Source: Xanthobacteraceae bacterium (GTDB lineage Bacteria > Pseudomonadota > Alphaproteobacteria > Rhizobiales > Xanthobacteraceae). From it: a stretch of DNA of 64,000 nt. Shown piece by piece: positions 1 through 64,000 of the stretch. The position numbers and the translations under genes were made by a program. Where the stretch lies: positions 1-64,000 of the forward strand of contig JAQGJU010000055.1 of assembly GCA_028290465.1 (NCBI GenBank). The letters run 5' to 3'. Below the pieces are notes generated by a model. The model searched no databases and was not told the origin of the DNA. It worked only from the letters and a program-made list of their open reading frames with translations. Position 1 is the stretch's first letter, and the number at the start of each line of letters is the position of its first letter.

Positions 1-27
1 GGGAGAGGTGAACCCCGGTCTTTGCGA

Positions 28-1149
28 ATGCCTCTTCCGTTATCCGGTCTTCTTGTTGTCGCGCTCGAACAAGCCGTCGCGGTGCCGATGTGCACTGCGC
101 GGCTGGCCGATGCCGGCGCGCGGGTGATCAAGATCGAGCGGCCGGAAGGCGACTTCGCGCGCGGCTACGACGATCTGGTGCATGGCGAGAGCGCCTATTT
201 CGTCTGGCTCAATCGCGGCAAGGAATCCGTCGTCCTCGATCTGACGAAGGCCGACGACAAGGCGCTGCTCGAAGCGATGCTGGCCAAGGCCGATATCTTT
301 GTGCAGAATCTGAAGCCCGGCACCGTCGCCAAGCTTGGCTTTGCCATCGAACGGCTGCGCCAGGATTATCCGCGCCTCATCGTGTGTTCGGTGTCGGGCT
401 ATGGCGAGACCGGGCCCTACGCGTCGCGCAAAGCCTATGACCTGCTGATCCAGGCCGACTCCGGCCTCACCTCCGTGACCGGCGGCCCCAATGAGCCGGC
501 GCGGGTCGGCGTTTCCGTTGTCGACATCGCGACCGGCCAGAATGCCTATGAGGCCATTCTCGAAGCGCTGATCGCGCGTGGCCGCAGCGGCGAAGGCGCG
601 GCACTCAGTGTCTCGATGTTCGACGCGATGGCGGACTGGATGACGGTGCCGCTGTTGCAGCACGAAGGCGGCAAGACCCCGCAGCGGCTCGGCCTCGCGC
701 ATCCGTCGATCGCGCCCTATGGGGTGTTCAAGAGTCGCGACGGCGTCGACATTCTGATCTCGATCCAGAACGACCGCGAATGGCGGGTGCTGGCCGAGTG
801 GGTGATGGGCGACAAGGCGCTGGCGGCCGATCCCGACTTTGCCAGCAACCGCGAACGCATGAAGCGCCGCGCCGACACCGATGCGAGAGTGCAGGCCGCG
901 TTCGCCGCGCACGACGTCGATGATCTGTCGGAGAAACTCGCCGCCGCCGACATTGCGTTTGCGCGGGTCAATGACGCGGCCGGCTTGGCCAAGCATCCGC
1001 ATCTGCGGCGCATCGAAGTCGGAACGCCGAGCGGGCCGGCCAGTTATCCAGCGCCGCCGGTGTTGCGCGCCGGCGAGACGCGGCAGTATGGGCCGGTGCC
1101 GGCGCTCGGTGAGCATTCCGACAAGGTGCGCGGGGAGTTCAAGCCGTAA
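28..1149 (+). CDS. CaiB/BaiF family CoA-transferase
   Basis: This is a class III CoA-transferase of the formyl-CoA / L-carnitine CoA-transferase family. Such enzymes move CoA between carboxylic acids through a covalent aspartyl-CoA intermediate. The protein is about 373 residues, close to the usual 380-400. The typical N-terminal half is visible, with a Rossmann-type segment ending LADAGARVIKIE, the NLKPG stretch near residue 95, and GYGETGPY at 124-131. The likely nucleophile is Asp138 in AYDLLIQA. A TTG lies two codons upstream at 22, but the ATG at 28 is the more usual start. The gene begins close to the left edge, so its upstream neighbour is not visible. The acyl substrate cannot be read from the sequence. 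Confidence 0.85.
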   Translation: MPLPLSGLLVVALEQAVAVPMCTARLADAGARVIKIERPEGDFARGYDDLVHGESAYFVWLNRGKESVVLDLTKADDKALLEAMLAKADIFVQNLKPGTVAKLGFAIERLRQDYPRLIVCSVSGYGETGPYASRKAYDLLIQADSGLTSVTGGPNEPARVGVSVVDIATGQNAYEAILEALIARGRSGEGAALSVSMFDAMADWMTVPLLQHEGGKTPQRLGLAHPSIAPYGVFKSRDGVDILISIQNDREWRVLAEWVMGDKALAADPDFASNRERMKRRADTDARVQAAFAAHDVDDLSEKLAAADIAFARVNDAAGLAKHPHLRRIEVGTPSGPASYPAPPVLRAGETRQYGPVPALGEHSDKVRGEFKP

Positions 1150-2694
1150 CTAATCCATCGCGTGCATGGGTTCGTTGGCAGAAGGCTTCACCCGCACCGA
1201 TCGAATGATCAGCACCAGCGGAATGGCCGCCAGCGTCAGCCACATCAGCAGCTTGTAGTCATTGGCGTAAGCGATGATGACGGCCTGCTGCGAAACGATA
1301 GCGTCCATCATGGCGCGGCCGGCATCGGTCGTCATGTTGAGCACGGCGGCGACGTCGGGCATCTGCAGCGCGTGGTTGAACGGCGTGATGTATTCCGACA
1401 GGTAGGCATGCATCCGCGTGGTGCCGCTGGTCAGGTTGGCGATCACCACCGAAATGCCGATCGACGAACCGATATTGCGCAGCAGCGTCAGGATCGACGC
1501 GCCATCGGTGCGCAGATGACCCGGCAGCGACGCGAACGCCACCGTGCTGAGCGGCACGAAGACGAGGCCGAGGCCGACGCCCTGGAACACGCTGGTGACC
1601 ACGATGCTGCGCGCCGTCGTATTGTCGGTGAAGCCGACCATCACGCTCAAGGTCGCGGCCGTGATGAGGAGGCCGGTCAGGATCAGCCAGCGCGCCTCGA
1701 CGATCTTCAACAGCCGCCCGACCACGATCATGCTGAACAGCGTGCCGAAGCCGCGCGACGCCAGCAGCAAGCCGGACGTCATGATCGGATAGCCGAGCAC
1801 GTTCTGCATAAACGGCGTGACCAGCGCCATGGTGGAAAACAGCACCATGCCGATCACCACCATGAACAGGCAGCCGCTGACGAAATTGCGGTCCTTGAAG
1901 ATGTCGAACCGCACGAACGGCCGGTCGGTGGTTAGCGAATGCGCGAAGAAGAAATAGAATCCGGCGGCCGACACGATAGCCTCGGCGATGATCTCGCTCG
2001 ACGTGAACCAGCCGACCTGCTCGCCGCGGTCCAGCATCAGTTGCAGCGAGCCGATGCCGGCGGCGAGTGCCGCGAAGCCGAACCAGTCGAATTTCATGCC
2101 GGATTTGAGATCCGTCTCGTCCATGAAAATGGTCAGGCCGATCACCGTCAGGATGCCGACCGGCAGGTTGATCAGGAACACCCAGTGCCACGAATAATTG
2201 TCGGTCAGCCAGGCGCCGAGCGTCGGGCCCATGATCGGCCCGAGCATCACGCCGACGCCCCAGATCGCCATCGCCTGGCCGCGCTCCTCGGCCGGATAGG
2301 CATCCAGCATCACCGCTTGCGACAGCGGCACCAGCGAGGCACCGAACATGCCTTGCAGCAGGCGGAACAGCACCATCTGCTCGATGCTCTGGGCGAGGCC
2401 GCACAGCACCGACGCCACCGTGAAGCCGGCGACGCAGACGATGAACAGTTTTTTGCGGCCGAACCGGTCCGACACCCAGCCGATCGGCGCCGTCATGATG
2501 GCGGCAGCCACGATGTAGGAGGTCAGCACCCAGTTCACTTGGTCGAGCGACGCCGACAGCGAGCCCTGCATATAGGGCAGCGCCACATTGGCGATGGTGG
2601 TATCGAGCGCCTGCATGATGGTGGCGCTCATCGCGCACACCGTCAGCAGCATACGCCGGGGGCCGGCCGGCAGCGTGGCCGGCGCGGTCGTCAT
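1150..2694 (-). CDS. emrB: MFS multidrug efflux transporter, DHA2 (EmrB/QacA) family
   Basis: This is a 514-residue inner-membrane drug:H+ antiporter with about 14 predicted membrane segments, the normal size for DHA2 transporters. Motif D1 (LDTTIANVALP, residues 30-40) and motif A (GWVSDRFGRKK, about 72-82) are both present. The ATG overlaps the stop of the upstream HlyD/EmrA-type gene by 4 bp (ATGA), so the two are translationally coupled. With the MarR gene upstream they form a classic marR-emrA-emrB efflux operon. In Gram-negative bacteria the pair works with a TolC-type outer-membrane channel, which is not encoded here. The exact drug substrate is unknown. Confidence 0.9.
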   Translation of the reverse strand: MTTAPATLPAGPRRMLLTVCAMSATIMQALDTTIANVALPYMQGSLSASLDQVNWVLTSYIVAAAIMTAPIGWVSDRFGRKKLFIVCVAGFTVASVLCGLAQSIEQMVLFRLLQGMFGASLVPLSQAVMLDAYPAEERGQAMAIWGVGVMLGPIMGPTLGAWLTDNYSWHWVFLINLPVGILTVIGLTIFMDETDLKSGMKFDWFGFAALAAGIGSLQLMLDRGEQVGWFTSSEIIAEAIVSAAGFYFFFAHSLTTDRPFVRFDIFKDRNFVSGCLFMVVIGMVLFSTMALVTPFMQNVLGYPIMTSGLLLASRGFGTLFSMIVVGRLLKIVEARWLILTGLLITAATLSVMVGFTDNTTARSIVVTSVFQGVGLGLVFVPLSTVAFASLPGHLRTDGASILTLLRNIGSSIGISVVIANLTSGTTRMHAYLSEYITPFNHALQMPDVAAVLNMTTDAGRAMMDAIVSQQAVIIAYANDYKLLMWLTLAAIPLVLIIRSVRVKPSANEPMHAMD

Positions 2695-3815
2695 GGCTGT
2701 ATTTCTTTCGCAACGGACGTCAGGCCGAGCAATTTGCCGACCGAGCGCGTGCGCTTGGTGTCGATCTCGACATTGACGCTCATGCCGGCGCGGAGCAGTT
2801 CGGTATTTTCACCGGCATCGAAAGCGATGCGCACCGGCACGCGCTGCACCACCTTGACCCAGTTGCCGCTGGCGTTCTGCGCCGGCAGCACCGAGAACTG
2901 CGCGCCGGTGCCGGGACTCACCGAGGCGACGGTGCCGTGAAAGGTGCGGTCGGGGAACGCATCGACGTCGAGCGCGACATGCTGGCCGACGCGCAGATAG
3001 GTGAGGTCGGTTTCCTTCGGATTGGCGTCGACCCAGGCATGGGCGTCGTCGATCACGCTGAGCACCGGCGTGCCGGCGGACACGAAACGGCCGAGCTGGA
3101 TATTGTCGACCTGGGTGGCGATGCCGGCGATCGGCGCCCGCAGCACGGTGTGGTCGAGATCGCGCTGCGCCTGGTCGAGCGCGGCCTGCGCCTGCATGAA
3201 GGCCGGGAATTTTTCGATCGGCAGGTCCGGATTGTTCTGCAATTGATTGAGCGTGGTGCTGAGCTGCTGGCTGCCGAGTTGGGCCTGCAACTGCGCGGTG
3301 ACCAGCGTGGCCGCGGAGGTGTCGACGTCGGCCTGCGAGCCGCTCTTCTTGGCCAGCAGATCGGTCTTGCGCTCGACGTCGCGCCGCTTGAGTTCGACGT
3401 TCTGGCGCGCGTAGTCGAGCAACTGGCTGAGCGACTTGTAGTTGGTCTTCAGCGTCGCAAAATCGCTGCGCACGGTGGCGAGCTTGGCCTGTGCCTGTGC
3501 CAGCGCGAGGCGGAACGGCTCGGGATCGATCGCCAGCAGTTCGTCGCCGGCATTGACGTGCTGGCCCTCGCGCACCGTGACGCTGCCGACCTTGCCGGAG
3601 ATGTCCGGGGTGATCAGCACCTTCTGCGCGCCCACATAGGCATTGTCGGTCGAGATGTAACGCCCGCCCGACAGGTACAGCGCGAAGCCGACCATCAGGG
3701 CGAGCGCCGGAATGACGACCAGCAGAATGGTGCGCAGCCGCTGCCGGCTGAGGCCTTTGGCCTTGGGTGTGTTCGTGGCGGGTTCGTCGACCAGTTTCAA
3801 TGCGGTATCGGACAT
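2691..3815 (-). CDS. emrA: HlyD/EmrA family periplasmic adaptor of the efflux pump
   Basis: A membrane-fusion (adaptor) protein of 374 residues that should link the EmrB-like transporter to an outer-membrane channel. A short cytoplasmic N-terminus is followed by one membrane anchor at about residues 30-50. Next come a biotinyl-lipoyl half-motif, a long alpha-helical hairpin (about 100-210, rich in Ala/Gln/Leu), the second lipoyl half and a beta-barrel region. It lies 15 bp downstream of the MarR gene and overlaps emrB by 4 bp. The length and layout are normal for EmrA-type adaptors. Confidence 0.9.
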   Translation of the reverse strand: MSDTALKLVDEPATNTPKAKGLSRQRLRTILLVVIPALALMVGFALYLSGGRYISTDNAYVGAQKVLITPDISGKVGSVTVREGQHVNAGDELLAIDPEPFRLALAQAQAKLATVRSDFATLKTNYKSLSQLLDYARQNVELKRRDVERKTDLLAKKSGSQADVDTSAATLVTAQLQAQLGSQQLSTTLNQLQNNPDLPIEKFPAFMQAQAALDQAQRDLDHTVLRAPIAGIATQVDNIQLGRFVSAGTPVLSVIDDAHAWVDANPKETDLTYLRVGQHVALDVDAFPDRTFHGTVASVSPGTGAQFSVLPAQNASGNWVKVVQRVPVRIAFDAGENTELLRAGMSVNVEIDTKRTRSVGKLLGLTSVAKEIQP

Positions 3816-3830
3816 GTTGGTTCTTCGATT

Positions 3831-4298
3831 CTAGGAAGCTTCGGGAATTTCGGTGCGCGCCTGCAGGGCGCGGCGCAGATTGGTCTTGATGGCGCCAAGG
3901 CCCTGCAGCATCTGGTCGATGTCGCTGGCCGGGATATCGCCGAGCACGGTGCCGGTGAGGACCTCGCCGAGCGCGTCCAGCCGTTCCATCACCGGCTTGG
4001 CGGCCTCGGTCAGAAACAACCGCTTGGCGCGCCGGTCGTTCGGATCGCCGCGGCGCTCGATCAGGCCGTTGTCGGCCAGCCGGTCGACCAGCCGGGTCAG
4101 CGAAATCGGCTGCATGTCGAGCATGTCGGCGAGTTCCGCCTGTTTCAGGCCCTGGTGCCGTTCCAGGCGAGCCAGCACGGCCCATTGGGCACGGGTCATG
4201 CCGTATTGGCGCGCCTCCTGGTCGGCAAAGGTCCGCAGCAGGCGGGCTACCTCGTTGATCATGAAGGGTAATTCGCGGCGTGGCGGGCGCGGGCGCAT
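3831..4298 (-). CDS. MarR family transcriptional regulator of the efflux operon
   Basis: A 155-residue winged-helix regulator. The MarR core runs from GMTRAQWAVLARLE through the recognition region (KQAELADMLDMQPISLTRLVDRLADNG is the helix-turn-helix span) and into the wing at RRGDPNDRRAKRLFLT. It is the first gene of the emrAB operon and is likely a ligand-relieved repressor of its own promoter. An A/T-rich inverted repeat lies 26-50 bp upstream of the start and is a candidate operator. A shorter start at the Met at 4262 is possible but would trim the N-terminal dimerisation helix. Confidence 0.88.
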   Translation of the reverse strand: MRPRPPRRELPFMINEVARLLRTFADQEARQYGMTRAQWAVLARLERHQGLKQAELADMLDMQPISLTRLVDRLADNGLIERRGDPNDRRAKRLFLTEAAKPVMERLDALGEVLTGTVLGDIPASDIDQMLQGLGAIKTNLRRALQARTEIPEAS

Positions 4299-4323
4299 GG
4301 CAATGATCCGTTGGTGTCACTGA

Positions 4324-4348
4324 TTATATAAGGAGGCTTATAATATAA
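4324..4348. promoter_or_regulatory. Candidate MarR operator upstream of the efflux operon
   Basis: An imperfect inverted repeat, TTATATAAG then 4 bases then CTTATAATATAA, sits in the divergent region between the marR-emrAB operon and the decarboxylase-like gene. It stands out as an A/T-only block in GC-rich DNA. MarR proteins typically bind such 20-25 bp palindromes over their own promoters. The assignment rests on position and symmetry only. Confidence 0.5.
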
Positions 4349-4458
4349 GTAACGTGCTATTTCGACAGCGCTCTTATGCGTGGCAAGCGGGCGTGACGGC
4401 CCTCGGTCGGCTGTGTCAGAAAGGTCGCCGACGCCAACAAAAAGCTATTGGAGGAACG

Positions 4459-4842
4459 ATGGACAAATCGATGTACGAAAAGGGTCTGAGCATTCGCCGC
4501 GCCGTGATGGGCGACAGCTTTGTCGATGCCGCGCTTGCCGGCGCGGACGACTTCAGCAAGCCGTTGCAGGATATGGTGACCGAATATTGCTGGGGCGCGG
4601 TGTGGGGGCGCGAGGGTCTGCCGCGCCGCGACCGCTCGATGATCAATCTGGCGATGATCAGCATCCTCAACCGGCCGCAGGAACTGAAGGGCCATATCCG
4701 GGGCGCGCTGACCAACGGCATGACCCGGCAGGAAATCTGCGAAGTGTTCCTGCAGGTGATGGTTTACGCAGGGGCGCCGGCCGGGGTCGATTCATTCCGC
4801 ATCGCCCGCGAGGTGTTCAAGGAACTCGACGCGGCGAAGTAG
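4459..4842 (+). CDS. Carboxymuconolactone decarboxylase (CMD) family protein
   Basis: A 127-residue all-helical protein of the CMD/AhpD-like fold, most like PcaC (gamma-carboxymuconolactone decarboxylase, protocatechuate branch of the beta-ketoadipate pathway). The typical run RDRSMINLAMISILNRPQELKGHIRGAL and the later TRQEICEVFLQVMVYAGAPAG segment are present. No CxxC peroxidase pair of AhpD is seen. The ATG at 4459 is supported by a GGAGG 5 bases upstream. No other pca genes are nearby and it is divergent from the MarR efflux operon. A role in aromatic breakdown is therefore possible but not shown, and many family members have other or unknown substrates. Confidence 0.82.
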   Translation: MDKSMYEKGLSIRRAVMGDSFVDAALAGADDFSKPLQDMVTEYCWGAVWGREGLPRRDRSMINLAMISILNRPQELKGHIRGALTNGMTRQEICEVFLQVMVYAGAPAGVDSFRIAREVFKELDAAK

Positions 4843-4852
4843 GCGCGTCTCC

Positions 4853-4890
4853 ACAAGCGCGCCGATCGCCTGCGCGGCCGGCGCGCTTGT
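4853..4890. terminator. Hairpin downstream of the CMD-family gene
   Basis: A perfect 12-bp inverted repeat, ACAAGCGCGCCG and its complement, is separated by 14 bases and starts 10 bp after the stop codon at 4842. There is no clear T-run, so it may be a weak or factor-dependent terminator, or a message-stabilising hairpin. Confidence 0.45.
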
Positions 4891-4965
4891 GCTAAACTCA
4901 TGTGAAAGCGGTGAGGGAACCGGAACTTAGGCCGCGCGTTCCTTAACGGCTTTGTCATTAGGTTT

Positions 4966-5013
4966 GCGCGCGATCGGACGGAAAACCGGTGCCCACTTTT
5001 CCTGATCGCGCGC
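4966..5013. repeat. Dispersed palindromic repeat, short form (copy 1)
   Basis: The element is bounded by a perfect 10-bp inverted repeat (GCGCGCGATC and GATCGCGCGC). It carries the family core GAAAACCGGTgCCCACTTTTCC. It ends 15 bp before the glucokinase ATG, so it forms part of the leader. Related copies lie at 27840, 44541, 47472, 53580 and 61281. Confidence 0.75.
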
Positions 5014-5028
5014 TGGCGGGGAATGTTC

Positions 5029-6006
5029 ATGAGTCACGTCGAGACACTACAGACCCGGACCACCCAGGCCCGGCTGGTATTGGTCGGCGACATCGGCGGC
5101 AGCACCAGCCGCTTCGGCATCGCGGTGCCGGGCGAGCGCCCGCGCCACGTCGCGACCGTCGCCAATGACAGCATGAGCAGCTTCGAAGCGGCGATTACGC
5201 ATTATCTCGAAGGCTGCTCGATCCGGCCGATGGCGGCGCTGCTGGCCTTCGCGGCGCCGATCGGCGGCGATGAAATCGCGCTGACCAACCGGGCCTGGCG
5301 GTTCCGGCTCAGCGATCTGAAAGCCCGGTTCGGCTTCTCGCAGGTCCACGCGGTCAACGATTTCGAGGCGCTGGCGTGGTCGCTGCGTCATCTGTTGGCC
5401 GCCGATCTGAAGCCGCTTGGCGGCAAGATGGGCGCGCTCGACGGCGCGCGCGCGGTGCTCGGCCCCGGCACCGGCCTTGGGGTCGCCGCGCTCGTCCCGG
5501 CCCATGGCGGCTGGCAGGCGGTCGCCAGCGAGGGCGGCCATGTTTTATTTGGCGCGGCCGACGAGACCGAGGAACCCGTGTTCGCGCGCATGCGCGCCAA
5601 TGCCGGTCCACTGAGCGCCGAGAAAGTCCTGTCGGGCTCCGGTCTTGTTCGTTTACATCGCGCGCTGCATGCGGATAGCGCGCTGACGACGTCCGAGGCG
5701 ATCCTGGAAGCCGCGCGCGGCGGCGATCCGGCGGCCCGCCTGACGGCGGAGTGGTTCGTGCGGCTGCTCGGCCGCTTTGCCGGCGACGTGGCGCTGACGT
5801 TCAAGGCAGTTGGTGGTGTGCACATCGCCGGCGGCGTGGCGTTCGGGCTCGGCGCGCTGTTCGATGCCGCCGTGTTCCGGTCTGCCTTTGAGAACCATCC
5901 GCCGTATCGGACGCTGCTCGCCGACATTCCAACGCACCTGATCGCATGCCCGGAACCGGGTCTGGTCGGCTGTTCGGCGGCGGCCGAACATTTGATGGGT
6001 ATCTGA
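5029..6006 (+). CDS. glk: Glucokinase
   Basis: A 325-residue bacterial glucokinase of the Glk (non-ROK) family. It phosphorylates glucose with ATP to glucose 6-phosphate, and in this group usually feeds the Entner-Doudoroff pathway. Visible motifs are the phosphate-binding LVGDIGGSTSRFG near the N-terminus, the glucose-contacting VNDFEALAW, GPGTGLGVA, and SEGGHVLF. The start at 5029 has GGGG about 8 bases upstream, and an ATG two codons earlier (5023) would be too close. It is preceded by a palindromic repeat and followed by a GC-rich inverted-repeat block. There is no sugar transporter beside it. Confidence 0.92.
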   Translation: MSHVETLQTRTTQARLVLVGDIGGSTSRFGIAVPGERPRHVATVANDSMSSFEAAITHYLEGCSIRPMAALLAFAAPIGGDEIALTNRAWRFRLSDLKARFGFSQVHAVNDFEALAWSLRHLLAADLKPLGGKMGALDGARAVLGPGTGLGVAALVPAHGGWQAVASEGGHVLFGAADETEEPVFARMRANAGPLSAEKVLSGSGLVRLHRALHADSALTTSEAILEAARGGDPAARLTAEWFVRLLGRFAGDVALTFKAVGGVHIAGGVAFGLGALFDAAVFRSAFENHPPYRTLLADIPTHLIACPEPGLVGCSAAAEHLMGI

Positions 6007-6009
6007 CTC

Positions 6010-6141
6010 TTATCCCTCCCCCGCTTGCGGGGGAGGGTGGCCAGCGAAGCTGGCCGGGTGGGGGAATTGCAGCGCCGAATAAACCCCACCCGACCGCTTG
6101 CTGGCGCTCGCGGCCACCCTCCCCTTTCAGGGGAGGGATAA
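6010..6141. repeat. GC-rich inverted-repeat block after glk
   Basis: The block is delimited by TTATCCCTCCCC (6010-6021) and its complement GGGGAGGGATAA (6130-6141). Inside are smaller hairpins, CCCCCGCttGCGGGGG and GGCCAGCgaaGCTGGCC. It lies between convergent genes (glk and a chemoreceptor) and may end transcription from both sides. Similar blocks occur at 8697 and 8878, and a related one at 13293. Confidence 0.7.
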
Positions 6142-6173
6142 GAAGCGCATCGACTACTCTGCTGCTTCGAGCG

Positions 6174-7880
6174 TCAGGCGGCCCGCACCGTCGACAGGAA
6201 CTTGTCGACCTCCAACTTGAGCCGGTTGCTCTCGCCGGACAGCGATTGCGCGGAAGACAGCACCTGGGCGGATGCCGTGCCGGTTTCGCCGGCGCCGCGA
6301 TTGACGTCGGTGATATTGGCCGCGACCGTGGCGGTGCCCTGCGCGGCCTGCTGCACGTTGCGCGAGATTTCCGCCGTGGCGGCGCCTTGCTGCTCGACCG
6401 ACGACGCGATCGTGGTGGCGATCTCCGAGATGCGGATGATGGTGCCGCCGATCTCCTTGATGGCGGCCACCGAGTCGGTCGTCGCGGTCTGCATGCTGGC
6501 GATCTGCGTGCTGATCTCTTCCGTTGCCTTGGCGGTCTGCGACGCCAGCGCCTTGACTTCGCTGGCCACCACCGCGAAGCCGCGGCCGGCCTCGCCGGCG
6601 CGGGCGGCTTCGATCGTGGCGTTCAATGCCAACAGGTTGGTCTGCTCGGCGATCGCCGTGATCAGTTTCACCACGTCGCCGATCCGGCCGGCGGCCTGCG
6701 ACAGCTCGTTGATGCGCGCATCGGTGCGCTCGGCCTGCTTGACGGCCTCGGTCGCGATCCGGCTCGATTCCTGGACTTGCCGGCCGATCTCGTTGACCGA
6801 CGCGGACATCTCCTCGGACGAAGAAGCGACCGATTGCACATTGGCCGAAGCTTCTTCCGAAGCGGACGCGACCGCGGTCGACAGCGTCTGCGTGGTCGCG
6901 GCGGTGCGGCTCAGTGTGGTGGCGGCGGCCTCCAGCTCGGTCGAGGCCGAAGATACCGTGTCGACGATATTGCCGACGGCGGACTGGAACGCATCCGCCA
7001 TCTTGTTCATCTCGGCGGTGCGCCGGGCGGCGGCGGCCTTGTCGCGCTCCGCGGTCTCGAGAAATTCGGATTTCACCTTCTCGGCCAGCATGGTCCGGAT
7101 TTCGTTGACAGCCCGCGCGGTCTCGCCGACTTCGTCGCGGCGCTCGATGCCCGTGACCACGACATCCTCGCCCTTGGCCAGCCGCTGCAACACCACGATC
7201 AATGAACGCATCGGCCGCGAGATGCCGAGCTGCGCGACCAGCAAGCCGAACAACAGGCCGAGCGAAATGCCGATGCCGGCAACGGCCATCATCAAGGTCG
7301 AAACCCGGTCGTATTCCTCATTGGCGGCGGTCGAAACCTTCTTGACGGACTTCTCCAGCGCGGTCGCCATGTCACGGATCTCGATCCGCAGATTTTCGGC
7401 GAAGTCGCGATTGGCGAAGGCTTTCTCGCGCACCTTCTGGATTTCCGCGGTGCTCTGCGCATCTTTCACCGCTTCGGCGGTTTTGAACGAGGCTTCGAGT
7501 TCGCGCTCGTACAATGGCCAAAGTTGTTCAATCTTGACCAGAGACTTTTTCGTGTCGGCATCGGCTTTGACCGCAATGGTTTTCAGCCGCTCGCGGAATG
7601 TCCGCATTTCCTCGTCGACCAGTTTGCGGGTCGCCACTCTGTTCTCGGGTTGCGGATCGACGGCCAGCCGGAACTCGCCCCGATTCATCGAAATCACATT
7701 CGATATCATGCGGACCGCGAGATTGGCCTGTCCGCCGGCGTCTTCGATGACATCGGTGGCATCGCTCAGCGATTTCATCGAACGCGTGCCGATCAGCGTG
7801 ATGCCGAGCGCGACCAGAGCCATCAGCACAATGACCGAAACCGATTTTGTGCTGATCCGAAAATACGCCAGGACGGACAT
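6174..7880 (-). CDS. Methyl-accepting chemotaxis protein with four-helix-bundle sensor
   Basis: A 568-residue chemoreceptor that would signal to CheA/CheW. It has an N-terminal membrane segment (about 10-32) and a helical periplasmic region of about 150 residues like the 4HB_MCP type. A second membrane segment (about 190-212) precedes a HAMP domain and a long signalling coiled coil. The conserved tip is [36 protein letters not shown]. The ATG at 7880 has GAGG 5 bases upstream, and an upstream GTG at 7907 looks less likely. No C-terminal CheR-tether pentapeptide is seen. The ligand is unknown. Confidence 0.9.
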
Positions 7881-8093
7881 GCGAACCTCAAAAATGATTT
7901 TGGCCACTACAGAGGTCTTCGGGACAACAATCTCTTAACTGCCCGAAAATAAAGGGTATTGAGTTGCGGCAATAAGTACTTCCACCCATGAGATTTTGCA
8001 GGTGCTGCCCAGCGCATCGCGCGATGCAGCCCGCATAGCGTGTGCCGGCGATGCGACTCGCACGCCAGTGGCGCCGCCAAGGCTTTTGCGGAA

Positions 8094-8645
8094 TCAGGCC
8101 AGCCCGAGTTCGGCGAACGCATCGCGGTGATGCGCCGCCGACTCCGTCGAAAAGCAGCACAGCACCACGCGCGTGAGCGTATGCGGCAGGATCGCGAGTT
8201 CGCCCGCCACGGTGCCGACCGCGATGCGGGCCGCGCGATCCGGCGGAAAACTGTAGACGCCGGTCGAGATCGCCGGAAACGCGATCGAGCCAAGCTGGTT
8301 GGCGTCGGCGATGTGCAGCGCCACCCGATAGCACGAGGCCAGCGCATCGTCTTCGCCCGACGTGCCGCCATGCCACACGGGCCCGACCGCGTGGATCACG
8401 AACTTCGCCGGCAACCGATAGCCGCGCGTCATCTTGGCGTCGCCAGTGTCGCAGCCGCCGAGCGTTTTGCATTCCGCCAGCAGTTCCGGCCCGGCCGCGC
8501 GATGGATCGCGCCGTCGACCCCGCCGCCGCCGAGCAGCGATGAGTTCCCCGCGTTAACGATGGCATCGACGTCCAGCGTCGTGATGTCGGTGACCAGAAT
8601 GTCGAGCCGCGTGCGGCCGATCTCGGTGAAAGCGATGGGGGTCAT
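8094..8645 (-). CDS. Macrodomain protein (O-acetyl-ADP-ribose deacetylase-like)
   Basis: A 183-residue stand-alone macrodomain of the YmdB / TTHA-like group. It is predicted to hydrolyse O-acetyl-ADP-ribose or remove ADP-ribose from acidic residues. The fold's ligand loops are clear: DAIVNAGNSSLLGGGGVDGAIH near residues 26-45 and the C-terminal phosphate loop AISTGVYSFP. It also has GYRLPAKFVIHAVGPVW in between. The length is typical. It is monocistronic, with palindromic DNA upstream. No partner ADP-ribosyltransferase is encoded nearby, so it is probably a housekeeping deacylase and not an antitoxin. Confidence 0.88.
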   Translation of the reverse strand: MTPIAFTEIGRTRLDILVTDITTLDVDAIVNAGNSSLLGGGGVDGAIHRAAGPELLAECKTLGGCDTGDAKMTRGYRLPAKFVIHAVGPVWHGGTSGEDDALASCYRVALHIADANQLGSIAFPAISTGVYSFPPDRAARIAVGTVAGELAILPHTLTRVVLCCFSTESAAHHRDAFAELGLA

Positions 8646-8696
8646 GCGGTGAGTTTTATCATGAAATGATGGCCGACCATCGAATGCGGCGCGCTC

Positions 8697-8814
8697 CCTC
8701 TCCCGCTTTTGCGGGGGAGGGTTGGGGAGGGGGCGCTTTGAGCGGCGTGTGGCCCATCAGCCAGCCCCCTCCCGGCTCGCTCCGCTCGCCGACCTCCCCC
8801 GCAAGCGGGAGAGG
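8697..8814. repeat. GC-rich inverted-repeat block
   Basis: The left arm is CCTCTCCCGC with an inner hairpin to GGGGGAGG (8697-8720). The right arm is CCTCCCCCGCAAGCGGGAGAGG (8793-8814). It lies between the divergent-side starts of the macrodomain gene and the end of the cupin gene, and belongs to the same loose family as the block at 6010. Confidence 0.65.
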
Positions 8815-8877
8815 TGAAGTGGTCGTATTGCCGATCACGCATTCAATTGAAGCGCGGCGCGGGCGAAGTGCGCTCTT

Positions 8878-8936
8878 ATCCCTCCCCCGCGAAGCGCGGG
8901 GAGGGTGGCGCCGCGAAGCGGCGTCGGGTGGGGGCT
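8878..8936. repeat. GC-rich palindromic block (half-length copy)
   Basis: TATCCCTCCCCCGCgaaGCGCGGGGAGGG is followed by GGCGCCGCgaaGCGGCGTC. It resembles the left half of the block at 6010. It ends about 16 bp beyond the cupin stop codon and may act as its terminator. Confidence 0.6.
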
Positions 8937-8952
8937 TCAGCGGAATTTAAAA

Positions 8953-9435
8953 CTAATACGCCGTCCCGTCCTTGTGCGTGAATGCCCACCCGTCCGGCCC
9001 GAGCGCCGCTTTCAAATCATCGACAGGATAGCTGCCCTCGTCGCCGGCGGTGCGGTCGCCGATCTCCAGATAGACCACGTCGCGGTCGGTGCGGTTCACC
9101 AGTTGATGCGCGATGCCCTGCGCCGGAAAGCCGGCGCACATGCCGGGCGAGAGCTGCACCTCTGTCTGGTCGGTGACGAGCGTGGGCTCGCCTTCCAGAA
9201 CATAGACAAACTCGTCCTGCTTGCTGTGCCGGTGCAGCAGCGCCGATTCGCCGCCGGGCGCAAGCCGCGTCAGGTTCACGCCGAAATTCTTCAGGCCAAA
9301 CAGATCGCCGAGCGGGCGCTTCTCGCGCTTGGCCATGCGGCTGAAGAACGGCTCGGGATAATTCGACGGCTTGGTGCGGGGAGGGGCGGAGGATGCCAAG
9401 ATGGCGATGGGACGCGGAGGCGTGATGTCGGTCAT
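8953..9435 (-). CDS. Cupin domain protein
   Basis: A 160-residue single-domain cupin. Motif 1 is recognisable as LHRHSKQDEFVYVLEG and motif 2 as FPAQGIAHQLVNRTD, which give the His/Glu metal ligands expected of the fold. The N-terminus, with several Pro/Arg residues, reads as an ordinary cytoplasmic protein. The start at 9435 (MTDITPP) is preferred because longer frames run into the divergent promoter region. Cupins of this type are often annotated as possible sugar-binding or dioxygenase-like proteins, and no substrate can be named here. Confidence 0.82.
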   Translation of the reverse strand: MTDITPPRPIAILASSAPPRTKPSNYPEPFFSRMAKREKRPLGDLFGLKNFGVNLTRLAPGGESALLHRHSKQDEFVYVLEGEPTLVTDQTEVQLSPGMCAGFPAQGIAHQLVNRTDRDVVYLEIGDRTAGDEGSYPVDDLKAALGPDGWAFTHKDGTAY

Positions 9436-9588
9436 GGTGTTGCTCACGTGACGTAATGGTGCGCGACCGTGCCATCGGACTAGGACGATTTCAAATTCAA
9501 CGCTACAGGGGACCGGCTTTTGCGCTTGGCAAAGCGAAATGCGGTAAGATGGTTCCGCAACCGATGATTCCCATTTCAGGAGTTTGCT

Positions 9589-9885
9589 GTGTGGACTCAA
9601 ATTGCTTGCGAGGCCTTGCAGGCTGGCCGCGTCTTAGAAGTGCGCTATGATGGGTACCATCGTTGCGTTGAGGTGCATGCCGTCGGTTTCAGCCGTGACA
9701 ACAACGCCCTGATGCGTGTTTGGCAAATCAGCGGCGGGAGTGTGAGCAACGAGCCGGTTGGATGGAAGCTCCTACGTCTGGATGAGGCGAGCGGTGCAAG
9801 CGTAAGCAAATTGCAGTCTCGGGCACCCAGGGATGGGTACAAGCGCGGAGACAGAAATATGGAGCGGATTGTCTGTCAGATCTAA
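9589..9885 (+). CDS. Small stand-alone WYL-like domain protein
   Basis: A 98-residue protein with the pattern of a single WYL ligand-binding domain. It has an initial helix (IACEALQAGR), VLEVRYDGYHRCVEVHAVGF, the GWKLLRLDE strand, and a closing PRDGYKRGDRNMERI segment. WYL domains normally sit behind a helix-turn-helix in regulators that sense nucleic acids or nucleotides, and here there is no DNA-binding part. The GTG start at 9589 is supported by CAGGAG 6 bases upstream. It lies in DNA visibly less GC-rich than its surroundings. The domain assignment is by pattern and moderately sure. The function is unknown. Confidence 0.6.
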   Translation: MWTQIACEALQAGRVLEVRYDGYHRCVEVHAVGFSRDNNALMRVWQISGGSVSNEPVGWKLLRLDEASGASVSKLQSRAPRDGYKRGDRNMERIVCQI

Positions 9886-9933
9886 GCCATCATGATGAGG
9901 CGTGTCACTTACATTATCAGGATGATCCCGCGT

Positions 9934-10791
9934 CTATGCGCTTCGTGGCTTCTGAGTTGAGGGGCTGTCAGCTGCGGTGCTGCGGATAGCAGCTGCGGAT
10001 GCTGTAAGACGCGCGAACGCCTCCAGTAATTCCTTGTCCAATAATTTTTCGCCCTCTTTATCGGCAGTGATTTCAGGGCTGGGATCAAAAAGAACATTCG
10101 CTATCTTGCTGCCGTCAATAAGCAAATAGTCCCAAACATTAGCGGACCTGCCAGCTTGGTGCGCGCCAAAAAGTTCCAGCTGAGTGCTTGTCGTTGGCTT
10201 GTCTCCGCCAAGCATCATGTAATATCGAGTGCAATTTTTTATAATGATATAAGAGACGTTTCCGTCGGTATTTAAGAATATTTCCTGAACTCGGCCCTTG
10301 TACATCAGGGCTCTGTCATTCTCGATGATGTTTGTCATAATAAACGCGGTGACAATGCCGCCTTTGTTGCCAACGTCTATGATGTCGTAAATCCATTTGT
10401 GCATGGCCAGTCGACGTAGCGGGCCTGCAACAACGCCTTTCGCCACAAGCATCCCGGCCAGGAAGCCGACGAAAGCGGTCACCACAACGTAAGCAACGAT
10501 TTTGAATGCGACGGCCGCAGCGCGGTTGCCAATCTCAATTGCGGGAGTTTTAGTGTAATCCAAAAATGGCGCTGCGAACTGGCTCAGACGAAAGCCGCCA
10601 AATGCGCTCATCAGAATAATGATGATTGTGTGGAGAACGATGGCAATCATTGTTGCCAGCGCGACCTCGCTTACGACTCCGCTGCGAATTATCTCACGGG
10701 AAAATCGTTCGTAAGTAGCCAACCCAATAAAAAAGAAAATGCCCGGAAGCAGTAAAACAATGACTGCAATCGTGGTCCATGCAACTGACAT
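9934..10791 (-). CDS. Membrane protein of unknown function (DUF6338-like layout)
   Basis: A 285-residue protein with three predicted membrane helices, at about residues 5-25 (IAVIVLLLPGIFFFIGLA), 42-65 and 88-112. A cytoplasmic part with a small beta-rich region (KGRVQEIFLNTDGNVSYIIIKNC) and a Ser/Ala-rich tail follow. The N-terminal LLPGIFFF plus YERFSRE and the late LLIDGSKIANVLF segment resemble DUF6338-type proteins, but this is from memory and not certain. It follows a 61-residue gene on the same strand with a 24-bp gap, so they likely form an operon. Base composition is AT-richer than the rest of the window, suggesting horizontal transfer. Confidence 0.65.
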   Translation of the reverse strand: MSVAWTTIAVIVLLLPGIFFFIGLATYERFSREIIRSGVVSEVALATMIAIVLHTIIIILMSAFGGFRLSQFAAPFLDYTKTPAIEIGNRAAAVAFKIVAYVVVTAFVGFLAGMLVAKGVVAGPLRRLAMHKWIYDIIDVGNKGGIVTAFIMTNIIENDRALMYKGRVQEIFLNTDGNVSYIIIKNCTRYYMMLGGDKPTTSTQLELFGAHQAGRSANVWDYLLIDGSKIANVLFDPSPEITADKEGEKLLDKELLEAFARLTASAAAIRSTAADSPSTQKPRSA

Positions 10792-10815
10792 GGGCCACGC
10801 ATAGCATTAAATCAG

Positions 10816-11001
10816 CTACGCAACCTGCTTGGCGCGGGCTGCGTGCCGGTTGCTAACGATGTATTCCACAACTTTCTTAAGGTCGGCGCCCGAGCCACCC
10901 TCGGCACATACGCGAATTGCCTCCTGAACGAGGTCAATATTGCCATCCGCAATCGTCACAAGCTTGTCGATTAGCTCTGTGCTTTTCATCGTGACGAGCA
11001 T
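10816..11001 (-). CDS. 61-residue protein of unknown function
   Basis: A small soluble helical protein (starts MLVTMKSTELIDKLV, ends AARAKQVA). The start at 11001 is backed by AAGGAG 6 bases upstream, and longer in-frame extensions lack a good ribosome site. It lies 24 bp upstream of the membrane-protein gene on the same strand, which suggests they are co-expressed. I do not recognise a family. The size and pairing are compatible with a small partner of the membrane protein, but this is a guess. Confidence 0.6.
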   Translation of the reverse strand: MLVTMKSTELIDKLVTIADGNIDLVQEAIRVCAEGGSGADLKKVVEYIVSNRHAARAKQVA

Positions 11002-11276
11002 CGCAGTCTCCTTGCCCCTCCCAACGCGCGAAGCAGCGCATCGGTTCATCAGCATTACATTTGCCGAATCAGGCCGCAAGACGGCGGCCGGCCAATACTT
11101 TAGGCTGTGATGAGCCGGTTATTATGTAGTTAAGAATACTGGCTTTTTTGAGAAATATTGATCTCTCACAATATTGGGCAGCTGTAGGCTAGTCGGCGGT
11201 GCCCACGGCAGGGTAGCGGGTTAAGCGCTCCACCTCTACTGAATATACCTCGCCAGCCGCCGTAACAGGTGGCGGG

Positions 11277-12431
11277 CTACGCCCGCTCCGCCTTCGCCTC
11301 GGCCTTCAAATCCACCGTACTCTTCACCCCGATATCGTCGAAATGATCGTCGAGGAAATGCCGCGCCGCGCGCTTGCCGCTGTCGCGCAGCAGTTCGAAA
11401 AACTCGTAGTCGGTGGTCAGCTTGCTGCCGGCCGTGAAGGTCTTGCCGTGGCGGTCGAGCACCACGCGGTGCACGTTGATGCGCCGGTATTCGCCCGGCC
11501 CGGTGCCGTGCGGCAGCTTGCCCTGGTCGATCAGCCGGCCGACGAAGTCGATGGCGCGATATTCGGAAATCAAGGACGAATTGAATGTGATCTCATTGAC
11601 GCGGTGGATGATGTCCTCGCGCGAGGTCGGCGTTGAGCTCCGCACCAGCGGATTGACCTGCACGATCAGCACGTCCTCGGTCTGCGTCGTGTCGAAGAAC
11701 GGGAAGATCACCGGATTGCCCATATAGCCGCCGTCCCAATACGGCACGTCGTCGATCTCGACGGCCCGGAATAGCAGCGGCAGGCAGGCCGACGCCATGA
11801 TGACGTCGGCGGTGATTTTCTCGCGCGGAAACACCCGCAGCCGTCCGGTGTGCACATTGGTGGCGGTGACGAACAGCGCCAGCTTGTCGAACGCCCGCAC
11901 CGCGTCGAAGTCGACGAATTTGTCGAACAGGTCGCGCAGCGGATTGATGTTCAGCGGATTGAGATCATAGGGCGACAGGTTGCTTGTCATCGCGCCGAAC
12001 CAAGCCTGCATCGGCGAGCCTTCCAGCGCGCCGAACGAATACAGCCGGTCGATGACATTGCGCTGCAACGACGTCATGCCGCCGTCGCGGCTGGTGGCGC
12101 GCCAGAAGTCGGCGAGGCGCTTGCGGGCCTCTTCCGGGCCGCCACGCGCGAGGCCATCGGCCAGCATGATGGCGTTGACGGCGCCCGACGAGGTGCCGGA
12201 GATGCCCTCAATCCAGATACGCTCGTCGCTCAACAGATGATCGAGCACGCCCCAGGTGAAGGCGCCATGCGCGCCGCCGCCCTGCAAAGCCAGATTGATC
12301 TTCTTGCGGCCGCGCGCCTTCGGCGTGATGTCGTGCGGCTCAGCGGCCGGGCGCTGGTCGGGCGCGGGTTTGCCGATGGCGCGGGACAGTGCCCGGCCCA
12401 GCGCGAATGGAATAGTGGTCTTTTTGCTCAA
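11277..12431 (-). CDS. Patatin-like phospholipase
   Basis: A 384-residue cytoplasmic lipid acyl hydrolase of the patatin family with a Ser/Asp dyad. The oxyanion loop is GGGAHGAF at 51-58, the nucleophile elbow is GTSSG at 79-83 (Ser81), and the catalytic Asp is in WDGGYMGN at about 212-219. The start is a TTG at 12431, with no ATG before the catalytic loop. It follows 3-hydroxybutyrate dehydrogenase by 10 bp on the same strand, so the two are probably one operon. This suggests a link to storage-lipid or polyhydroxybutyrate turnover, but the substrate is not proven. Confidence 0.9.
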   Translation of the reverse strand: MSKKTTIPFALGRALSRAIGKPAPDQRPAAEPHDITPKARGRKKINLALQGGGAHGAFTWGVLDHLLSDERIWIEGISGTSSGAVNAIMLADGLARGGPEEARKRLADFWRATSRDGGMTSLQRNVIDRLYSFGALEGSPMQAWFGAMTSNLSPYDLNPLNINPLRDLFDKFVDFDAVRAFDKLALFVTATNVHTGRLRVFPREKITADVIMASACLPLLFRAVEIDDVPYWDGGYMGNPVIFPFFDTTQTEDVLIVQVNPLVRSSTPTSREDIIHRVNEITFNSSLISEYRAIDFVGRLIDQGKLPHGTGPGEYRRINVHRVVLDRHGKTFTAGSKLTTDYEFFELLRDSGKRAARHFLDDHFDDIGVKSTVDLKAEAKAERA

Positions 12432-12441
12432 GCGCGGATTC

Positions 12442-13224
12442 TCATGCCGCCGTCCAGCCGCCGTCGATCGGCAGGTTGGCGCCGGTGATCGCGCTGGCCA
12501 TGTCGGAGCACAGATACAAAGCCAGCGCCGCGACCTGTTCGACGGTCACGAATTCCTTAGTAGGCTGCGCCGCCAGCAGCACGTCGCGCTTGACCTGTTC
12601 CTCGGTCATGCCGCGCGCCTTCATGGTGTCGGGGATCTGTTTCTCCACGAGAGGCGTCCAGACGTAACCAGGACTGATGCAGTTCACCGTGATGCCGAAG
12701 GTCGCGGTCTCCAGCGCGGCGGTCTTGGTCAGGCCGGCGAGGCCATGCTTGGCCGTCACGTAAGCCGACTTGAACGGCGAGGCGACGGTCGAATGCGCCG
12801 ACGCGGTGTTGACGATGCGACCCCATTTGCGCGCCTTCATGCCGGGCAGCGCGGCCCGCATGGTGTGAAACGCCGACGACAGGTTGATGGCGATGATCTG
12901 GTCCCACTTCTCGATGGGAAATTCCTCGATCGGCGCGACGTGCTGGATGCCGGCATTGTTCACCAGGATATCGACTGAGCCGAACGCCGCCTCGGCGGTC
13001 TTGATCATCTCGGCGATCTCGGCCGGCTTGGTCATGTCCGCGGCCGAATACAGCGCGTGGATGCCGAAGGCGTTCTCCAGGCCGGCGCGCTCCTCTTCGA
13101 TGGCGGCCTTGTCGCCAAAGCCATTGATCATGACATTGGCGCCGGCGCCGGCCAAAGCCTTGGCAATGGCGAGTCCGATGCCCGATGTGGAACCGGTGAC
13201 GACCGCGGTTTTTCCCTTGAGCAT
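12442..13224 (-). CDS. bdhA: D-3-hydroxybutyrate dehydrogenase
   Basis: A 260-residue short-chain dehydrogenase that interconverts D-3-hydroxybutyrate and acetoacetate with NAD, in polyhydroxybutyrate breakdown. The NAD motif TGSTSGIG begins at residue 10. NNAG lies near 90, the catalytic Ser is in the NTASAHSTVASP stretch, and the YxxxK is in SAYVTAKHG. The C-terminus LPIDGGWTAA is characteristic of this enzyme group. ATG 13224 fits a GAAGGA 8 bases upstream, whereas the ATG at 13233 would sit on that site. A TTGCTGCAGTGCAA palindrome lies 16 bp upstream, matching the style of PhaR operators and supporting the assignment. Confidence 0.88.
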   Translation of the reverse strand: MLKGKTAVVTGSTSGIGLAIAKALAGAGANVMINGFGDKAAIEEERAGLENAFGIHALYSAADMTKPAEIAEMIKTAEAAFGSVDILVNNAGIQHVAPIEEFPIEKWDQIIAINLSSAFHTMRAALPGMKARKWGRIVNTASAHSTVASPFKSAYVTAKHGLAGLTKTAALETATFGITVNCISPGYVWTPLVEKQIPDTMKARGMTEEQVKRDVLLAAQPTKEFVTVEQVAALALYLCSDMASAITGANLPIDGGWTAA

Positions 13225-13240
13225 GGCGCACATCCTTCAA

Positions 13241-13254
13241 TTGCTGCAGTGCAA
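13241..13254. promoter_or_regulatory. Candidate PhaR operator upstream of bdhA
   Basis: TTGCTGCAGTGCAA carries the TTGC/GCAA outer symmetry and TGCA core of sites bound by PhaR, the polyhydroxybutyrate-responsive repressor of alphaproteobacteria. It lies 16 bp upstream of the bdhA start, where binding would block transcription. The motif match is from memory of the family consensus. Confidence 0.45.
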
Positions 13255-13292
13255 TATAATGCCGGGCGGCCCCCCGAACAAGGGCGTCATTT

Positions 13293-13490
13293 TACCCTCC
13301 CCCCAACGCAGGCAAGTTTACGCAGTCTGCGTAAACTTGGCTGCGTGCGGTGGGGAGGGGCGGCTCACATCGCCAATGCGATGTGAGCCGGGGTGGGGGG
13401 CATTTGGCGCAGCATATGGGAAAGTTTCGCCCCCCACCCCCCGACCCCTCCCCACCACGCGAAAAGCGCGTGGGGGGAGGGGAGTCGCGC
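13293..13490. repeat. Nested palindromes between bdhA and zur
   Basis: Four inverted repeats are packed in 200 bp. There is a perfect 13-bp pair around one base (CAAGTTTACGCAG, 13313-13339) and a 12-bp pair (GGCTCACATCGC, 13362-13389). A CCACGCG/CGCGTGG hairpin lies near 13457. Outer CCCTCC...GGAGGG and CCCCCCACC arms enclose them. No open frame of any quality is present. Confidence 0.7.
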
Positions 13491-13567
13491 CGCATTTCGG
13501 GCGATGCTCTCTCGATGACGACTTCTGTCCGATTGGAAAATCCACCCCGAACAGACTACATAAGGTC

Positions 13568-14050
13568 ATGGCCCAGGTTTTCCCCGCGCCCGACCACGAC
13601 CATGGCCGTTGCACCAGCGACGCCATCGCGCACGCCGAAGCGCTGTGCACGGCGCGGGCGCAGCGCCTGACTCCGATTCGCCGCCAGGTGCTGGAAGCGC
13701 TGCTCGGCAGCCATCAGCCGCTCGGCGCCTACGAGATCATCGAGCGACTGGCCCAGCATGGCAGTCCGCCGGCCCCGATCACGATCTACCGGGCGCTGGA
13801 TTTCCTGCGCGACAACGGCCTCGTGCATCGCATCGAGAGCCGCAATGCCTTCGTGGCCTGCGTGCACAACCACACCGACGGCGACATGGTCGTGTTCCTG
13901 CTGTGCGAAAAGTGCGGCACCGCTGGCGAGGCGCCGGCCGCCGGCGTCGCCGATGCACTGAAAGGTGCGACGCGCGCCGCCGGCTTTACGCCGAAAGCAC
14001 CGGTCATCGAGATCACCGGCGTCTGCGCGCATTGCCGGGCGGCGGTGTAG
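13568..14050 (+). CDS. zur: Fur-family zinc uptake regulator
   Basis: A 160-residue Fur-superfamily repressor, closest to Zur, which represses zinc import when zinc is bound. The winged helix spans about residues 33-90 (RLTPIRRQVLEALL, ITIYRALDFLRDNGLVHRIE). Structural-zinc cysteines are CEKC (113-116) and CAHC (153-156). Regulatory-site residues are in the N-terminal HDHGRC and in CVHNH near 98-102. The start at 13568 is the first Met that gives the normal family length. No znuABC genes are adjacent, so its targets lie elsewhere. A Fur or Mur identity is less likely given the HDHGRC start and spacing of the CxxC pairs. Confidence 0.88.
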   Translation: MAQVFPAPDHDHGRCTSDAIAHAEALCTARAQRLTPIRRQVLEALLGSHQPLGAYEIIERLAQHGSPPAPITIYRALDFLRDNGLVHRIESRNAFVACVHNHTDGDMVVFLLCEKCGTAGEAPAAGVADALKGATRAAGFTPKAPVIEITGVCAHCRAAV

Positions 14051-14058
14051 TCGCCTCC

Positions 14059-14162
14059 GTAGGGTGGGCTAAGCGAAGCGAGCCCACCATCTGAGTCCGC
14101 CTCTCTTGATCTCGAAAAAGATTTTGTGGGCTCGGCGCGTGCCGCGCCTTAGCCCACCCTAC
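14059..14162. repeat. Long inverted repeat, TAGGGTGGGCTAAG type
   Basis: GTAGGGTGGGCTAAG (14059-14073) pairs perfectly with CTTAGCCCACCCTAC (14148-14162) across 74 bases. Elements of this type are spread through Bradyrhizobium-like genomes. It lies just after the zur stop. Confidence 0.7.
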
Positions 14163-14259
14163 GCCCATTGCCGGGCCGGGTAGCAGACCCGCTTTCGCGC
14201 GGTAGCGCTCCCGATCCCTAATCGTTACAAGCGGCTTCCTTTTTCGCCGGAAGCCCGCC

Positions 14260-15174
14260 TTGTCGACAAACACACCCGCCAGCCACAGCCATATGTCGCG
14301 GCCGCTCGACGCGTTCGCGATCCTGTTGATGGTGGCGCTGTGCCTGACCTGGGGCTTCAACCAGGTCGCCGTGAAGCTCGCTTTGCCGGACATTCCGCCG
14401 CTGACGCAGGCCGCCATCCGTTCGACCGGCGCCGCCGCGATCCTCTATGTCTGGAGCCTCGCGCGGGGCATTCCGCTGTTTCAGCGCGACGGCACGTTGT
14501 GGGCCGGCCTCGCGGTCGGCGCGCTGTTCGCGCTCGAATTTCTGATGATCTATCCGGGCCTGTTGTGGACCACGGCGAGCCGCGCGGTGGTGTTCATCTA
14601 CACCATGCCGTTCTTCGTGGTGATCGGGGCGCGCTGGCTGTTGCCGGGCGACGGCTTCGACCGCTCGCAGTGGTTCGGAATGCTGCTGTCGTTCGCCGGC
14701 ATCGCGGTGGCGTTCGGGGTGCCGACGCCGGGCGCTGATCCGCGCCAATGGATCGGCGATGCGATGATCCTGGTCGCGGCGCTGGCCTGGGCCGGCACCA
14801 CACTCGCCATCAAGGCCAGTTCGCTCAACAAGGCCTCGCCCGAAAAGACGCTGCTGTATCAGCTGGTGGTCTCGGCCGTGGTGCTGAGCGTGGCCGCGCT
14901 GGCGTTCGGCGAGCGGATACTGGCGATGCCGTCGGCGCGGGCGATCGGCTGGATGACGTTCCAGACCGTCTGGGTGGTGGCGATCACGTTCCTGATCTGG
15001 TTCGCGCTGATGCAGCGCTATTCGGCGAGCCGGCTGTCGGCGTTCTCGTTCCTGACGCCGCTGTTCGGCGTCGCCGCCGGCTATTTCATGCTGGACGAGC
15101 CGATCACCCCGGCCTTCATCGTCGCCGCCGTGCTGGTGGCGGCCGGGCTGGTGCTGGTGAATCGGCCGCGTTAG
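14260..15174 (+). CDS. DMT superfamily (EamA) transporter
   Basis: An inner-membrane protein of 304 residues with ten predicted membrane helices formed by two EamA repeats, the size and layout of drug/metabolite transporters such as RhaT/YdcZ relatives. The first repeat starts AILLMVALCLTWGFNQVAVKL and the second begins near WIGDAMILVAALAWAGTTLAIK. The track of possible starts is a TTG at 14260 (GGAAG about 7 bases upstream) or an ATG at 14293 with no ribosome site. The TTG is used here with reserve. The substrate is unknown. It stands alone between zur and ispG. Confidence 0.85.
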   Translation: MSTNTPASHSHMSRPLDAFAILLMVALCLTWGFNQVAVKLALPDIPPLTQAAIRSTGAAAILYVWSLARGIPLFQRDGTLWAGLAVGALFALEFLMIYPGLLWTTASRAVVFIYTMPFFVVIGARWLLPGDGFDRSQWFGMLLSFAGIAVAFGVPTPGADPRQWIGDAMILVAALAWAGTTLAIKASSLNKASPEKTLLYQLVVSAVVLSVAALAFGERILAMPSARAIGWMTFQTVWVVAITFLIWFALMQRYSASRLSAFSFLTPLFGVAAGYFMLDEPITPAFIVAAVLVAAGLVLVNRPR

Positions 15175-15193
15175 GTCGGGTTTCCGCCCGTTG

Positions 15194-15211
15194 TTATAAA
15201 ATATATAATAA
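15194..15211. promoter_or_regulatory. A/T-only patch upstream of ispG
   Basis: An 18-base run made only of A and T (TTATAAAATATATAATAA) lies 90 bp upstream of the ispG start in otherwise GC-rich DNA. It is loosely palindromic. It may be a promoter -10/UP region or a regulator site. I cannot choose between these from sequence. Confidence 0.3.
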
Positions 15212-15300
15212 AATCAAATAGATAATTCGGCGTCACGGGCTTGAAAACCTACCATTTCCTACCATTTGGTTTGACGAAAACCGATCGATCTGGCACTCCC

Positions 15301-16566
15301 ATGACCATGAATTCCACGCCAGAAGCCGCCCCGATGCCGCGCCACCGTTCGGTGCAGGTGATGGTCGGACGCGTTCCGGTCGGCGGCGGCGCGCCGATCG
15401 TCGTGCAGTCGATGACCAACACCGATACGGCGGATATTGCCGGCACGGTCGCGCAGGTCGCGGCGCTGGCGCGCGCCGGTTCGGAGCTGGTGCGCATTAC
15501 CGTCGATCGCGACGAGGCGGCGGCGGCGGTGCCGCACATCAAGGAACGCCTGGTCCGCATCGGCGTCGACGTGCCGATCGTCGGCGACTTCCATTACATC
15601 GGGCACAAGCTGCTGGCCGATCATCCGGCCTGCGCGCAGGCGCTCGACAAGTACCGGATCAATCCGGGCAATGTCGGCTTCAAGGACAAGAAGGACCGGC
15701 AGTTCTCGGCGATCGTCGAGACCGCGATCCGGTACGGCAAGCCGGTGCGCATCGGCGCCAATTGGGGCTCGCTCGACCAGGAATTGCTGACGCATCTGAT
15801 GGACCTGAACGCGCGCTCGGCCGCGCCGATCGAAGCGCGGGCCGTCACCCGCGAGGCGATGGTGCAGTCGGCGCTGCTGTCGGCGCAGCGCGCCGAGGAG
15901 ATCGGCCTGCCGCGCGACCGGATCATTCTGTCGGCCAAGGTGTCGGCCGTGCAGGATCTGATCGCGGTCTATGCCGAAATGGCGCGCCGCTCGGATTATG
16001 CGCTGCATCTCGGCCTGACCGAGGCCGGCATGGGCTCGAAGGGTATCGTGGCCTCATCCGCCGCGATGGGCGTGCTGCTGCAGCAGGGCATCGGCGATAC
16101 CATCCGGGTGTCGCTGACGCCGGAGCCGGGCGGCGACCGCACGGTCGAGGTCACGGTGGCGCAGGAACTGCTGCAGACCATGGGGTTCCGCACCTTCGTG
16201 CCGCTGGTCGCGGCGTGCCCGGGCTGCGGGCGCACCACCTCGACCACGTTCCAGGAACTGGCGCGTGACATCCAGGATTTCATCCGCACCTCAATGCCGG
16301 AGTGGAAAACCCGTTATCCGGGCGTTGAGGGGTTGAATGTTGCCGTAATGGGCTGCATCGTGAACGGGCCTGGCGAGAGCAAACATGCCGATATCGGCAT
16401 CTCGCTGCCGGGCACGGGTGAACAGCCGACGGCGCCGGTGTTCATCGATGGACACAAGGCCGCGACGCTACGCGGACCGACCTTGATGGCCGACTTCAAG
16501 CAGCTGGTGATCGATTATATCGAGCGCCGATTCGGATCTGATGCGGGGAGGACGGCGGCCGAATAG
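15301..16566 (+). CDS. ispG: 4-hydroxy-3-methylbut-2-enyl diphosphate synthase
   Basis: IspG (GcpE) carries out the penultimate MEP-pathway step. It reductively converts methylerythritol cyclodiphosphate to HMBPP with a [4Fe-4S] cluster and flavodoxin. The protein is 421 residues. The TIM-barrel start is [24 protein letters not shown]. The cluster cysteines are in [19 protein letters not shown] and [16 protein letters not shown], both near the C-terminus. The ATG at 15301 is preferred over a TTG at 15241 whose extra residues are not family-like, and an ATG at 15307 is also possible. It is followed after 12 bp by a SET-domain gene on the same strand. Confidence 0.95.
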
Positions 16567-16578
16567 GCTGCCAAGTAG

Positions 16579-17121
16579 ATGCGGTCACCTAAAGTTCGTT
16601 CTCCACATCATCCGCTGCGCGTCGGCCGGTCCCGGACCGGACTCGGCCTGTATGCGGTCGAGTCCATCCCCAAGGGTGATTTCATCATCCAGTACTGGGG
16701 CAAGATGCTCACCGCCGAAAAGGGCGATGAGCTCGACAACAAATACCTGTTCGAGATCAACTCGAAGTGGACGATTGACGGCGCGTCGCGGCGCAACATC
16801 GCGCGCTACGCCAATCATTCATGCCGGCCGAACGCGGAATCCGACGTCAAGCGCGACGGACGGGTGATCATTCTGGCCAAGAAGAACATCAAGCCCGGCG
16901 ACGAGATCACCTACGATTACGGCGAGAACTATTTCGAGGCGTTCATCGAGCCGCTCGGCTGCCTGTGCGACAAGTGCATCGAGAAGCGCGCCGAGAAACG
17001 TAAGCTGGCCCGCAAGAAAAGCGTGGCCAAGAAGGCCCGCTCCGCCCGCAAGGCCGATAAGGCTGCCGCGCCCAAGAAGCGGGCCAAGGCCAAAAAGGCC
17101 AAGGCCCGCGCTAAGCGTTAG
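16579..17121 (+). CDS. SET-domain protein with Lys/Ala-rich histone-H1-like tail
   Basis: A 180-residue protein whose first 120 residues form a compact SET domain of the protein-lysine methyltransferase family. It has GLGLYAVESIPKGDFI, then RNIARYANHSCRPNAE (the NHSC motif), then GDEITYDYGENY. A CxCxxC post-SET-like cluster follows (GCLCDKC, about 127-133). From about residue 134 to the end the sequence is almost only Lys, Arg and Ala, like histone H1 or HU-type tails, and is likely to bind nucleic acid. It starts 12 bp after ispG, so it may be co-transcribed. The substrate is unknown. The tail itself could be the methylation target. Confidence 0.85.
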   Translation: MRSPKVRSPHHPLRVGRSRTGLGLYAVESIPKGDFIIQYWGKMLTAEKGDELDNKYLFEINSKWTIDGASRRNIARYANHSCRPNAESDVKRDGRVIILAKKNIKPGDEITYDYGENYFEAFIEPLGCLCDKCIEKRAEKRKLARKKSVAKKARSARKADKAAAPKKRAKAKKAKARAKR

Positions 17122-17137
17122 GGCGTCGCGTAGGGCG

Positions 17138-18826
17138 TTACGCCGCCGCGACGCGCTTGACGAACACCTCGACCTGCTGGCGCAGCGCGGTGGCCTGATC
17201 GGACAGGCCGGCCGCCGAACTCACCACCTTGACCGACGAGTTGTTGGTGTCGCTCGCCGACTGCTCCAGGCGCACAAGGCTCTTGGTCAGCGAATCGGTT
17301 TCCTGCTTGGTCTGGCCGACGACGCGGGCGATCTCCGACGTCGCCGCGCCCTGTTCTTCGACCGCCGCCGCGATCGTGGAAGCGATTTCGTTGATACGGC
17401 CGATGGTCTTGTCGACATTGTCGATCGCCGTTACGGCCTTGCCGGTGGCCTCGACGACGGCGTTGATGCGCGCCGCGATTTCTTCGGTGGCCTTGGCGGT
17501 CTGGCCGGCCAGTGATTTCACCTCCGACGCGACGACCGCGAAACCCCGACCGGCCTCGCCGGCGCGGGCGGCTTCGATAGTCGCATTCAGGGCCAGCAGG
17601 TTGGTCTGTTCGGCGACCGCCTGGATCAGCGACACCACCTTGCCGATTTCGGCGGTGGCATCGGACAGCGTGCGCACGATGGTGTGCGCCTCGCGGGTCT
17701 GGGTGACGGCGTCCTGCGAGATCTTCGACGATTCATGAACGCGGGCACCGATCTCATTGATCGCGCCATCAAGTTGGCCGGTTGCTTCGCCGACTGAGCC
17801 GACATGATCGGCCGCGACGCGGCTGACGCGCGACGCCTCGGCGGCTTCCTGGCGGGCGCTTTCCGACGTCGACTGCATCTGGCGGGCGGTCTCGACCAGT
17901 TCGCCGGCCGCGGTGCCGACCGAATCGACCACCACCTTGACCTGGGCGTCGAGCGAAGCGGCAAGTTCGCCGAGGAATTTACGGCGCTCGGCATCGGCGC
18001 CGGCCTTGGCGGCTTCTTCGTGCTGCATCTGGTCGCGCATGCGGTGGCTGACGGCCTCGCGGACACCGACGGCGGCGCGGGCGATCTCGCCGAATTCGTC
18101 CGAGCGTTCGGCGCCCGCGACATTGGCCTCGATGTCGCCGCCGGCCAGCCGTTCCAGCGAACCCTTCAGGCGGCCGAGCGGCGTGACGATCGAGCGCGTC
18201 ACCACGAAGGCGGCCAGTAGCAGCAGCGCGGCGATAAGACCCGTGCCCATCAGGACGTTGCGGTTCATCGTCGAATGCAAGGCGTCGATGTCTTCAATCA
18301 ACACACCGCTCGCGATCATCCAGCCCCATGGCACGTAGCCCGACGCGAACGAAACCTTGGCGCCGTAATCGTTCGATTGCGGCTTCTGGTATACGTAATT
18401 GACGTGATCGCCGCCCTTTTTGGCATTGGCGATCATCTCCTGCATGAAGAACTTGCCCTTCGGGTCTTGCTCATTGAAGCGATTGGTGCCGATCAGCTCC
18501 TTCTTCATCGGATTGATCAGCATCACGCCGCTGAAATCATAGGCGAAGATATAATCGTTATTGCCATAGCGGATGGCGCTGAGCGCCTTCTGGGCTTCGG
18601 ACTTGGCCTGGTCGACGGTCATCTCGCCCGCCTGGGCACGCTTATCGAGCGCGGTAACAATGGTCACTGCGGCTTCAACGACGTGCCGGATGTCGCTCTT
18701 CTTTTGCTCGTAGAGGTTTTCGCGGCTCTTCTCGATCACGAACAGGCCCAGCGCGCCGACGCCGAGCACCGCCAATACGGCGAGAACGAGAATCCGGGTG
18801 AAGACCCGATTAAGCGACTTCAGCAT
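17138..18826 (-). CDS. Methyl-accepting chemotaxis protein with single-Cache sensor
   Basis: A 562-residue chemoreceptor. One membrane helix (about 10-30) is followed by a periplasmic sCache_2-type domain with the usual [20 protein letters not shown] motif and a [17 protein letters not shown] closing segment. A second membrane helix, a HAMP domain and the signalling hairpin follow, with the tip [36 protein letters not shown]. Such sensors often bind small carboxylates. The ATG at 18826 starts the normal N-terminus (MLKSLNR), and a TTG at 18880 is possible but would place extra residues before the anchor. No pentapeptide tether is seen. It is convergent with the SET gene (16-bp gap). Confidence 0.9.
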
Positions 18827-18954
18827 GTTGGACGATCCGGGCAAGAGGCGGGGATCGCTACTATGCGAGGCAAGCTGCAAAGAACACGTTAAGTAAGTCC
18901 CTGGCGCGCTCGGTAAAATTGCACCAAGTGCCCCGCGCCGCTTGGATCATCGAG

Positions 18955-19059
18955 TCAGGCGGACTTGTGGCAGATCGCCTCGATATCGTGCCCGTCCGGA
19001 TCGAGCACGAACGCCGCGTAACAGTCGGGTGTGAACTCCTCTTTCGCTCCGGCGTTAGC
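18955..19059 (-). pseudogene. Remnant of a glyoxalase/VOC-family gene (3' end only)
   Basis: About 33 codons read GAKEEFTPDCYAAFVLDPDG then HDIEAICHKSA and a stop. This is the C-terminal strand pair of a glyoxalase/bleomycin-resistance (VOC) protein, with the metal-ligand region LDPDGHDIE. The frame upstream of it is open but no longer VOC-like, and no start or N-terminal half is present. It therefore appears to be a decayed gene end. Confidence 0.6.
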
Positions 19060-19130
19060 ATTCCTACATGACAGGCGTCGATCGACCGTATCGATAACCT
19101 GTTTGGACGGTCTTTTGGGGAGCGAACGAC

Positions 19131-19379
19131 ATGATCTACGTTCTCGCCGCGCTGCTGCCGCCGCTGGGGCTTTTGCTCAACGGTCAGGTGTTCTCCGCGA
19201 TTCTGAACCTGATCCTGATCGTGCCTTGCGTGCTGCTCGGGCTCGCGTTTCCGGTGCTGTTCCTGGTGCCGTCGATCCACGCCGTGGTCGCGGTGTACAT
19301 GAAGCGCGAGGATCGGAAGCACCGTGAGGTGGTCGACGCGATCGAACGCCACGGCCCGCCGCCGGGCTGGCGGCCGTAA
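19131..19379 (+). CDS. Small Pmp3/YqaE-like membrane protein
   Basis: An 82-residue protein with two predicted membrane helices (LAALLPPLGLLLNG... and ...LAFPVLFLVPSIHAVVAVYM) joined by a short turn, then a charged tail. The LPPLG motif and the IHAV...Y end match the Pmp3 / UPF0057 proteolipid family, which affects membrane potential and salt tolerance. It is somewhat longer than the 52-residue norm. The ATG has GGGGAG 8 bases upstream. It stands alone between a VOC pseudogene and the sdh operon. The family match is likely but not certain. Confidence 0.65.
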   Translation: MIYVLAALLPPLGLLLNGQVFSAILNLILIVPCVLLGLAFPVLFLVPSIHAVVAVYMKREDRKHREVVDAIERHGPPPGWRP

Positions 19380-19406
19380 GCAATCCTGCGATTTAGGAAG
19401 AAGGAC

Positions 19407-19430
19407 GCGCGGCGAGCTTGCTCGCCGCGC
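19407..19430. terminator. Bidirectional hairpin between the Pmp3-like gene and sdhB
   Basis: GCGCGGCGAGC and its perfect complement are separated by two bases, in the 67-bp gap between two convergent genes. T-rich runs are weak on both sides, so termination strength is uncertain. Confidence 0.55.
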
Positions 19431-19446
19431 AGGGATTCTTTGACGG

Positions 19447-20226
19447 CTAAACCTGCCGCTCGACCAGCGCCTTCTTGATGTCGGCGATCGCCTTGGCCGG
19501 GTTCAGGCCCTTCGGGCAGGCCTTGGCGCAATTCATGATGGTGTGGCAGCGATACAGCCGGAACGGATCCTCGAGATTGTCGAGGCGTTCGCCGGTGGCT
19601 TCGTCGCGCGAGTCGACGATCCAGCGCTCGGCCTGCAGCAGCGCAGCCGGGCCGAGATAACGGTCGTCATTCCACCAATAGCTCGGGCATGAGGTCGAGC
19701 AGCAGGCGCACAGGATGCACTCGTACAGGCCGTCGAGCTTGGTGCGGTCCTCGTGGCTCTGCCGCCATTCCTTCTCGGGCGCCGGCGTCGTGGTCTTGAG
19801 GAACGGCTCGATCGAGGCGTGCTGGGCGTAGAAGTTGCTCAGATCCGGCACCAGATCCTTGATCACCTGCAGATGCGGCAGCGGATAAATCTTCACCGTG
19901 CCGTCGACTTCATCCATGCCGCGCGTGCAGGCCAGCGTGTTGACGCCGTCGATGTTCATCGAGCAGGAGCCGCAGATGCCTTCGCGGCAGGAGCGGCGGA
20001 AGGTCAGCGAGGCGTCGACCTTGGTCTTGATCCAGATCAGCGCGTCCAGGACCATCGGGCCGCAGTCGGCGGTGTCGACATGATAGGTGTCGATGCGCGG
20101 GTTGGCGCCATCGTCCGGATTCCAGCGATAGACCCGGAATTCGCGGGTCTCGACCGAGCCGGAAAGCTTCGGCCAGACCTTGCCCTCGGTCATCTTGGAG
20201 TTCTTCGGCAGCGTGAGTTGGACCAT
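19447..20226 (-). CDS. sdhB: Succinate dehydrogenase iron-sulfur subunit
   Basis: SdhB passes electrons from the flavoprotein to ubiquinone through three Fe-S centres in Complex II on the inner membrane. The protein is 259 residues. The [2Fe-2S] cysteines are in [13 protein letters not shown], and the [4Fe-4S] and [3Fe-4S] ligands are in [16 protein letters not shown] and [17 protein letters not shown]. It is the last gene of the sdhC-sdhD-sdhA-(orf)-sdhB operon. Unusually, a gene for a small exported protein lies between it and sdhA. All cluster ligands are intact. Confidence 0.96.
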
Positions 20227-20240
20227 GCGCTTTTCGCCAG

Positions 20241-20690
20241 TTAGTTGGAAAGCAGGGAGGCGATATTGCCTCCGCCCGCCAGGATTTTTTCCGCCGCGCT
20301 GTGTTGATCGTAGCGCAGGCGATTGTAGGTTTCGGTCTGTTTAGGGGTCAACTTGGCGACCCTGTAGCCTTTCGTTTTCATCATGCAAGTGCTGAACCGA
20401 GTGAGGGCTTCCCGCTTTATTTTCCCTCGTTCCCAGCCTCTGGCAAATCCACTGACCGCAGCGCCCGCCAAGCCAGGTTGATAGGGCGTGTTTATGTTCG
20501 CGACAGCCGGATCAAAGTAGGTCTTTTTCACCTCAGCAATGCACGCCGCGGTATCGGCGTCGTAACGAGCCGGAGTTACGCCTGCCTTGAGAAGGTACGT
20601 GTGCGGCTTGGCTTCTTGCGCGCCTGCCGGCACCATGCCGCTGACAAGTGCGGCGCAGCCAATGGCGACGGCAAAGTTTCTCAACCGCAT
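20241..20690 (-). CDS. Exported protein of unknown function inside the sdh operon
   Basis: A 149-residue protein with a signal peptide ([20 protein letters not shown], likely cut after AGA or AQA). The mature part contains two cysteines (TAACIAEV and [11 protein letters not shown]), which could form a disulfide, and a central Gly/Ala stretch [18 protein letters not shown] that may be amphipathic. GAGG lies 4-5 bases before ATG 20690. It is 27 bp after sdhA and 14 bp before sdhB, so it is almost surely co-transcribed. Its base composition looks slightly less GC-rich than the sdh genes. I do not recognise the family. A role with Complex II is only suggested by position. Confidence 0.75.
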
Positions 20691-20717
20691 GTACCCTCGC
20701 AACTGAGCCGGCGCTCG

Positions 20718-22559
20718 TCAGTAAACGCGCGCCTTCGGCTCGATATACGGTGTCTCTTTGGTCAGCGTGTAGGTGTGCACCGGCCGGTCATCGAGCGTCA
20801 CCTTGCCGGTCTGCGTGTCGATCGAAGCCAAAGTGTGCTTCATCCAGACCTTGTCGTCGCGGTCGGGGAAGTCTTCCCGCGCATGCGCGCCGCGGCTTTC
20901 CTGGCGATTGAACGCCGACTCCATGGTGACGATGGCCTGGACGATCAGGTTGTCGAATTCCAACGTCTCGATCAGGTCGCTATTCCAGGTCAGCGAACGG
21001 TCGCTGACCTTGATGTCGGCGATGCCCGTGAACGGCTCCTGGATCAGCTTGACGCCTTCGCCCAAAATCTCGCCGGTGCGGAACACCGCACAATTGTTCT
21101 GCATCACGCGCTGCATCTGTCCGCGCAACTCGGCCGTCGGGGTGCCGCCATTGGCGTGGCGGAAGCGGTCGAGCCGCGACAAAGCCAGATCGGCGGAATC
21201 CTTCGGCAGTTCCGGCTGCGGGCCGTTCGCGGTCAGCATCTCGGCGCATTTCAGCGCCGCCGCCCGGCCGAACACCACGAGATCGATCAGCGAGTTGGAG
21301 CCGAGCCGGTTGGCGCCGTGCACCGAGACGCACGCGGCTTCGCCGAGCGCCATCAGGCCGGGCACCACCGAATCCGGGTTGCCGTCCTTCTTGGTCAGGA
21401 CCTGGCCGTGATAGTCGGTGGCAATGCCGCCCATGTTGTAATGCACGGTCGGGATCACCGGGATCGGCTCGCGGGTCACGTCGACGCCGGCGAAGATCTT
21501 CGCGCTCTCCGAAATGCCGGGCAGCCGCTCGTGCAGCACCGCCGGATCGAGATGATCGAGGTGCAGGAAGATGTGGTCCTTGTTCTTGCCGACGCCGCGG
21601 CCCTCACGGATTTCCACCGTCATCGAGCGCGAGACGACATCGCGCGAGGCCAGATCCTTGGCGGACGGCGCGTAGCGCTCCATGAAGCGTTCGCCGTTGG
21701 CGTTGACCAGATAGCCGCCTTCGCCGCGCGAGCCTTCGGTGATCAGGCAGCCCGAGCCGTAGATGCCGGTCGGGTGAAACTGGACGAACTCCATGTCCTG
21801 CAACGGCAGGCCGGCGCGGAGAACCATCGCATTGCCGTCGCCCGAGCAGGAGTGCGCCGACGTGCAGGAGACATAGGCGCGGCCGTAAGCACCGGTCGCC
21901 AGAATGGTCATGTTGGACCGGAAGCGGTGCAGCGTGCCGTCGTCGAGCTTGAGCGCGATGACGCCGCGGCAGCGGCCTTCCTCGTCCATGATCAGGTCGA
22001 TGGCGAAATATTCGATGTAGAATTCGGCCTTCTGGCGCAGCGCCTGGCCATACATCGTGTGCAGCATCGCATGGCCGGTGCGATCGGCGGCCGCGCAGGT
22101 GCGCTGCGCGGTGCCCTTGCCGAAATGCGTGGTCATGCCGCCGAACGGACGCTGGTAGATCTTGCCGTCTTCCTCGCGGCGCGAGAACGGCAGGCCCCAA
22201 TGCTCCAACTCGTACACGGCGGCCGGCGCGTTGCGTACCATGTATTCGATGGCGTCCTGGTCGCCGAGCCAGTCGGCACCCTTGACGGTGTCGTACATGT
22301 GCCAGCGCCAGTCGTCCTCGCCCATATTGCCGAGCGAAGCCGCGATGCCGCCCTGGGCCGCAACCGTATGCGAGCGGGTCGGGAATACTTTGCTGATGCA
22401 GGCGGTGCGCAGACCGGCCTCGCTGCAGCCAACCACCGCGCGCAGACCTGCGCCGCCAGCGCCCACCACCACAACGTCATAGCTGTGGTCCTCGATCGGG
22501 TAGGCGCGACCGTTCACGGAAGGGGCGCCGGTACCGCTCGACGAGCCGTTGCTGGGCAT
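20718..22559 (-). CDS. sdhA: Succinate dehydrogenase flavoprotein subunit
   Basis: SdhA oxidises succinate to fumarate with covalently bound FAD. It is 613 residues. The dinucleotide-binding [12 protein letters not shown] is near residue 30, and the FAD-linking His is in [13 protein letters not shown]. The substrate-site run is [21 protein letters not shown], and [18 protein letters not shown] is the late FAD contact. The ATG at 22559 is preceded by GGAG; an in-frame TTG one codon earlier is less likely. It follows sdhD with a 4-bp gap. The C-terminus ends with the usual [24 protein letters not shown]. Confidence 0.97.
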
Positions 22560-22563
22560 CAAC

Positions 22564-22959
22564 TCACACTCCGGACAAAAGCTTGAGAATGGCGAACAGC
22601 GACGCGAAAGCGATCGCGAAGCAGAAGAACGTCGTGGCCATCAGGCAGGCGATCTTGGGCAGGTCGTCGTGGACATAGTCCTCGATGATGACCTGCATGC
22701 CGAGGCGCATGTGATAGACCGCCGACACGATGAACAGCATCACCAGGATCGCGACCAGCGGCGAGCCGAGGATCTGCACGACGTACGCGTGGTTGCGGCC
22801 AAGCAGCGAAATGCAGACCACGATCATGCCGATGGTCAGAACGACATTGGAAACGGCAGTCAGGCGCTGGTGCCAGAAATGAGTGGTGCCGGATCCGGCG
22901 GCGCCATGGCCGCGGACACGCCCGAGCGGCGTGCGCATGCGCTGGGTTTTGGTGCTCAC
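22564..22959 (-). CDS. sdhD: Succinate dehydrogenase membrane anchor subunit
   Basis: SdhD is one of the two heme- and quinone-binding anchors of Complex II. It is 131 residues with three predicted membrane helices. The helix near [16 protein letters not shown] is the usual SdhD signature, with the Asp-Tyr of the quinone site. The start is a GTG at 22959 that overlaps the sdhC stop (GTGA), so the genes are translationally coupled. Longer frames upstream belong to the sdhC region in another frame. Confidence 0.92.
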
Positions 22960-23366
22960 AGCGGGCCTCCCATCACCAGAAATCCGATGATCCAGATTAC
23001 CGCGGTAATCACCACCGAGCCGATCAGGTTGGCCCGGACCAGCCACTCGCGTCCGACCGGATCGAGGCCGTGCAGCGTGTCCCAGATCAGGTGGCGGATG
23101 CCGCCGAGCATGTGATGGATCAGGGCCCAGGTATAGCCCAACAGGATCAGCCGGCCGATCAGACTGGACGCGAACCAGGAGAATTTGGCGTAGGCGTCGG
23201 GACCCGATGCGGCCGCGATCAGCCACCAGACCAGCAGCAGGGTGCCGAAGAACAGGGCCGCGCCGGTGATCCGGTGGACGATGGACATCATCATCGTCAG
23301 GGTCGGACGGTAGATTTGGAGATGCGGCGACAATGGCCGCTCTACGGGAGCCTTGGTCTCGGCCAT
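22956..23366 (-). CDS. sdhC: Succinate dehydrogenase cytochrome b556 subunit
   Basis: SdhC is the large cytochrome b anchor of Complex II. It is 136 residues with three membrane helices. RPLSPHLQIYRPTLTMMMSIVHRITG is the family signature containing the quinone-site Ser/Arg. The heme ligand His lies in the second helix (ALIHHMLGGIRHLIWD). It is the first gene of the operon, and the promoter should lie in the 234-bp gap upstream of 23366, where no other gene is seen. Confidence 0.95.
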   Translation of the reverse strand: MAETKAPVERPLSPHLQIYRPTLTMMMSIVHRITGAALFFGTLLLVWWLIAAASGPDAYAKFSWFASSLIGRLILLGYTWALIHHMLGGIRHLIWDTLHGLDPVGREWLVRANLIGSVVITAVIWIIGFLVMGGPL

Positions 23367-23600
23367 TTAATCTCTCGATGCAGCGCGCAATGCGATGGGA
23401 CGGCGCCCGCGGGATGTTGTCCCCTTGAAGCAGATGCGCCCCGCGAGTGCAATGCCGCAATAATCGCGAATAAGCCGGAATACTGCTGTAGGTTCATTCG
23501 GTTCTGGTATGCCAGGGCTGGACTGCGGTGGCTGCGCTGCGGTGCCGTCTGGTATGCCACGGCGCAACCTTCACAGGTCACCGAAGCGGCTTCGGCGTTA

Positions 23601-25622
23601 TCACGCCGCCATGGCCTCGGTTTCCGCACCAGTCAATTCGTACAATAGGCTGTCGACCTCGCGCGCCAGCGATCCGGCCTGATCGCCCAACTCGCCGGCC
23701 AAGCCGGCGAGGCCCGTCGCGCTGGTCTGCATTTCGGCGGCGACCCCCGGCAGGTCCCGGATGCCGTCGATGGCTGCGCGGGTGCCGTTGGCGGCGCGCT
23801 GCACCGACCGGTTGATCGCCGCGGTCGCGGTATTTTGCTGTTCCACGGCGTCGGCGATCGAGGTCGAAATCGCCTCGATGTCGCCGATGGTGCCGCCGAT
23901 CCGCTTGACCGCGCTAGTGACGTCCTCGGAGGCGGCGCGGATTTCCTGAACCTGCTGTTCGATCTCTTGCGTGGCCTGCGCTGTCTGCTGGGCCAGGCTC
24001 TTCACTTCGGCTGCTACCACGGCGAAGCCGCGTCCGGCGTCGCCGGCACGGGCCGCCTCGATCGTTGCGTTGAGGGCCAACAGGTTGGTCTGCGCCGCGA
24101 TCGCCTGGATCAGCCCGGCGATATTGCCGATGCGCTGGCTGGCTTCGCTCAAGCGCGTGGTGACCTGTTCGGCATCCGCCGCGGCCTGTTTCGCGGTCGC
24201 GGTGCTGCCGGCCGACTGGGCCGCCTTGGCGGCGATTTCCCCGATTGAACCCGCGACCTCCTCGACCGCGGTCGCGACGGTGTCGACGTCGGCCGCGGCG
24301 GCGCCGAGGCCGGTGACGGCCCCGCCCAGTCGTTCCTGGGTCAGGTCGGCATTGCGGGCAACATTGCGGGTGGACAGGAGCAGGTTGTTCGACAGCCGGG
24401 TCATGCCTTCGGCGATGGAGCCGACCGACGAGCGGATGCGGTCCGCCATGCCGCCCAGCGCCTTGCGCTCGGACGCCATCAATTCGCGCTTGCGCTCGTC
24501 GCTGGACGCATGGGCGATCTTCTCAACCGTGTGATCCCGGAAATAGGCCACCGCGCGGGCGATCTGGCCGATCTCGTCACGGCCGCTGGCTTCCTCAATC
24601 GGGCTGTCGAGGTCGCTGTCGCCGAGGCTGCGAATCCGCAGGTCCAGCCGGTTGATGCTTTTGAGGATCGAGCGCGACAGCCACAGCGCGAACAGCGTGG
24701 CCAACAGAGTCACCAGCATCGAGGCGCCGACCGCCGACCACAGCTTGGTCCGGAAGCCTGTGATACGGACCTCCAGCAGGCGGTCGAGTTCCCGTTCGGA
24801 CGCGACCCAGAGCCGGTCGGACTGGGTTTGCAACTGGTCGTGGGCGTTGCCGAGCGGTTTGAGATCGATGGCGCCGCGCGCGGCATCGTCGCGCAGCAGC
24901 ACCGACGTGCGCTTGACGGTCTCCAGGAACGCTTTCGCGGCCTTGGCAAATTCCTGCGCCGGCGCGTCGAGGGCGGCCTTGGTGGCGCCGTCCGGATTGC
25001 CCGCGTAGCCGGACGCGAGCGAGGCGTCGATGCCGTCGATGGCGGCGGTGAGCTGGCCGATATGGATGGCGTATTCGGCCTTCTGGTCGTCGGTCAGGGT
25101 CGGGCTGGCTTTATAGTCGTTGGCGAGCGCGAACAGTGTCGCCGCCTGGTCGATGGCCTCGCCGAGCTTCACCACGACGACGTCCATCACGTAGTAGCTG
25201 TCGAGGTCGGGATCGAGAATGAGGTTGGAGCCGTCGCCGATCTTGCCGACCAAAGCGCGGGCGGCTGCAATCGCGGCCAGCGAAGCATCGTCGCGGCTGA
25301 CCTTGCCGATCTTGCCGAGCGCATCGGTCAGCGCCTTGGCGGTCTTGGCGGTATCCATGTCGGCGTCATAGCGCGCGGCCATTTCGGTGAGGCTGCCGGC
25401 GATCTTGGCGTCCGGCGCGGCGGCCGCGCCGTTCGAGGCCCGCACCAGCGTGTGCAGCACCGGCCACACCGCCCGCAGATAGGTGCCGCCGTCGCGTTCT
25501 TTCGTCGCGAACGAGATGTCCTTGAAGCTCTGCTGCACGAACAGGCCGACCAGCAGGCCGATCGGCAGCATGAACAGCGCCACGATGACGAATAGCTTGT
25601 GTCGGATCGCAAGACTCGTCAT
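23601..25622 (-). CDS. Methyl-accepting chemotaxis protein with large helical sensor
   Basis: A 673-residue chemoreceptor. It has a first membrane helix (about 8-30) and a helical periplasmic domain of nearly 270 residues. A second membrane helix near 300-325 is followed by a HAMP domain ([19 protein letters not shown]) and the signalling hairpin with tip [36 protein letters not shown]. The sensor is longer than 4HB types and resembles bimodular helical sensors. The N-terminal [22 protein letters not shown] is a clear anchor. The ligand is unknown. It is the third receptor in 20 kb, and no che genes are nearby. Confidence 0.88.
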
Positions 25623-25767
25623 CGGCCCGTTGCCCCCGGATGCGCAGCCGGCAGCGCGTGGGTGCCGGCCAGTTCTGCCCAGGACAAAAGCCCATCAAGG
25701 TGAATATTTGGTTCGCATCATGGGCCATCCGATACATATTTTGCCTGGTCGGGAGCCCTAATATCTA

Positions 25768-26853
25768 TTAGCGCGGCAGCAGCGCCCAGTAATCCAGGTC
25801 GAGAATCACGGCCGGGTGGTCGCCATCGCCGTCCTTGAGCGGGAAGCCGTCGCAAGGCAGATCCTTGGTCGCGACGGTGCGCAGGCGCAGGGCGCCGACG
25901 TCGGTGCGGCCCGGCAATTCCGACTTGCCCAGCACTTCGCTCCAGGCGAACACGGTGTTGCCGGCGAACAGCGGCGCGACATGGCGCCCGCCATTGATGG
26001 CGGCGATGTGAAACGCATTGGCGAGGCCGTTGAAGCTCAACGCCCGGGCCAGCGAGATGACGTGTCCGCCATAGATCAGCCGGCGCTTGAAGCGGCCCTG
26101 CGCCTCGGCGAACTGATTGAAGTGAATGCGCGCGGTGTTCTGATAGAGCCGGGTCGCCATCATGTGTTCGGCTTCTTCGACCGTGATGCCGTCGACGTGG
26201 TCGATGCGCTCGCCGACTTCGTAGTCGTCGAATCGGTATGGGCTGCCGGCCAGCGCGACATCATAGGCGGCGGGATCGAGCTTCGGGCACGCGTCGCCGA
26301 TCATGTGCGGCGCCAGCGCGACCGGCAGGCGCGGGACGTGATCTCCCGGCGCCTCGGCGTTCTCGTCGCGTTTGCGGATCATCACCCAGCGCACATATTC
26401 GAGCACGCGGGTGCCGTCCTGATTGCAGCCGGTCGAGCGCACATAGACGATGCCGGTCTTGCGGCTGGAATTTTCCTTGAGCCCGATCACCTCGGACGTC
26501 GCCGACAGCGTGTCGCCCGGATAGACCGGCGCCAGGAAGCGGCAATTGGCGTAGCCGAGGTTAGCGATCGCGTTCAGCGAGATGTCCGGCACGGTTTTGC
26601 CGAACACCATATGGAAAACCAAAAAGTCGTCGACCGGCGCGTCGCGATAGCCGATGGCTTTCGCGAAGGTGTCGGACGATTGCACGGCAAAGCGCGGCCC
26701 GAAGATCGCATTGTAGATCGCGATGTCGCCGGTCGTGACCGTGCGCGGCGTGGCGTGCGTCAGCACCTGGCCGACGCGGAAATCCTCAAAGAAATTGCCA
26801 GGGCTGGTCTTATTGCCTGGGTCGGATTTGGAGCCGGAACTGGTCATGGGCAT
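25768..26853 (-). CDS. MaoC-family double-hotdog hydratase
   Basis: A protein of about 361 residues with two hotdog repeats, like mesaconyl-CoA hydratase (Mch) or other (R)-specific enoyl-CoA hydratases. The first repeat holds NFFEDFRVGQVLTHATPRTVTTGDI and YRDAPVDDFLVFHMVFG. The second holds FDDYEVGERIDHVDGITVEEAEHM and LIYGGHVISLARAL. The chain is close in size to Mch (about 340). Whether the substrate is mesaconyl-CoA (ethylmalonyl-CoA pathway) is unsure, though a CitE-like lyase also occurs at 44.6 kb. The start may be either ATG at 26853 or 26847, or a TTG at 26877. The preferred one is not strongly supported by a ribosome site. Confidence 0.8.
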   Translation of the reverse strand: MPMTSSGSKSDPGNKTSPGNFFEDFRVGQVLTHATPRTVTTGDIAIYNAIFGPRFAVQSSDTFAKAIGYRDAPVDDFLVFHMVFGKTVPDISLNAIANLGYANCRFLAPVYPGDTLSATSEVIGLKENSSRKTGIVYVRSTGCNQDGTRVLEYVRWVMIRKRDENAEAPGDHVPRLPVALAPHMIGDACPKLDPAAYDVALAGSPYRFDDYEVGERIDHVDGITVEEAEHMMATRLYQNTARIHFNQFAEAQGRFKRRLIYGGHVISLARALSFNGLANAFHIAAINGGRHVAPLFAGNTVFAWSEVLGKSELPGRTDVGALRLRTVATKDLPCDGFPLKDGDGDHPAVILDLDYWALLPR

Positions 26854-27129
26854 GGCGAAGCTCTGCAATGATGACAATCGTATGACCCGGCGCCGGACCT
26901 ATAGCACCCTTCGGACCGTCGGCGCGACCCCCTGTTTTCTGTCAACGTCACTCTCGCGTCGCGAAGTTCACGACGGCGTGACATCGGCGAATTTCCGAAA
27001 CCGCATTGGGTGGGCGCCGTAGCTCTGCGCGAAACCGGCGGGAAGCTCGCCATGCGGTGAGCGCTCGAACGATTTCACATCGGGCTGCAACGCGCCCGGT
27101 TGACACCGCGCAACCTTCAGGAGATTCCC

Positions 27130-27726
27130 ATGTCCTACCGTATCGCTTCGAAACGTATCGCCTTGCTGGCCGCCGTCGCGGCAACCACGCTCGCTTTCGC
27201 CACCGGCCCTTCGATCGTGACGGCCTCCGCTCAGATGGACAAGACCGTGACGGTCGGCGGCGCGCCGATGTATCCATCGAAGAACATCGTCGAGAACGCC
27301 GTCAATTCCAAGGACCACACCACGCTGGTCGCCGCCGTGAAGGCCGCCGGCCTCGTCGAGACGCTGTCGGGCCCCGGCCCATTCACCGTGTTCGCGCCGA
27401 CCAATGCGGCGTTCGCCAAGCTGCCGGCCGGTACCGTCGAAACGCTGGTCAAGCCCGAGAGCAAGGCGACGCTGACCAAGATTCTGACCTATCATGTGGT
27501 GCCGGGCAAAATGACCGCCGCCGCGCTGATGAAGGCTGTCAAGGATGGTGAGGGCACGGCCAAGCTGAAGACCGCTTCCGGCGACACCCTGACGGTCAAG
27601 CAGGAAGGCCCCGGCAAGCTGTCGATCACCGACGCCAAGGGCGGCAAGTCGATGGTCACGATCGCCGACGTGCTCCAGTCGAACGGGGTGATCCATGTGG
27701 TCGATACCGTTCTGATGCCGGGCTGA
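27130..27726 (+). CDS. Exported fasciclin (FAS1) domain protein
   Basis: A 198-residue periplasmic or surface protein. A signal peptide (about residues 1-35, ending ASAQ) is followed by one FAS1 domain with the two hallmark segments [17 protein letters not shown] (H1) and the YHVVPGK region, ending [21 protein letters not shown]1 domains mediate adhesion or carbohydrate binding, and bacterial single-domain forms are widespread. GGAG lies 7 bases before the ATG. It may be the first gene of the group leading into the b561-molybdoenzyme-SOD set, but a perfect hairpin 40 bp downstream argues for its own terminator. Confidence 0.9.
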
Positions 27727-27765
27727 TCGGCCAGCATCGCGCGCATAAGCATGCGAGCGCATAAA

Positions 27766-27797
27766 CTCGTGTCTCGGGTGTTAGTCCGAGACACGAG
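27766..27797. terminator. Perfect hairpin after the fasciclin gene
   Basis: CTCGTGTCTCGG and its exact complement are separated by 8 bases. It lies 40 bp after the stop and is followed by a palindromic repeat. It has no T-run, so it may end transcription weakly or be part of a repeat. Confidence 0.45.
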
Positions 27798-27839
27798 TGC
27801 TCACATACATCTGACCGCACGAGGTCAGGGAGTGTGTTA

Positions 27840-27892
27840 GGGCCTGATCCCGAAAGTGGGAACCGGTTTTCGGATAAGATCATGCCCAGGAC
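27840..27892. repeat. Dispersed palindromic repeat, short form (copy 2)
   Basis: It carries the family core in reverse orientation: GGGCCTGATC, CCGAAAGTGGGAACCGGTTTTCGG (in part), then AAGATCATGCCC. It lies 31 bp upstream of the cytochrome b561 ATG. Confidence 0.72.
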
Positions 27893-27922
27893 AAGACTCT
27901 AAGCGCACGCAGGGAGGCGAGA

Positions 27923-28546
27923 ATGACCGCAATGGCCGACATTGAAGTAGCTGCGCCGGACAAGATCGTGATTCATCCGGTCTGGGTGCGGATCACGCAT
28001 TGGGTGAACGCCCTCGCGATGATCGTGATGATCCTGTCGGGTTGGCAAATCTATAACGCCTCGCCGCTGTTCAATTTCATCTTTCCGCCATCGATCACGC
28101 TCGGCGGCTGGCTGGCCGGTGCGCTGTTATGGCACTTCGCCGCGATGTGGCTGCTGGCCGTGAACGGGCTCGTCTATCTCGCATTCGGCCTTGCGACCGG
28201 ACGCTTCGCGCGAAAGTTTTTCCCGATCCGTCCGCGCGAAGTTCTCGCCGATACGCGCGCCGCGTTGGCCGGCAAGCTCTCGCATGACGATCTGTCGGTC
28301 TACAACGCCGTCCAGAAGCTGCTCTATGTGGGCGTCATTGTGGCCGGCATTCTGATCGTGCTGTCGGGCCTCGCGATCTGGAAGCCGATCCAGTTGCAGG
28401 AATTGACCACCGTTATGGGCGGCTACGACGCGGCGCGCTATGTCCATTTTGTCGCGATGGCGGTCATTGTCGGATTTCTGGTGGTGCATGTCGCGCTTGC
28501 GCTGATCGTGCCGAAAAGCCTGCGCGCGATGCTGCGCGGACGGTGA
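27923..28546 (+). CDS. Cytochrome b561 / Ni-hydrogenase-type b family membrane protein
   Basis: A 207-residue inner-membrane di-heme cytochrome b with four predicted helices. Candidate heme-ligand histidines are H16/H24 in HPVWVRITHWVN, H in LLWHFAAMW, and H in YVHFVAMAVIVGFLVVHVAL. Such proteins pass quinol electrons to periplasmic oxidoreductases. GGAGG lies 6 bases before the ATG. The gene ends 11 bp before a Tat-exported molybdoenzyme gene, so it is very probably that enzyme's membrane redox partner. This is an analogue of the MsrQ role, though in a different family. Confidence 0.88.
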   Translation: MTAMADIEVAAPDKIVIHPVWVRITHWVNALAMIVMILSGWQIYNASPLFNFIFPPSITLGGWLAGALLWHFAAMWLLAVNGLVYLAFGLATGRFARKFFPIRPREVLADTRAALAGKLSHDDLSVYNAVQKLLYVGVIVAGILIVLSGLAIWKPIQLQELTTVMGGYDAARYVHFVAMAVIVGFLVVHVALALIVPKSLRAMLRGR

Positions 28547-28557
28547 GGGGAAAGACC

Positions 28558-29334
28558 ATGGCCCGCATTCGCAAGCCCATTCCCGGTGTCGATCCGAAAC
28601 TGCTGATCAAGGACGCCGGCAAGTTGCTGCCCGATCCGACAAGGCGCCTGTTCCTGCGTGGCGGGGCCAGTCTGGGCGCGCTGACCTTTCTGACCGGCTG
28701 CGACATCGTCGATGGATTGTCCGCCGAAAAGGCGCTGCGCAAGATTTCGGAATTCAACGACGGCGCGCAGGCGCTGCTGTTCAGTGCGGCCAAGCTCGCG
28801 CCGACCTATCCTCAAAGTGCGATCACCCGGCCGTTTCCGTTCAACGCGTATTATGGGCCGGACGATGCGCCGGAAGTCGACGGCAAGGATTATGCGCTCG
28901 AAGTCGGCGGCCTGGTCGACAACAAGAAGAAATGGACGCTGGACGAGCTTTATGCGTTGCCCGAAGTGTCGCAGATCACGCGGCACATCTGCGTCGAGGG
29001 CTGGAGTGCGATCGGGTCGTGGCAGGGCGCGCGTCTGTCGGATTTCCTGCAACGGGTCGGGGCCGATACCCGCGCCAAATATGTCTGGTTCCAGTGCGCC
29101 GAGGGCTATTCCAACACCATCGACATGCCGACGGCGCTGCATCCGCAGACCCAGATGACGTTCAAATTCGATAACCAGATCCTTCCACGCGCTTACGGCT
29201 ATCCGATGAAGATCCGGATGCCGACCAAGCTCGGCTTCAAGAATCCGAAATATGTGGTGGCGATGCATGTCACCAATACCGATCTCGGCGGTTATTGGGA
29301 GAACCAGGGCTACAACTGGTTCAGCGGGCTTTAA
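28558..29334 (+). CDS. Tat-exported molybdopterin-dependent oxidoreductase (SUOX/YedY fold)
   Basis: A 258-residue enzyme of the sulfite-oxidase / MsrP superfamily. A twin-arginine motif TRRLFLRGGA (28-37) is followed by a hydrophobic run ending LTGC at 45-48. This is a lipobox, so the mature protein may be a Tat-exported lipoprotein facing the periplasm. Cys145 in RHICVEGWSAIGSW is the expected molybdenum ligand. It starts 11 bp after the cytochrome b561 gene and has a GAGGGG site. The substrate could be a sulfoxide, sulfite or an unknown compound; MsrP itself usually pairs with MsrQ, which is absent here. Confidence 0.88.
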   Translation: MARIRKPIPGVDPKLLIKDAGKLLPDPTRRLFLRGGASLGALTFLTGCDIVDGLSAEKALRKISEFNDGAQALLFSAAKLAPTYPQSAITRPFPFNAYYGPDDAPEVDGKDYALEVGGLVDNKKKWTLDELYALPEVSQITRHICVEGWSAIGSWQGARLSDFLQRVGADTRAKYVWFQCAEGYSNTIDMPTALHPQTQMTFKFDNQILPRAYGYPMKIRMPTKLGFKNPKYVVAMHVTNTDLGGYWENQGYNWFSGL

Positions 29335-29376
29335 TTCGGGGGGCGCTTCACGTTTTGCAACAAACAGGAGATGCCC

Positions 29377-30123
29377 ATGTCTGCACTTAATATGTCTACC
29401 AACGGTTACGCCATCGACAGACGCAAGCTCATCGCCGGTTTTGCGGCGGCCAGCGTTGTCAGCTTAACGCCGCGCGCTTACGCGCAGGCGCCGAGCGGGC
29501 CGTTCCGTCTCGATCCGCTGCCCTACGCGAACAACAAGAACGAGCCGCATATCGACGCCATGACCATGGAGATCCATCACGACCGCCATCACGCGGCCTA
29601 TGTGAACAACCTCAACGGCCTCGCCAATCAACTCGGCGGCCTCGCCGACAAGCCGCTCGACCAGATCCTGGTCAAGATGACCGATGTGCCGGAAGCGATC
29701 CGCACCGCGGTGCGCAACAATGGCGGTGGCCATGCCAACCACACCATGTTCTGGCAGATCATGGGCGGTTCGGGCGGCGAGCCGAAGGGCGATCTCAAAG
29801 CCGCGATCGAGCGCGATCTCGGCGGTCTCGCCAAATTGCAGGAAAACTTCAACGCGGCCGGTGGCCGCGTGTTCGGCTCCGGCTGGGTGTTCGTCACCGT
29901 CGCGCCGGATGGCAAACTGGCGCTGACCAGCAAGCCGAACCAGGACACGCCGCTGATGGACGGCCAGCGCGTGCTGATGGGCAACGACGTGTGGGAGCAC
30001 GCGTATTATCTGAAGTACCAGAACCGCCGGCCGGATTATCTCAAGGCGTGGTGGAACGTGCTCAACTGGGACAAGATCGAAGCGCGCTATGCCGACGCCA
30101 AGGCCGGCAAGCTGACGATCTGA
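29377..30123 (+). CDS. Tat-exported Fe/Mn superoxide dismutase
   Basis: A 248-residue superoxide dismutase that destroys superoxide outside the cytoplasm. A twin-arginine signal (DRRKLIAGFAAASVV then AYAQA) precedes a full Fe/Mn SOD. HHDRHHAAYVNNLN (about 67-80), the HANHTMFW motif, and the metal ligands in NDVWEHAYYLKYQNRRPDYLKAWWN are all present. Fe/Mn SODs are normally cytoplasmic, so the Tat signal is notable and fits export after metal loading. GGAG lies 6 bases before ATG 29377 (an ATG at 29371 touches that site). It lies 42 bp after the molybdoenzyme gene. A hairpin terminator follows. Confidence 0.92.
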   Translation: MSALNMSTNGYAIDRRKLIAGFAAASVVSLTPRAYAQAPSGPFRLDPLPYANNKNEPHIDAMTMEIHHDRHHAAYVNNLNGLANQLGGLADKPLDQILVKMTDVPEAIRTAVRNNGGGHANHTMFWQIMGGSGGEPKGDLKAAIERDLGGLAKLQENFNAAGGRVFGSGWVFVTVAPDGKLALTSKPNQDTPLMDGQRVLMGNDVWEHAYYLKYQNRRPDYLKAWWNVLNWDKIEARYADAKAGKLTI

Positions 30124-30143
30124 ATCTCCGTCTCTTATGAACG

Positions 30144-30177
30144 AAGGGCTCGCGGTCGATCGGCCGCGGGCCCTTTG
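30144..30177. terminator. Hairpin between SOD and sortase genes
   Basis: AAGGGCTCGCGG pairs with CCGCGGGCCCTT across 8 bases, with one mismatch. It lies in the 56-bp gap of convergent genes, with a short T-rich end on the plus strand (CCCTTTGCTTTAT). Confidence 0.65.
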
Positions 30178-30179
30178 CT

Positions 30180-30764
30180 TTATGACTCCGGTGTCGCGCT
30201 CGGCATCTCGATTATCTCGGCGTGTACGAGATAACGCAGCGGGCCCTGGGTCACCGAGTCGAGCGGCCAGCACGTCGACAGCACGATGGATTTTCCCGCA
30301 GCCAGCGGATCGATGCCGGGTGCGTCGAAGCGCACCACCGAATGGCCAGTGACGCGATAGCGAAACGCCTTGCCGTCGCGCCGCGTGACCTGGATCACGT
30401 CGCCAACCACAACATCCTTCAGAAAACGGAAATGCGTGTCGCGGTGCGCGGAATACACCGCGATGCCGGGCTCGCCCGCGTCGGGGGTTTCCTCGATATG
30501 TCCGGGTCCGAATGCCAGCGCCTGTCCGCTGCTGCCGTGCAGCACGATGGCGCTGGCGCCAAGGCGCGGCACGTCGATGCGCGCCACCGGCCACGTGTCG
30601 GCCCAGGACCAGGGCTTGACGTTCTCGCCGGTGGCGACGGTCTGCGCGAAGGCGCGATCGAGCAGCACCTGCGCCAGCGCGGCCTTGGCATGAATCCAGG
30701 CGCCCTGGCCGATCAAAGTGAGGCCGCCGAGCGCGAGAAGCAGAACACAGACGATGCGGGTCAT
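30180..30764 (-). CDS. Class GN (Gram-negative) sortase
   Basis: A 194-residue transpeptidase of the proteobacterial sortase class that sits at the inner membrane. An N-terminal membrane anchor (about 3-25) precedes the sortase barrel. The catalytic triad is H107 (SAHRDTHF), C165 (LSTCWP) and R177 (GPLRYLV). The enzyme should cleave an LPxTA-type signal on its dedicated substrate, encoded directly upstream (109-bp gap on the same strand). Such pairs are known from marine and other proteobacteria. The function is unknown because Gram-negative bacteria lack an exposed cell wall. The ATG at 30764 has GAGG 9 bases upstream. Confidence 0.9.
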   Translation of the reverse strand: MTRIVCVLLLALGGLTLIGQGAWIHAKAALAQVLLDRAFAQTVATGENVKPWSWADTWPVARIDVPRLGASAIVLHGSSGQALAFGPGHIEETPDAGEPGIAVYSAHRDTHFRFLKDVVVGDVIQVTRRDGKAFRYRVTGHSVVRFDAPGIDPLAAGKSIVLSTCWPLDSVTQGPLRYLVHAEIIEMPSATPES

Positions 30765-30873
30765 GACGTTGGTCCTCGAAGGAAAAGAAGTGCGCACGCG
30801 GCTCGGCGGGGAGCCTGGTGGCGAAGCCGCGTGCGCGACGAAGGGGCGTGTGGGGCGCGCCCTTTCGTAAGTC

Positions 30874-33177
30874 TTAAGCCGTGATCGTCCGGCGCCGGCC
30901 GAATACGAACAGCAGCAGGCTCAACAGCAGCAGCGCGAGACCGCTGACCATCCGCAGTTCGGCGTCGGTCGCGGTCTTCGGCAGTGTCACCCCGCCTTGC
31001 GGCGCGGCCGCCATCGCGACCTGCGCGCCGGGCATCGGCCTGGCCGGCGCCGACGCGTCGGCGAGACGGCGCGCGGTGGTGTCTATCTGCGAACCATTGG
31101 CGCGACGTTCCATCGGCAGTTCCTGCGTGGGCCGATCGCCGAACACTTTGTCGAACTCCCAACCGGCCGGCAGGTTGAGCGGCAGTTCGGCCAGCTTGAG
31201 ACGTTCGCCTTGCGGACGCGACGGCGTCTTGTCGACCGCCAGCAGGCTGGTCAGCCGCGTGACCAACTGATGCTCCAGCGCGAGCGCCAGGATCTTCTTG
31301 TCGGCCGCGTCGCCGGAGTCTTGCCGCAACGTGCGGGCGACTTCGGCGTCGGCGATCTTGCGCCGCGCCCACAGCTTCGACAGACCCTTGCCTTCGGCCG
31401 CTTTCGCGACCGGCAGCGTGATGGTCCAGGGCCGATCACCGATATGCCCCTTGATCTCGATGTCGCCCGCGAGCTGATCGAGCTTGCCGGCCAGCACCAG
31501 TGGCTCACCGCGGTAGATGTCCGGCATCGCGGACGGCGTGATGTCGGCCTGCGCGGCGGAGAACTTCGCCGTGAGGCCGGTCACCACCGGGTTTTCCAGC
31601 TTGTCGAACAGGCCGCGCATGCGCTCCTCGACCTGTTCGGTCGAGCTGATATGCGTGAAGGTGCCGCGCCCGAGTTCGGCCGCGCGGGTCATTAGATAGG
31701 TGTTCGGCGCCGAACCGATGCCGACCATGAACACGCGGGAACGGCCGCGCATGTCGGTGATGGTGTCGAACAGTTGCTGTTCGTTGCCGATCGCGCCATC
31801 GGTCAGGAATACGACTTGGCGCACGAAGGCCGGTTCGGCATCGCGCCGGTCGGTCAGCGCCGCCTTCATGGGCGGCACCATCACGGTGCCGCCGCGCGCC
31901 TGCAGCGCGCCGACGAAGCCTTTGGCCTGCCCGATGTTCTGCGGGTCGGCCGGCACCGTCACCGGAAACATCACGTCCATGGTGTCGTCGAACCGGATCA
32001 CGTTGAAGCGATCCGACGGCTTCAAGCGGCCAAGCGCGTAGATGAGACTGGCCTTGGCCTGCGCCATCGAGGTGCCGCCCATCGAGCCTGAATTGTCGAT
32101 GACGAACACGACTTCGCGCGGCGACGGCTTTTCGGTCGGCTCGACGGCCGGCGGTGTGACGAAGGCCAGGAGATAGTCGGCATCGCCGACGCGCTCGCGG
32201 AACAGGCCGACGGACGGCGCCTTGGCGGCGGCCGGCTTCCAGGTCAGTTCGAAATCGCGGTCGGCCGGCACCGGCCCTTCGGCCAGTTTGAGCACGCGGA
32301 CGTCGTCGGCCGGAGATTCCGTCTGGACCGCATGGTGATGGCTCTTCACCTCGCCAAGCGGAAAGCCGGCCTGCAGACGCACCGAAATGCTCACCGGATT
32401 GGTCGGTGCGTTCACGGCCGGGTCCAGCACCTTCGGCGTGATGCGGTCGCGGTCCGGCACCGGATCGGCACCCTGGCTCCAGCCGCTGCCGTCGGCGGGC
32501 AGGTCGACATTCTGCACGATGGGGGCCGGATTAAAGCGCGGCGCCACCACCAGCGGCACGCGCAACGAGAACTGGTCGCCCGACTGGCGTACCGGCTCCT
32601 GGTATTCGAGCTGCACCAGCACGGTCTCGCCGGGCCCGATATTGGCGACCGAATTGGTGAAGATGTTCGGCCGCTCCTGCTCGGTGAGCGCGGCCTTCTG
32701 GCCGGCCTGCTTGGCCTGCTCGTACAGCACGCGCGCCTGCTGACGTTCCTTGATCTCGCCGACCACGATGCGGTCGCCGACGATCATTTTCAGCGTATCG
32801 ACGGCGCCGCCTTCGGGCAGCGGATAGACGTAAACCGCCTCGACCCACTCCTTGGTCGGATTGTGGAACACCTGGGTGACGCGGGCCCGGACCGTCGGGC
32901 CGCTTACTGTCAGGTCGATGTCGGTGCCGAGCCGAGGCGCGTCGGTGTAGCGCTCGTTGCCGTTTTTCAGCAGCAGCGAGCCGGCCCGTGCTTCGCCCGG
33001 ATGGGTGAATACTTGCGGCTCAGATGCCTGCGCTGTGGCCTGGGCCCTTGCGCCGGGCGAATTTGCGAAAAAAGCCGCAATTGCCAAGACAATTGCCGTC
33101 GCGGTTCGCCGCAATGGCCGACCGGTGCGGACGCCTTGGGGCTGTCCCGAGGGTAAGATTCCAACGCTTGCGTTCAT
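30874..33177 (-). CDS. Sortase target protein with VIT and VWA domains and LPxTA anchor
   Basis: A 767-residue exported protein. A signal peptide (about 22-45, ending ARAQA) is followed by a VIT domain (about 55-200, with VTQVFHNPTKEWVEAVYVYPLPE) and a von Willebrand A domain. The VWA MIDAS motif is DNSGS at D361-S365. The C-terminal 36 residues form a sorting signal: LPKTA at 732-736, a hydrophobic helix and an RRR stop. This is the partner of the class GN sortase downstream. The layout is like the marine proteobacterial sortase target proteins and inter-alpha-inhibitor heavy chains. It probably binds a ligand through a metal at the surface or in the periplasm. Confidence 0.92.
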   Translation of the reverse strand: MNASVGILPSGQPQGVRTGRPLRRTATAIVLAIAAFFANSPGARAQATAQASEPQVFTHPGEARAGSLLLKNGNERYTDAPRLGTDIDLTVSGPTVRARVTQVFHNPTKEWVEAVYVYPLPEGGAVDTLKMIVGDRIVVGEIKERQQARVLYEQAKQAGQKAALTEQERPNIFTNSVANIGPGETVLVQLEYQEPVRQSGDQFSLRVPLVVAPRFNPAPIVQNVDLPADGSGWSQGADPVPDRDRITPKVLDPAVNAPTNPVSISVRLQAGFPLGEVKSHHHAVQTESPADDVRVLKLAEGPVPADRDFELTWKPAAAKAPSVGLFRERVGDADYLLAFVTPPAVEPTEKPSPREVVFVIDNSGSMGGTSMAQAKASLIYALGRLKPSDRFNVIRFDDTMDVMFPVTVPADPQNIGQAKGFVGALQARGGTVMVPPMKAALTDRRDAEPAFVRQVVFLTDGAIGNEQQLFDTITDMRGRSRVFMVGIGSAPNTYLMTRAAELGRGTFTHISSTEQVEERMRGLFDKLENPVVTGLTAKFSAAQADITPSAMPDIYRGEPLVLAGKLDQLAGDIEIKGHIGDRPWTITLPVAKAAEGKGLSKLWARRKIADAEVARTLRQDSGDAADKKILALALEHQLVTRLTSLLAVDKTPSRPQGERLKLAELPLNLPAGWEFDKVFGDRPTQELPMERRANGSQIDTTARRLADASAPARPMPGAQVAMAAAPQGGVTLPKTATDAELRMVSGLALLLLSLLLFVFGRRRTITA

Positions 33178-33356
33178 GTCAGTCGCTCCCAGAAAATCCA
33201 TCCGCCTGAACCATTTGTGCGGTCGGCGGCGTCAAAGCGGGAGCGTGATGATCTGGATTGTTCGGCCGGGCCGCGCCGGAATGCGTACGCGGACGGCGGG
33301 CTGGTACGGTGATGTGCGGCGTTGTGCCGAGCCTCAAACGGCCAGAGGGGGACTTG

Positions 33357-34121
33357 ATGCTGGATTCCGACAGGCAGCTTTCGACCGAGCAGAGCCGGGT
33401 GGTTGCCGCGACGGTGCGTGAGGAGTTGGCGCGGCGCCGGATTTCCCGCCAGCATCTGGCCGAACAGGCCAAGATCAGCATGTCGACCCTGGAAAAGGCA
33501 CTGGGCGGCCGCCGGCCGTTCACGCTCGCGACCACGGTGCGGCTGGAGGAGGCGCTCGGCGTGTCGCTGCGCTCCGGCAACGGCCATGCGCCGAGCCCGG
33601 CTCCCGCGGGCGCCGACGTCGCGCCCGACAGCCACGGCGCCTATTCGCGGCGCGCGGTGGCCTGGATGGAGGGCCGCTTTCTGACGCTGCGGCCGTCGTT
33701 CGGCGACAAGGGGGCTAGCTATGCCTATGTGACCGAGTTCGCCTGGGACGCCGCGACGCCATGCCTGACGTTCCGCGAGACCGAACGGCTGGACGCGGCG
33801 TTCACGCAGTTCGGCGACGTGTCGATGCCGAACCAGTCCGGCCATATCTATCTGGTGACCAACCGCCACGGCCAATACCGGCTGATCACCGTCTCGCGCC
33901 CGACCATCACGGGCGAAATGTACGGCATCCTGACCACGCTGCTGGCCGGGCGGGGCTCGCAACTGACCCCGATCGCGGCGCCGATCGCCTTTATCCCGGC
34001 GCGCGCGATGCCGGACGCGGTCTATGGCCGGATTTCGGCCGGTCAGCCGTGCTACGCGGCGTATCGCGAAATCGTCCAGCGGATCATCGACGAGCCATTC
34101 GCGATGTTCCTGCCGGGGTAA
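33357..34121 (+). CDS. Helix-turn-helix regulator with C-terminal sensor-like domain
   Basis: A 254-residue protein. The N-terminal 70 residues form a Cro/C1-type helix-turn-helix (RRRISRQHLAEQAKISMSTLEKALGG, then TVRLEEALGVSLR). An Ala/Pro linker and a C-terminal domain of about 150 residues follow (YLVTNRHGQYRLITVSRP and ARAMPDAVYGRISAGQPCYAAYREI), which I do not recognise. The ATG is supported by GAGGGGG. It is divergent from the sortase-target operon by 179 bp and may regulate it. The C-terminal part could sense a ligand. It is not a phage repressor by context. Confidence 0.78.
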   Translation: MLDSDRQLSTEQSRVVAATVREELARRRISRQHLAEQAKISMSTLEKALGGRRPFTLATTVRLEEALGVSLRSGNGHAPSPAPAGADVAPDSHGAYSRRAVAWMEGRFLTLRPSFGDKGASYAYVTEFAWDAATPCLTFRETERLDAAFTQFGDVSMPNQSGHIYLVTNRHGQYRLITVSRPTITGEMYGILTTLLAGRGSQLTPIAAPIAFIPARAMPDAVYGRISAGQPCYAAYREIVQRIIDEPFAMFLPG

Positions 34122-34134
34122 GCGCCCCCCGGTC

Positions 34135-35694
34135 TTAGGCTGCTTGTTCCGCGGCATTTGGCGTTGCCTCGGCGTCGAACGCGGCGATCGATCGCTCCTT
34201 CTGCTTGGAGGCCAGCGCTTCCTCTTCGGCGTCCTGTGGCGCGCCCCAGAACGCTGCGAGCGTGGGCCCGTCCGCCAGCCGGCGTTCCCGAAACAGGAAG
34301 CTCATGATTTCGAACGGCCAGACCCGCCGGCCCATGCGGGTGTACCAGCGCATGGCATGGCGGAGCTTGGGGTCGCGGTGGAAGAGTACGCGCCACAGCG
34401 CCTTCGGCCGCAATTGCACGATGGCCTCGATGCATTTCACCCACAGCAGCAGGCGCCACGGCGCCATGTGCCGGGTGGCCAGCACCTGATGCTTGTAGTC
34501 CCAGTAGCGTTGGTCGGTCTGGATCACACGCCGCTCCGTCGCGATACGGAAGAACGGCGTCCAGCGATGCGGCGTCACATACAGCGTCTGAATCTGGTCC
34601 GGATCGTACGACAATAGCTGCCGCAGCCCGCGCCACAGGTCGCGGTTGGTTTCCTCCTCGAAGCCGACCACCCACGTCGCCATCGACAGGATGCCATGCT
34701 GGCGCAGTAGGCGGATGGCTTCGCGATCCTTGGTGGTGCTGCCGCCCTTGCGGATGAGATCGAGCGTCGCCTTGTCGGTGTTCTCCATTCCCATCAGGAA
34801 TCGTTCGCACCCGGCTTTCTTGTAGAGGTGCAAAATATCGGCATCGCGCACGATGTCGTCGGCACGGGTCGAGCCGACGAGGGTCAGGTTGACGTTCTCG
34901 GCGATCAACGCTTCGAGAAACGCCTTCCAGGCCTTGCGTGAGGCGGAGGGGTTTTCGTCGGCGAAGTTGATCACTTCGACGCCGTGGACGCGGTGCAGCC
35001 ACGCGATTTCGGCCGCCAGTTTCTTCGGGTCGCGGTGCCGCCAGCGCGTCCAGAAGCCGCGCTGGCCGCAATAGTTACAGAGATGCGGACAGCCCCGCGA
35101 GAACTGCACCACCACCGCGCGCTTGTTGCCCCAATAGCTGTAGCGCCGATGGTCGATCAGTTCCCAGCCGATGCGGAACGAGTCCAGATCGGCGATGACC
35201 GGCGCGGGCGGCGTGCCCACCGCGACGCCGTCATGGCGGAATGCGATGCCACGGATGGCGAGGAGCGGTTGCCGGGATTCGAGCGCCCGGATCAGCCGTG
35301 GCGCGGTTTCCTCTCCCTCGCCCCGTACGATGGCGTCAATCTGCGGCTCCTGCGCCAGCACTTCGCGCCAGTGATAGGTCGGAAACACCCCGCCATAAAT
35401 GATCCATGCATCGGGTATCGCGGCCCGCAGCCTACGGGTGAGTTCTGCGACAATCGGATGGCCCGATGTTGAGCCGGAATGGCCGAGCAGAATGGCCTCG
35501 GGCTTGATCGCTACGGCGCCCTGGACAATCTCGGCGAGCGGCATGGGGCCGAATTCGGCGTCGAGCAGCCGCACATCGTGACCGTCGTCGATCAGCGGGC
35601 CGCCGATGCAAAGCAGGCCCAGCGGCGGCAACTGCTCGCGCGGGATGCGGCTGCCGATCGACGGGTGCGGTGGATTGATAATGAGAATACGCAT
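34135..35694 (-). CDS. B12-binding radical SAM protein, BchE-like
   Basis: A 519-residue enzyme with an N-terminal cobalamin-binding-like domain (about 1-150, [14 protein letters not shown]) and a radical SAM core. The cluster motif is C202-x3-C206-x2-C209 ([13 protein letters not shown]). The region after it ([49 protein letters not shown]) is close to BchE, the oxygen-independent Mg-protoporphyrin monomethyl ester cyclase. No other bacteriochlorophyll gene is in the window and the exact reaction is uncertain. Other B12 radical SAM methylases share this layout. It stands alone, convergent with the HTH gene (13-bp gap). Confidence 0.8.
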
Positions 35695-35928
35695 GGCTGG
35701 TCAGCTCCCGGCTTGAACGTCTCCCCTTTTTCGCGCGCGAAGGCCGGGCGGATCGAGCGTGACATTCAGGTTTGTTCGGCAGGAAACCGCCCGGGTGGGC
35801 GATGCATGTGCGGAGGTGTGCGGATTCGTGCGGGCCGGGCGCAAATGGGTGCCTTGCCAACGGCCCCTCCGCCCATTAGCAATCCGCCCGCGCGGCTCCA
35901 AAGAAACCTGCAAGGCGAGGCAAACTCC

Positions 35929-37041
35929 ATGGCGACCCACAAGCTCCTCCTGCTGCCCGGCGACGGCATCGGCCCCGAAGTGATGGCCGAGGTCACCAAG
36001 CTGATCGCCTGGATGAACAAAAACGGCATGGGCCGCTTCGAGACCGAAGAAGGGCTGGTCGGCGGCGCCGCGTTCGACGCAACCGGCAAGGCGATCACCG
36101 ACGAGACCATGGCAAAGGCCGACGCGGCCGACGCGGTGATCTTCGGCGCGGTCGGCGGGCCGAAATGGGACAAGGTGCCGTATGACGCGCGTCCCGAAGC
36201 GGGCCTGCTGCGTCTGCGCAAGGATCTGGCGCTGTACGCCAACCTGCGCCCGGCCGTGACCTATCCGGCCCTGGCCGACGCCTCGTCGCTCAAGCGCGAA
36301 CTGGTCGAGGGCCTCGACATCATGATTTTGCGCGAACTGACCGGCGGCGTGTATTTCGGCGAACCGAAGACCATCACCGATCTCGGCAATGGCCAGAAGC
36401 GCGCCGTCGATACCCAGGTTTACGACACCTATGAAATCGAGCGCATTTCGCGGGTCGCCTTCGAGCTGGCGCGCAAGCGTCGCAACAAGGTGACGTCGAT
36501 GGAAAAGCGCAACGTGATGAAGTCCGGCGTGCTGTGGAACGAAGTCGTCACGCAGTTGCACGCGCGCGAGTTCAAGGATGTGCAGCTCGAGCACATGCTG
36601 GCCGATGCCGGTGCCATGCAATTGGTCCGGACCCCGAAGCAGTTCGACGTCATCGTCACCGACAATCTGTTCGGCGACATTCTGTCGGACGTCGCCGCCA
36701 TGCTGACCGGTTCGCTCGGCATGCTGGCCTCGGCCTCGCTCGGCGAAGCCGATCCGAAGACCAAGCGGCGCAAGGCGCTGTATGAGCCGGTGCACGGCTC
36801 GGCGCCCGACATCGCCGGCAAGGGCCTCGCCAATCCGATCGCCATGATCGCGTCGTTCGGCATGGCGCTGCGTTACTCTTTCGACATGGGCCGGGAGGCC
36901 GACATGATCGACGCCGCGATCGCGGCGACGCTGGCCAAGGGCCTGCGCACCGCCGACATCAAGTCGGAAGGCACGACGGTGGTCGGCACCAGCCAGATGG
37001 GCGACGCCGTGATCGCCGAGCTTGAGAAGCTGAAAGGCTAA
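35929..37041 (+). CDS. leuB: 3-isopropylmalate dehydrogenase
   Basis: LeuB oxidises and decarboxylates 3-isopropylmalate to 2-oxoisocaproate with NAD in leucine biosynthesis. It is 370 residues. It has the N-terminal [15 protein letters not shown] and [14 protein letters not shown]. The metal/substrate segment is [24 protein letters not shown], and the NAD-binding loop is [24 protein letters not shown] lies 8 bases before ATG 35929. The longer open frame upstream is not coding-like. The partner genes leuD and leuC lie 10 and 14 kb away on the other strand, so leucine genes are dispersed here. Confidence 0.96.
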
Positions 37042-37068
37042 GCCGAGATACGACCTAGAGGTGACGGC

Positions 37069-37806
37069 TTAGGCCGCCGCCTCCAGCGTCCCCAGGATTT
37101 CGCGGTGGACGTCGAAGAAGTATGAGTCCTCGGTGGCGCGTGGGCGCGGCCGGTCGATCTCGATGATGCGCTCGATGCGGACCGGCGGTCCGCCGAGCAC
37201 GATCACCCGGTCGGCCAGGAACGCGGCCTCCAGCGTGTTGTGCGTCACCAATAGTCCCGTCGGCGAAGCGTTGGCCCAGAGCCGCTGCAACAGCGCGCGC
37301 AGCCGCCGCGCGGTCAGTTCATCGAGCGCGCTGAACGGCTCGTCCAGCAGAATGACATCCGGGTCGACCGCGAAGGCGCGGGCCAGTGCGACGCGCTGGC
37401 GCTGGCCGCCGGACAGCGACAGCGGAAACGCATCGGCGTAATTGCCGAGTTCGACTTCCGCCAACAACTTTCGTCCGAGCGCCGGATCGACGCCGGCCGC
37501 GTCCGCCGCGAGGTCGATGTTCTGGCCGACGCTGCGCCATTCGAACAGCCGCGGCTGCTGGAACACCATGCCGAGCCGCGATGGCCGCGTTCCGGCGCCG
37601 AGAGTGACAGTGCCGGCATCCGGCGCTTCGAGGCCGGCCGCGAGATGCAACAGCGTGGTCTTGCCGATGCCGGACGGGCCGACCACCGCGACCAGTTCGC
37701 CGCGCGCGACCTCCAGCGAAAAATGCTTCAGTACGGTTTCGGGTGTGCTGGAATTGCGCCGCAAATAGGATTTGTCGACGTGACGGAATTGAATGACGGC
37801 GCTCAT
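37069..37806 (-). CDS. ABC transporter ATP-binding protein (NitT/TauT type)
   Basis: A 245-residue ATPase of the nitrate/sulfonate/taurine ABC family. Walker A is GPSGIGKTTL (near 44-53), the signature is LSGGQRQRVALARA, and Walker B is DVILLDEPFSALDE. The H-loop is in LLVTHNTLEAAFLADRV. The ATG overlaps the upstream permease stop by 4 bp. It is the last gene of a four-gene operon with a permease, an exported binding protein and a second binding-protein-like gene. The D/E-rich late motif FDVHREILGTLE is common to SsuB/TauB relatives. The substrate is not determined. Confidence 0.9.
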   Translation of the reverse strand: MSAVIQFRHVDKSYLRRNSSTPETVLKHFSLEVARGELVAVVGPSGIGKTTLLHLAAGLEAPDAGTVTLGAGTRPSRLGMVFQQPRLFEWRSVGQNIDLAADAAGVDPALGRKLLAEVELGNYADAFPLSLSGGQRQRVALARAFAVDPDVILLDEPFSALDELTARRLRALLQRLWANASPTGLLVTHNTLEAAFLADRVIVLGGPPVRIERIIEIDRPRPRATEDSYFFDVHREILGTLEAAA

Positions 37807-38633
37807 ACCCGGGCCACCCGTTTCCAGCGCGTCACGCGCCGCTCGATTGATTGCATGATGCCGTATTCGATGAACGCCATCATCATCGTGAAGGCCAGCG
37901 TCCAGGCCAGCATTGCGGCGACGTTTTGCGAACTGAAGGCTGAGTTTAGCCGGTAGCCGACGCCGCTGGACAGGCCGAAAATCTCGACCAGCACCACGAC
38001 CTTCCAGGCGAGCGAGAATCCGAGCCGCGCGCCGCTCAGCAGATACGGCATGATGGCCGGCAGCCACAGATGCCGCAGCATCGCGCGCCGTGACAGCCGG
38101 AACACATGCGCGGCCTCGATCAGTTGCGCGTCCACCGCGCTGAGGCCCTGCGTGATGCTCAGCGCCAAAGCGGGCGCGATGCCGAGCGCGATGGCGAACA
38201 CTGACGCTTGCAGACTCAGGCCGAACCAGATCACGCAGAGCAGCGCCCAAACGAGGCCCGGCACCGTGAGGCCGAGCACCAGCGCCGGCTCGAAAAAGGT
38301 CTTGGCGATGCGGCTGCGCGCCGACGCGAGGCCGATCGCGATGGCGATGGCATATGCCACGATGAAGCCGAGAAAGATCCGCTGAAGCGTAATGCCGATT
38401 TGCGTGACCGCATCGCCGCTGACCGCGATGTCTTTCAGTTCCAGCCAGATATCCGTCAGGCCCGGCAGCAGTGGGCTCGACCGGTAGCGCGCCATCGCCT
38501 CCCAGCCGATCGCCAGCAGCACGCAGAATAGCAACGGCGGCAGCGTGGCGATCAGCGTGTCGCGCAGCCACGGGCGCGGCACCGCCGCCGCTCGGGGCTG
38601 AAGTTTAGTTTCGCTGTGGGTCAGCACGCTCAT
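37803..38633 (-). CDS. ABC transporter permease (NitT/TauT type)
   Basis: A 276-residue inner-membrane permease of the SsuC/TauC/NrtB family with six predicted helices. The cytoplasmic coupling region carries an EAA-type loop near EAAHVFRLSRRAMLRHLWLPAIMPYLLSGARLGFSLAWK. The ATG at 38633 overlaps the binding-protein stop by 4 bp, and its own stop overlaps the ATPase start by 4 bp. The first 12-30 residues are cytoplasmic and charged, as is usual. The substrate is unknown but probably a small organic anion or sulfonate. Confidence 0.9.
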   Translation of the reverse strand: MSVLTHSETKLQPRAAAVPRPWLRDTLIATLPPLLFCVLLAIGWEAMARYRSSPLLPGLTDIWLELKDIAVSGDAVTQIGITLQRIFLGFIVAYAIAIAIGLASARSRIAKTFFEPALVLGLTVPGLVWALLCVIWFGLSLQASVFAIALGIAPALALSITQGLSAVDAQLIEAAHVFRLSRRAMLRHLWLPAIMPYLLSGARLGFSLAWKVVVLVEIFGLSSGVGYRLNSAFSSQNVAAMLAWTLAFTMMMAFIEYGIMQSIERRVTRWKRVARV

Positions 38634-39631
38634 TGGCCGGCGCCCGCGAGTGCCGCCAGGTATACCGGCTTGGTCGGTACAGCCGGCAGGATGCCGGCTT
38701 TGACGGATTCCGATATCTGCCGGTCGAGATTGGCGAAGACAGCTTGGTTCCAATCGACCGCGTACAGATCCGCCATGCGGCTCGGCAGCAGGTCGATGGC
38801 GGCACGCTCATTGTCCGGAATGCCATAGGCCTTGTGCTGCTGGGCGATCAGTTCCGGCTTCGCCTTGATCTTGCGATTGAGATCGATCAGCACTTCACGC
38901 AGTGCATCGACCGCGACGCGGTTCTGCTCGACCCAGTCGCGCCGGCCGGCGTAACCGATCAGCAGCAGCGGCGCCGGATCGTTGGTGGCGGCGTGCCACA
39001 GGTCGCCGACTTTGGCGATCTCGCGGGCACCGCCGGCGATCAGCCGTGTCGCGGTCGGCTCAATCGTGATGACGGCATCGACATCGCCGCGCGAAAACAG
39101 TGCGAGGTTGGAGGTCGGTGGTCCGAAGATAACTTCGAAATCCTTCTTCAGATCGAAGCCGTGCAGCAGTCCGGCGAGCCGCGCCTGACGATAGGTGTCG
39201 CTGCTTTCCGGCTGGGTCGCGATCTTCTTGCCGATCAAGTCGCGCGGCGTCTTGAACGAGCTGTCGCCGCGTACGATCCAGCGGCCGTGGTTGTTGGTCG
39301 AGGGGGCAAAGATCACGATGTCGCTGCCACGCGGCGCGATTTCGGCGACGCCGAGTGCCCCATAGGCGCTGACATCGACCGCGCCAGCCGTGAGCTGCAA
39401 CTGCACTTGGCCCGGATTGCCTTGAATCCACGACAGATCGAGTTCGGGCGGGATCTTGACGATGCCGGATTCGATCAGCGGCTTCCAGATCGCACCGGCG
39501 GTGCCGGGTCCGGGCGCCGACATGCGCACAGCCGTATTCGCGGCCAAGGCGGGACTGGCCGGAAGGCCGATGACGGCGCCCGCAGATGCGAGCGCCGCCG
39601 TGGCCAGGAACGAACGCCTGGTCTGAAGCAT
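38630..39631 (-). CDS. ABC transporter substrate-binding protein, exported (NitT/TauT type)
   Basis: A 333-residue periplasmic binding protein of the TauA/SsuA/NrtA (NMT1-like) family. The start MLQTRRSFLATAALASAG is a Tat-like signal (RRSFL) ending at ALAAN near residue 33. The mature part has the family's central GDVDAVITIEPTA and a late KPELIAQQHKAYGIP. It begins 2 bp after the preceding gene's stop and overlaps the permease by 4 bp. It delivers substrate to the permease in the same operon. The ligand is probably an organic anion. Confidence 0.88.
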   Translation of the reverse strand: MLQTRRSFLATAALASAGAVIGLPASPALAANTAVRMSAPGPGTAGAIWKPLIESGIVKIPPELDLSWIQGNPGQVQLQLTAGAVDVSAYGALGVAEIAPRGSDIVIFAPSTNNHGRWIVRGDSSFKTPRDLIGKKIATQPESSDTYRQARLAGLLHGFDLKKDFEVIFGPPTSNLALFSRGDVDAVITIEPTATRLIAGGAREIAKVGDLWHAATNDPAPLLLIGYAGRRDWVEQNRVAVDALREVLIDLNRKIKAKPELIAQQHKAYGIPDNERAAIDLLPSRMADLYAVDWNQAVFANLDRQISESVKAGILPAVPTKPVYLAALAGAGQ

Positions 39632-39633
39632 GA

Positions 39634-40509
39634 TCAGCCGATCACCAGCGAGTTGTGCTGGTTCCGGCCGTGCGAGAAGTCTCGCGACTTCATCCACTCA
39701 TAGGCCGCGTCGAACTTCTGTTCGGCGTAACGCTCGACCTGTACGTAGTGGATGAACTGCAGACCGAGTTCGCTCGGAGCGAGACGGCCTTTCGTCACCT
39801 TGGTGATGTGGTGCGCGTAGCGCTCGAAGTTTTTCTGGATCAGGCCGACGGCCTCGTCGATCGCCGCGAAATAACCCTTGCGCACGGCTTCGGGCAGATC
39901 CGGATTGATGATCTCGGCGCCGCGATACGAGGTCGACGCGATGATATGCGCGCCTTCCTTGAGGGCCAGCGTGATGAACGGCTCCATCACGGTGACGGCC
40001 GCGATCTTGCCGGTCTTGGCCTGTTCGTAGCGGTGGCCCGGTTCGCCGACATGCACGAGCTTGACGTGTTCGCGGCCGAGCGCGCCCTCGAGCAATTGCA
40101 GCGTGGTGTAGTGCGAGCCGGTGAAGTCGTTGATGCCGATTTCGACGTCGGCGAGATCGCGCGGCACTTGATACTTGTCGTCGAAGCTGATGATCGCCTG
40201 ATGGGCGACGGCGGGGCGCAGCGCCGCGATCTTGGCCTTTTCGGTGCCGCGTTCGATGCGGTCGATGCCGCCCCATTCGCAGACATTGTAGGCGTCGGCC
40301 TTGCCTTCGACGAACAGCGATTCCTTCAGGCGCTTGAGCACGTCCGGCTCATTCGGATTGTTCTGCCGGTCCGAATATTGCGCGCTGTAGGTCAGATGAA
40401 CGCCGTGCTTCTCGAACAGTCCTTCGTCGATGCCGACCAGAATCGGTAGGTCGAACACCGCCGGATTGGGAGAGATGCGGATTTCGTCATCGCGTCGCGT
40501 CGTGGCCAT
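39634..40509 (-). CDS. NMT1/THI5-like binding-protein homologue without signal peptide
   Basis: A 291-residue protein of the same superfamily as the binding protein downstream, but it has no signal peptide (begins MATTRRDDEIRISPNPAV) and would stay in the cytoplasm. It contains the NMT1-like core GSHYTTLQLLEGAL, VMEPFITLALKEGAHI and a Cys in YNVCEWGGIDR. It is the first gene of the ABC operon and lies 2 bp upstream of the exported binding protein. It may be an enzyme on this fold (compare the desulfinase DszB or thiamine pyrimidine synthase THI5), a cytosolic scavenger, or an orphan paralogue. AAGGGA lies 8 bases before ATG 40509. Confidence 0.75.
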   Translation of the reverse strand: MATTRRDDEIRISPNPAVFDLPILVGIDEGLFEKHGVHLTYSAQYSDRQNNPNEPDVLKRLKESLFVEGKADAYNVCEWGGIDRIERGTEKAKIAALRPAVAHQAIISFDDKYQVPRDLADVEIGINDFTGSHYTTLQLLEGALGREHVKLVHVGEPGHRYEQAKTGKIAAVTVMEPFITLALKEGAHIIASTSYRGAEIINPDLPEAVRKGYFAAIDEAVGLIQKNFERYAHHITKVTKGRLAPSELGLQFIHYVQVERYAEQKFDAAYEWMKSRDFSHGRNQHNSLVIG

Positions 40510-40667
40510 CGTGATTGTCCCTTTGCTGATGCATCGCCGCGCCGTCGGCAGGGCCTCTCGGGCGCTGCTCGTGGACGTGACGTCGTCTTCATCGATGCAA
40601 AGAAGGATGGTCAGCGCGACCCAAGGGGTCAATGAAATCGGGTTGTTTTCTCGCCCGAGATCTGGAA

Positions 40668-40695
40668 GTTATATTCTAAAAATGTGTTGTGTAAA
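40668..40695 (-). promoter_or_regulatory. Predicted promoter of the NitT/TauT-type ABC operon
   Basis: On the minus strand TTTACA (40690-40695) is followed by a 16-base spacer and TATAAC (40668-40673), a good match to a housekeeping promoter. It lies in an AT-rich patch about 160 bp upstream of the operon's first ATG. The leader also contains two small GC hairpins (GACCC/GGGTC and GGTC/GACC) near 40620-40640 that overlap. Confidence 0.5.
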
Positions 40696-40828
40696 GAAAT
40701 ATATGCCACATGATGGCGTTTTATAGCCAGTATATAGAAAATAATTCTATATCGATGGGGCGTGCTGGACCGGACATTTGTGCTCATCCACCCGCGACAG
40801 CTCAAGGTCGACTGAGAGCCTCAAAAGA

Positions 40829-40856
40829 AAACGGCCGGGCAGAGGCCCGGCCGTTT
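40829..40856 (-). terminator. Intrinsic terminator of the exported 108-residue protein gene
   Basis: On the minus strand AAACGGCCGGGC pairs perfectly with its complement across 4 bases, then TTTTCTTTT follows. It begins 23 bp after the stop of the small exported-protein gene. Confidence 0.8.
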
Positions 40857-40878
40857 GGAAATTGTGAACCGAAGCAGT

Positions 40879-41205
40879 TCAGAACCGCGACCAGCCCGGC
40901 AGGCTGAAGTTGTCCGGCAGCGGCGAGCGAATGCCGCCGGCCGGCGTGTTGTCGATCACCGAGGTCGGCGAATAGTTCGGCCCATACACATAGTCGGTGA
41001 ACTTGCGCTCGCCCGGCTTCACTTCAGTGCCGGCGTTCAGGAAGCTGCGGCGCCGCACGATGACGCGGGTGGTCGGGCGCTGCTTCGACACCTGACGCTT
41101 CTGGGCGGAGAATTCCTGCGCCTTGCTGGCGGCATCGGCCGGTCCGGCGGCCGAAAAGGCCAACAGGGCGGTGGCGGCAAGGGCGGCGATCAGCAGCGGA
41201 CGCAT
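40879..41205 (-). CDS. Small exported protein of unknown function
   Basis: A 108-residue protein with a signal peptide (MRPLLIAALAATALLAFSAAG, likely cut at ADA-AS). The mature part is basic (KRQVSKQRPTTRVIVRRR) then Pro/Gly/Tyr-rich (YVYGPNYSPTSVIDNTPAGG, PLPDNFSLPGWSRF) with no cysteines. The first codon of the tandem ATGATG at 41208 is also possible, but the second, 41205, fits GAGG better. It has its own strong terminator. I do not recognise a family. Confidence 0.72.
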   Translation of the reverse strand: MRPLLIAALAATALLAFSAAGPADAASKAQEFSAQKRQVSKQRPTTRVIVRRRSFLNAGTEVKPGERKFTDYVYGPNYSPTSVIDNTPAGGIRSPLPDNFSLPGWSRF

Positions 41206-41208
41206 CAT

Positions 41209-41577
41209 GGCCTCGTGGGTTGCGGTCAGTCTTAGATCTCAGCCTTGGACTGTAGCGTGCTTCGCGCGACCCGGACAAGGGTGTGACCGGAATGTGGTGT
41301 GCTTGTACAAGACGCGCAAGGATCGGATAGTTCCGTCACCATTACGGAAGTCCCGCACGCGCAGCACCGGCACACGCGGCGTTACAGAGTCGTAGCCGCG
41401 CAGTGGTAGGTCGCTCTATCGCACAGGCCCGGCAGATCATATCTGTTGCTGCGAAAGTTCAGGAAATGTCATGGCAAAGGGGCTTGCTCCGGCGTTGAAT
41501 TATCTAGGTTTTTGACATAGAAGCGGCACCTCCGCGGCCCTCTGGGCGGGCGCGCGGGCGATGTTCGGAGAACAATG
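41209..41577. other. 369-bp divergent intergenic region, no gene seen
   Basis: The region separates the small exported-protein gene from asd. It should hold promoters for both, but I see no clear -35/-10 pair, no hairpin and no protein-like open frame. The last 20 bp provide the asd ribosome site. Confidence 0.5.
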
Positions 41578-42612
41578 ATGGGTTTCAAGGTCGCAATCGT
41601 CGGCGCCACGGGCAATGTGGGCCGCGAAATGCTCAACATCCTGGCCGAGCGGGCTTTCCCCGCCGATGAGGTGGTCCCGCTGGCGTCCCGCCGCAGCATG
41701 GGGGTCGAAGTCTCCTATGGGGACAAGACCTTGAAGTGCAAAACGCTGGAGCATTACGACTTCTCCGACGTCGATATCTGCCTGATGTCGGCCGGCTCCA
41801 CGGTATCCAAGGAATGGTCGCCGAAGATCGCCGCCGCCGGCGCGGTGGTGATCGATAATTCGTCGTGCTGGCGCTATGACCCGGACGTGCCGCTGGTGGT
41901 GCCCGAGGTCAATGCCGACGCCGTCGCGGGCTTCCGCAAGAAGGGCATCATCGCCAATCCGAACTGCTCGACGGCGCAGCTTGTCGTGGCGCTGAAGCCG
42001 TTGCACGACGCGGCGACGATCACGCGCGTCGTGGTGTCGACCTATCAGTCGGTGTCCGGCGCCGGCAAGGACGCGATGGACGAACTGTTCTCGCAGACCA
42101 AGGCGGTCTTCACCGTCGGTGAGGTCGTGTCCAAGAAGTTCCCGAAGCGTATCGCCTTCAACGTCATCCCCGAGATCGACGTGTTCATGGAGGACGGCTA
42201 CACCAAGGAAGAATGGAAGATGATGGTCGAGACCAAGAAAATTCTCGACCCGAAGATCAAGCTGACCGCGACCTGCGTGCGGGTGCCGGTGTTCATCGGC
42301 CATTCCGAGGCGGTCAATATCGAGTTCGAGAATCCGATCTCGGTCGATGAGGCGCGCAATCTGCTGCGCGTGTCGCCGGGCATCCTGGTGATCGACAAGC
42401 ATGAGCCCGGCGGCTACGTGACGCCGTACGAGGCGGCCGGTGAGGACGCGACCTATGTCAGCCGCATCCGCACCGACCCGACCGTCGACAACGGTCTGGT
42501 GCTGTGGTGCGTGTCGGACAACCTGCGCAAGGGCGCGGCCCTCAACGCCATCCAGATCGCCGAATGCCTGATCAACCGCAAGCTGATCCAGGCGAAGCAG
42601 AAGGCAGCGTAA
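41578..42612 (+). CDS. asd: Aspartate-semialdehyde dehydrogenase
   Basis: Asd reduces aspartyl phosphate to aspartate semialdehyde with NADPH, feeding lysine, methionine, threonine and diaminopimelate synthesis. It is 344 residues. It has VAIVGATGNVGREML at the N-terminus. The catalytic cysteine is in IIANPNCSTAQLVVALKPL (near 132-138), and CVRVPVFIGHSEAVNIE holds the active His. GGAG lies 7 bases before ATG 41578 (a neighbouring ATG at 41575 is less well placed). The gene ends 22 bp before a strong terminator. Confidence 0.96.
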   Translation: MGFKVAIVGATGNVGREMLNILAERAFPADEVVPLASRRSMGVEVSYGDKTLKCKTLEHYDFSDVDICLMSAGSTVSKEWSPKIAAAGAVVIDNSSCWRYDPDVPLVVPEVNADAVAGFRKKGIIANPNCSTAQLVVALKPLHDAATITRVVVSTYQSVSGAGKDAMDELFSQTKAVFTVGEVVSKKFPKRIAFNVIPEIDVFMEDGYTKEEWKMMVETKKILDPKIKLTATCVRVPVFIGHSEAVNIEFENPISVDEARNLLRVSPGILVIDKHEPGGYVTPYEAAGEDATYVSRIRTDPTVDNGLVLWCVSDNLRKGAALNAIQIAECLINRKLIQAKQKAA

Positions 42613-42633
42613 TTTCACATCGCAGCTAAGCGT

Positions 42634-42663
42634 AAAAGGGCGGCCTGGGGCCGCCCTTTTTAT
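42634..42663 (+). terminator. Intrinsic terminator of asd
   Basis: AAAAGGGCGGC pairs perfectly with GCCGCCCTTTT across 5 bases and runs into TTTTTATT, 21 bp after the asd stop. Confidence 0.9.
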
Positions 42664-42886
42664 TGCATGCTTCACCGCCGCCAGGAGATATTACGCGCCC
42701 CCGAACCCGATGCTCAATCGAACGGTTGTATTCCTTGAGGAATCAATCAATTGGGCTGAAATGCGAAAATTTGGTGAAGGCCTTATTCATCCTCCATTCA
42801 GATCGAACAGGGCCTAGTGCGCCGCTTGTGAGAACAGGTGGCCAATCCCTGGGGGAAGCCGGGCCACTCGGGGACGACCGCATCTG

Positions 42887-44488
42887 ATGACGAGCGTTGC
42901 GATCCAGACAGCCGAACCGCGCCGGCGCACGTCCGAATTGACGGGCGTGCAGATCGCCGTGCTGTTCTTCGTGCTGACGCTGCTGACCTCGATTCCGGTC
43001 TGGACCCATCCGCTGCCGCCGCTATCGGATTACGTCAATCACCTGTCGCGCATGCACGTCATCGCGGCGCTGGAGCGCGACCCGCTACTGGCGCGGTTCT
43101 ATCAGGTGAACTGGCAGATCGTTCCGAACCTGGCGATGGACCTGATCGTGCCGGTGATCGGCCGGTTCGTGAACATCTACCTGGCCGGGCAGATTTTCAC
43201 CGTCCTGATCTTCGTCAACATCATGTCGGGAACGCTGGCGCTGAACCGGGCGCTGTTCGGCCGCTGGTCGGCTGTGCCCCTGATCGCGTTCCCGCTGCTG
43301 TACAATTATGTCTTCCTGATCGGCGTGATGAACTACATGTTCGGCATCGGGCTCGCGCTGTGGGCAATGGCCGCGTGGGTGTGGCTGCGCGAGCGTCCCT
43401 GGCCGTTGCGTCTGATCGTCTCGGCGCTGTTCGGCATCGCGCTGTTCTTCTGCCATCTGTTCGTGCTCGGCGTATATGGCATCGCGCTGCTGGCATTCGA
43501 ACTGCGGCGCATGTGGATCCATCGCGACCAGCCGCTGGCCCGGCGGCTGATCGATTTCTGCGCGACTGGCCTGCCGTTCATTCCGGTCATTCCGCTGCTG
43601 CTGGCGAGCCCGACGATGCGGCTCGCGGCCGAGAACGACTGGCAGCAGCGCGGCAAGATCGACGGCCTGATGTTCGTTTTTACGGTCTATTCCGACATCG
43701 TGGCTTTCGCGATGATCGGCATCGTGGTCACGGCCGGTGTCTGGGCGGTGCGGCGCGGCCTGATGCGCGTGCATCCGTTCTGCTGGTTCATGCTGGCGGT
43801 CGGCGGCCTCGTTTATCTGATCCTGCCGCGCGTACTGTTCTCGACATATCTCGCGGACCAGCGGTTGCCGATCGCGCTCGCCTTCATGCTGATCGCCTGC
43901 ATCGATTTGAAGCTGCGCCATCAGATCGTCCGCCGCGGATTCATCGCCGTTCTGCTGATCCTGCTCGGGGTCCGGCTGATCGAGATCGACGCCACCTGGT
44001 CCAATCTGTCGGCCGGCACCACCGAATTCCGCGCGTCGATCAAGCGGATCAAGAAGGGCTCCAAGATCATGGTCGCGTATGCCGACCGGGCGTCCGGCGA
44101 CGACGTGAAGGATCTTGGTTTTGTCCATGCCGCCTGCATCGCGATGATCGAGCGCTCGGCCCTGGTGACCACGGCGTTCACCGTGGACGGCAAGCAGGTG
44201 CTGCATGTGCGGCCCGAGTTCCACGACTTCGTCGATACCGATGACGGCACGCCGCCCTCGGTCGCCCAGTTGATCGTCGCGGCCGACCGGCCGGCCGACA
44301 ACATGCCGGCGTTCTGGCACAATTGGCAGAACCGGTTCGACTACGTCTATGTGCTGTTCACCGAGGACGAGGCCCCGAACCCCGATCCGGAAAACCTGAC
44401 GCTGGTGCAGGACGGCGAGCGCTTCCAACTCTACCGGGTCAACAGCTCCGCGCTGGCCAAGACCGCCTCATCGCGCGGCGCGCGTTAA
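42887..44488 (+). CDS. Polytopic membrane protein of unknown function
   Basis: A 533-residue inner-membrane protein with about ten predicted helices in the first 385 residues. The first 90 residues hold LTSIPVWTHPLPPLSDYVNHLSR and a short periplasmic loop. The C-terminal 145 residues are soluble. The layout (early periplasmic loop with Asp/Pro, many helices, soluble C-terminal domain) is like GT-C-fold glycosyltransferases, but no specific catalytic signature is seen. It stands alone, followed by a palindromic repeat. A GGGGA lies 13 bases before the ATG, so the start is only moderately supported. Confidence 0.72.
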   Translation: MTSVAIQTAEPRRRTSELTGVQIAVLFFVLTLLTSIPVWTHPLPPLSDYVNHLSRMHVIAALERDPLLARFYQVNWQIVPNLAMDLIVPVIGRFVNIYLAGQIFTVLIFVNIMSGTLALNRALFGRWSAVPLIAFPLLYNYVFLIGVMNYMFGIGLALWAMAAWVWLRERPWPLRLIVSALFGIALFFCHLFVLGVYGIALLAFELRRMWIHRDQPLARRLIDFCATGLPFIPVIPLLLASPTMRLAAENDWQQRGKIDGLMFVFTVYSDIVAFAMIGIVVTAGVWAVRRGLMRVHPFCWFMLAVGGLVYLILPRVLFSTYLADQRLPIALAFMLIACIDLKLRHQIVRRGFIAVLLILLGVRLIEIDATWSNLSAGTTEFRASIKRIKKGSKIMVAYADRASGDDVKDLGFVHAACIAMIERSALVTTAFTVDGKQVLHVRPEFHDFVDTDDGTPPSVAQLIVAADRPADNMPAFWHNWQNRFDYVYVLFTEDEAPNPDPENLTLVQDGERFQLYRVNSSALAKTASSRGAR

Positions 44489-44540
44489 TCTCCTCAGTCT
44501 TCGGTCGCTAGTGGCACTCTGTGCCAGTAGATTCTTGGCC

Positions 44541-44590
44541 GGGGCACGGTCTTTTCCGAAAACCGGTTTCCACTTTTCGGGATCATGCCC
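44541..44590. repeat. Dispersed palindromic repeat, short form (copy 3)
   Basis: GGGCACGGTC, the core TTTTCCGAAAACCGGTTTCC (part), ACTTTTCGG and GATCATGCCC. It lies 45 bp upstream of the CitE-like gene, between it and the membrane-protein gene. Confidence 0.75.
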
Positions 44591-44634
44591 TAGATTTGGC
44601 GGCCGGCCGGAACCGCCGCTCTGGAGATCGACGC

Positions 44635-45513
44635 ATGACCATCCGACCGCGCCGCAGCGTGCTGTATATGCCGGGCTCCAACGCCCGGGCGCTGGAAAAG
44701 GCCAAGACCCTCCCGGCCGACGCCTTGATTCTCGACCTTGAGGACGCGGTCGCGCCCGACGCCAAGGAGACCGCCCGCGATCAGGTGGCGGCCGCCGTCG
44801 CGGCTGGCGGCTTCGGCTCGCGCGAAGTCATCGTGCGCATCAACGGCCTCGACACGCCGTGGTGGATCGACGATCTGAACGCCATCGGCAAAGCCAAGCC
44901 CGATGGCGTGCTGCTGCCGAAGGTGTCGTCGCCGGCGCATCTGCAGGCCATCGCCGATCGCCTGGTCGATATCGGCGCCGACCACGCCATCCGGGTCTGG
45001 GCGATGATGGAAACGCCGCTGGCGATGCTCAATGCGCGCGAGATCGCCGGCGCCGCGACCGACAGCGAGACCCGGCTGGCCGGCTTCGTGATGGGCACCA
45101 ACGATCTGGCCAAGGACACGGGCGCCCGCCTCGTGCCCGGCCGCGCCAATATGGTGCCGTGGCTGATGACCTGCGTGGCGGCGGCGCGGGCCTATGGCCT
45201 TGCTATCCTGGATGGCGTCTACAACGATCTGTCGGACGCCGAAGGCTTCGCGCAGGAATGCGCCGCGGCCCGCGACATGGGTTTCGACGGCAAGACGCTG
45301 ATCCACCCGAACCAGATCGGACCGTGCAACACCGCGTTTTCGCCGAGCGAGGCCGAAATCGCGCAGGCGCAGAAAATCATCGCGGCGTTCGAACTGCCGG
45401 AGAACCAGGGCAAAGGCGTGGTGTCGATGGACGGCCGCATGGTCGAGCGCATGCATGCCGATATCGCGCAGCGCACAGTCGCGATCGCGCAGGCCATCGC
45501 GGCGCACGGATGA
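44635..45513 (+). CDS. HpcH/HpaI aldolase / citrate-lyase beta-type family protein
   Basis: A 292-residue TIM-barrel C-C lyase of the CitE / malyl-CoA lyase superfamily, which cleaves 3-hydroxyacyl-CoA compounds. It has RRSVLYMPGSNARALEKA (CoA contact), LILDLEDAVAP (the metal-binding Glu-Asp), and MMETPLAMLNAREIAGA. FVMGTNDLAKDTGA and a late LIHPNQI follow. GGAG lies 8 bases before ATG 44635. The true activity could be malyl-CoA lyase / thioesterase or a CitE-like orphan lyase. Its stop overlaps the FAD-reductase start (ATGA), so the two are translationally coupled. Confidence 0.85.
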   Translation: MTIRPRRSVLYMPGSNARALEKAKTLPADALILDLEDAVAPDAKETARDQVAAAVAAGGFGSREVIVRINGLDTPWWIDDLNAIGKAKPDGVLLPKVSSPAHLQAIADRLVDIGADHAIRVWAMMETPLAMLNAREIAGAATDSETRLAGFVMGTNDLAKDTGARLVPGRANMVPWLMTCVAAARAYGLAILDGVYNDLSDAEGFAQECAAARDMGFDGKTLIHPNQIGPCNTAFSPSEAEIAQAQKIIAAFELPENQGKGVVSMDGRMVERMHADIAQRTVAIAQAIAAHG

Positions 45514-46730
45514 CATCGCAACGCGTCGTTATCGTCGGAGCCGGGCAGGCCGGCTTCCAGGTCGCGGCTTCCCTGCGCGGCAAGAAGTTCGATGGATCAG
45601 TGGTGATCCTGGGCGAAGAGCCGGCGTTGCCCTATCAGCGTCCGCCACTGTCCAAGGGCTACATCAAGGGCGAGGCGAGCGAGAGCTCGATGCTGCTGCG
45701 TCCGGCCGAGTTCTACGTTCAGAACGACGTCGCCGTCCGCATCTCATCGCACGTCACGGCGATCGACCGAACGGCCAAAGCCGTCGTGCTCGCGGACCGT
45801 GAACGCGTGCCCTATGACAGTCTGGTGCTGGCGACCGGTGCGCGGGTGCGGCCGTTGCCGGTGCCGGGCGCGACACTGGCCGGCGTGGTCTATGTTCGCA
45901 CATTGGCCGATGCGATGACGCTCAAGCCGCTGATGAAAACCGCCACTAACGTCGTGGTGATCGGCGGCGGCTTTATCGGGCTCGAATGCGCCGCCGTGGC
46001 GCGGACGCTCGGCCGCGAGGTGGTGGTGCTGGAGGCGATGGAGCGCCTGATGGCGCGGGTCGTGTCGCCGGTGCTGTCCTCATACTACCTCGACCTGCAT
46101 CGCGGTCGTGGCGTCGACGTGCGGCTCGGCACCGCCGTGACGGCGATTGAAGGCGATGGCGAAAAGCTCAACGCGGTTCGCTGCGCCGACGGCACGGTGC
46201 TGCCGGCCGATCTCGTGGTGGTCGGCATCGGCATCCTGCCCAACGAGGAGTTGGCCAAGGAGGCCGGCTTGACGTGCGACCGCGGCATCGTGGTCGACGC
46301 GCTGCTGCGCACGCAGGACCCCGACATCTACGCCATCGGCGATTGCGCGGCGTTTCCGCATCCGATGGCGCGGGGACTGGTTCGACTGGAGTCGGTGCAG
46401 AACGCGATTGACCAGGGCAAAACAGTGGCCGACGCCATCATGGGCGACGCCAAGCCGTATGCGGCCGTGCCGTGGTTCTGGTCGGATCAGTACGACGTCA
46501 AGCTGCAGATCGTCGGCCTGACGCAGGGCTACGACGACACCGTGACGGCCGGCGATCCGGCCGAAAACAAATTCGCGGTGCTGTATTTCCGGGACGGAGC
46601 GCTGATCGGCGTCGATTCCGTCAACAAGGCCACCGATCACATGGCCTGCCGCAAGCTGTTCGGCGCCGGCAAGAGCGTGACGCTGGCGCAGGCGCGCGAG
46701 CCGGGCTTCGAATTGCGCAAGGCGATGTAA
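45510..46730 (+). CDS. FAD-dependent ferredoxin/rubredoxin reductase-like oxidoreductase
   Basis: A 406-residue FAD/NAD(P) oxidoreductase of the putidaredoxin-reductase type, which transfers electrons from NADH to a ferredoxin. It has VVIVGAGQAGFQVA (FAD), the segment LPYQRPPLSKGYIKGE (signature of this group), and VVVIGGGFIGLECAAVARTL (NAD). YAIGDCAAFP is the second FAD motif. The C-terminal reductase domain follows. Its ATG overlaps the CitE-like gene by 4 bp. The redox partner (ferredoxin or P450) is not encoded nearby, so the purpose of the pairing is unclear. Confidence 0.88.
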   Translation: MTSQRVVIVGAGQAGFQVAASLRGKKFDGSVVILGEEPALPYQRPPLSKGYIKGEASESSMLLRPAEFYVQNDVAVRISSHVTAIDRTAKAVVLADRERVPYDSLVLATGARVRPLPVPGATLAGVVYVRTLADAMTLKPLMKTATNVVVIGGGFIGLECAAVARTLGREVVVLEAMERLMARVVSPVLSSYYLDLHRGRGVDVRLGTAVTAIEGDGEKLNAVRCADGTVLPADLVVVGIGILPNEELAKEAGLTCDRGIVVDALLRTQDPDIYAIGDCAAFPHPMARGLVRLESVQNAIDQGKTVADAIMGDAKPYAAVPWFWSDQYDVKLQIVGLTQGYDDTVTAGDPAENKFAVLYFRDGALIGVDSVNKATDHMACRKLFGAGKSVTLAQAREPGFELRKAM

Positions 46731-46765
46731 GTCGTCGCAGGCGGCCGCCGGCTAAAGACTTAGCG

Positions 46766-47371
46766 TCACGCCCAGGGGCGCGATTCCTTCACCTTGTCCT
46801 CGTAGCTCGTGATCCGGTCCTTCTTCTCCATCGTGATGCCGATGTCGTCGAGGCCGTTGAGCATGCAGTGCTTGCGGAACGGATCGATGTCGAACTTGAC
46901 GACGCCGCCGTCCGGACCGCGGATTTCCTGCTTCTCCAGGTCGATGCTCAGCGTCGCATTGGCGCCGCGCTCGGCATCTTCGAACAACTTTTCCAGATCC
47001 TCGGGCGAGACCCGGATCGGCAGCACGCCGTTCTTGAAGCAGTTGTTGAAGAAGATGTCGCCGAACGAAGTCGAGATCACGCAGCGGATGCCGAAGTCCT
47101 GCAGCGCCCAGGGCGCGTGCTCGCGCGACGAGCCGCAGCCGAAATTGTCGCCCGCGACCAGGATCTTCGACTTGCGATAGGCTGGCTTGTTCAGCACGAA
47201 GTCCGGGTTCTCGCTGCCGTCGTCCTTGTAGCGCTGCTCGGAGAACAGGCCGGTGCCGAGCCCGGTGCGCTTGATCGTCTTGAGGTACTGCTTCGGGATG
47301 ATCATGTCGGTATCGACATTGATGACCCGCAGCGGGGCGGCGACGCCTTCGAGAGTGGTGAACTTGTCCAT
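46766..47371 (-). CDS. leuD: 3-isopropylmalate dehydratase small subunit
   Basis: LeuD pairs with LeuC to isomerise 2- to 3-isopropylmalate. It is 201 residues. It has [33 protein letters not shown], the [17 protein letters not shown] active-site segment, and late [15 protein letters not shown]. leuC lies 3 kb further along the same strand but is separated by four other genes, two of them on the opposite strand. The start at 47371 has GGAAG 5 bases upstream. Confidence 0.95.
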
Positions 47372-47471
47372 GGGGCTTCCGGTCGTTCGGGAATTATTGG
47401 CCAGGGGTGTACCGCGAATGTGACGCGGGCGAAAGGGCCGGGGCTGCGGACCTTCCATGCGCGCCTTGTTT

Positions 47472-47545
47472 GGGCATGATCTTATCCGAAAACCGGCGGC
47501 CACCCACGGATCAAGTCCGAGGGCATGCTTTTCGGGATCATGCCC
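47472..47545. repeat. Dispersed palindromic repeat, long form (copy 4)
   Basis: A 10-bp perfect terminal inverted repeat (GGGCATGATC / GATCATGCCC) bounds the same core as the short copies, with a 24-base insertion containing CGGATCAAGTCCG then GGGCATGC. It lies between leuD and the metallopeptidase gene. Confidence 0.8.
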
Positions 47546-47970
47546 TAAGGTATGCTGTCCTCGATGGTCTCGATATCGTCGTCCGACAGGCCGAAATGGT
47601 GGCCGATCTCGTGGACCAGGACGTGGGTGACGATCCGTCCCAAGGTTTCCTCGTGTTCGGCCCAATAGAGCAGGATCGGGGTGCGATACAGAAATACCAT
47701 GTTGGGCATCTGGGCCGGATCGCTGACCGAGCGCTGCGGCAGGCCGACGCCCTGGAACAGGCCCATCAGCTCCAATTCGCTCTCGATTCCCATCGAATCC
47801 AGCACGTCGTCGGCCGCATAGTCCTCGACCCGGATCACCAGATCCTCGCACAGCCGGCGGAACCCGGCCGGCAGCTTGCGGTAGGCCTCGGCCGCCATCA
47901 CTTCGATATCGGCCAAAGTGGGTGCCGTCACGGGCCGCCAGGCAAGCGGATCGGAGATCGGGTTCTGCAT
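47545..47970 (-). CDS. Metallopeptidase-like protein (minimal gluzincin, DUF1025 type)
   Basis: A 141-residue protein with the zinc motif [15 protein letters not shown] near the C-terminus (HExxH with a downstream Asp), typical of the single-domain metallopeptidase-like family PF06262. It has [20 protein letters not shown] and [16 protein letters not shown] as earlier strands. Family members are widespread and mostly uncharacterised. The start at 47970 (MQNPISDP) gives the normal family length. It overlaps the last base of a palindromic repeat at its stop codon. Confidence 0.82.
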
Positions 47971-48149
47971 CTGGGTCTTCGATTCTGGCAGGAGGACGGG
48001 CGGACGCTTCCCTATGGGCGGCGTCGGGCTTGCCGTCCAGCATAGAACGCGGGCAAGGTCCGCTCCACCGCCGGGTTCCCCTGGCATCCCGCCGTCGCCG
48101 GTCACCCGTTTCTGGGGCGACCCGCCCCAAACCACACCCCGGCCTTTCG

Positions 48150-49598
48150 ATGACAGACCGCCTCAACGCCCGTTTCTATGAGTATCAGCAGGCCCGCCGC
48201 GCCAATTGGGACCAAGTGGCCACCCGCCCGTCTGGCTCCTGGGGTGGTTATTACCGGCGCTACATCACCGACGTGTACCGGCAGATCATTCCGGCCGGGT
48301 CGGCGGTGCTGGAAATCGGCTGCGGCCGGGGCGACCTGTTGGCCGCGCTCGCGCCTTCGACCGGCGTCGGCCTCGACCTGTCGCCGGAGATGATCGGCCT
48401 CGCCAAGACCCGGCATCCGGGGCTGTCGTTCTCGGTCGGCGATATTCACGAGGCCGATCTTGGCGGCCAGACCTTCGACTTCATCATCCTGTCGGACGTC
48501 ATCAACGATTTGTGGGACCTGCAACTGGTGCTGCAGCGGCTGCGGCCGCATTGCCGGCCGACGACCCGGCTGGTGTTCAATTTCTTCAGCCAGCTTTGGA
48601 AGCCGCCGTTTACGTTGGCGCAGCGCTTCGGCGTCGCGACCCCGATGCGGCTGCAAAACTGGTTCACCAGCCACGATCTCGACAATCTGCTTGAACTGTC
48701 CGGCTATCAGACGCTGCGCAAATGGGGCGAAATCGTCATGCCCTTGGAGGTCCCGCTGCTCAGCCGGATCGCCAACAAGGTGTTCGCCAAGATCGCGCCG
48801 ACGCGCTGGTTCGCGATGACGAACTTCCTGCTGGCGCGGCCGGCTCCCGAACTGGCGCCGGTCGTGGCCGCGAATGCCGCGCCGTCGGTTTCGGTGATCG
48901 TGCCGGCCCGCAACGAAGCCGGCCACATCGCGCAATTGATCGCGACCATCCCCGAGATGGGCAGCGGCACGGAGATCATCTTCGTCGAGGGCAATTCGAC
49001 CGACGACACCTACGAGACCATCCAGCGGCTGATTGCCGAACATCCCGAACGTAACTGCAAGCTTCTCAAGCAGCCCGGCAAAGGCAAGGGCGATGCGGTG
49101 CGGGTCGGCTTCGAGGCCGCCAAGGGCGACATCCTGATGATCCTCGACGCCGACATCACGGTGCCGCCCGAGGACCTGCCGCGCTTCTTCGACGTGCTGG
49201 TGTCCGGCCATGGCGAATTCGTCAATGGCGTGCGGCTGGTCTATCCGATGGACGAGGACGCGATGCGCTTCCTCAATCTGCTTGGCAACAAGGCGTTCTC
49301 GATCGCGTTCAGTTGGCTGCTCGGCCAGAAAATCCGCGACACCCTGTGCGGTACCAAGGTGATCTGGACCAGCCAGTACAAACGCATCGCGGCGAACCGC
49401 GCGTATTTCGGCGACTTCGATCCGTTCGGCGATTTCGACCTGCTGTTCGGCGCCGCCAAGCTCAACCTGAAGATCGTCGAGATCCCGATCCGCTATCAGG
49501 CGCGGCAATACGGCGAGACCAATATCCAGCGCTGGCGCCACGGCCTGCTGCTGCTGCGCATGGTGATCTTCGCGGCGCGGCGCATCAAGTTTTCCTGA
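48150..49598 (+). CDS. Fusion of a SAM methyltransferase and a GT2 glycosyltransferase
   Basis: A 482-residue two-domain enzyme. Residues about 1-235 form a class I SAM-dependent methyltransferase (motif [13 protein letters not shown] at 53-64, [12 protein letters not shown] at 74-85). Residues about 245-482 form a GT-A family 2 glycosyltransferase, like polyprenyl-phosphate mannosyl/glucosyl transferases ([24 protein letters not shown], and DAD at 333-335). The two normally occur as separate proteins. The combined protein may make a methylated glycolipid or lipid-linked sugar. The ATG at 48150 is divergent from the metallopeptidase gene. The C-terminus [13 protein letters not shown] has amphipathic/hydrophobic character. 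Confidence 0.87.
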
Positions 49599-49664
49599 TT
49601 CCAGTTGACCGGAACGGGCCGATGCGGGAGCGTGCGGCCATTAAGGTGAGTTGCGGGGGAAGTC

Positions 49665-49943
49665 ATGTCGAGATCGGCAACCTGGGTTCTGGCCACGGCC
49701 CTGCTGGCCTTTGCGGTGCCGGCCGGGGCGCAGCAACCGGCTTCGGGAACCGGAGTTTCCGCCCGCGGGTCGGACGTGTCGGCGCAGCAGCGGCCGCGAA
49801 CGCGGCTGCGGGTCACGCCGCTGCGGCGCGCGCCGCTCGACCAGCGGGCCTATCGGCAATGCCAGGACTGGTACGAGACCGAGTACCGGCCGAGCGGTAC
49901 CGTAATCGTGCCGAAGATGCGCTGCTGGTGGGTGCGCGGTTAG
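49665..49943 (+). CDS. Small exported protein of unknown function
   Basis: A 92-residue protein with a signal peptide (MSRSATWVLATALLAFAVPAGAQ). The mature part is Ser/Arg/Pro-rich and ends YRQCQDWYETEYRPSG then PKMRCWWVRG, with two cysteines that could pair. GGGGGAAGT precedes the ATG. I do not recognise a family beyond short exported Rhizobiales proteins. It follows the fusion gene by 66 bp and may be in its operon. Confidence 0.72.
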   Translation: MSRSATWVLATALLAFAVPAGAQQPASGTGVSARGSDVSAQQRPRTRLRVTPLRRAPLDQRAYRQCQDWYETEYRPSGTVIVPKMRCWWVRG

Positions 49944-50063
49944 GCATAATCCGGAAAAAGCCATCCGTCGGACTAGCCACTGGCCGATTTTCGGAACGAT
50001 GATGCCTTGACGGCATTCGAATCCCGGGTCGGCGTTCGGTGCGTGCCGGCGATGGAGAAGGTC

Positions 50064-50396
50064 ATGCGTCACGTATTGATGGGCTCGTGCGTCGCGGCGC
50101 TGTTCGGCGGGATGGTGTTGGCCGTGCCGGCCACGGCTCAGGCGCACGGTCCAGCCGGCATCGTTGTCAGCGACGTGGTCGGTTCGATCCGGCGTGATGT
50201 CGGTCCGAAACAGGTCTGCGACTGTCGTCCGGTTCGCAAGGTGCGGACGGTTCGAAAGGTCCGGCGCGTGTACCGGACCCACACATATGCGTTCTATCCG
50301 CGCCCGGTCTGGGGACCGGTGCACTATTACGTCGAGCCGCCGCCGCGCCAGCCGCTGTTTCCGTACGAACCGTTCCTGCCGCCGCGCTATTGGTAG
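50064..50396 (+). CDS. Small exported basic, Pro/Tyr-rich protein
   Basis: A 110-residue protein with a signal peptide (MRHVLMGSCVAALFGGMVLA, likely cut at AQA-HG). The mature part has two close cysteines (VCDCRP), then a basic RKVRTVRKVRRVYR repeat and a Pro/Tyr-rich end (YVEPPPRQPLFPYEPFLPP). GGAGAAGG lies just before ATG 50064. The following terminator is shared with leuC. The function is unknown. Confidence 0.72.
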   Translation: MRHVLMGSCVAALFGGMVLAVPATAQAHGPAGIVVSDVVGSIRRDVGPKQVCDCRPVRKVRTVRKVRRVYRTHTYAFYPRPVWGPVHYYVEPPPRQPLFPYEPFLPPRYW

Positions 50397-50406
50397 GCTC
50401 AAAAGA

Positions 50407-50434
50407 AAAAGGCCCGCTCCGAAGCGGGCCTTTT
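50407..50434. terminator. Bidirectional intrinsic terminator between convergent genes
   Basis: AAAAGGCCCGC pairs perfectly with GCGGGCCTTTT across 6 bases, with GTTTTT on the plus side and TTTTTCTTTT on the minus side. It ends both the small exported-protein gene and leuC. Confidence 0.9.
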
Positions 50435-50458
50435 GTTTTTGGTTGGTGGTTTTAGCGC

Positions 50459-51862
50459 TCAGCGCCACTCACGAATATCGACGAAGTGGCCGGCGATCGC
50501 CGCCGCCGCCGCCATCGCGGGGGACACCAGGTGCGTACGTCCCTTGTAGCCCTGGCGGCCTTCGAAATTGCGGTTCGAGGTCGAGGCGCAACGCTCGCCA
50601 GGGCTCAGCTTGTCCGGGTTCATGGCGAGGCACATCGAGCAGCCCGGCTCGCGCCAGTCGAAGCCGGCGGCCTTGAAGATCTTGTCGAGGCCTTCGGCCT
50701 CGGCCATTTCCTTCACCAAGCCGGAGCCCGGCACGATCATCGCGTTCAGATTGGCATTGACCTGCTTGCCGGCGACGACCTTTGCGACTTCGCGCAGATC
50801 CTCGATGCGGCCATTGGTGCAGGAGCCGATGAATATCCGGTCGAGCTTGATGTCGGTGATCTTCTCGCCGCCCGACAGGCCCATATATTCGAGCGAGCGC
50901 ACGGCCGCGGCGCGCTTGCTCTCATCCAGGATCTCGGCCGGCACCGGCACCCGGCCGCTGACCGTGATCACCTGCTCGGGGCTGGTGCCCCAGGTGACCA
51001 GCGGCGGCAGCTTGGCGGCGTCGAGCCGGATTTCGCGGTCGAAGAACGCGCCCTCGTCGGTTTGCAAGGTTTCCCAATAGCGCATCGCCTGGTCCCAGGC
51101 GGCGCCCTTCGGGGCTTTCGGCTTGTCCTTCAGATACGCATAGGTCTTGTCGTCCGGCGCGATGAAGCCGGCCTTGGCGCCGCCCTCGACCGACATGTTG
51201 CAGATCGTCATGCGGACTTCCTTCGAGACCGAGCGGATCGCCTCGCCGGCATATTCCAGCGCATAGCCGGTGCCGCCGGCGGTGCCGATCTCGCCGATGA
51301 TCGCCAGGATGATGTCTTTTGCGGTGACGTTCGGCGGCAACTGGCCGTCGACCACGGCGCGCATGTTCTTCGACTTGGTCTGGATCAGCGTCTGCGTCGC
51401 CAGCACATGCTCGACCTCGGAGGTGCCGATGCCGTAGGCCAGCGCGCCGAATGCGCCATGCGTCGCGGTGTGGCTGTCGCCGCACACGATGGTGGTGCCG
51501 GGCAGGGTGAAGCCCTGCTCCGGGCCGATGATGTGGCAGATGCCCTGGCGCTTATCGAACTCGTCGAAATACTCGACGCCGAAGTCACGCGCGTTCTGGG
51601 CCAGTGCTTCGATCTGAATCGTGCTTTCAGGATCCGGATTGGGCTTGGAGCGGTCTGACGTCGGCACGTTGTGGTCGACCACGGCGAGGGTCTTCTCCGG
51701 CGCGTGGACCTTGCGGCCGGTCATGCGCAGGCCTTCGAAGGCTTGCGGCGAGGTGACCTCATGGACGATATGCCGGTCGATATACAGGAGGCAGGTGCCG
51801 TCAGGCTGTTGATCGACCAGATGGTCGTCCCACATCTTGTCGTAGAGGGTGCGCGGCTGCAT
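50459..51862 (-). CDS. leuC: 3-isopropylmalate dehydratase large subunit
   Basis: LeuC carries the [4Fe-4S] aconitase-type catalytic domain for 2-/3-isopropylmalate isomerisation in leucine biosynthesis. It is 467 residues. It has [40 protein letters not shown] (cluster Cys) and [12 protein letters not shown] (two cluster Cys), then [12 protein letters not shown]. The ATG at 51862 (MQPRTLYDK) is the normal family start. It ends near a bidirectional terminator. Its small subunit is at 46.8 kb. Confidence 0.96.
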
Positions 51863-51940
51863 GGCGTGTTCTCGTCTTGAAACGGAAGGGGAAATCGGTT
51901 CGGTGCGCGGCGCCTCTAAGCGCGGCACAGGATGGCCGGT

Positions 51941-52114
51941 TTAGCGGCCGGGGGTAAGGCCGGCCAGGATCGCGGTCGTAAGCCGGCCGAAGAACCGCCA
52001 CGGCAGCCGCTCGCGGTCCGCCAGGATGATGGCACGCGCCGGCGGGTGTGCGGGAATCCGGGCCGGCCCGGCCGCCCATTGAGATTCCAGCTTTGCGGGT
52101 CGCCGTTCGTTCAT
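51941..52114 (-). CDS. Possible 57-residue protein between rplS and leuC
   Basis: A short frame with ATG at 52114 encodes a basic N-terminus (MNERRPAKLESQWAAGPA) and a moderately hydrophobic C-terminus (RFFGRLTTAILAGLTPGR). No good ribosome site precedes it. It is the only plausible coding element in the roughly 500-bp gap between leuC and rplS. It could be a real small membrane-associated protein or chance. Confidence 0.3.
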   Translation of the reverse strand: MNERRPAKLESQWAAGPARIPAHPPARAIILADRERLPWRFFGRLTTAILAGLTPGR

Positions 52115-52310
52115 GGCTATTCTGTAGCAAATCCAAACTGGCCCGACAACGCGTTCAACCGCAGACCACTGCTGTCTTCATATGGGAGGCCGGTTAAGAC
52201 CTCACAACTGGGTGCGCAGTTCCCACAATTCCGGGACGAACGAGCGGTCGAGCGCGGTCTTGAGGTAGCCGACGCCGGACGAGCGCTGGTGCCGCGCTTG
52301 TTGAAATGCG

Positions 52311-52338
52311 AAAGGCGCGCCCTCTCGGACGCGCCTTT
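52311..52338 (-). terminator. Terminator after rplS
   Basis: AAAGGCGCG pairs with CGCGCCTTT across 10 bases, 31 bp downstream of the rplS stop on the minus strand. The T-run is modest. Confidence 0.7.
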
Positions 52339-52369
52339 GCAAATTCAGTCTCAACGTCGAAGGTCGAAA

Positions 52370-52750
52370 TTACTCAGCGGCTTCGACGTGCTTGTCCTGC
52401 TTCTCGAGAATGCGCGCCGACTTACCGCGCAGGCCGCGCAGATAATACAGCTTGGCGCGACGCACCTTGCCGCGGCGCACGATCTTGATCGACTCGAGCA
52501 TCGGCGAGTACAGCGGGAACACGCGCTCGACGCCTTCGCCGTACGAAATCTTGCGCACCGTGAAGCTCTGGTTGAAGCCGGCGCCCGTGCGCGCGATGCA
52601 GACGCCTTCATAGGCCTGCACGCGGCTGCGCTCGCCTTCGACGACGCGCACATTGACGATCACGGTATCGCCCGGCGCGAAGTCGGGGATTTCCTTGCCT
52701 TCGGTAAGCTTGGTGATCTGCTCGGCTTCGAGCTGCTTGATCAGGTTCAT
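52370..52750 (-). CDS. rplS: 50S ribosomal protein L19
   Basis: L19 is a 126-residue ribosomal protein at the 30S-50S interface. It has [58 protein letters not shown] and a charged tail. It is the last gene of the ffh-rpsP-rimM-trmD-rplS cluster. The start at 52750 ([11 protein letters not shown]) is the family norm. Confidence 0.97.
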
Positions 52751-52846
52751 GGCGAAGTCTCCGTCGGCAGCGCCAGCTACGGGGGCGCGCATTATTCCGG
52801 TCCTGGAAAGGGTCGGCGCAGCTTCTACGACAAAGATTGGGCTTTG

Positions 52847-53563
52847 TCACCCTTCCGGCGCGGGTTTTCGGGACTTTGCCAGATAGGACGCCCAGAGGTC
52901 CGGCCGGCGCTCGCGTGTTAACTTTTCGGCCTGTTCCCGGCGCCAGCGGCCGACCTTGGCGTGGTCGCCGGACACCAGCACCTCCGGGATCGTCAGGCCC
53001 TCGAATTCGGCCGGCCGGGTGTAATGCGGGTATTCCAGCAGCCCGGCCGCGAAGCTTTCCTCCAGGCCGGAGGCCTCCTTGCCCATGACGCCCGGCAGCA
53101 GGCGCACGCAGGCATCGATCAGCACCAGGGCGCCGATTTCGCCGCCGGACAGCACATAGTCCCCGATCGACACTTCGGTCAGGCCGCGCGCCGCGATGGT
53201 CCGCTCGTCGACGCCCTCGAACCGGCCGCACAGGATGACGGCGCCGGGGCCTTCGGCCAGTGCCTGGACGCGAGATTGCGTGAGCGGCATGCCGCGCGGG
53301 CTCATCAGCAGGCGCGGCCGGGGATCGCCTTCCGGCGCCACGGCGTCGATGGCCCGGGCCAGCACATCCGCCCGCATCACCATGCCGGGGCCGCCGCCGG
53401 CCGGCGTGTCGTCGACCGAGCGATGCTTGTCGGTGGCTTGGGCCCGGATATCGGTCGGCTCCAGCGCCCACAGGCCGGCATGGAGAGCCTTGCCGGCCAG
53501 ACTTTGTCCCAACGGTCCTGGAAACATGTCCGGGAACAGGGTGAGCACGCTGACGCGCCACAT
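52847..53563 (-). CDS. trmD: tRNA (guanine37-N1)-methyltransferase
   Basis: TrmD methylates G37 in tRNAs and prevents +1 frameshifting. It is 238 residues of the SPOUT trefoil-knot fold. It has [50 protein letters not shown] (the SAM knot) and [20 protein letters not shown]. The start at 53563 is the family norm. A longer frame would begin inside a palindromic repeat at 53584. It lies 96 bp upstream of rplS. Confidence 0.96.
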
Positions 53564-53579
53564 GTGTTTGTTTTGTTTG

Positions 53580-53653
53580 AGCATGATCTTTTCCGAAAAC
53601 CGGTTCCCACCCTCGGATCAAGTCCGAGGGCATGCTTTTCAAGATCAGGCTCT
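53580..53653. repeat. Dispersed palindromic repeat, long form (copy 5)
   Basis: AGCATGATC, the core TTTTCCGAAAACCGGTTCCC, an inner CGGATCAAGTCCG hairpin, then AAGATCAGGCTCT (arm slightly decayed). It lies in the gap between rimM and trmD, inside a co-oriented operon. Confidence 0.78.
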
Positions 53654-54212
53654 ACCGGGTCGTGTCCGACCGCTGGGGCGGCGTGTCGTCTCGGGCTTCG
53701 CCGGTCGTGAGGCTGCCTTCCGGTGGATCGATCACGATGCGGCCATTGGCGATGTCGACCACCGGCACCACGGCCATCGAGAACGGCAGCATGACGGTCA
53801 GTCCGCCGGTCTTCAGCCGTATCTCAATGATCTCGCCGGCGCCGAAATTATGGATCGCCACCACGATGCCGATGTCGGCGTTGTCCTTGTCGACCACCGC
53901 AAGGCCGACCAGGTCGGCATGATAGAACGTGTCATCGTCCTCGGTCGCCGGCAGGCGTTCGCGCGGCACATAGAGCCGCAGGTTGGTCAGCGTCTCGGCC
54001 ACATTGCGGTCGGCGACGCCGGTAAGTCGCGCCACGAGATGATCGCTGGCCGCACGCACGGTTTCGATTTTGAAGCTGCGCTTGCCGTCCTCGGTCTCCA
54101 ACGCGCCATAGCGGGCGACCGCCAGCGGGTCGGTTGTGAACGACCACAGCCGAACCTCGCCCCGCACGCCATGAGGTGCGCCGATCTGAGCCACGCAGAT
54201 GCGATCTGGCAC
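53652..54212 (-). CDS. rimM: 16S rRNA maturation factor RimM
   Basis: RimM binds S19 and helps 30S maturation. It is 186 residues, with an N-terminal beta-barrel ([22 protein letters not shown]) and a C-terminal PRC barrel ([18 protein letters not shown] and [22 protein letters not shown]). The start is a GTG at 54212 with GAGG 5 bases upstream. The stop lies at the edge of a palindromic repeat. It is in the conserved rpsP-rimM-trmD order. Confidence 0.95.
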
Positions 54213-54302
54213 GTCACCCTCAGCTCAAGAAGTGGAGCGTGGCCCGGTCGACGACCGGGACACTCTCGGATTGTAGCATCAACGCGACAGGTCGGCCGAG
54301 GT

Positions 54303-54731
54303 TCAGCCGGCCGCCGCGGCGGCGTCGGCCTTCGCCTTGGCCTTCTTCTCGTTTTCCTTGGCGGTCGCGAGGGCCTTGGCGGCCGACTTCAGAGCGGCGG
54401 CGTCCTTCGCCTTCTGCTCGGCCATCGCCTTGCGCTCCTTGCGGGGCAGCGCGCGTTCCGGGTTGTTCGGCTGCTCGCGCTTGGCGACGCCGGCGGCGTC
54501 GAGGAAGCGCAGCACGCGATCGGTCGGAGTCGCGCCCTTGGCCATCCAGGTCTTGACCTTGTCGAGGTCGAGCCGGAGCCGCTCGGTGTTTTCCTTCGGC
54601 AGCAGCGGATTGAAAAAGCCGAGGCGCTCGATGAAGCGGCCGTCGCGCGGCGCGCGGGCGTCCGCGATGACGATGTGATAAACCGGACGCTTCTTGGTGC
54701 CGGCGCGGGCGAGGCGGATTTTCAGGGACAT
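54303..54731 (-). CDS. rpsP: 30S ribosomal protein S16 with extended C-terminal tail
   Basis: S16 is a small ribosomal protein that stabilises 30S assembly. The first about 85 residues are the usual domain ([37 protein letters not shown]). An Ala/Lys-rich extension brings it to 142 residues, against about 80-110 in most relatives. The extension ([25 protein letters not shown]) is low complexity. AAAGGA lies 6-7 bases before ATG 54731. It is downstream of ffh on the same strand. Confidence 0.94.
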
Positions 54732-54792
54732 CTTAATTCCTTTCGTAGGATTGGCTTGTTCGTGTGTTTGCGTGTTGGTGTGATCGGTTGGG

Positions 54793-56355
54793 TTATTTCT
54801 TTTTGCCGAAGCCCGGCAGGCTGCCAAGGCCTGGCGGGCGACCGCCAAGACCCGGCATTCCGGGAAATTTCGCCGGCATCCCCGGCATGGTCGGCGGCAG
54901 ACCGGATGCGCCCGGAAAGCCCGGCGGCAAAGTCCCCGGCGGAGAACCCGGAATACCGCCCGGCATCTGCTGGGCGAGCTTGGCCATGTCTTCCGGCGAC
55001 GGCGCGCCGCCGCCGAAACCCATCATCTGGGCGAGGCCGGCCATCGGGCCGCGCTTGGCGCCGCCCATGGCCTTCATCATGTCGGCCATCTGCCGGTGCA
55101 TCTTCAGCAGTCGGTTGATGTCCTCGGGCTTGGTGCCGGAGCCGGCCGCGATGCGCTTCTTGCGGCTGGCCTTCAGGAGGTCGGGAACGCGGCGCTCCTT
55201 CGGGGTCATCGAATCGATGATCGCCATCTGGCGCTTGAGCACGCGCTCGTCGAGATTGGCCGACGCCAACTGACTCTTCATTTTGGCCATGCCAGGCATC
55301 ATGCCCATCAGGCCGGCCATGCCGCCCATGCTCTGCATCTGGGCCAACTGGCTGCGCAGATCGCTCAGGTCGAACGCGCCCTTGCGCATCTTCTCGGCGA
55401 CCCGCATCGCATGCTCGGCGTCGATGGTGGCGGCGGCCTTCTCGACCAGCGAGATGATGTCGCCCATGCCGAGGATACGGTCGGCGATGCGCTGCGGATG
55501 AAAATCCTCCAGCGCGTCCATTTTTTCGCCGGTGCCGATCAGCTTGATCGGTTTGCCGGTGACGGCGCGCATCGAAAGTGCAGCGCCGCCGCGGCCATCG
55601 CCGTCGACGCGGGTCAGCACGATGCCGGTGAGACCGACGCGCTGGTCGAAGGCGCGCGCCAAATTAACGGCGTCCTGGCCGGTCAGGCTGTCGGCGACCA
55701 GCAGGATTTCATGCGGATTGGCGGCGGCCTTGATCTCGGCTGCTTCCGCCATCATGGCGTCGTCGAGCGTGGTGCGGCCGGCGGTGTCGAGCAGCACCAC
55801 GTCGTAGCCGCCAAGCCGCCCGGCTTCCAACGCGCGCCGCGCGATCTGCGGCGGCTGCTGACCTTCGACGATCGGCAGGGTGTCGACCTCGACCTGCCGG
55901 CCGAGCACCGCGAGCTGCTCCATCGCGGCCGGGCGGCGCACGTCGAGCGAGGCCATCAGCACCTTGCGGCGCATCTGCTGCGACAGGCGACGGGCGAGTT
56001 TGGCCGTGGTGGTGGTCTTACCGGAGCCTTGCAGGCCGACCATCATCACGGCGACCGGGGCCGGCGCATCGAGATTGATCGGATCGGCGCTGGCGCCCAG
56101 CATCGCGATCAACTGGTCGTGGACGATCTTGACGACCATCTGGCCGGGCGTGACCGACTTGATGACGGTGGCGCCGACCGCGTGCTTGCGGACTTCGTCG
56201 ATGAAGCTGTGCACCACTTCGAGCGCTACGTCGGCCTCGAGCAGTGCGCGCCGCACCTCGCGCAGCGCCGCATCGACGTCGGCTTCAGAGAGCGCGCCGC
56301 GCCGCGTCAGGCGGTCCAGAATGCCGCCAAGCTTTTCCGACAGGCTTTCGAACAT
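54793..56355 (-). CDS. ffh: Signal recognition particle GTPase Ffh
   Basis: Ffh binds signal sequences on nascent chains with 4.5S RNA and targets ribosomes to FtsY. It is 520 residues. The NG domain has [18 protein letters not shown] (G1), DTAGR (G3) and [13 protein letters not shown] (G4/G5). The M domain is methionine-rich ([24 protein letters not shown]). The last 60 residues are Gly/Pro/Met-rich low complexity. It is first in the cluster. Expression presumably starts in the gap to 56741. Confidence 0.96.
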
Positions 56356-56741
56356 GGTCCCAAGCAGTTTTGCGCCCGAGGGCGCATGGCGCTGTCGGGC
56401 GGGAGCCTCCGGTCTCTCGGACCGGTCGGCGGGTCAGCATTCAAGTCTCTTGCGAGATTGGCGCGGAAACTAGGGACCGGCCGGCATCAAGTCAAGACAA
56501 GCCGGACGGGCCTGAGCGGGCAGGTGTTTAGCTCGCATAAGAAATCGGCCAAAGTTCCACTTTAGAGTTAATTCAGTAAGATTGTCCGACTGCAAGGTAT
56601 ATACGTATTTGACAGTCTGGCGCCCGGCCGCGAGGTTGGGTTACCTCCTTTTTAGTGGCCTTTGTGCGGTGTCTGCCCGCACGCGCCATGCTCTGTACGG
56701 CAGCGGTCATGCCGTCATCGGGCCGCGACCCAGGTAGGTGT
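56356..56741. other. 386-bp divergent intergenic region between ffh and the kinase gene
   Basis: An AT-rich stretch (about 56555-56620) lies in the middle. On the minus strand TTGCAG, a 17-base spacer and ATTAAC could be the ffh promoter. TTGACA near 56609 on the plus strand has no good partner. No gene or strong hairpin is seen. Confidence 0.35.
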
Positions 56742-59339
56742 ATGTTCCGTTACGCTCATGCGGTTCTGGCCATGAAGGCTGGCGTGGCGGCCTGCCGCGG
56801 ACACCGCGCGCGCCATTGGATCGCGGCGGCGACGGGCGTGCTGTTGGCGGCTCTGATGGCGGCCCATCTGGCCATCGCGGCCGACAAGCCGGCCTGGCTC
56901 AATCAAGCAGAATGGAACTTCGTCCAGCAGCAGAATGCGATCAGGATCGCGCCGGATCCGGCATTTCCGCCGGTCGAGGAAATCGACCTGCAAGGCGTCT
57001 ATCGCGGCATCGCGGCCGACTATGTCCACCTGCTCGAAGCCAAGCTGAACATCCGCTTTTCCGTGGTCAATCTGAAAAATTGGGACGCGGTGCTGGACGC
57101 CGCGCGGGCGCGTCAGGTCGATCTACTGCCGGCCGCCGCCAATACGCCGAAGCGCCACGAGTTCCTGCTGTTCTCCAGCCCGCATCTGGTGCTGCCGGGC
57201 GTCATCATGGTGCGCAACGACACGACCGGCGATCTCGGCCTGAAAGATCTGTACGGCAAGAAGGTCGCGGTGGTCTCCGGCTATCTCTGGCAGGAGTTTC
57301 TCGAAACCGACCACAAAGAGATTCAGATCGTGCCGGTGCCGAACCTGACGGCCGGCCTGCAGATGGTGTCGCTCGGCACCGCCGACGCAGTGATCGAGGC
57401 GCTGCCGATCGCGATCCATTTCATCGAGCGGTCCGGCATCAGCAATCTGCGCGTCGCCGGCGAGACCGGATATTTCACCCGCCTGTCATTCGCGACCCGA
57501 AAAGACTGGCCGCTGCTCGACAGCGTGATTGAAAAGACCCTGGCGCAGATCACGCCGGCGGAAAAACGCGCGATCCTTAACAAGTGGATCAGCCTGAGGG
57601 CGCAGGCCGAGTTTCCCTGGCAGGCGTTCTGGCAGATCGTCGCCGTCATTCTGTTCGCGGTGGCGCTTCTGCTGGGGCTGGCGCTGATATGGATTCGGTC
57701 GTTACGCCATCAGGTCAAGGCGCGCACCGCGGTCCTCGACCGGCAGACCGAACGGCTGCGCGAGAGCGAGGAGCGGCTGCGCGACTTCGCCGAGGCGCCG
57801 TCCGACTGGTTCTATGAATTCAACGAGAGCCTTGAAGTCACCTATGTATCGCCAAATTTTACCAAGGTGACCGGGGTGGATGTCACCCATGTGCTCGGCC
57901 GGACTTGCACCGACTTGATCAGTTCTACATTCGGCAAGACCACGATCGAGCAGCACAAGGAGGCCTTGCGGCGCCGCTTGCCGTTTCGCGATTTCGAATT
58001 CGAGATCGCCGTGCCGGACCGTCCGCCTCTGTCGGTATCGGTCAGCGCCAAGCCGGTGTTCGACGATGCGGGCACTTTCATCGGATATCGCGGCACCGGC
58101 ACCGACGTGGCCGAGAAGCGTCGGCTCCAGGCGGCGGTCAGCATTGCCGAGGCCCGGGCCCACGAAGCCCAAAAGATGGAAGCGATCGGCCAGATGACGG
58201 GCGGCATCGCCCACGACTTCAACAATCTGCTGCAGGTCATCCTCGGCAATGCCGATTTCCTGGAAACGGAAAGCTCTCCGGGGACGGAGAGCCATAGCGC
58301 GGCTCAGCAGATCCGGCTGGCCAGCGAGCGCGCGGCGCGGCTGACACAGCATCTGCTGGCCTTCGCCCGGCGCCAGCCGTTGCAACCGGCGCCGATGAAT
58401 CTCGTCGAGGTGGTTGGATCGCTGCGTCCGCTGCTGGCGCGGGTTCTCGGCGAAGCGATCGAATTGCGCTGCGAGCTTCCGACCAATCCGATCAACGCGA
58501 TCGCCGACCGCGCGCAGGTGGAAAGCGCCTTGATCAATCTGGCGCTCAATGCGCGCGATGCGATGCCGGGCGGTGGCGTAGTGACAGTCGCGATCGACGT
58601 GATCGATTGTGATGCCGCAGTGGCGGCGGGCTCCGACTTGGCGCCAGGCGCTTATGCGAGGTTGCGGGTGTCCGATACCGGCACCGGCATGGCGCCCGAC
58701 GTGAAGGAGAAGGCGTTCGATCCGTTCTTTACGACCAAGGATGTGGGTAAAGGCTCCGGGCTCGGTCTGAGTATGGTGTTCGGCTTTGCCAAGCAGTCCG
58801 GCGGCACGGTTGAGTTGGACAGCGTGCCGGGGAGCGGCACGACATTGACCATCTTGTTGCCGCGGACCCAGGTCGCGGTCGCGATCGAGCCGGCACCGAA
58901 GCTCGAGGAACCGCCGCCGGCCCCGGGCCCGGTCACGGTTCTGGTGGTCGAGGACGATCCGCTGGTGCGCACGCAGGTCGTTCTGTCGATCCGCTCGCTG
59001 GGCTACGAAGCGATCGCGGTCGAGAACGGTCCGGCAGCACTCGCCGAACTGGCGCAGGGCCGTAAGGTCGATCTGCTGTTCACCGACATCGTGATGCCGG
59101 GCGGCATGACCGGCCACGATCTGGCCGTCAAGGCCAGCGCGGCGCGGCCGGGCCTGCGGATGTTGTTCACGTCCGGCTTTCCAGACAGCGCTGCCACGCA
59201 GAAGCGGCTCGATGCGTCCGTCCGGCTGCTGGCCAAGCCCTATCGGCGCGCCGATCTGGCACGCGCGTTGCTCGATGTTCTGGAAGGGCAGCATCCGGAC
59301 AATATCCGGGTTCCGCCGCCGGCGGCGTCGAACGGTTGA
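56742..59339 (+). CDS. Hybrid sensor histidine kinase with periplasmic SBP3, PAS and receiver domains
   Basis: A membrane kinase of about 865 residues. It has an N-terminal signal/anchor (about 25-47), a periplasmic solute-binding-protein family 3 domain (about 50-290) and a membrane helix (about 295-320). A PAS domain follows (SDWFYEFNESLEVTYVSPNFTKVTG, then PAC). The kinase core has phospho-acceptor H491 (GGIAHDFNNLLQ) and an ATPase domain (N-box ALINLALNARDAMPGG, G-boxes DTGTGMAP and GSGLGLSM). A receiver with Asp782 (LLFTDIVMPGG) ends the protein. It would sense an amino-acid-like or small ligand and phosphorylate its own receiver. The start among several Met codons is uncertain, and 56742 is favoured by an upstream AGGTAGG. 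Confidence 0.88.
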   Translation: MFRYAHAVLAMKAGVAACRGHRARHWIAAATGVLLAALMAAHLAIAADKPAWLNQAEWNFVQQQNAIRIAPDPAFPPVEEIDLQGVYRGIAADYVHLLEAKLNIRFSVVNLKNWDAVLDAARARQVDLLPAAANTPKRHEFLLFSSPHLVLPGVIMVRNDTTGDLGLKDLYGKKVAVVSGYLWQEFLETDHKEIQIVPVPNLTAGLQMVSLGTADAVIEALPIAIHFIERSGISNLRVAGETGYFTRLSFATRKDWPLLDSVIEKTLAQITPAEKRAILNKWISLRAQAEFPWQAFWQIVAVILFAVALLLGLALIWIRSLRHQVKARTAVLDRQTERLRESEERLRDFAEAPSDWFYEFNESLEVTYVSPNFTKVTGVDVTHVLGRTCTDLISSTFGKTTIEQHKEALRRRLPFRDFEFEIAVPDRPPLSVSVSAKPVFDDAGTFIGYRGTGTDVAEKRRLQAAVSIAEARAHEAQKMEAIGQMTGGIAHDFNNLLQVILGNADFLETESSPGTESHSAAQQIRLASERAARLTQHLLAFARRQPLQPAPMNLVEVVGSLRPLLARVLGEAIELRCELPTNPINAIADRAQVESALINLALNARDAMPGGGVVTVAIDVIDCDAAVAAGSDLAPGAYARLRVSDTGTGMAPDVKEKAFDPFFTTKDVGKGSGLGLSMVFGFAKQSGGTVELDSVPGSGTTLTILLPRTQVAVAIEPAPKLEEPPPAPGPVTVLVVEDDPLVRTQVVLSIRSLGYEAIAVENGPAALAELAQGRKVDLLFTDIVMPGGMTGHDLAVKASAARPGLRMLFTSGFPDSAATQKRLDASVRLLAKPYRRADLARALLDVLEGQHPDNIRVPPPAASNG

Positions 59340-59418
59340 TTTGACACGCGCTTGATCATCGGTTGGATTCCGCTCATTGAGGCGGGAGGATATCTCACCT
59401 GACGGTGATGAGGTCACG

Positions 59419-60207
59419 ATGCTGCGCGTATTGAAAAATCTCGATCCGCGTCGCCCGCTTGGCATTCTTCTCGGCACGGGGGCGCTGACAATTGTCGCGT
59501 TGCTGTTCGTGCCGCCGATTCCGCAAAACTCGGCCTATCATCTGTTCGCCGACCAGACGACCTGCCTGGGCGTGCCGAACTTCTGGAACGTGATGTCCAA
59601 TTTGCCATTCGTGCTGATCGGCATCGCCGGACTGTGCCGCCGTCATGCGAGCCTGAGCACCACGATGTTGTTCGTCGGAATTCTTCTGACCGGCCTCGGC
59701 TCGGCCTATTATCACTGGCAGCCCAACGACGACACGCTGTTCTGGGACCGGCTGCCGATGACCATCACGTTCATGGCGATCCTGGCCGGCGCCATCGAGG
59801 AACGAGTCAGTCCGAGACTCGGCGTGATCCTGCTGTGGCCCTTGCTGGCGGTCGGCCTGCTCAGCCTCGTGCTGTGGCGGATCACCGGCGATCTGCGGCC
59901 CTATGTCTGGGTGCAGTTCTTTCCCTGCCTGGTATTGCCGCTGCTGTTCTGGCTTACGCCGGCGCGCTACACGCGGACGCAAGACTGGATCATCGCGGCG
60001 GGTCTGTATGGGGTCGCTAAAGTGTTCGAGTTCACCGATGTCCTGGTCTATTCGGCCGGCGGCCTGATGAGCGGGCACACGCTGAAACATCTGATCGCGG
60101 CCGCCGGTTGTTTCATGATCTTGCGCCACTTCCAGACCCGGCAGCCGATCGCCGTCGACAGCGCGGTGGCGCTGCCGCCGACGTCCGTCATGGCGCCATC
60201 GCGATGA
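59419..60207 (+). CDS. Alkaline-ceramidase-like membrane hydrolase (CREST superfamily)
   Basis: A 262-residue integral membrane protein with seven predicted helices. It has the five catalytic/zinc residues of alkaline ceramidases at the exact spacing known from human ACER3: S95-x3-H99, then D110 (11 residues after H99), and H220-x3-H224 near the C-terminus. The N-terminal ADQTTCLGVPNFWNVMSN matches the calcium/structural region of the family. GAGG lies 5 bases before ATG 59419. Its stop overlaps the start of a NAPE-PLD-like gene. Substrate could be ceramide or another N-acyl lipid. The fold and residues are firm, the substrate is inferred. Confidence 0.87.
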   Translation: MLRVLKNLDPRRPLGILLGTGALTIVALLFVPPIPQNSAYHLFADQTTCLGVPNFWNVMSNLPFVLIGIAGLCRRHASLSTTMLFVGILLTGLGSAYYHWQPNDDTLFWDRLPMTITFMAILAGAIEERVSPRLGVILLWPLLAVGLLSLVLWRITGDLRPYVWVQFFPCLVLPLLFWLTPARYTRTQDWIIAAGLYGVAKVFEFTDVLVYSAGGLMSGHTLKHLIAAAGCFMILRHFQTRQPIAVDSAVALPPTSVMAPSR

Positions 60208-61271
60208 AGCTGACCCGCCGCCGTCTGTTCGCGGGCCTGGCCGCGACGGCCGCGCTGTTCGGCGGAGGCGGGGCGGCGCGCGCGGTCGCGGCGCGCTATT
60301 ACGATGGGCCGGTGTCCGATCATTTCGACGGCGTGCGCTTTGTCGATCGGCATGGCTCGCCGCCCAAACCGTTCGGCCATGTGCTGCGCTTTTGGACCTC
60401 GCGATACACCGACCGCTGGCCGGACCGGGTGCCGAGCCCGCATGCGGATAAGCCGCCGGCCCGGGTGACGGGACCGGACTGGCGCATTTCTTTCGTCGGC
60501 CACGCGACGCTTTTACTGCAGACCGCCAGCCTCAATATCCTGATCGATCCGGTGTGGTCGCAGCGCGCCTCGCCGTTCGGCTTCGTCGGGCCGAAGCGGG
60601 TCAACGATCCGGGCGTCGCGTTCGATGCGCTGCCGAAGATCGACCATGTGCTGGTCAGCCATAATCACTATGACCATCTCGATGTCGCTACCTTGTCGCG
60701 TCTCGCCGCCCGCGACCGGCCACGGGTGATCACGCCGCTCGGCAACGATACGATCATGCACGCCCATGATCCGGTCATCGCGGCGCAAGCATATGACTGG
60801 CACGCGCGGGTCGAACTGGCGCCCGGCATCGCCGTGACCCTGATTCCGGTGCGGCACTGGTCGGCGCGCGGCGTGTTCGATCGCAACAAGGCGCTGTGGG
60901 CCGGATTCGTGATCGACACGCCGGCCGGCCGCATTCTTCACGTCGGCGATTCCGGTTACGGCACCGGCCATCATTTCCGCGATGCGCGCGAGCGGTATGG
61001 GCCGTTCCGGCTGGCCGTTCTGCCGATCGGCGCCTATGAGCCGCGCTGGTTCATGCAGGACATGCACATGAATCCGGCCGAAGCCGTCAAGGCGCTGGCG
61101 GACGTCGGCGCCGAACTGGCGCTGGCGCATCATCACGGCACGTTTCAACTGACATTCGAGGGTGTCGACGCGCCGCCGACGGCTCTGGCAACTGCGCTGG
61201 CCGAGGCCGGCATTCCGGAGGAGCGCTTCCGCGTGCTCAAGCCGGGGCAGATTTGGGAAATTCCGGCGTAA
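60204..61271 (+). CDS. Tat-exported NAPE-PLD-like metallo-beta-lactamase-fold hydrolase
   Basis: A 355-residue protein closely like N-acylphosphatidylethanolamine phospholipase D. A Tat signal (TRRRLFAGLAATAALF, 4-19) is followed by the domain. The metal ligands are H153, H155, D157, H158 (SHNHYDHLD), then H218 (VRHWSARG), D249 (GDSGY) and His near 310 (HHHGTF). The family signature PIGAYEPRWFM is at 274-284. It would release phosphatidic acid and N-acylethanolamine from lipids, or a related reaction, in the periplasm. Its ATG overlaps the ceramidase-like stop (ATGA), so the two are translationally coupled. The substrate in bacteria is unproven. Confidence 0.9.
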   Translation: MKLTRRRLFAGLAATAALFGGGGAARAVAARYYDGPVSDHFDGVRFVDRHGSPPKPFGHVLRFWTSRYTDRWPDRVPSPHADKPPARVTGPDWRISFVGHATLLLQTASLNILIDPVWSQRASPFGFVGPKRVNDPGVAFDALPKIDHVLVSHNHYDHLDVATLSRLAARDRPRVITPLGNDTIMHAHDPVIAAQAYDWHARVELAPGIAVTLIPVRHWSARGVFDRNKALWAGFVIDTPAGRILHVGDSGYGTGHHFRDARERYGPFRLAVLPIGAYEPRWFMQDMHMNPAEAVKALADVGAELALAHHHGTFQLTFEGVDAPPTALATALAEAGIPEERFRVLKPGQIWEIPA

Positions 61272-61280
61272 GCCGTTTAA

Positions 61281-61352
61281 AGCATGATCCCGAAAAGCAT
61301 GCCCTCGGACTTGATCCGGGGGTGGGAACCGGTTTTCGGAAAAGATCATGCT
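61281..61352. repeat. Dispersed palindromic repeat, long form (copy 6)
   Basis: AGCATGATC, a CGAAAAGCATGCCCTCGG block, TTGATCCGGGGGTGGG, the core AACCGGTTTTCGGAAAA, then GATCATGCT. It is in reverse orientation to copies 4 and 5. It lies between convergent genes. Confidence 0.8.
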
Positions 61353-61363
61353 CAAACAAGAAG

Positions 61364-61405
61364 CTAGACTTTGATCCGATTCAACTAAATCGGATCAAAG
61401 TCTAG
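61364..61405. repeat. Perfect 18-bp inverted repeat
   Basis: CTAGACTTTGATCCGATT and its exact complement are separated by six bases. It lies 12 bp after a family palindrome and just before the end of the GyrI-like gene. It may act as a bidirectional terminator. Confidence 0.75.
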
Positions 61406-61417
61406 GTCGCCGGATGT

Positions 61418-62032
61418 TTACTTGATCGGCACCAGGACGTGGATCACCAGCTTATCTTCCGGTGTGGTCAGTGGATCGGTGACATATTCCTCGATGAACA
61501 GATCCTGCGCCTCGATGCGCTTCTCGTCCAAATGGTTGGAGATCGCCTCGTAGGTCGAATCCATCGAATCGTAAGGGCCGCGATGGGTGAAGCGCAGCGC
61601 CTTGCCGGCCTGCGAGGTCCCGACCGCGATGTCGCCGCGCGGCGGATTCTTCGGGGCTTCGGCGATCGGCACCGCGGCCTGGAACTGGAACCCGGTGTCG
61701 TCGGTCGAGGTGTAGACCGTCATGAACGGGCCGTCCGGCTTCAGGCCTTCCTTGGTCATATAGCCCTGCACCGACTTGAAGGCGTCGATCAGCGTCTCGA
61801 AGGCGGAATCCCAGTTCCCGCTGCCCTTGAAGTAGATGATGGTCTTCGGCGTCAGCGTGACTTCCTCGCCGAACGGGTCGGCGATTTGCGGCTGCGGCGG
61901 CTGAGCCGGAACCGGTTGGGCCTGCGCTAAGCGTTGGGGTGTTTGCGTGGCCGGATGCGCGGCGGCGCATAGGGCAGGGCTGGCGAAAGCCGCGACCGCG
62001 GCGATGCACAGCGCGAGGCGAAGGCTGGACAT
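61418..62032 (-). CDS. Exported GyrI-like / effector-binding domain protein
   Basis: A 204-residue protein with a signal peptide (MSSLRLALCIAAVAAFASPA, cut about ALC-AA). A Pro/Gln-rich linker follows, then a GyrI-like (AraC effector-binding) domain: TPKTIIYFKGSGNWDSAFETLIDAF, PKNPPRGDIAVGTSQAGKALRFTHRGPYDSMDSTYEAI, ending EEYVTDPLTTPEDKLVIHVLVPIK. These domains bind small hydrophobic ligands and are usually cytoplasmic, so export is uncommon. Start 62032 has GGAG 8 bases upstream. No regulator is fused to it. It is convergent with the NAPE-PLD-like gene. Confidence 0.8.
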   Translation of the reverse strand: MSSLRLALCIAAVAAFASPALCAAAHPATQTPQRLAQAQPVPAQPPQPQIADPFGEEVTLTPKTIIYFKGSGNWDSAFETLIDAFKSVQGYMTKEGLKPDGPFMTVYTSTDDTGFQFQAAVPIAEAPKNPPRGDIAVGTSQAGKALRFTHRGPYDSMDSTYEAISNHLDEKRIEAQDLFIEEYVTDPLTTPEDKLVIHVLVPIK

Positions 62033-62292
62033 CGACATCTCTCCAAGCATTTCCGGCGACCTGGAGATCGGTGCGCTCTCGAAAATGCAAATATGCTCCT
62101 AGAGCGCATTTCCGATTCAATTGTGTCAAGCTGCGCTGTGGGATGCCCGTACTCTAGCCCAATGTTTGGCCATGAGCTTTCGAAAAATTGATGTTGCCGG
62201 TGCCGGCCGCGCAATGTCTTTCGATAGCCTGACGGCGATCTGGGCGGACGCGTGACCACGACAGCGGTCACGTCAGAGCGCCGCGTCGCGCC

Positions 62293-62667
62293 TCAGCGCG
62301 TCGGTATCAGCAGTTCGCGGCCGACCCCGGTCCTGTCGGCGATCGTCCACAGGCCGTCGAGCGAGCCGTCGGGCTTCATCTCGTAGATCACCAGGCCGAT
62401 CGCCTGGCCCATGCGGTACCCGGCCGCGAAAGTGGGGCCGTTGCGCATGCAGATGCCCTGCGAGGTGGTCCCGCCGGTGATCCAGGTGATGCGGCAGGTA
62501 TTGCGACTGGTGACCGCGCTCTCGGCCGTTCCGGAATAGGACGAGCCGTCAAAGTTCTTGCCCGCGACCTGATAACGCCCACCGAGTTCCTGTGCGTCTG
62601 CCGGCATCGCCAGCGCTCCGGTCAGAAGCGCCGCGCCAAGAGTCGTACCAAGAAGAATAGCTTTCAT
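62293..62667 (-). CDS. Exported protein of unknown function
   Basis: A 124-residue protein with a signal peptide (MKAILLGTTLGAALLTGALA, likely cut at ADA-QE). The mature part is a small beta-rich domain, beginning LGGRYQVAGKNFDGSSYSG, with two cysteines (NTCRITWITGG and QGICMRNGPTF) that could be joined. GGGGGA lies 6-7 bases before the ATG. It is on the same strand as an exported hydrolase upstream, with a 34-bp gap, and may share its operon. The family is not recognised. Confidence 0.75.
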   Translation of the reverse strand: MKAILLGTTLGAALLTGALAMPADAQELGGRYQVAGKNFDGSSYSGTAESAVTSRNTCRITWITGGTTSQGICMRNGPTFAAGYRMGQAIGLVIYEMKPDGSLDGLWTIADRTGVGRELLIPTR

Positions 62668-62701
62668 TGGAAAATCCCCCCAGGTGATGACGACGACGGC
62701 T

Positions 62702-63637
62702 TCACCGAAACTCAGTTCTTTTGTCGTCGCGGGGGCGGCCACGCGTCTGTGCGGGTCGTGCCCGTTCCTCGCTGAGAAATTGTTCCACAAGTGGGCGCCA
62801 CACATCAATGCCGCCTTTGCCCCGGCTGAGGTCGTGGCCGTCATTGCCGAAAGCCGGCAGCAGCCGAAATTCGACGGTGCCGCCGGCGTCCCGATAGGCG
62901 GCGGCGAGGCGGGAGGACAGCGTCGGCGCGAAATAGCTGTCGTTCTCGGTATATAGCCACAGGCTGGGAATGCGGGCGGTCGCGCCGAAGCGGCCGGCCG
63001 CCGCCACCAGCCGGTCCGGCGCGCAATTGTTGTTCGGCTGGTCTTTAACCCGGCCGCCGCGCCCGCCGGCGAAATTGACGATAGCCTGCACCTCGGGTGG
63101 ATTGCGACTGGCGAGCGCCAGCGCACCCCAGCCGCCGGCCGATTGTCCGACCACGATGACGCCGTTCGGCTTCACGAACGGCTGGCGGATCATGAACGCA
63201 ATCGCCGCCGCGATGCTGTCGGCGGTGCGCTGGCCGGAGGCGAAATAGTCGACGTTCTGGCAGCCGCCGGTCTGGCCTTCCAAATACGGGCCTCCGGTCG
63301 CGCCATGGCCCGGGCGCTGCGGCACCGCAACGGCATAGCCGCGTGCCACAAAGAACCGCGCGATGTCGAGAAACACCGGCGTCTGCATGCGGGCGCGCTG
63401 CATCTCATTCTGGGTCGAGCCGTGATTGATCACCACCAGCGGAAACGGTCCGTCGCCCGGCGGCCGGAACAATTCCGTGCGCATCTGGACCGCCGGATCG
63501 GGCGACGGAATCAAGACAGACTGCCGGCCCTTTTCACGGCCCGGCGACCAGCTTTCGGTCTGGCCGAACGCCGCACTGATTCCGAGTGCCAGCGTCAGCA
63601 GGATCGAAGCCGCCCTTAAACGCGGTCTGAAACTCAT
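62702..63637 (-). CDS. Exported alpha/beta hydrolase (dienelactone-hydrolase-like)
   Basis: A 311-residue protein with a signal peptide (MSFRPRLRAASILLTLALGI, cut about AFG-QT). The alpha/beta hydrolase core has VVINHGSTQNEM (oxyanion region), the nucleophile elbow GQSAGGWG (Ser of GxSxG), NDSYFAP (likely catalytic Asp) and GNDGHDLSRGK (likely His). It is an esterase or peptidase-type hydrolase of the Dlh/prolyl-oligopeptidase group acting outside the cytoplasm. The start at 63637 is the first well-placed Met. The substrate is unknown. Confidence 0.87.
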   Translation of the reverse strand: MSFRPRLRAASILLTLALGISAAFGQTESWSPGREKGRQSVLIPSPDPAVQMRTELFRPPGDGPFPLVVINHGSTQNEMQRARMQTPVFLDIARFFVARGYAVAVPQRPGHGATGGPYLEGQTGGCQNVDYFASGQRTADSIAAAIAFMIRQPFVKPNGVIVVGQSAGGWGALALASRNPPEVQAIVNFAGGRGGRVKDQPNNNCAPDRLVAAAGRFGATARIPSLWLYTENDSYFAPTLSSRLAAAYRDAGGTVEFRLLPAFGNDGHDLSRGKGGIDVWRPLVEQFLSEERARPAQTRGRPRDDKRTEFR

Positions 63638-63788
63638 GAAAGGCTGTTCTCCTGGGTTTCTATCTCTCGGCAACTTTGCCTTTAGGTCCAATGGATTCTG
63701 GCCAATCACTACCCTAGTAATCCACACCGTTAACCGATTGTTTAACATGGGGCTTGATGGCCGGCCGCGCGCTTGCTTTCATCTGCCC

Positions 63789-64000
63789 ATGAGCAGCACC
63801 ACCCTGATCGAAATCCGCCGCGCCAAGCCGTCCGACGCCGAGTCGGTGGCGACTGTTCACGACGAAGCCTGGCGGGCAGCCTATCAGGGCATCATTCCGG
63901 GCACCGAACTGGAAAAGCTGATCACCCGGCGCGGTCCGGATTGGTGGGACAGCGCCATCCGCAAAGGCAGCCGGATTTCGCTGATGGTGTTCGGCGAGCA
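63789..64000 (+). CDS. GNAT family N-acetyltransferase, 5' part cut by the window edge
   Basis: The first 70 codons read MSSTTLIEIRRAKPSDAESV, then a stretch (DEAWRAAYQGIIPGTELEKLI) usual for GNAT acetyltransferases with an early AW...Y helix. The acetyl-CoA-binding motif is beyond the right edge. The gene continues past 64000. Its substrate cannot be told. Confidence 0.75.
   Translation, partial: MSSTTLIEIRRAKPSDAESVATVHDEAWRAAYQGIIPGTELEKLITRRGPDWWDSAIRKGSRISLMVFGE

Follow-up and report, generated by a model that had tools for sequence, protein, structure and literature searches.

The window analysed here, a stretch of 64,000 nucleotides, carries two neighbouring genes, referred to as gene 1 and gene 2, whose reading frames overlap (Table 1). 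A preliminary description had presented them as a possible coupled module acting on N-acyl lipids, and its coordinates, strands, ATGA overlap and both motif sets agreed with our check of the sequence and its open reading frames. The overlap suggests at least local co-expression of the two genes, which may be co-translated in this genome. Upstream, a hybrid histidine kinase that starts with a solute-binding domain and also has PAS and receiver domains separates the pair from genes that we take, by their sequences, to be ffh, rpsP and rimM. Downstream, parts of the segment 61279-61353 that follows gene 2 recur in the window at 53579-53608, 47524-47546 and 27858-27887 with 0-2 mismatches; shuffled sequences gave no such copies.

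Table 1. Features at the locus, with positions counted from the first nucleotide of the window
Feature	Position	Strand	Remarks
Gene 1 (P0001, 262 aa), CREST-superfamily membrane hydrolase, PF05875-like	59419..60207	+	N-terminal helix 11-29 and predicted seven-helix core
Gene 2 (P0002, 355 aa), NAPE-PLD-like metallo-beta-lactamase-fold hydrolase with N-terminal twin-arginine motif	60204..61271	+	
ATGA overlap, 4 bases	60204..60207	+	gene 1 stop and gene 2 start
S95-x3-H99 of gene 1, putative oxyanion Ser and first zinc His	59701..59715	+	S in 51/52 and H in 52/52 aligned rows
D110 of gene 1, equivalent of ACER3 D92	59746..59748	+	conserved in 52/52
H220-x3-H224 of gene 1, remaining two putative zinc His	60076..60090	+	each conserved in 52/52
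N54 of gene 1, aligned with E33 of ACER3, the essential calcium-site Glu	59578..59580	+	profile alignment to 6g7o
H153-x-H155-x-D157-H158, putative metal motif of gene 2	60660..60677	+	human H185/H187/D189/H190; H218, D249 and H310 are kept too
Perfect inverted repeat with 18-bp arms, terminator-like	61364..61405	.	gene 2 and the GyrI-like gene converge on it
GyrI-like gene (PF06445)	61418..62050	-	right border of the shared slot
ffh (presumed), with rpsP and rimM behind	54793..56355	-	left border of the shared slot
SBP-PAS hybrid histidine kinase	56655..59339	+	79 bases between its end and gene 1

We evaluated the family of gene 1 by sequence and by predicted structure. The Pfam model PF05875 (Ceramidase) scored 42.2 bits against a cut-off of 32.5, aligning over profile positions 22-145 of 259 only; the same model gave zero matches in 14 control genomes. 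NCBIfam gave zero matches for gene 1, for two of its relatives and for the Lnb_N neighbour described below. Searching solved structures with the single sequence returned no match up to E 10, and a profile of 52 aligned rows matched both ACER3 (E 0.008) and SIDT2 (E 0.012), so that ACER cannot be picked out by sequence alone. With an AlphaFold2 model (mean pLDDT 93.6), ACER3 was the sole Foldseek match at E <= 0.001 and the best VIA-align match (Z 18.3, 208 residues, 3.3 A, 14% identity), followed by Myomaker (15.4), AdipoR1 (14.9) and SIDT1/SID1 (14.7). GPCRs appeared at VIA Z 12.7-14.3 among the 50 rows listed, mostly below these CREST relatives, and we read the GPCR matches of both programs as general seven-helix similarity. 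With ACER3 first and other CREST proteins next, gene 1 is, by its predicted seven-transmembrane core and the metal-site residues it carries, a member of the CREST superfamily with a predicted fold nearest ACER3. Where seven helices had been reported, the model has seven core helices and an N-terminal helix at residues 11-29, eight in total, and the alignment columns of this extra helix are filled in 50 of the 52 rows.

The metal-site residues are nearly invariant across the 52 aligned proteins, each His and Asp being present in all and the Ser in 51. One relative (L007, genome G027) has Pro at the position of S95 and Ser one residue earlier. In ACER3 the corresponding residues are S77/H81/D92 and H217/H221; His or Asp mutants there lack activity and S77A keeps about 0.17% of it (excerpt of PMC9436119). 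The exact ACER3 spacing claimed for gene 1 holds within S95/H99/D110, where H99 and D110 lie 11 residues apart, and within H220/H224; it fails between the two groups, with 110 residues from D110 to H220 and 125 in ACER3.

The calcium site sets gene 1 apart from the alkaline ceramidases. According to excerpts of PMC6303388, the ACER site, D19WCExN24 together with A32-E33-F34, shows strict conservation between yeast and human, and E33G causes a dramatic loss of activity. The DWCExN motif is absent from the sequence of gene 1, and of the 52 rows, 48 have N at the position of E33 (N54 in gene 1) and the other 4 have H. With the essential Glu replaced in every row, gene 1 falls outside the alkaline ceramidases proper, and because the ACER calcium site is missing a ceramide substrate does not follow from homology.

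The predicted orientation differs as well. The loops proposed as cytoplasmic carry an excess of K/R in 52 of 52 rows; without the termini 49 rows agree, 1 is even and 2 disagree, in a call that uses charge bias with helix limits from a single model. By this charge bias, the loop before core helix 1 is predicted to lie, with the zinc residues, on the periplasmic side. The N-terminus of ACER3 is cytoplasmic, that is, its orientation is the opposite of the one predicted for gene 1.

Together, these features make it very unlikely that gene 1 is a true ceramidase, cleaving ceramide of the cell itself or of a host, despite the PF05875 match and ACER3 as best structural match. Absence of the ACER calcium site (E33 replaced by N or H throughout) and the opposite predicted orientation count against it, as does the occurrence of gene 1 relatives in many phyla, a large share of which are not known for sphingolipids. 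A look for an ornithine-lipid or ceramide pathway in the own genome gave one FemAB_like gene (PF04339), beside a GDPD-type gene, and two PF13444 matches, one of them strong, with no acyltransferase among the neighbours scanned; no sphingolipid genes were present among the neighbours scanned.

The likeness of gene 2 to NAPE-PLD is much closer, as the preliminary description had recognised from its signature motifs. Human NAPE-PLD was matched at E 3.2e-51, the next solved chain at 1.4e-8. Against the human structure (PDB 4qn9), 105 of 260 aligned columns are identical (about 40%), and the stretches SHNHYDHLD and PIGAYEPRWFM are letter-identical. All seven metal ligands (H185, H187, D189, H190, H253, D284 and H343 in the human numbering) are identical in gene 2. 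By these residues gene 2 is a NAPE-PLD-family protein with the ligand set expected of a dizinc metallo-beta-lactamase fold. A TRRR motif with a hydrophobic stretch behind it, read by eye, predicts export by the Tat pathway. A link of the pair to defence or phages was considered and dropped: neither protein had a PADLOC match at E 0.01, and PHROGs gave gene 2 a weak match to a metal-dependent hydrolase (E 0.00021). Among the top matches in the open-licence literature, we found no report with bacterial NAPE-PLD as its subject. Overall, sequence comparison supports placing both proteins in or near lipid-hydrolase families, with intact metal sites.

We surveyed how often the two genes adjoin in four sets of genomes. 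In a family sample of 244 genomes, gene 1 was present in 27, comprising 14 close cases (the own genome and 13 at 53-61%) and 13 at 36-41% that all belong to one genus, and gene 2 was present in 153. Both occurred in 18 genomes and were adjacent in two of these, the own genome and G046, where gene 2 comes first and its match falls in two frames. A named scan of a bacterial and archaeal collection found 523 stretches encoding a gene 1 relative, of which the best 80 were kept with flanks of up to 10 kb, often shorter at contig ends; gene 2 lay in the flank of one of these 80 (L101), the same locus as the second family case. Among 347 genomes of the order, 18 had a match to gene 1, of which six were weak with E values above 1e-6; among 397 genomes of the phylum, 24 did, four by weak or fragmentary matches (G589, G894, G244, G545); in both samples gene 2 lay within 1.5 kb only in the own genome. 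On these family, named, order and phylum counts we rejected a conserved ceramidase and NAPE-PLD operon. The view that both families are mainly animal gave way to the same survey, given the 523 bacterial or archaeal stretches for gene 1 and the 153 of 244 family genomes for gene 2.

Two observations on gene integrity came with these scans. The only other adjacent NAPE-PLD homologue (L061 6945-7999, the same locus as L101 8860-9914) is split over two frames near residues 266/267, by an assembly error or as a decaying gene. In two phylum-sample genomes, G820 (L250 and L256) and G589 (L252 and L258), the gene 1 homologue was matched in two separate pieces, possibly a split gene.

Co-occurrence likewise does not support dependence of one gene on the other. 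Gene 2 was present in 5 of the 14 genomes with close gene 1 relatives and in 148 of the 230 others (Fisher p 0.045, uncorrected for kinship). These results bear on a true two-step N-acyl-lipid module, in which the NAPE-PLD-like enzyme would take a phosphate-linked group off an N-acyl phospholipid and the CREST enzyme would hydrolyse the N-acyl amide. The ATGA overlap, the intact metal sites of both proteins, the predicted common compartment and the second adjacency in L061/L101 all speak for such a two-step pathway. We nevertheless consider it unlikely, since the genes adjoin in 2 of 18 family genomes that have both and in no other genome of the order or phylum samples, the proportion of 5/14 against 148/230 is not that of a dependent pair, and in the second case gene 2 precedes gene 1 and is broken.

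A shared chromosomal position probably accounts better for their proximity. Both favour the same slot, bordered by the divergent ffh-rpsP-rimM genes on one side and by a GyrI-like gene on the other. We fetched 20 + 20 regions, picked as best matches and gene 1 genomes and not at random. Of 19 gene 2 regions (from the 153 gene 2 genomes), 17 had a divergent ffh within 3 kb, 16 of them by tblastn; the seventeenth (L081) was missed by tblastn, and an ORF in the gap reads like ffh. The other two (L090 and L098) lie outside the slot, and a GyrI-like gene was present in 14 of the 19. Among 21 gene 1 regions, six adjoin the GyrI-like gene (five of these also ffh), six adjoin an Lnb_N gene and eight of a distant type adjoin neither; one on a short contig (L064) resembles the slot type by downstream genes common via L106. 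Gene 1 without gene 2 stands beside the GyrI-like gene in L060, L063, L065, L066 and L068 and, in the named set, in L103, L107, L110, L111, L115, L119 and L122, these five and seven loci being partly from the same organisms. The best 80 named loci include eight of the slot type (seven with ffh) and 11 beside Lnb_N; as the named and unnamed sets have many organisms in common, the slot counts are not independent.

Across the regions examined, both genes sit in the slot only in the window and in L061 (L101). In the fetched regions the slot usually holds gene 2 alone, and one lineage has mostly gene 1 alone. In genomes G104 and G070 the slot is occupied by gene 1, and gene 2 lies elsewhere; in G213 it is occupied by gene 2, and gene 1 adjoins Lnb_N. 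Other genes also enter, such as the histidine kinase of the window, which among the regions examined is in the slot only here, and toxin-antitoxin-looking ORFs in L061 and L082. Since the slot takes other genes too, the presence of two lipid enzymes inside it could be chance. A further explanation is that the two proteins are functional equivalents with overlapping jobs on the same acylated molecule, one being kept per slot (non-orthologous displacement). Slots holding gene 2 alone or gene 1 alone by lineage, and the weak negative association, are as this would predict; we hold it to be quite unlikely, however, because the window, G104, G070 and G213 have both genes, the association is weak and uncorrected, and the family chemistries differ (amide or ester against phosphodiester).

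A tree of 48 gene 1 rows (the window and the first 47 of the 80 named loci) placed the window and 24 loci in one clade (100/99), all filed as alphaproteobacterial except L121. This exception is a contig filed under Candidatus Sulfotelmatobacter (Acidobacteriota), possibly misbinned, whose gene 1 homologue is nested among Nitrobacteraceae. The window branches outside the other 24 clade loci (96/68, not starred). A starred subclade of eight unites the slot loci L101, L103, L107, L110, L111, L115 and L122 with L106, and the slot locus L119 falls beside a group with Lnb_N loci. With partial support on key forks, the tree fits an origin in the slot and a later move.

In this second group the gene 1 neighbour matches PF13387 (Lnb_N, DUF4105) at E 1e-34. 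DUF4105 is reported to have been identified as the lipoprotein N-acyltransferase Lnb in Bacteroides (2026; excerpt of PMC12994826). Lnb_N genes lie beside CREST homologues of a Xanthobacteraceae/Nitrobacteraceae clade in L099, L100, L102, L105, L109, L113, L114, L116, L117, L118 and L120. They are divergent from gene 1 in 10 of these 11 loci; in L114 the gene runs in the same direction about 85 bases upstream, and in L105 the match is split in two frames. PF13387 occurs in 38 of the 244 family genomes and stands beside gene 1 in six; in a seventh genome with both (G104) the two lie apart, and in other genomes a close Lnb_N relative has no adjoining gene 1. The own genome has no PF13387 match. 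Being found beside relatives and absent here, Lnb_N hints at acyl-lipid biology for the gene 1 family and not for the pair. When ORFs of at least 90 aa within 4.5 kb were compared over the 80 loci, the 25 largest clusters held no conserved gene 1 neighbour beyond the alphaproteobacterial loci; the only clusters there were centred on gene 1, and we read them as its other frames.

We therefore regard the two proteins as probably separate lipid hydrolases, a periplasm-facing CREST enzyme and an exported NAPE-PLD-like enzyme, that are neighbours through a shared slot with no obligate pathway between them. On the observed homology and conserved metal sites, gene 1 would be a zinc hydrolase, cleaving amides or esters in membrane lipids or acylated proteins, with a catalytic site that, in the inferred orientation, would open on the periplasmic side of the inner membrane. 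Gene 2 would be a separately evolved dizinc phosphodiesterase of the NAPE-PLD type, its export likewise inferred. As for the observed slot and distribution, the genes would adjoin here because both lineages preferentially occupy the position between ffh-rpsP-rimM and the GyrI-like gene. Either both genes go back to one ancestor, with most of its descendants retaining just one, or each arrived on its own; the gene order differs between the two genomes with both genes in the slot, so a single ancestral pair needs rearrangement. Should the charge-bias topology and the export motif hold, the two active sites would lie on the same, periplasmic side, where the enzymes could cooperate.

What had been called a system is thus a rare local arrangement in a shared slot, described with correct family hints. 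With a conserved operon rejected, the pair need not be mislabelled as an "endocannabinoid-like module". Each gene is of wider interest, with gene 1 relatives spanning many bacterial phyla and gene 2 relatives present in most family-sample genomes. In the open-licence literature we found no publication on the pair and, among the matches listed, no characterised bacterial example of either family. The predicted outward-facing active site and the lipoprotein N-acyltransferase-family neighbour in one clade offer testable clues. As a long shot, bacterial CREST proteins with the N-terminal helix might form a periplasm-facing class that hydrolyses acyl amides or esters and is linked to acylated lipoproteins or aminolipids; such a link would explain the Lnb_N neighbours in one clade. 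On this reading they would, in the other lineages, share or trade a chromosomal niche with an exported enzyme of the NAPE-PLD type drawing on the same acylated pool.

Compared with known systems, gene 1 resembles the alkaline ceramidases (ACER1-3, Ypc1/Ydc1; PF05875) in its predicted seven-helix core, in the local spacing of S-x3-H, D and H-x3-H, and in an FWN-x2-SN motif before the first core helix. It differs from them in lacking D-W-C-E-x-N and A-E-F, in its extra N-terminal helix and in its predicted opposite orientation. Gene 2 keeps the equivalents of R257 and H321 of mammalian NAPE-PLD and departs from that enzyme at Q320 (M), W218 (I) and W344 (H), as well as in having a twin-arginine-type N-terminus. 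Lnb / DUF4105 (PF13387), whose relatives neighbour homologues of gene 1 in the 11 named loci listed above, is not part of the window's pair. According to excerpts of Pei et al. 2011 (PMC3146951), two hypothetical groups of bacterial, mainly proteobacterial, CREST proteins of unknown function (groups 1 and 2) cluster with the alkaline ceramidases, and testing them for ceramidase activity was already suggested there. In the same excerpts, STRING is reported to have given no substantial functional or neighbourhood information on these groups, whereas the gene 1 relatives studied here have Lnb_N neighbours in one clade.
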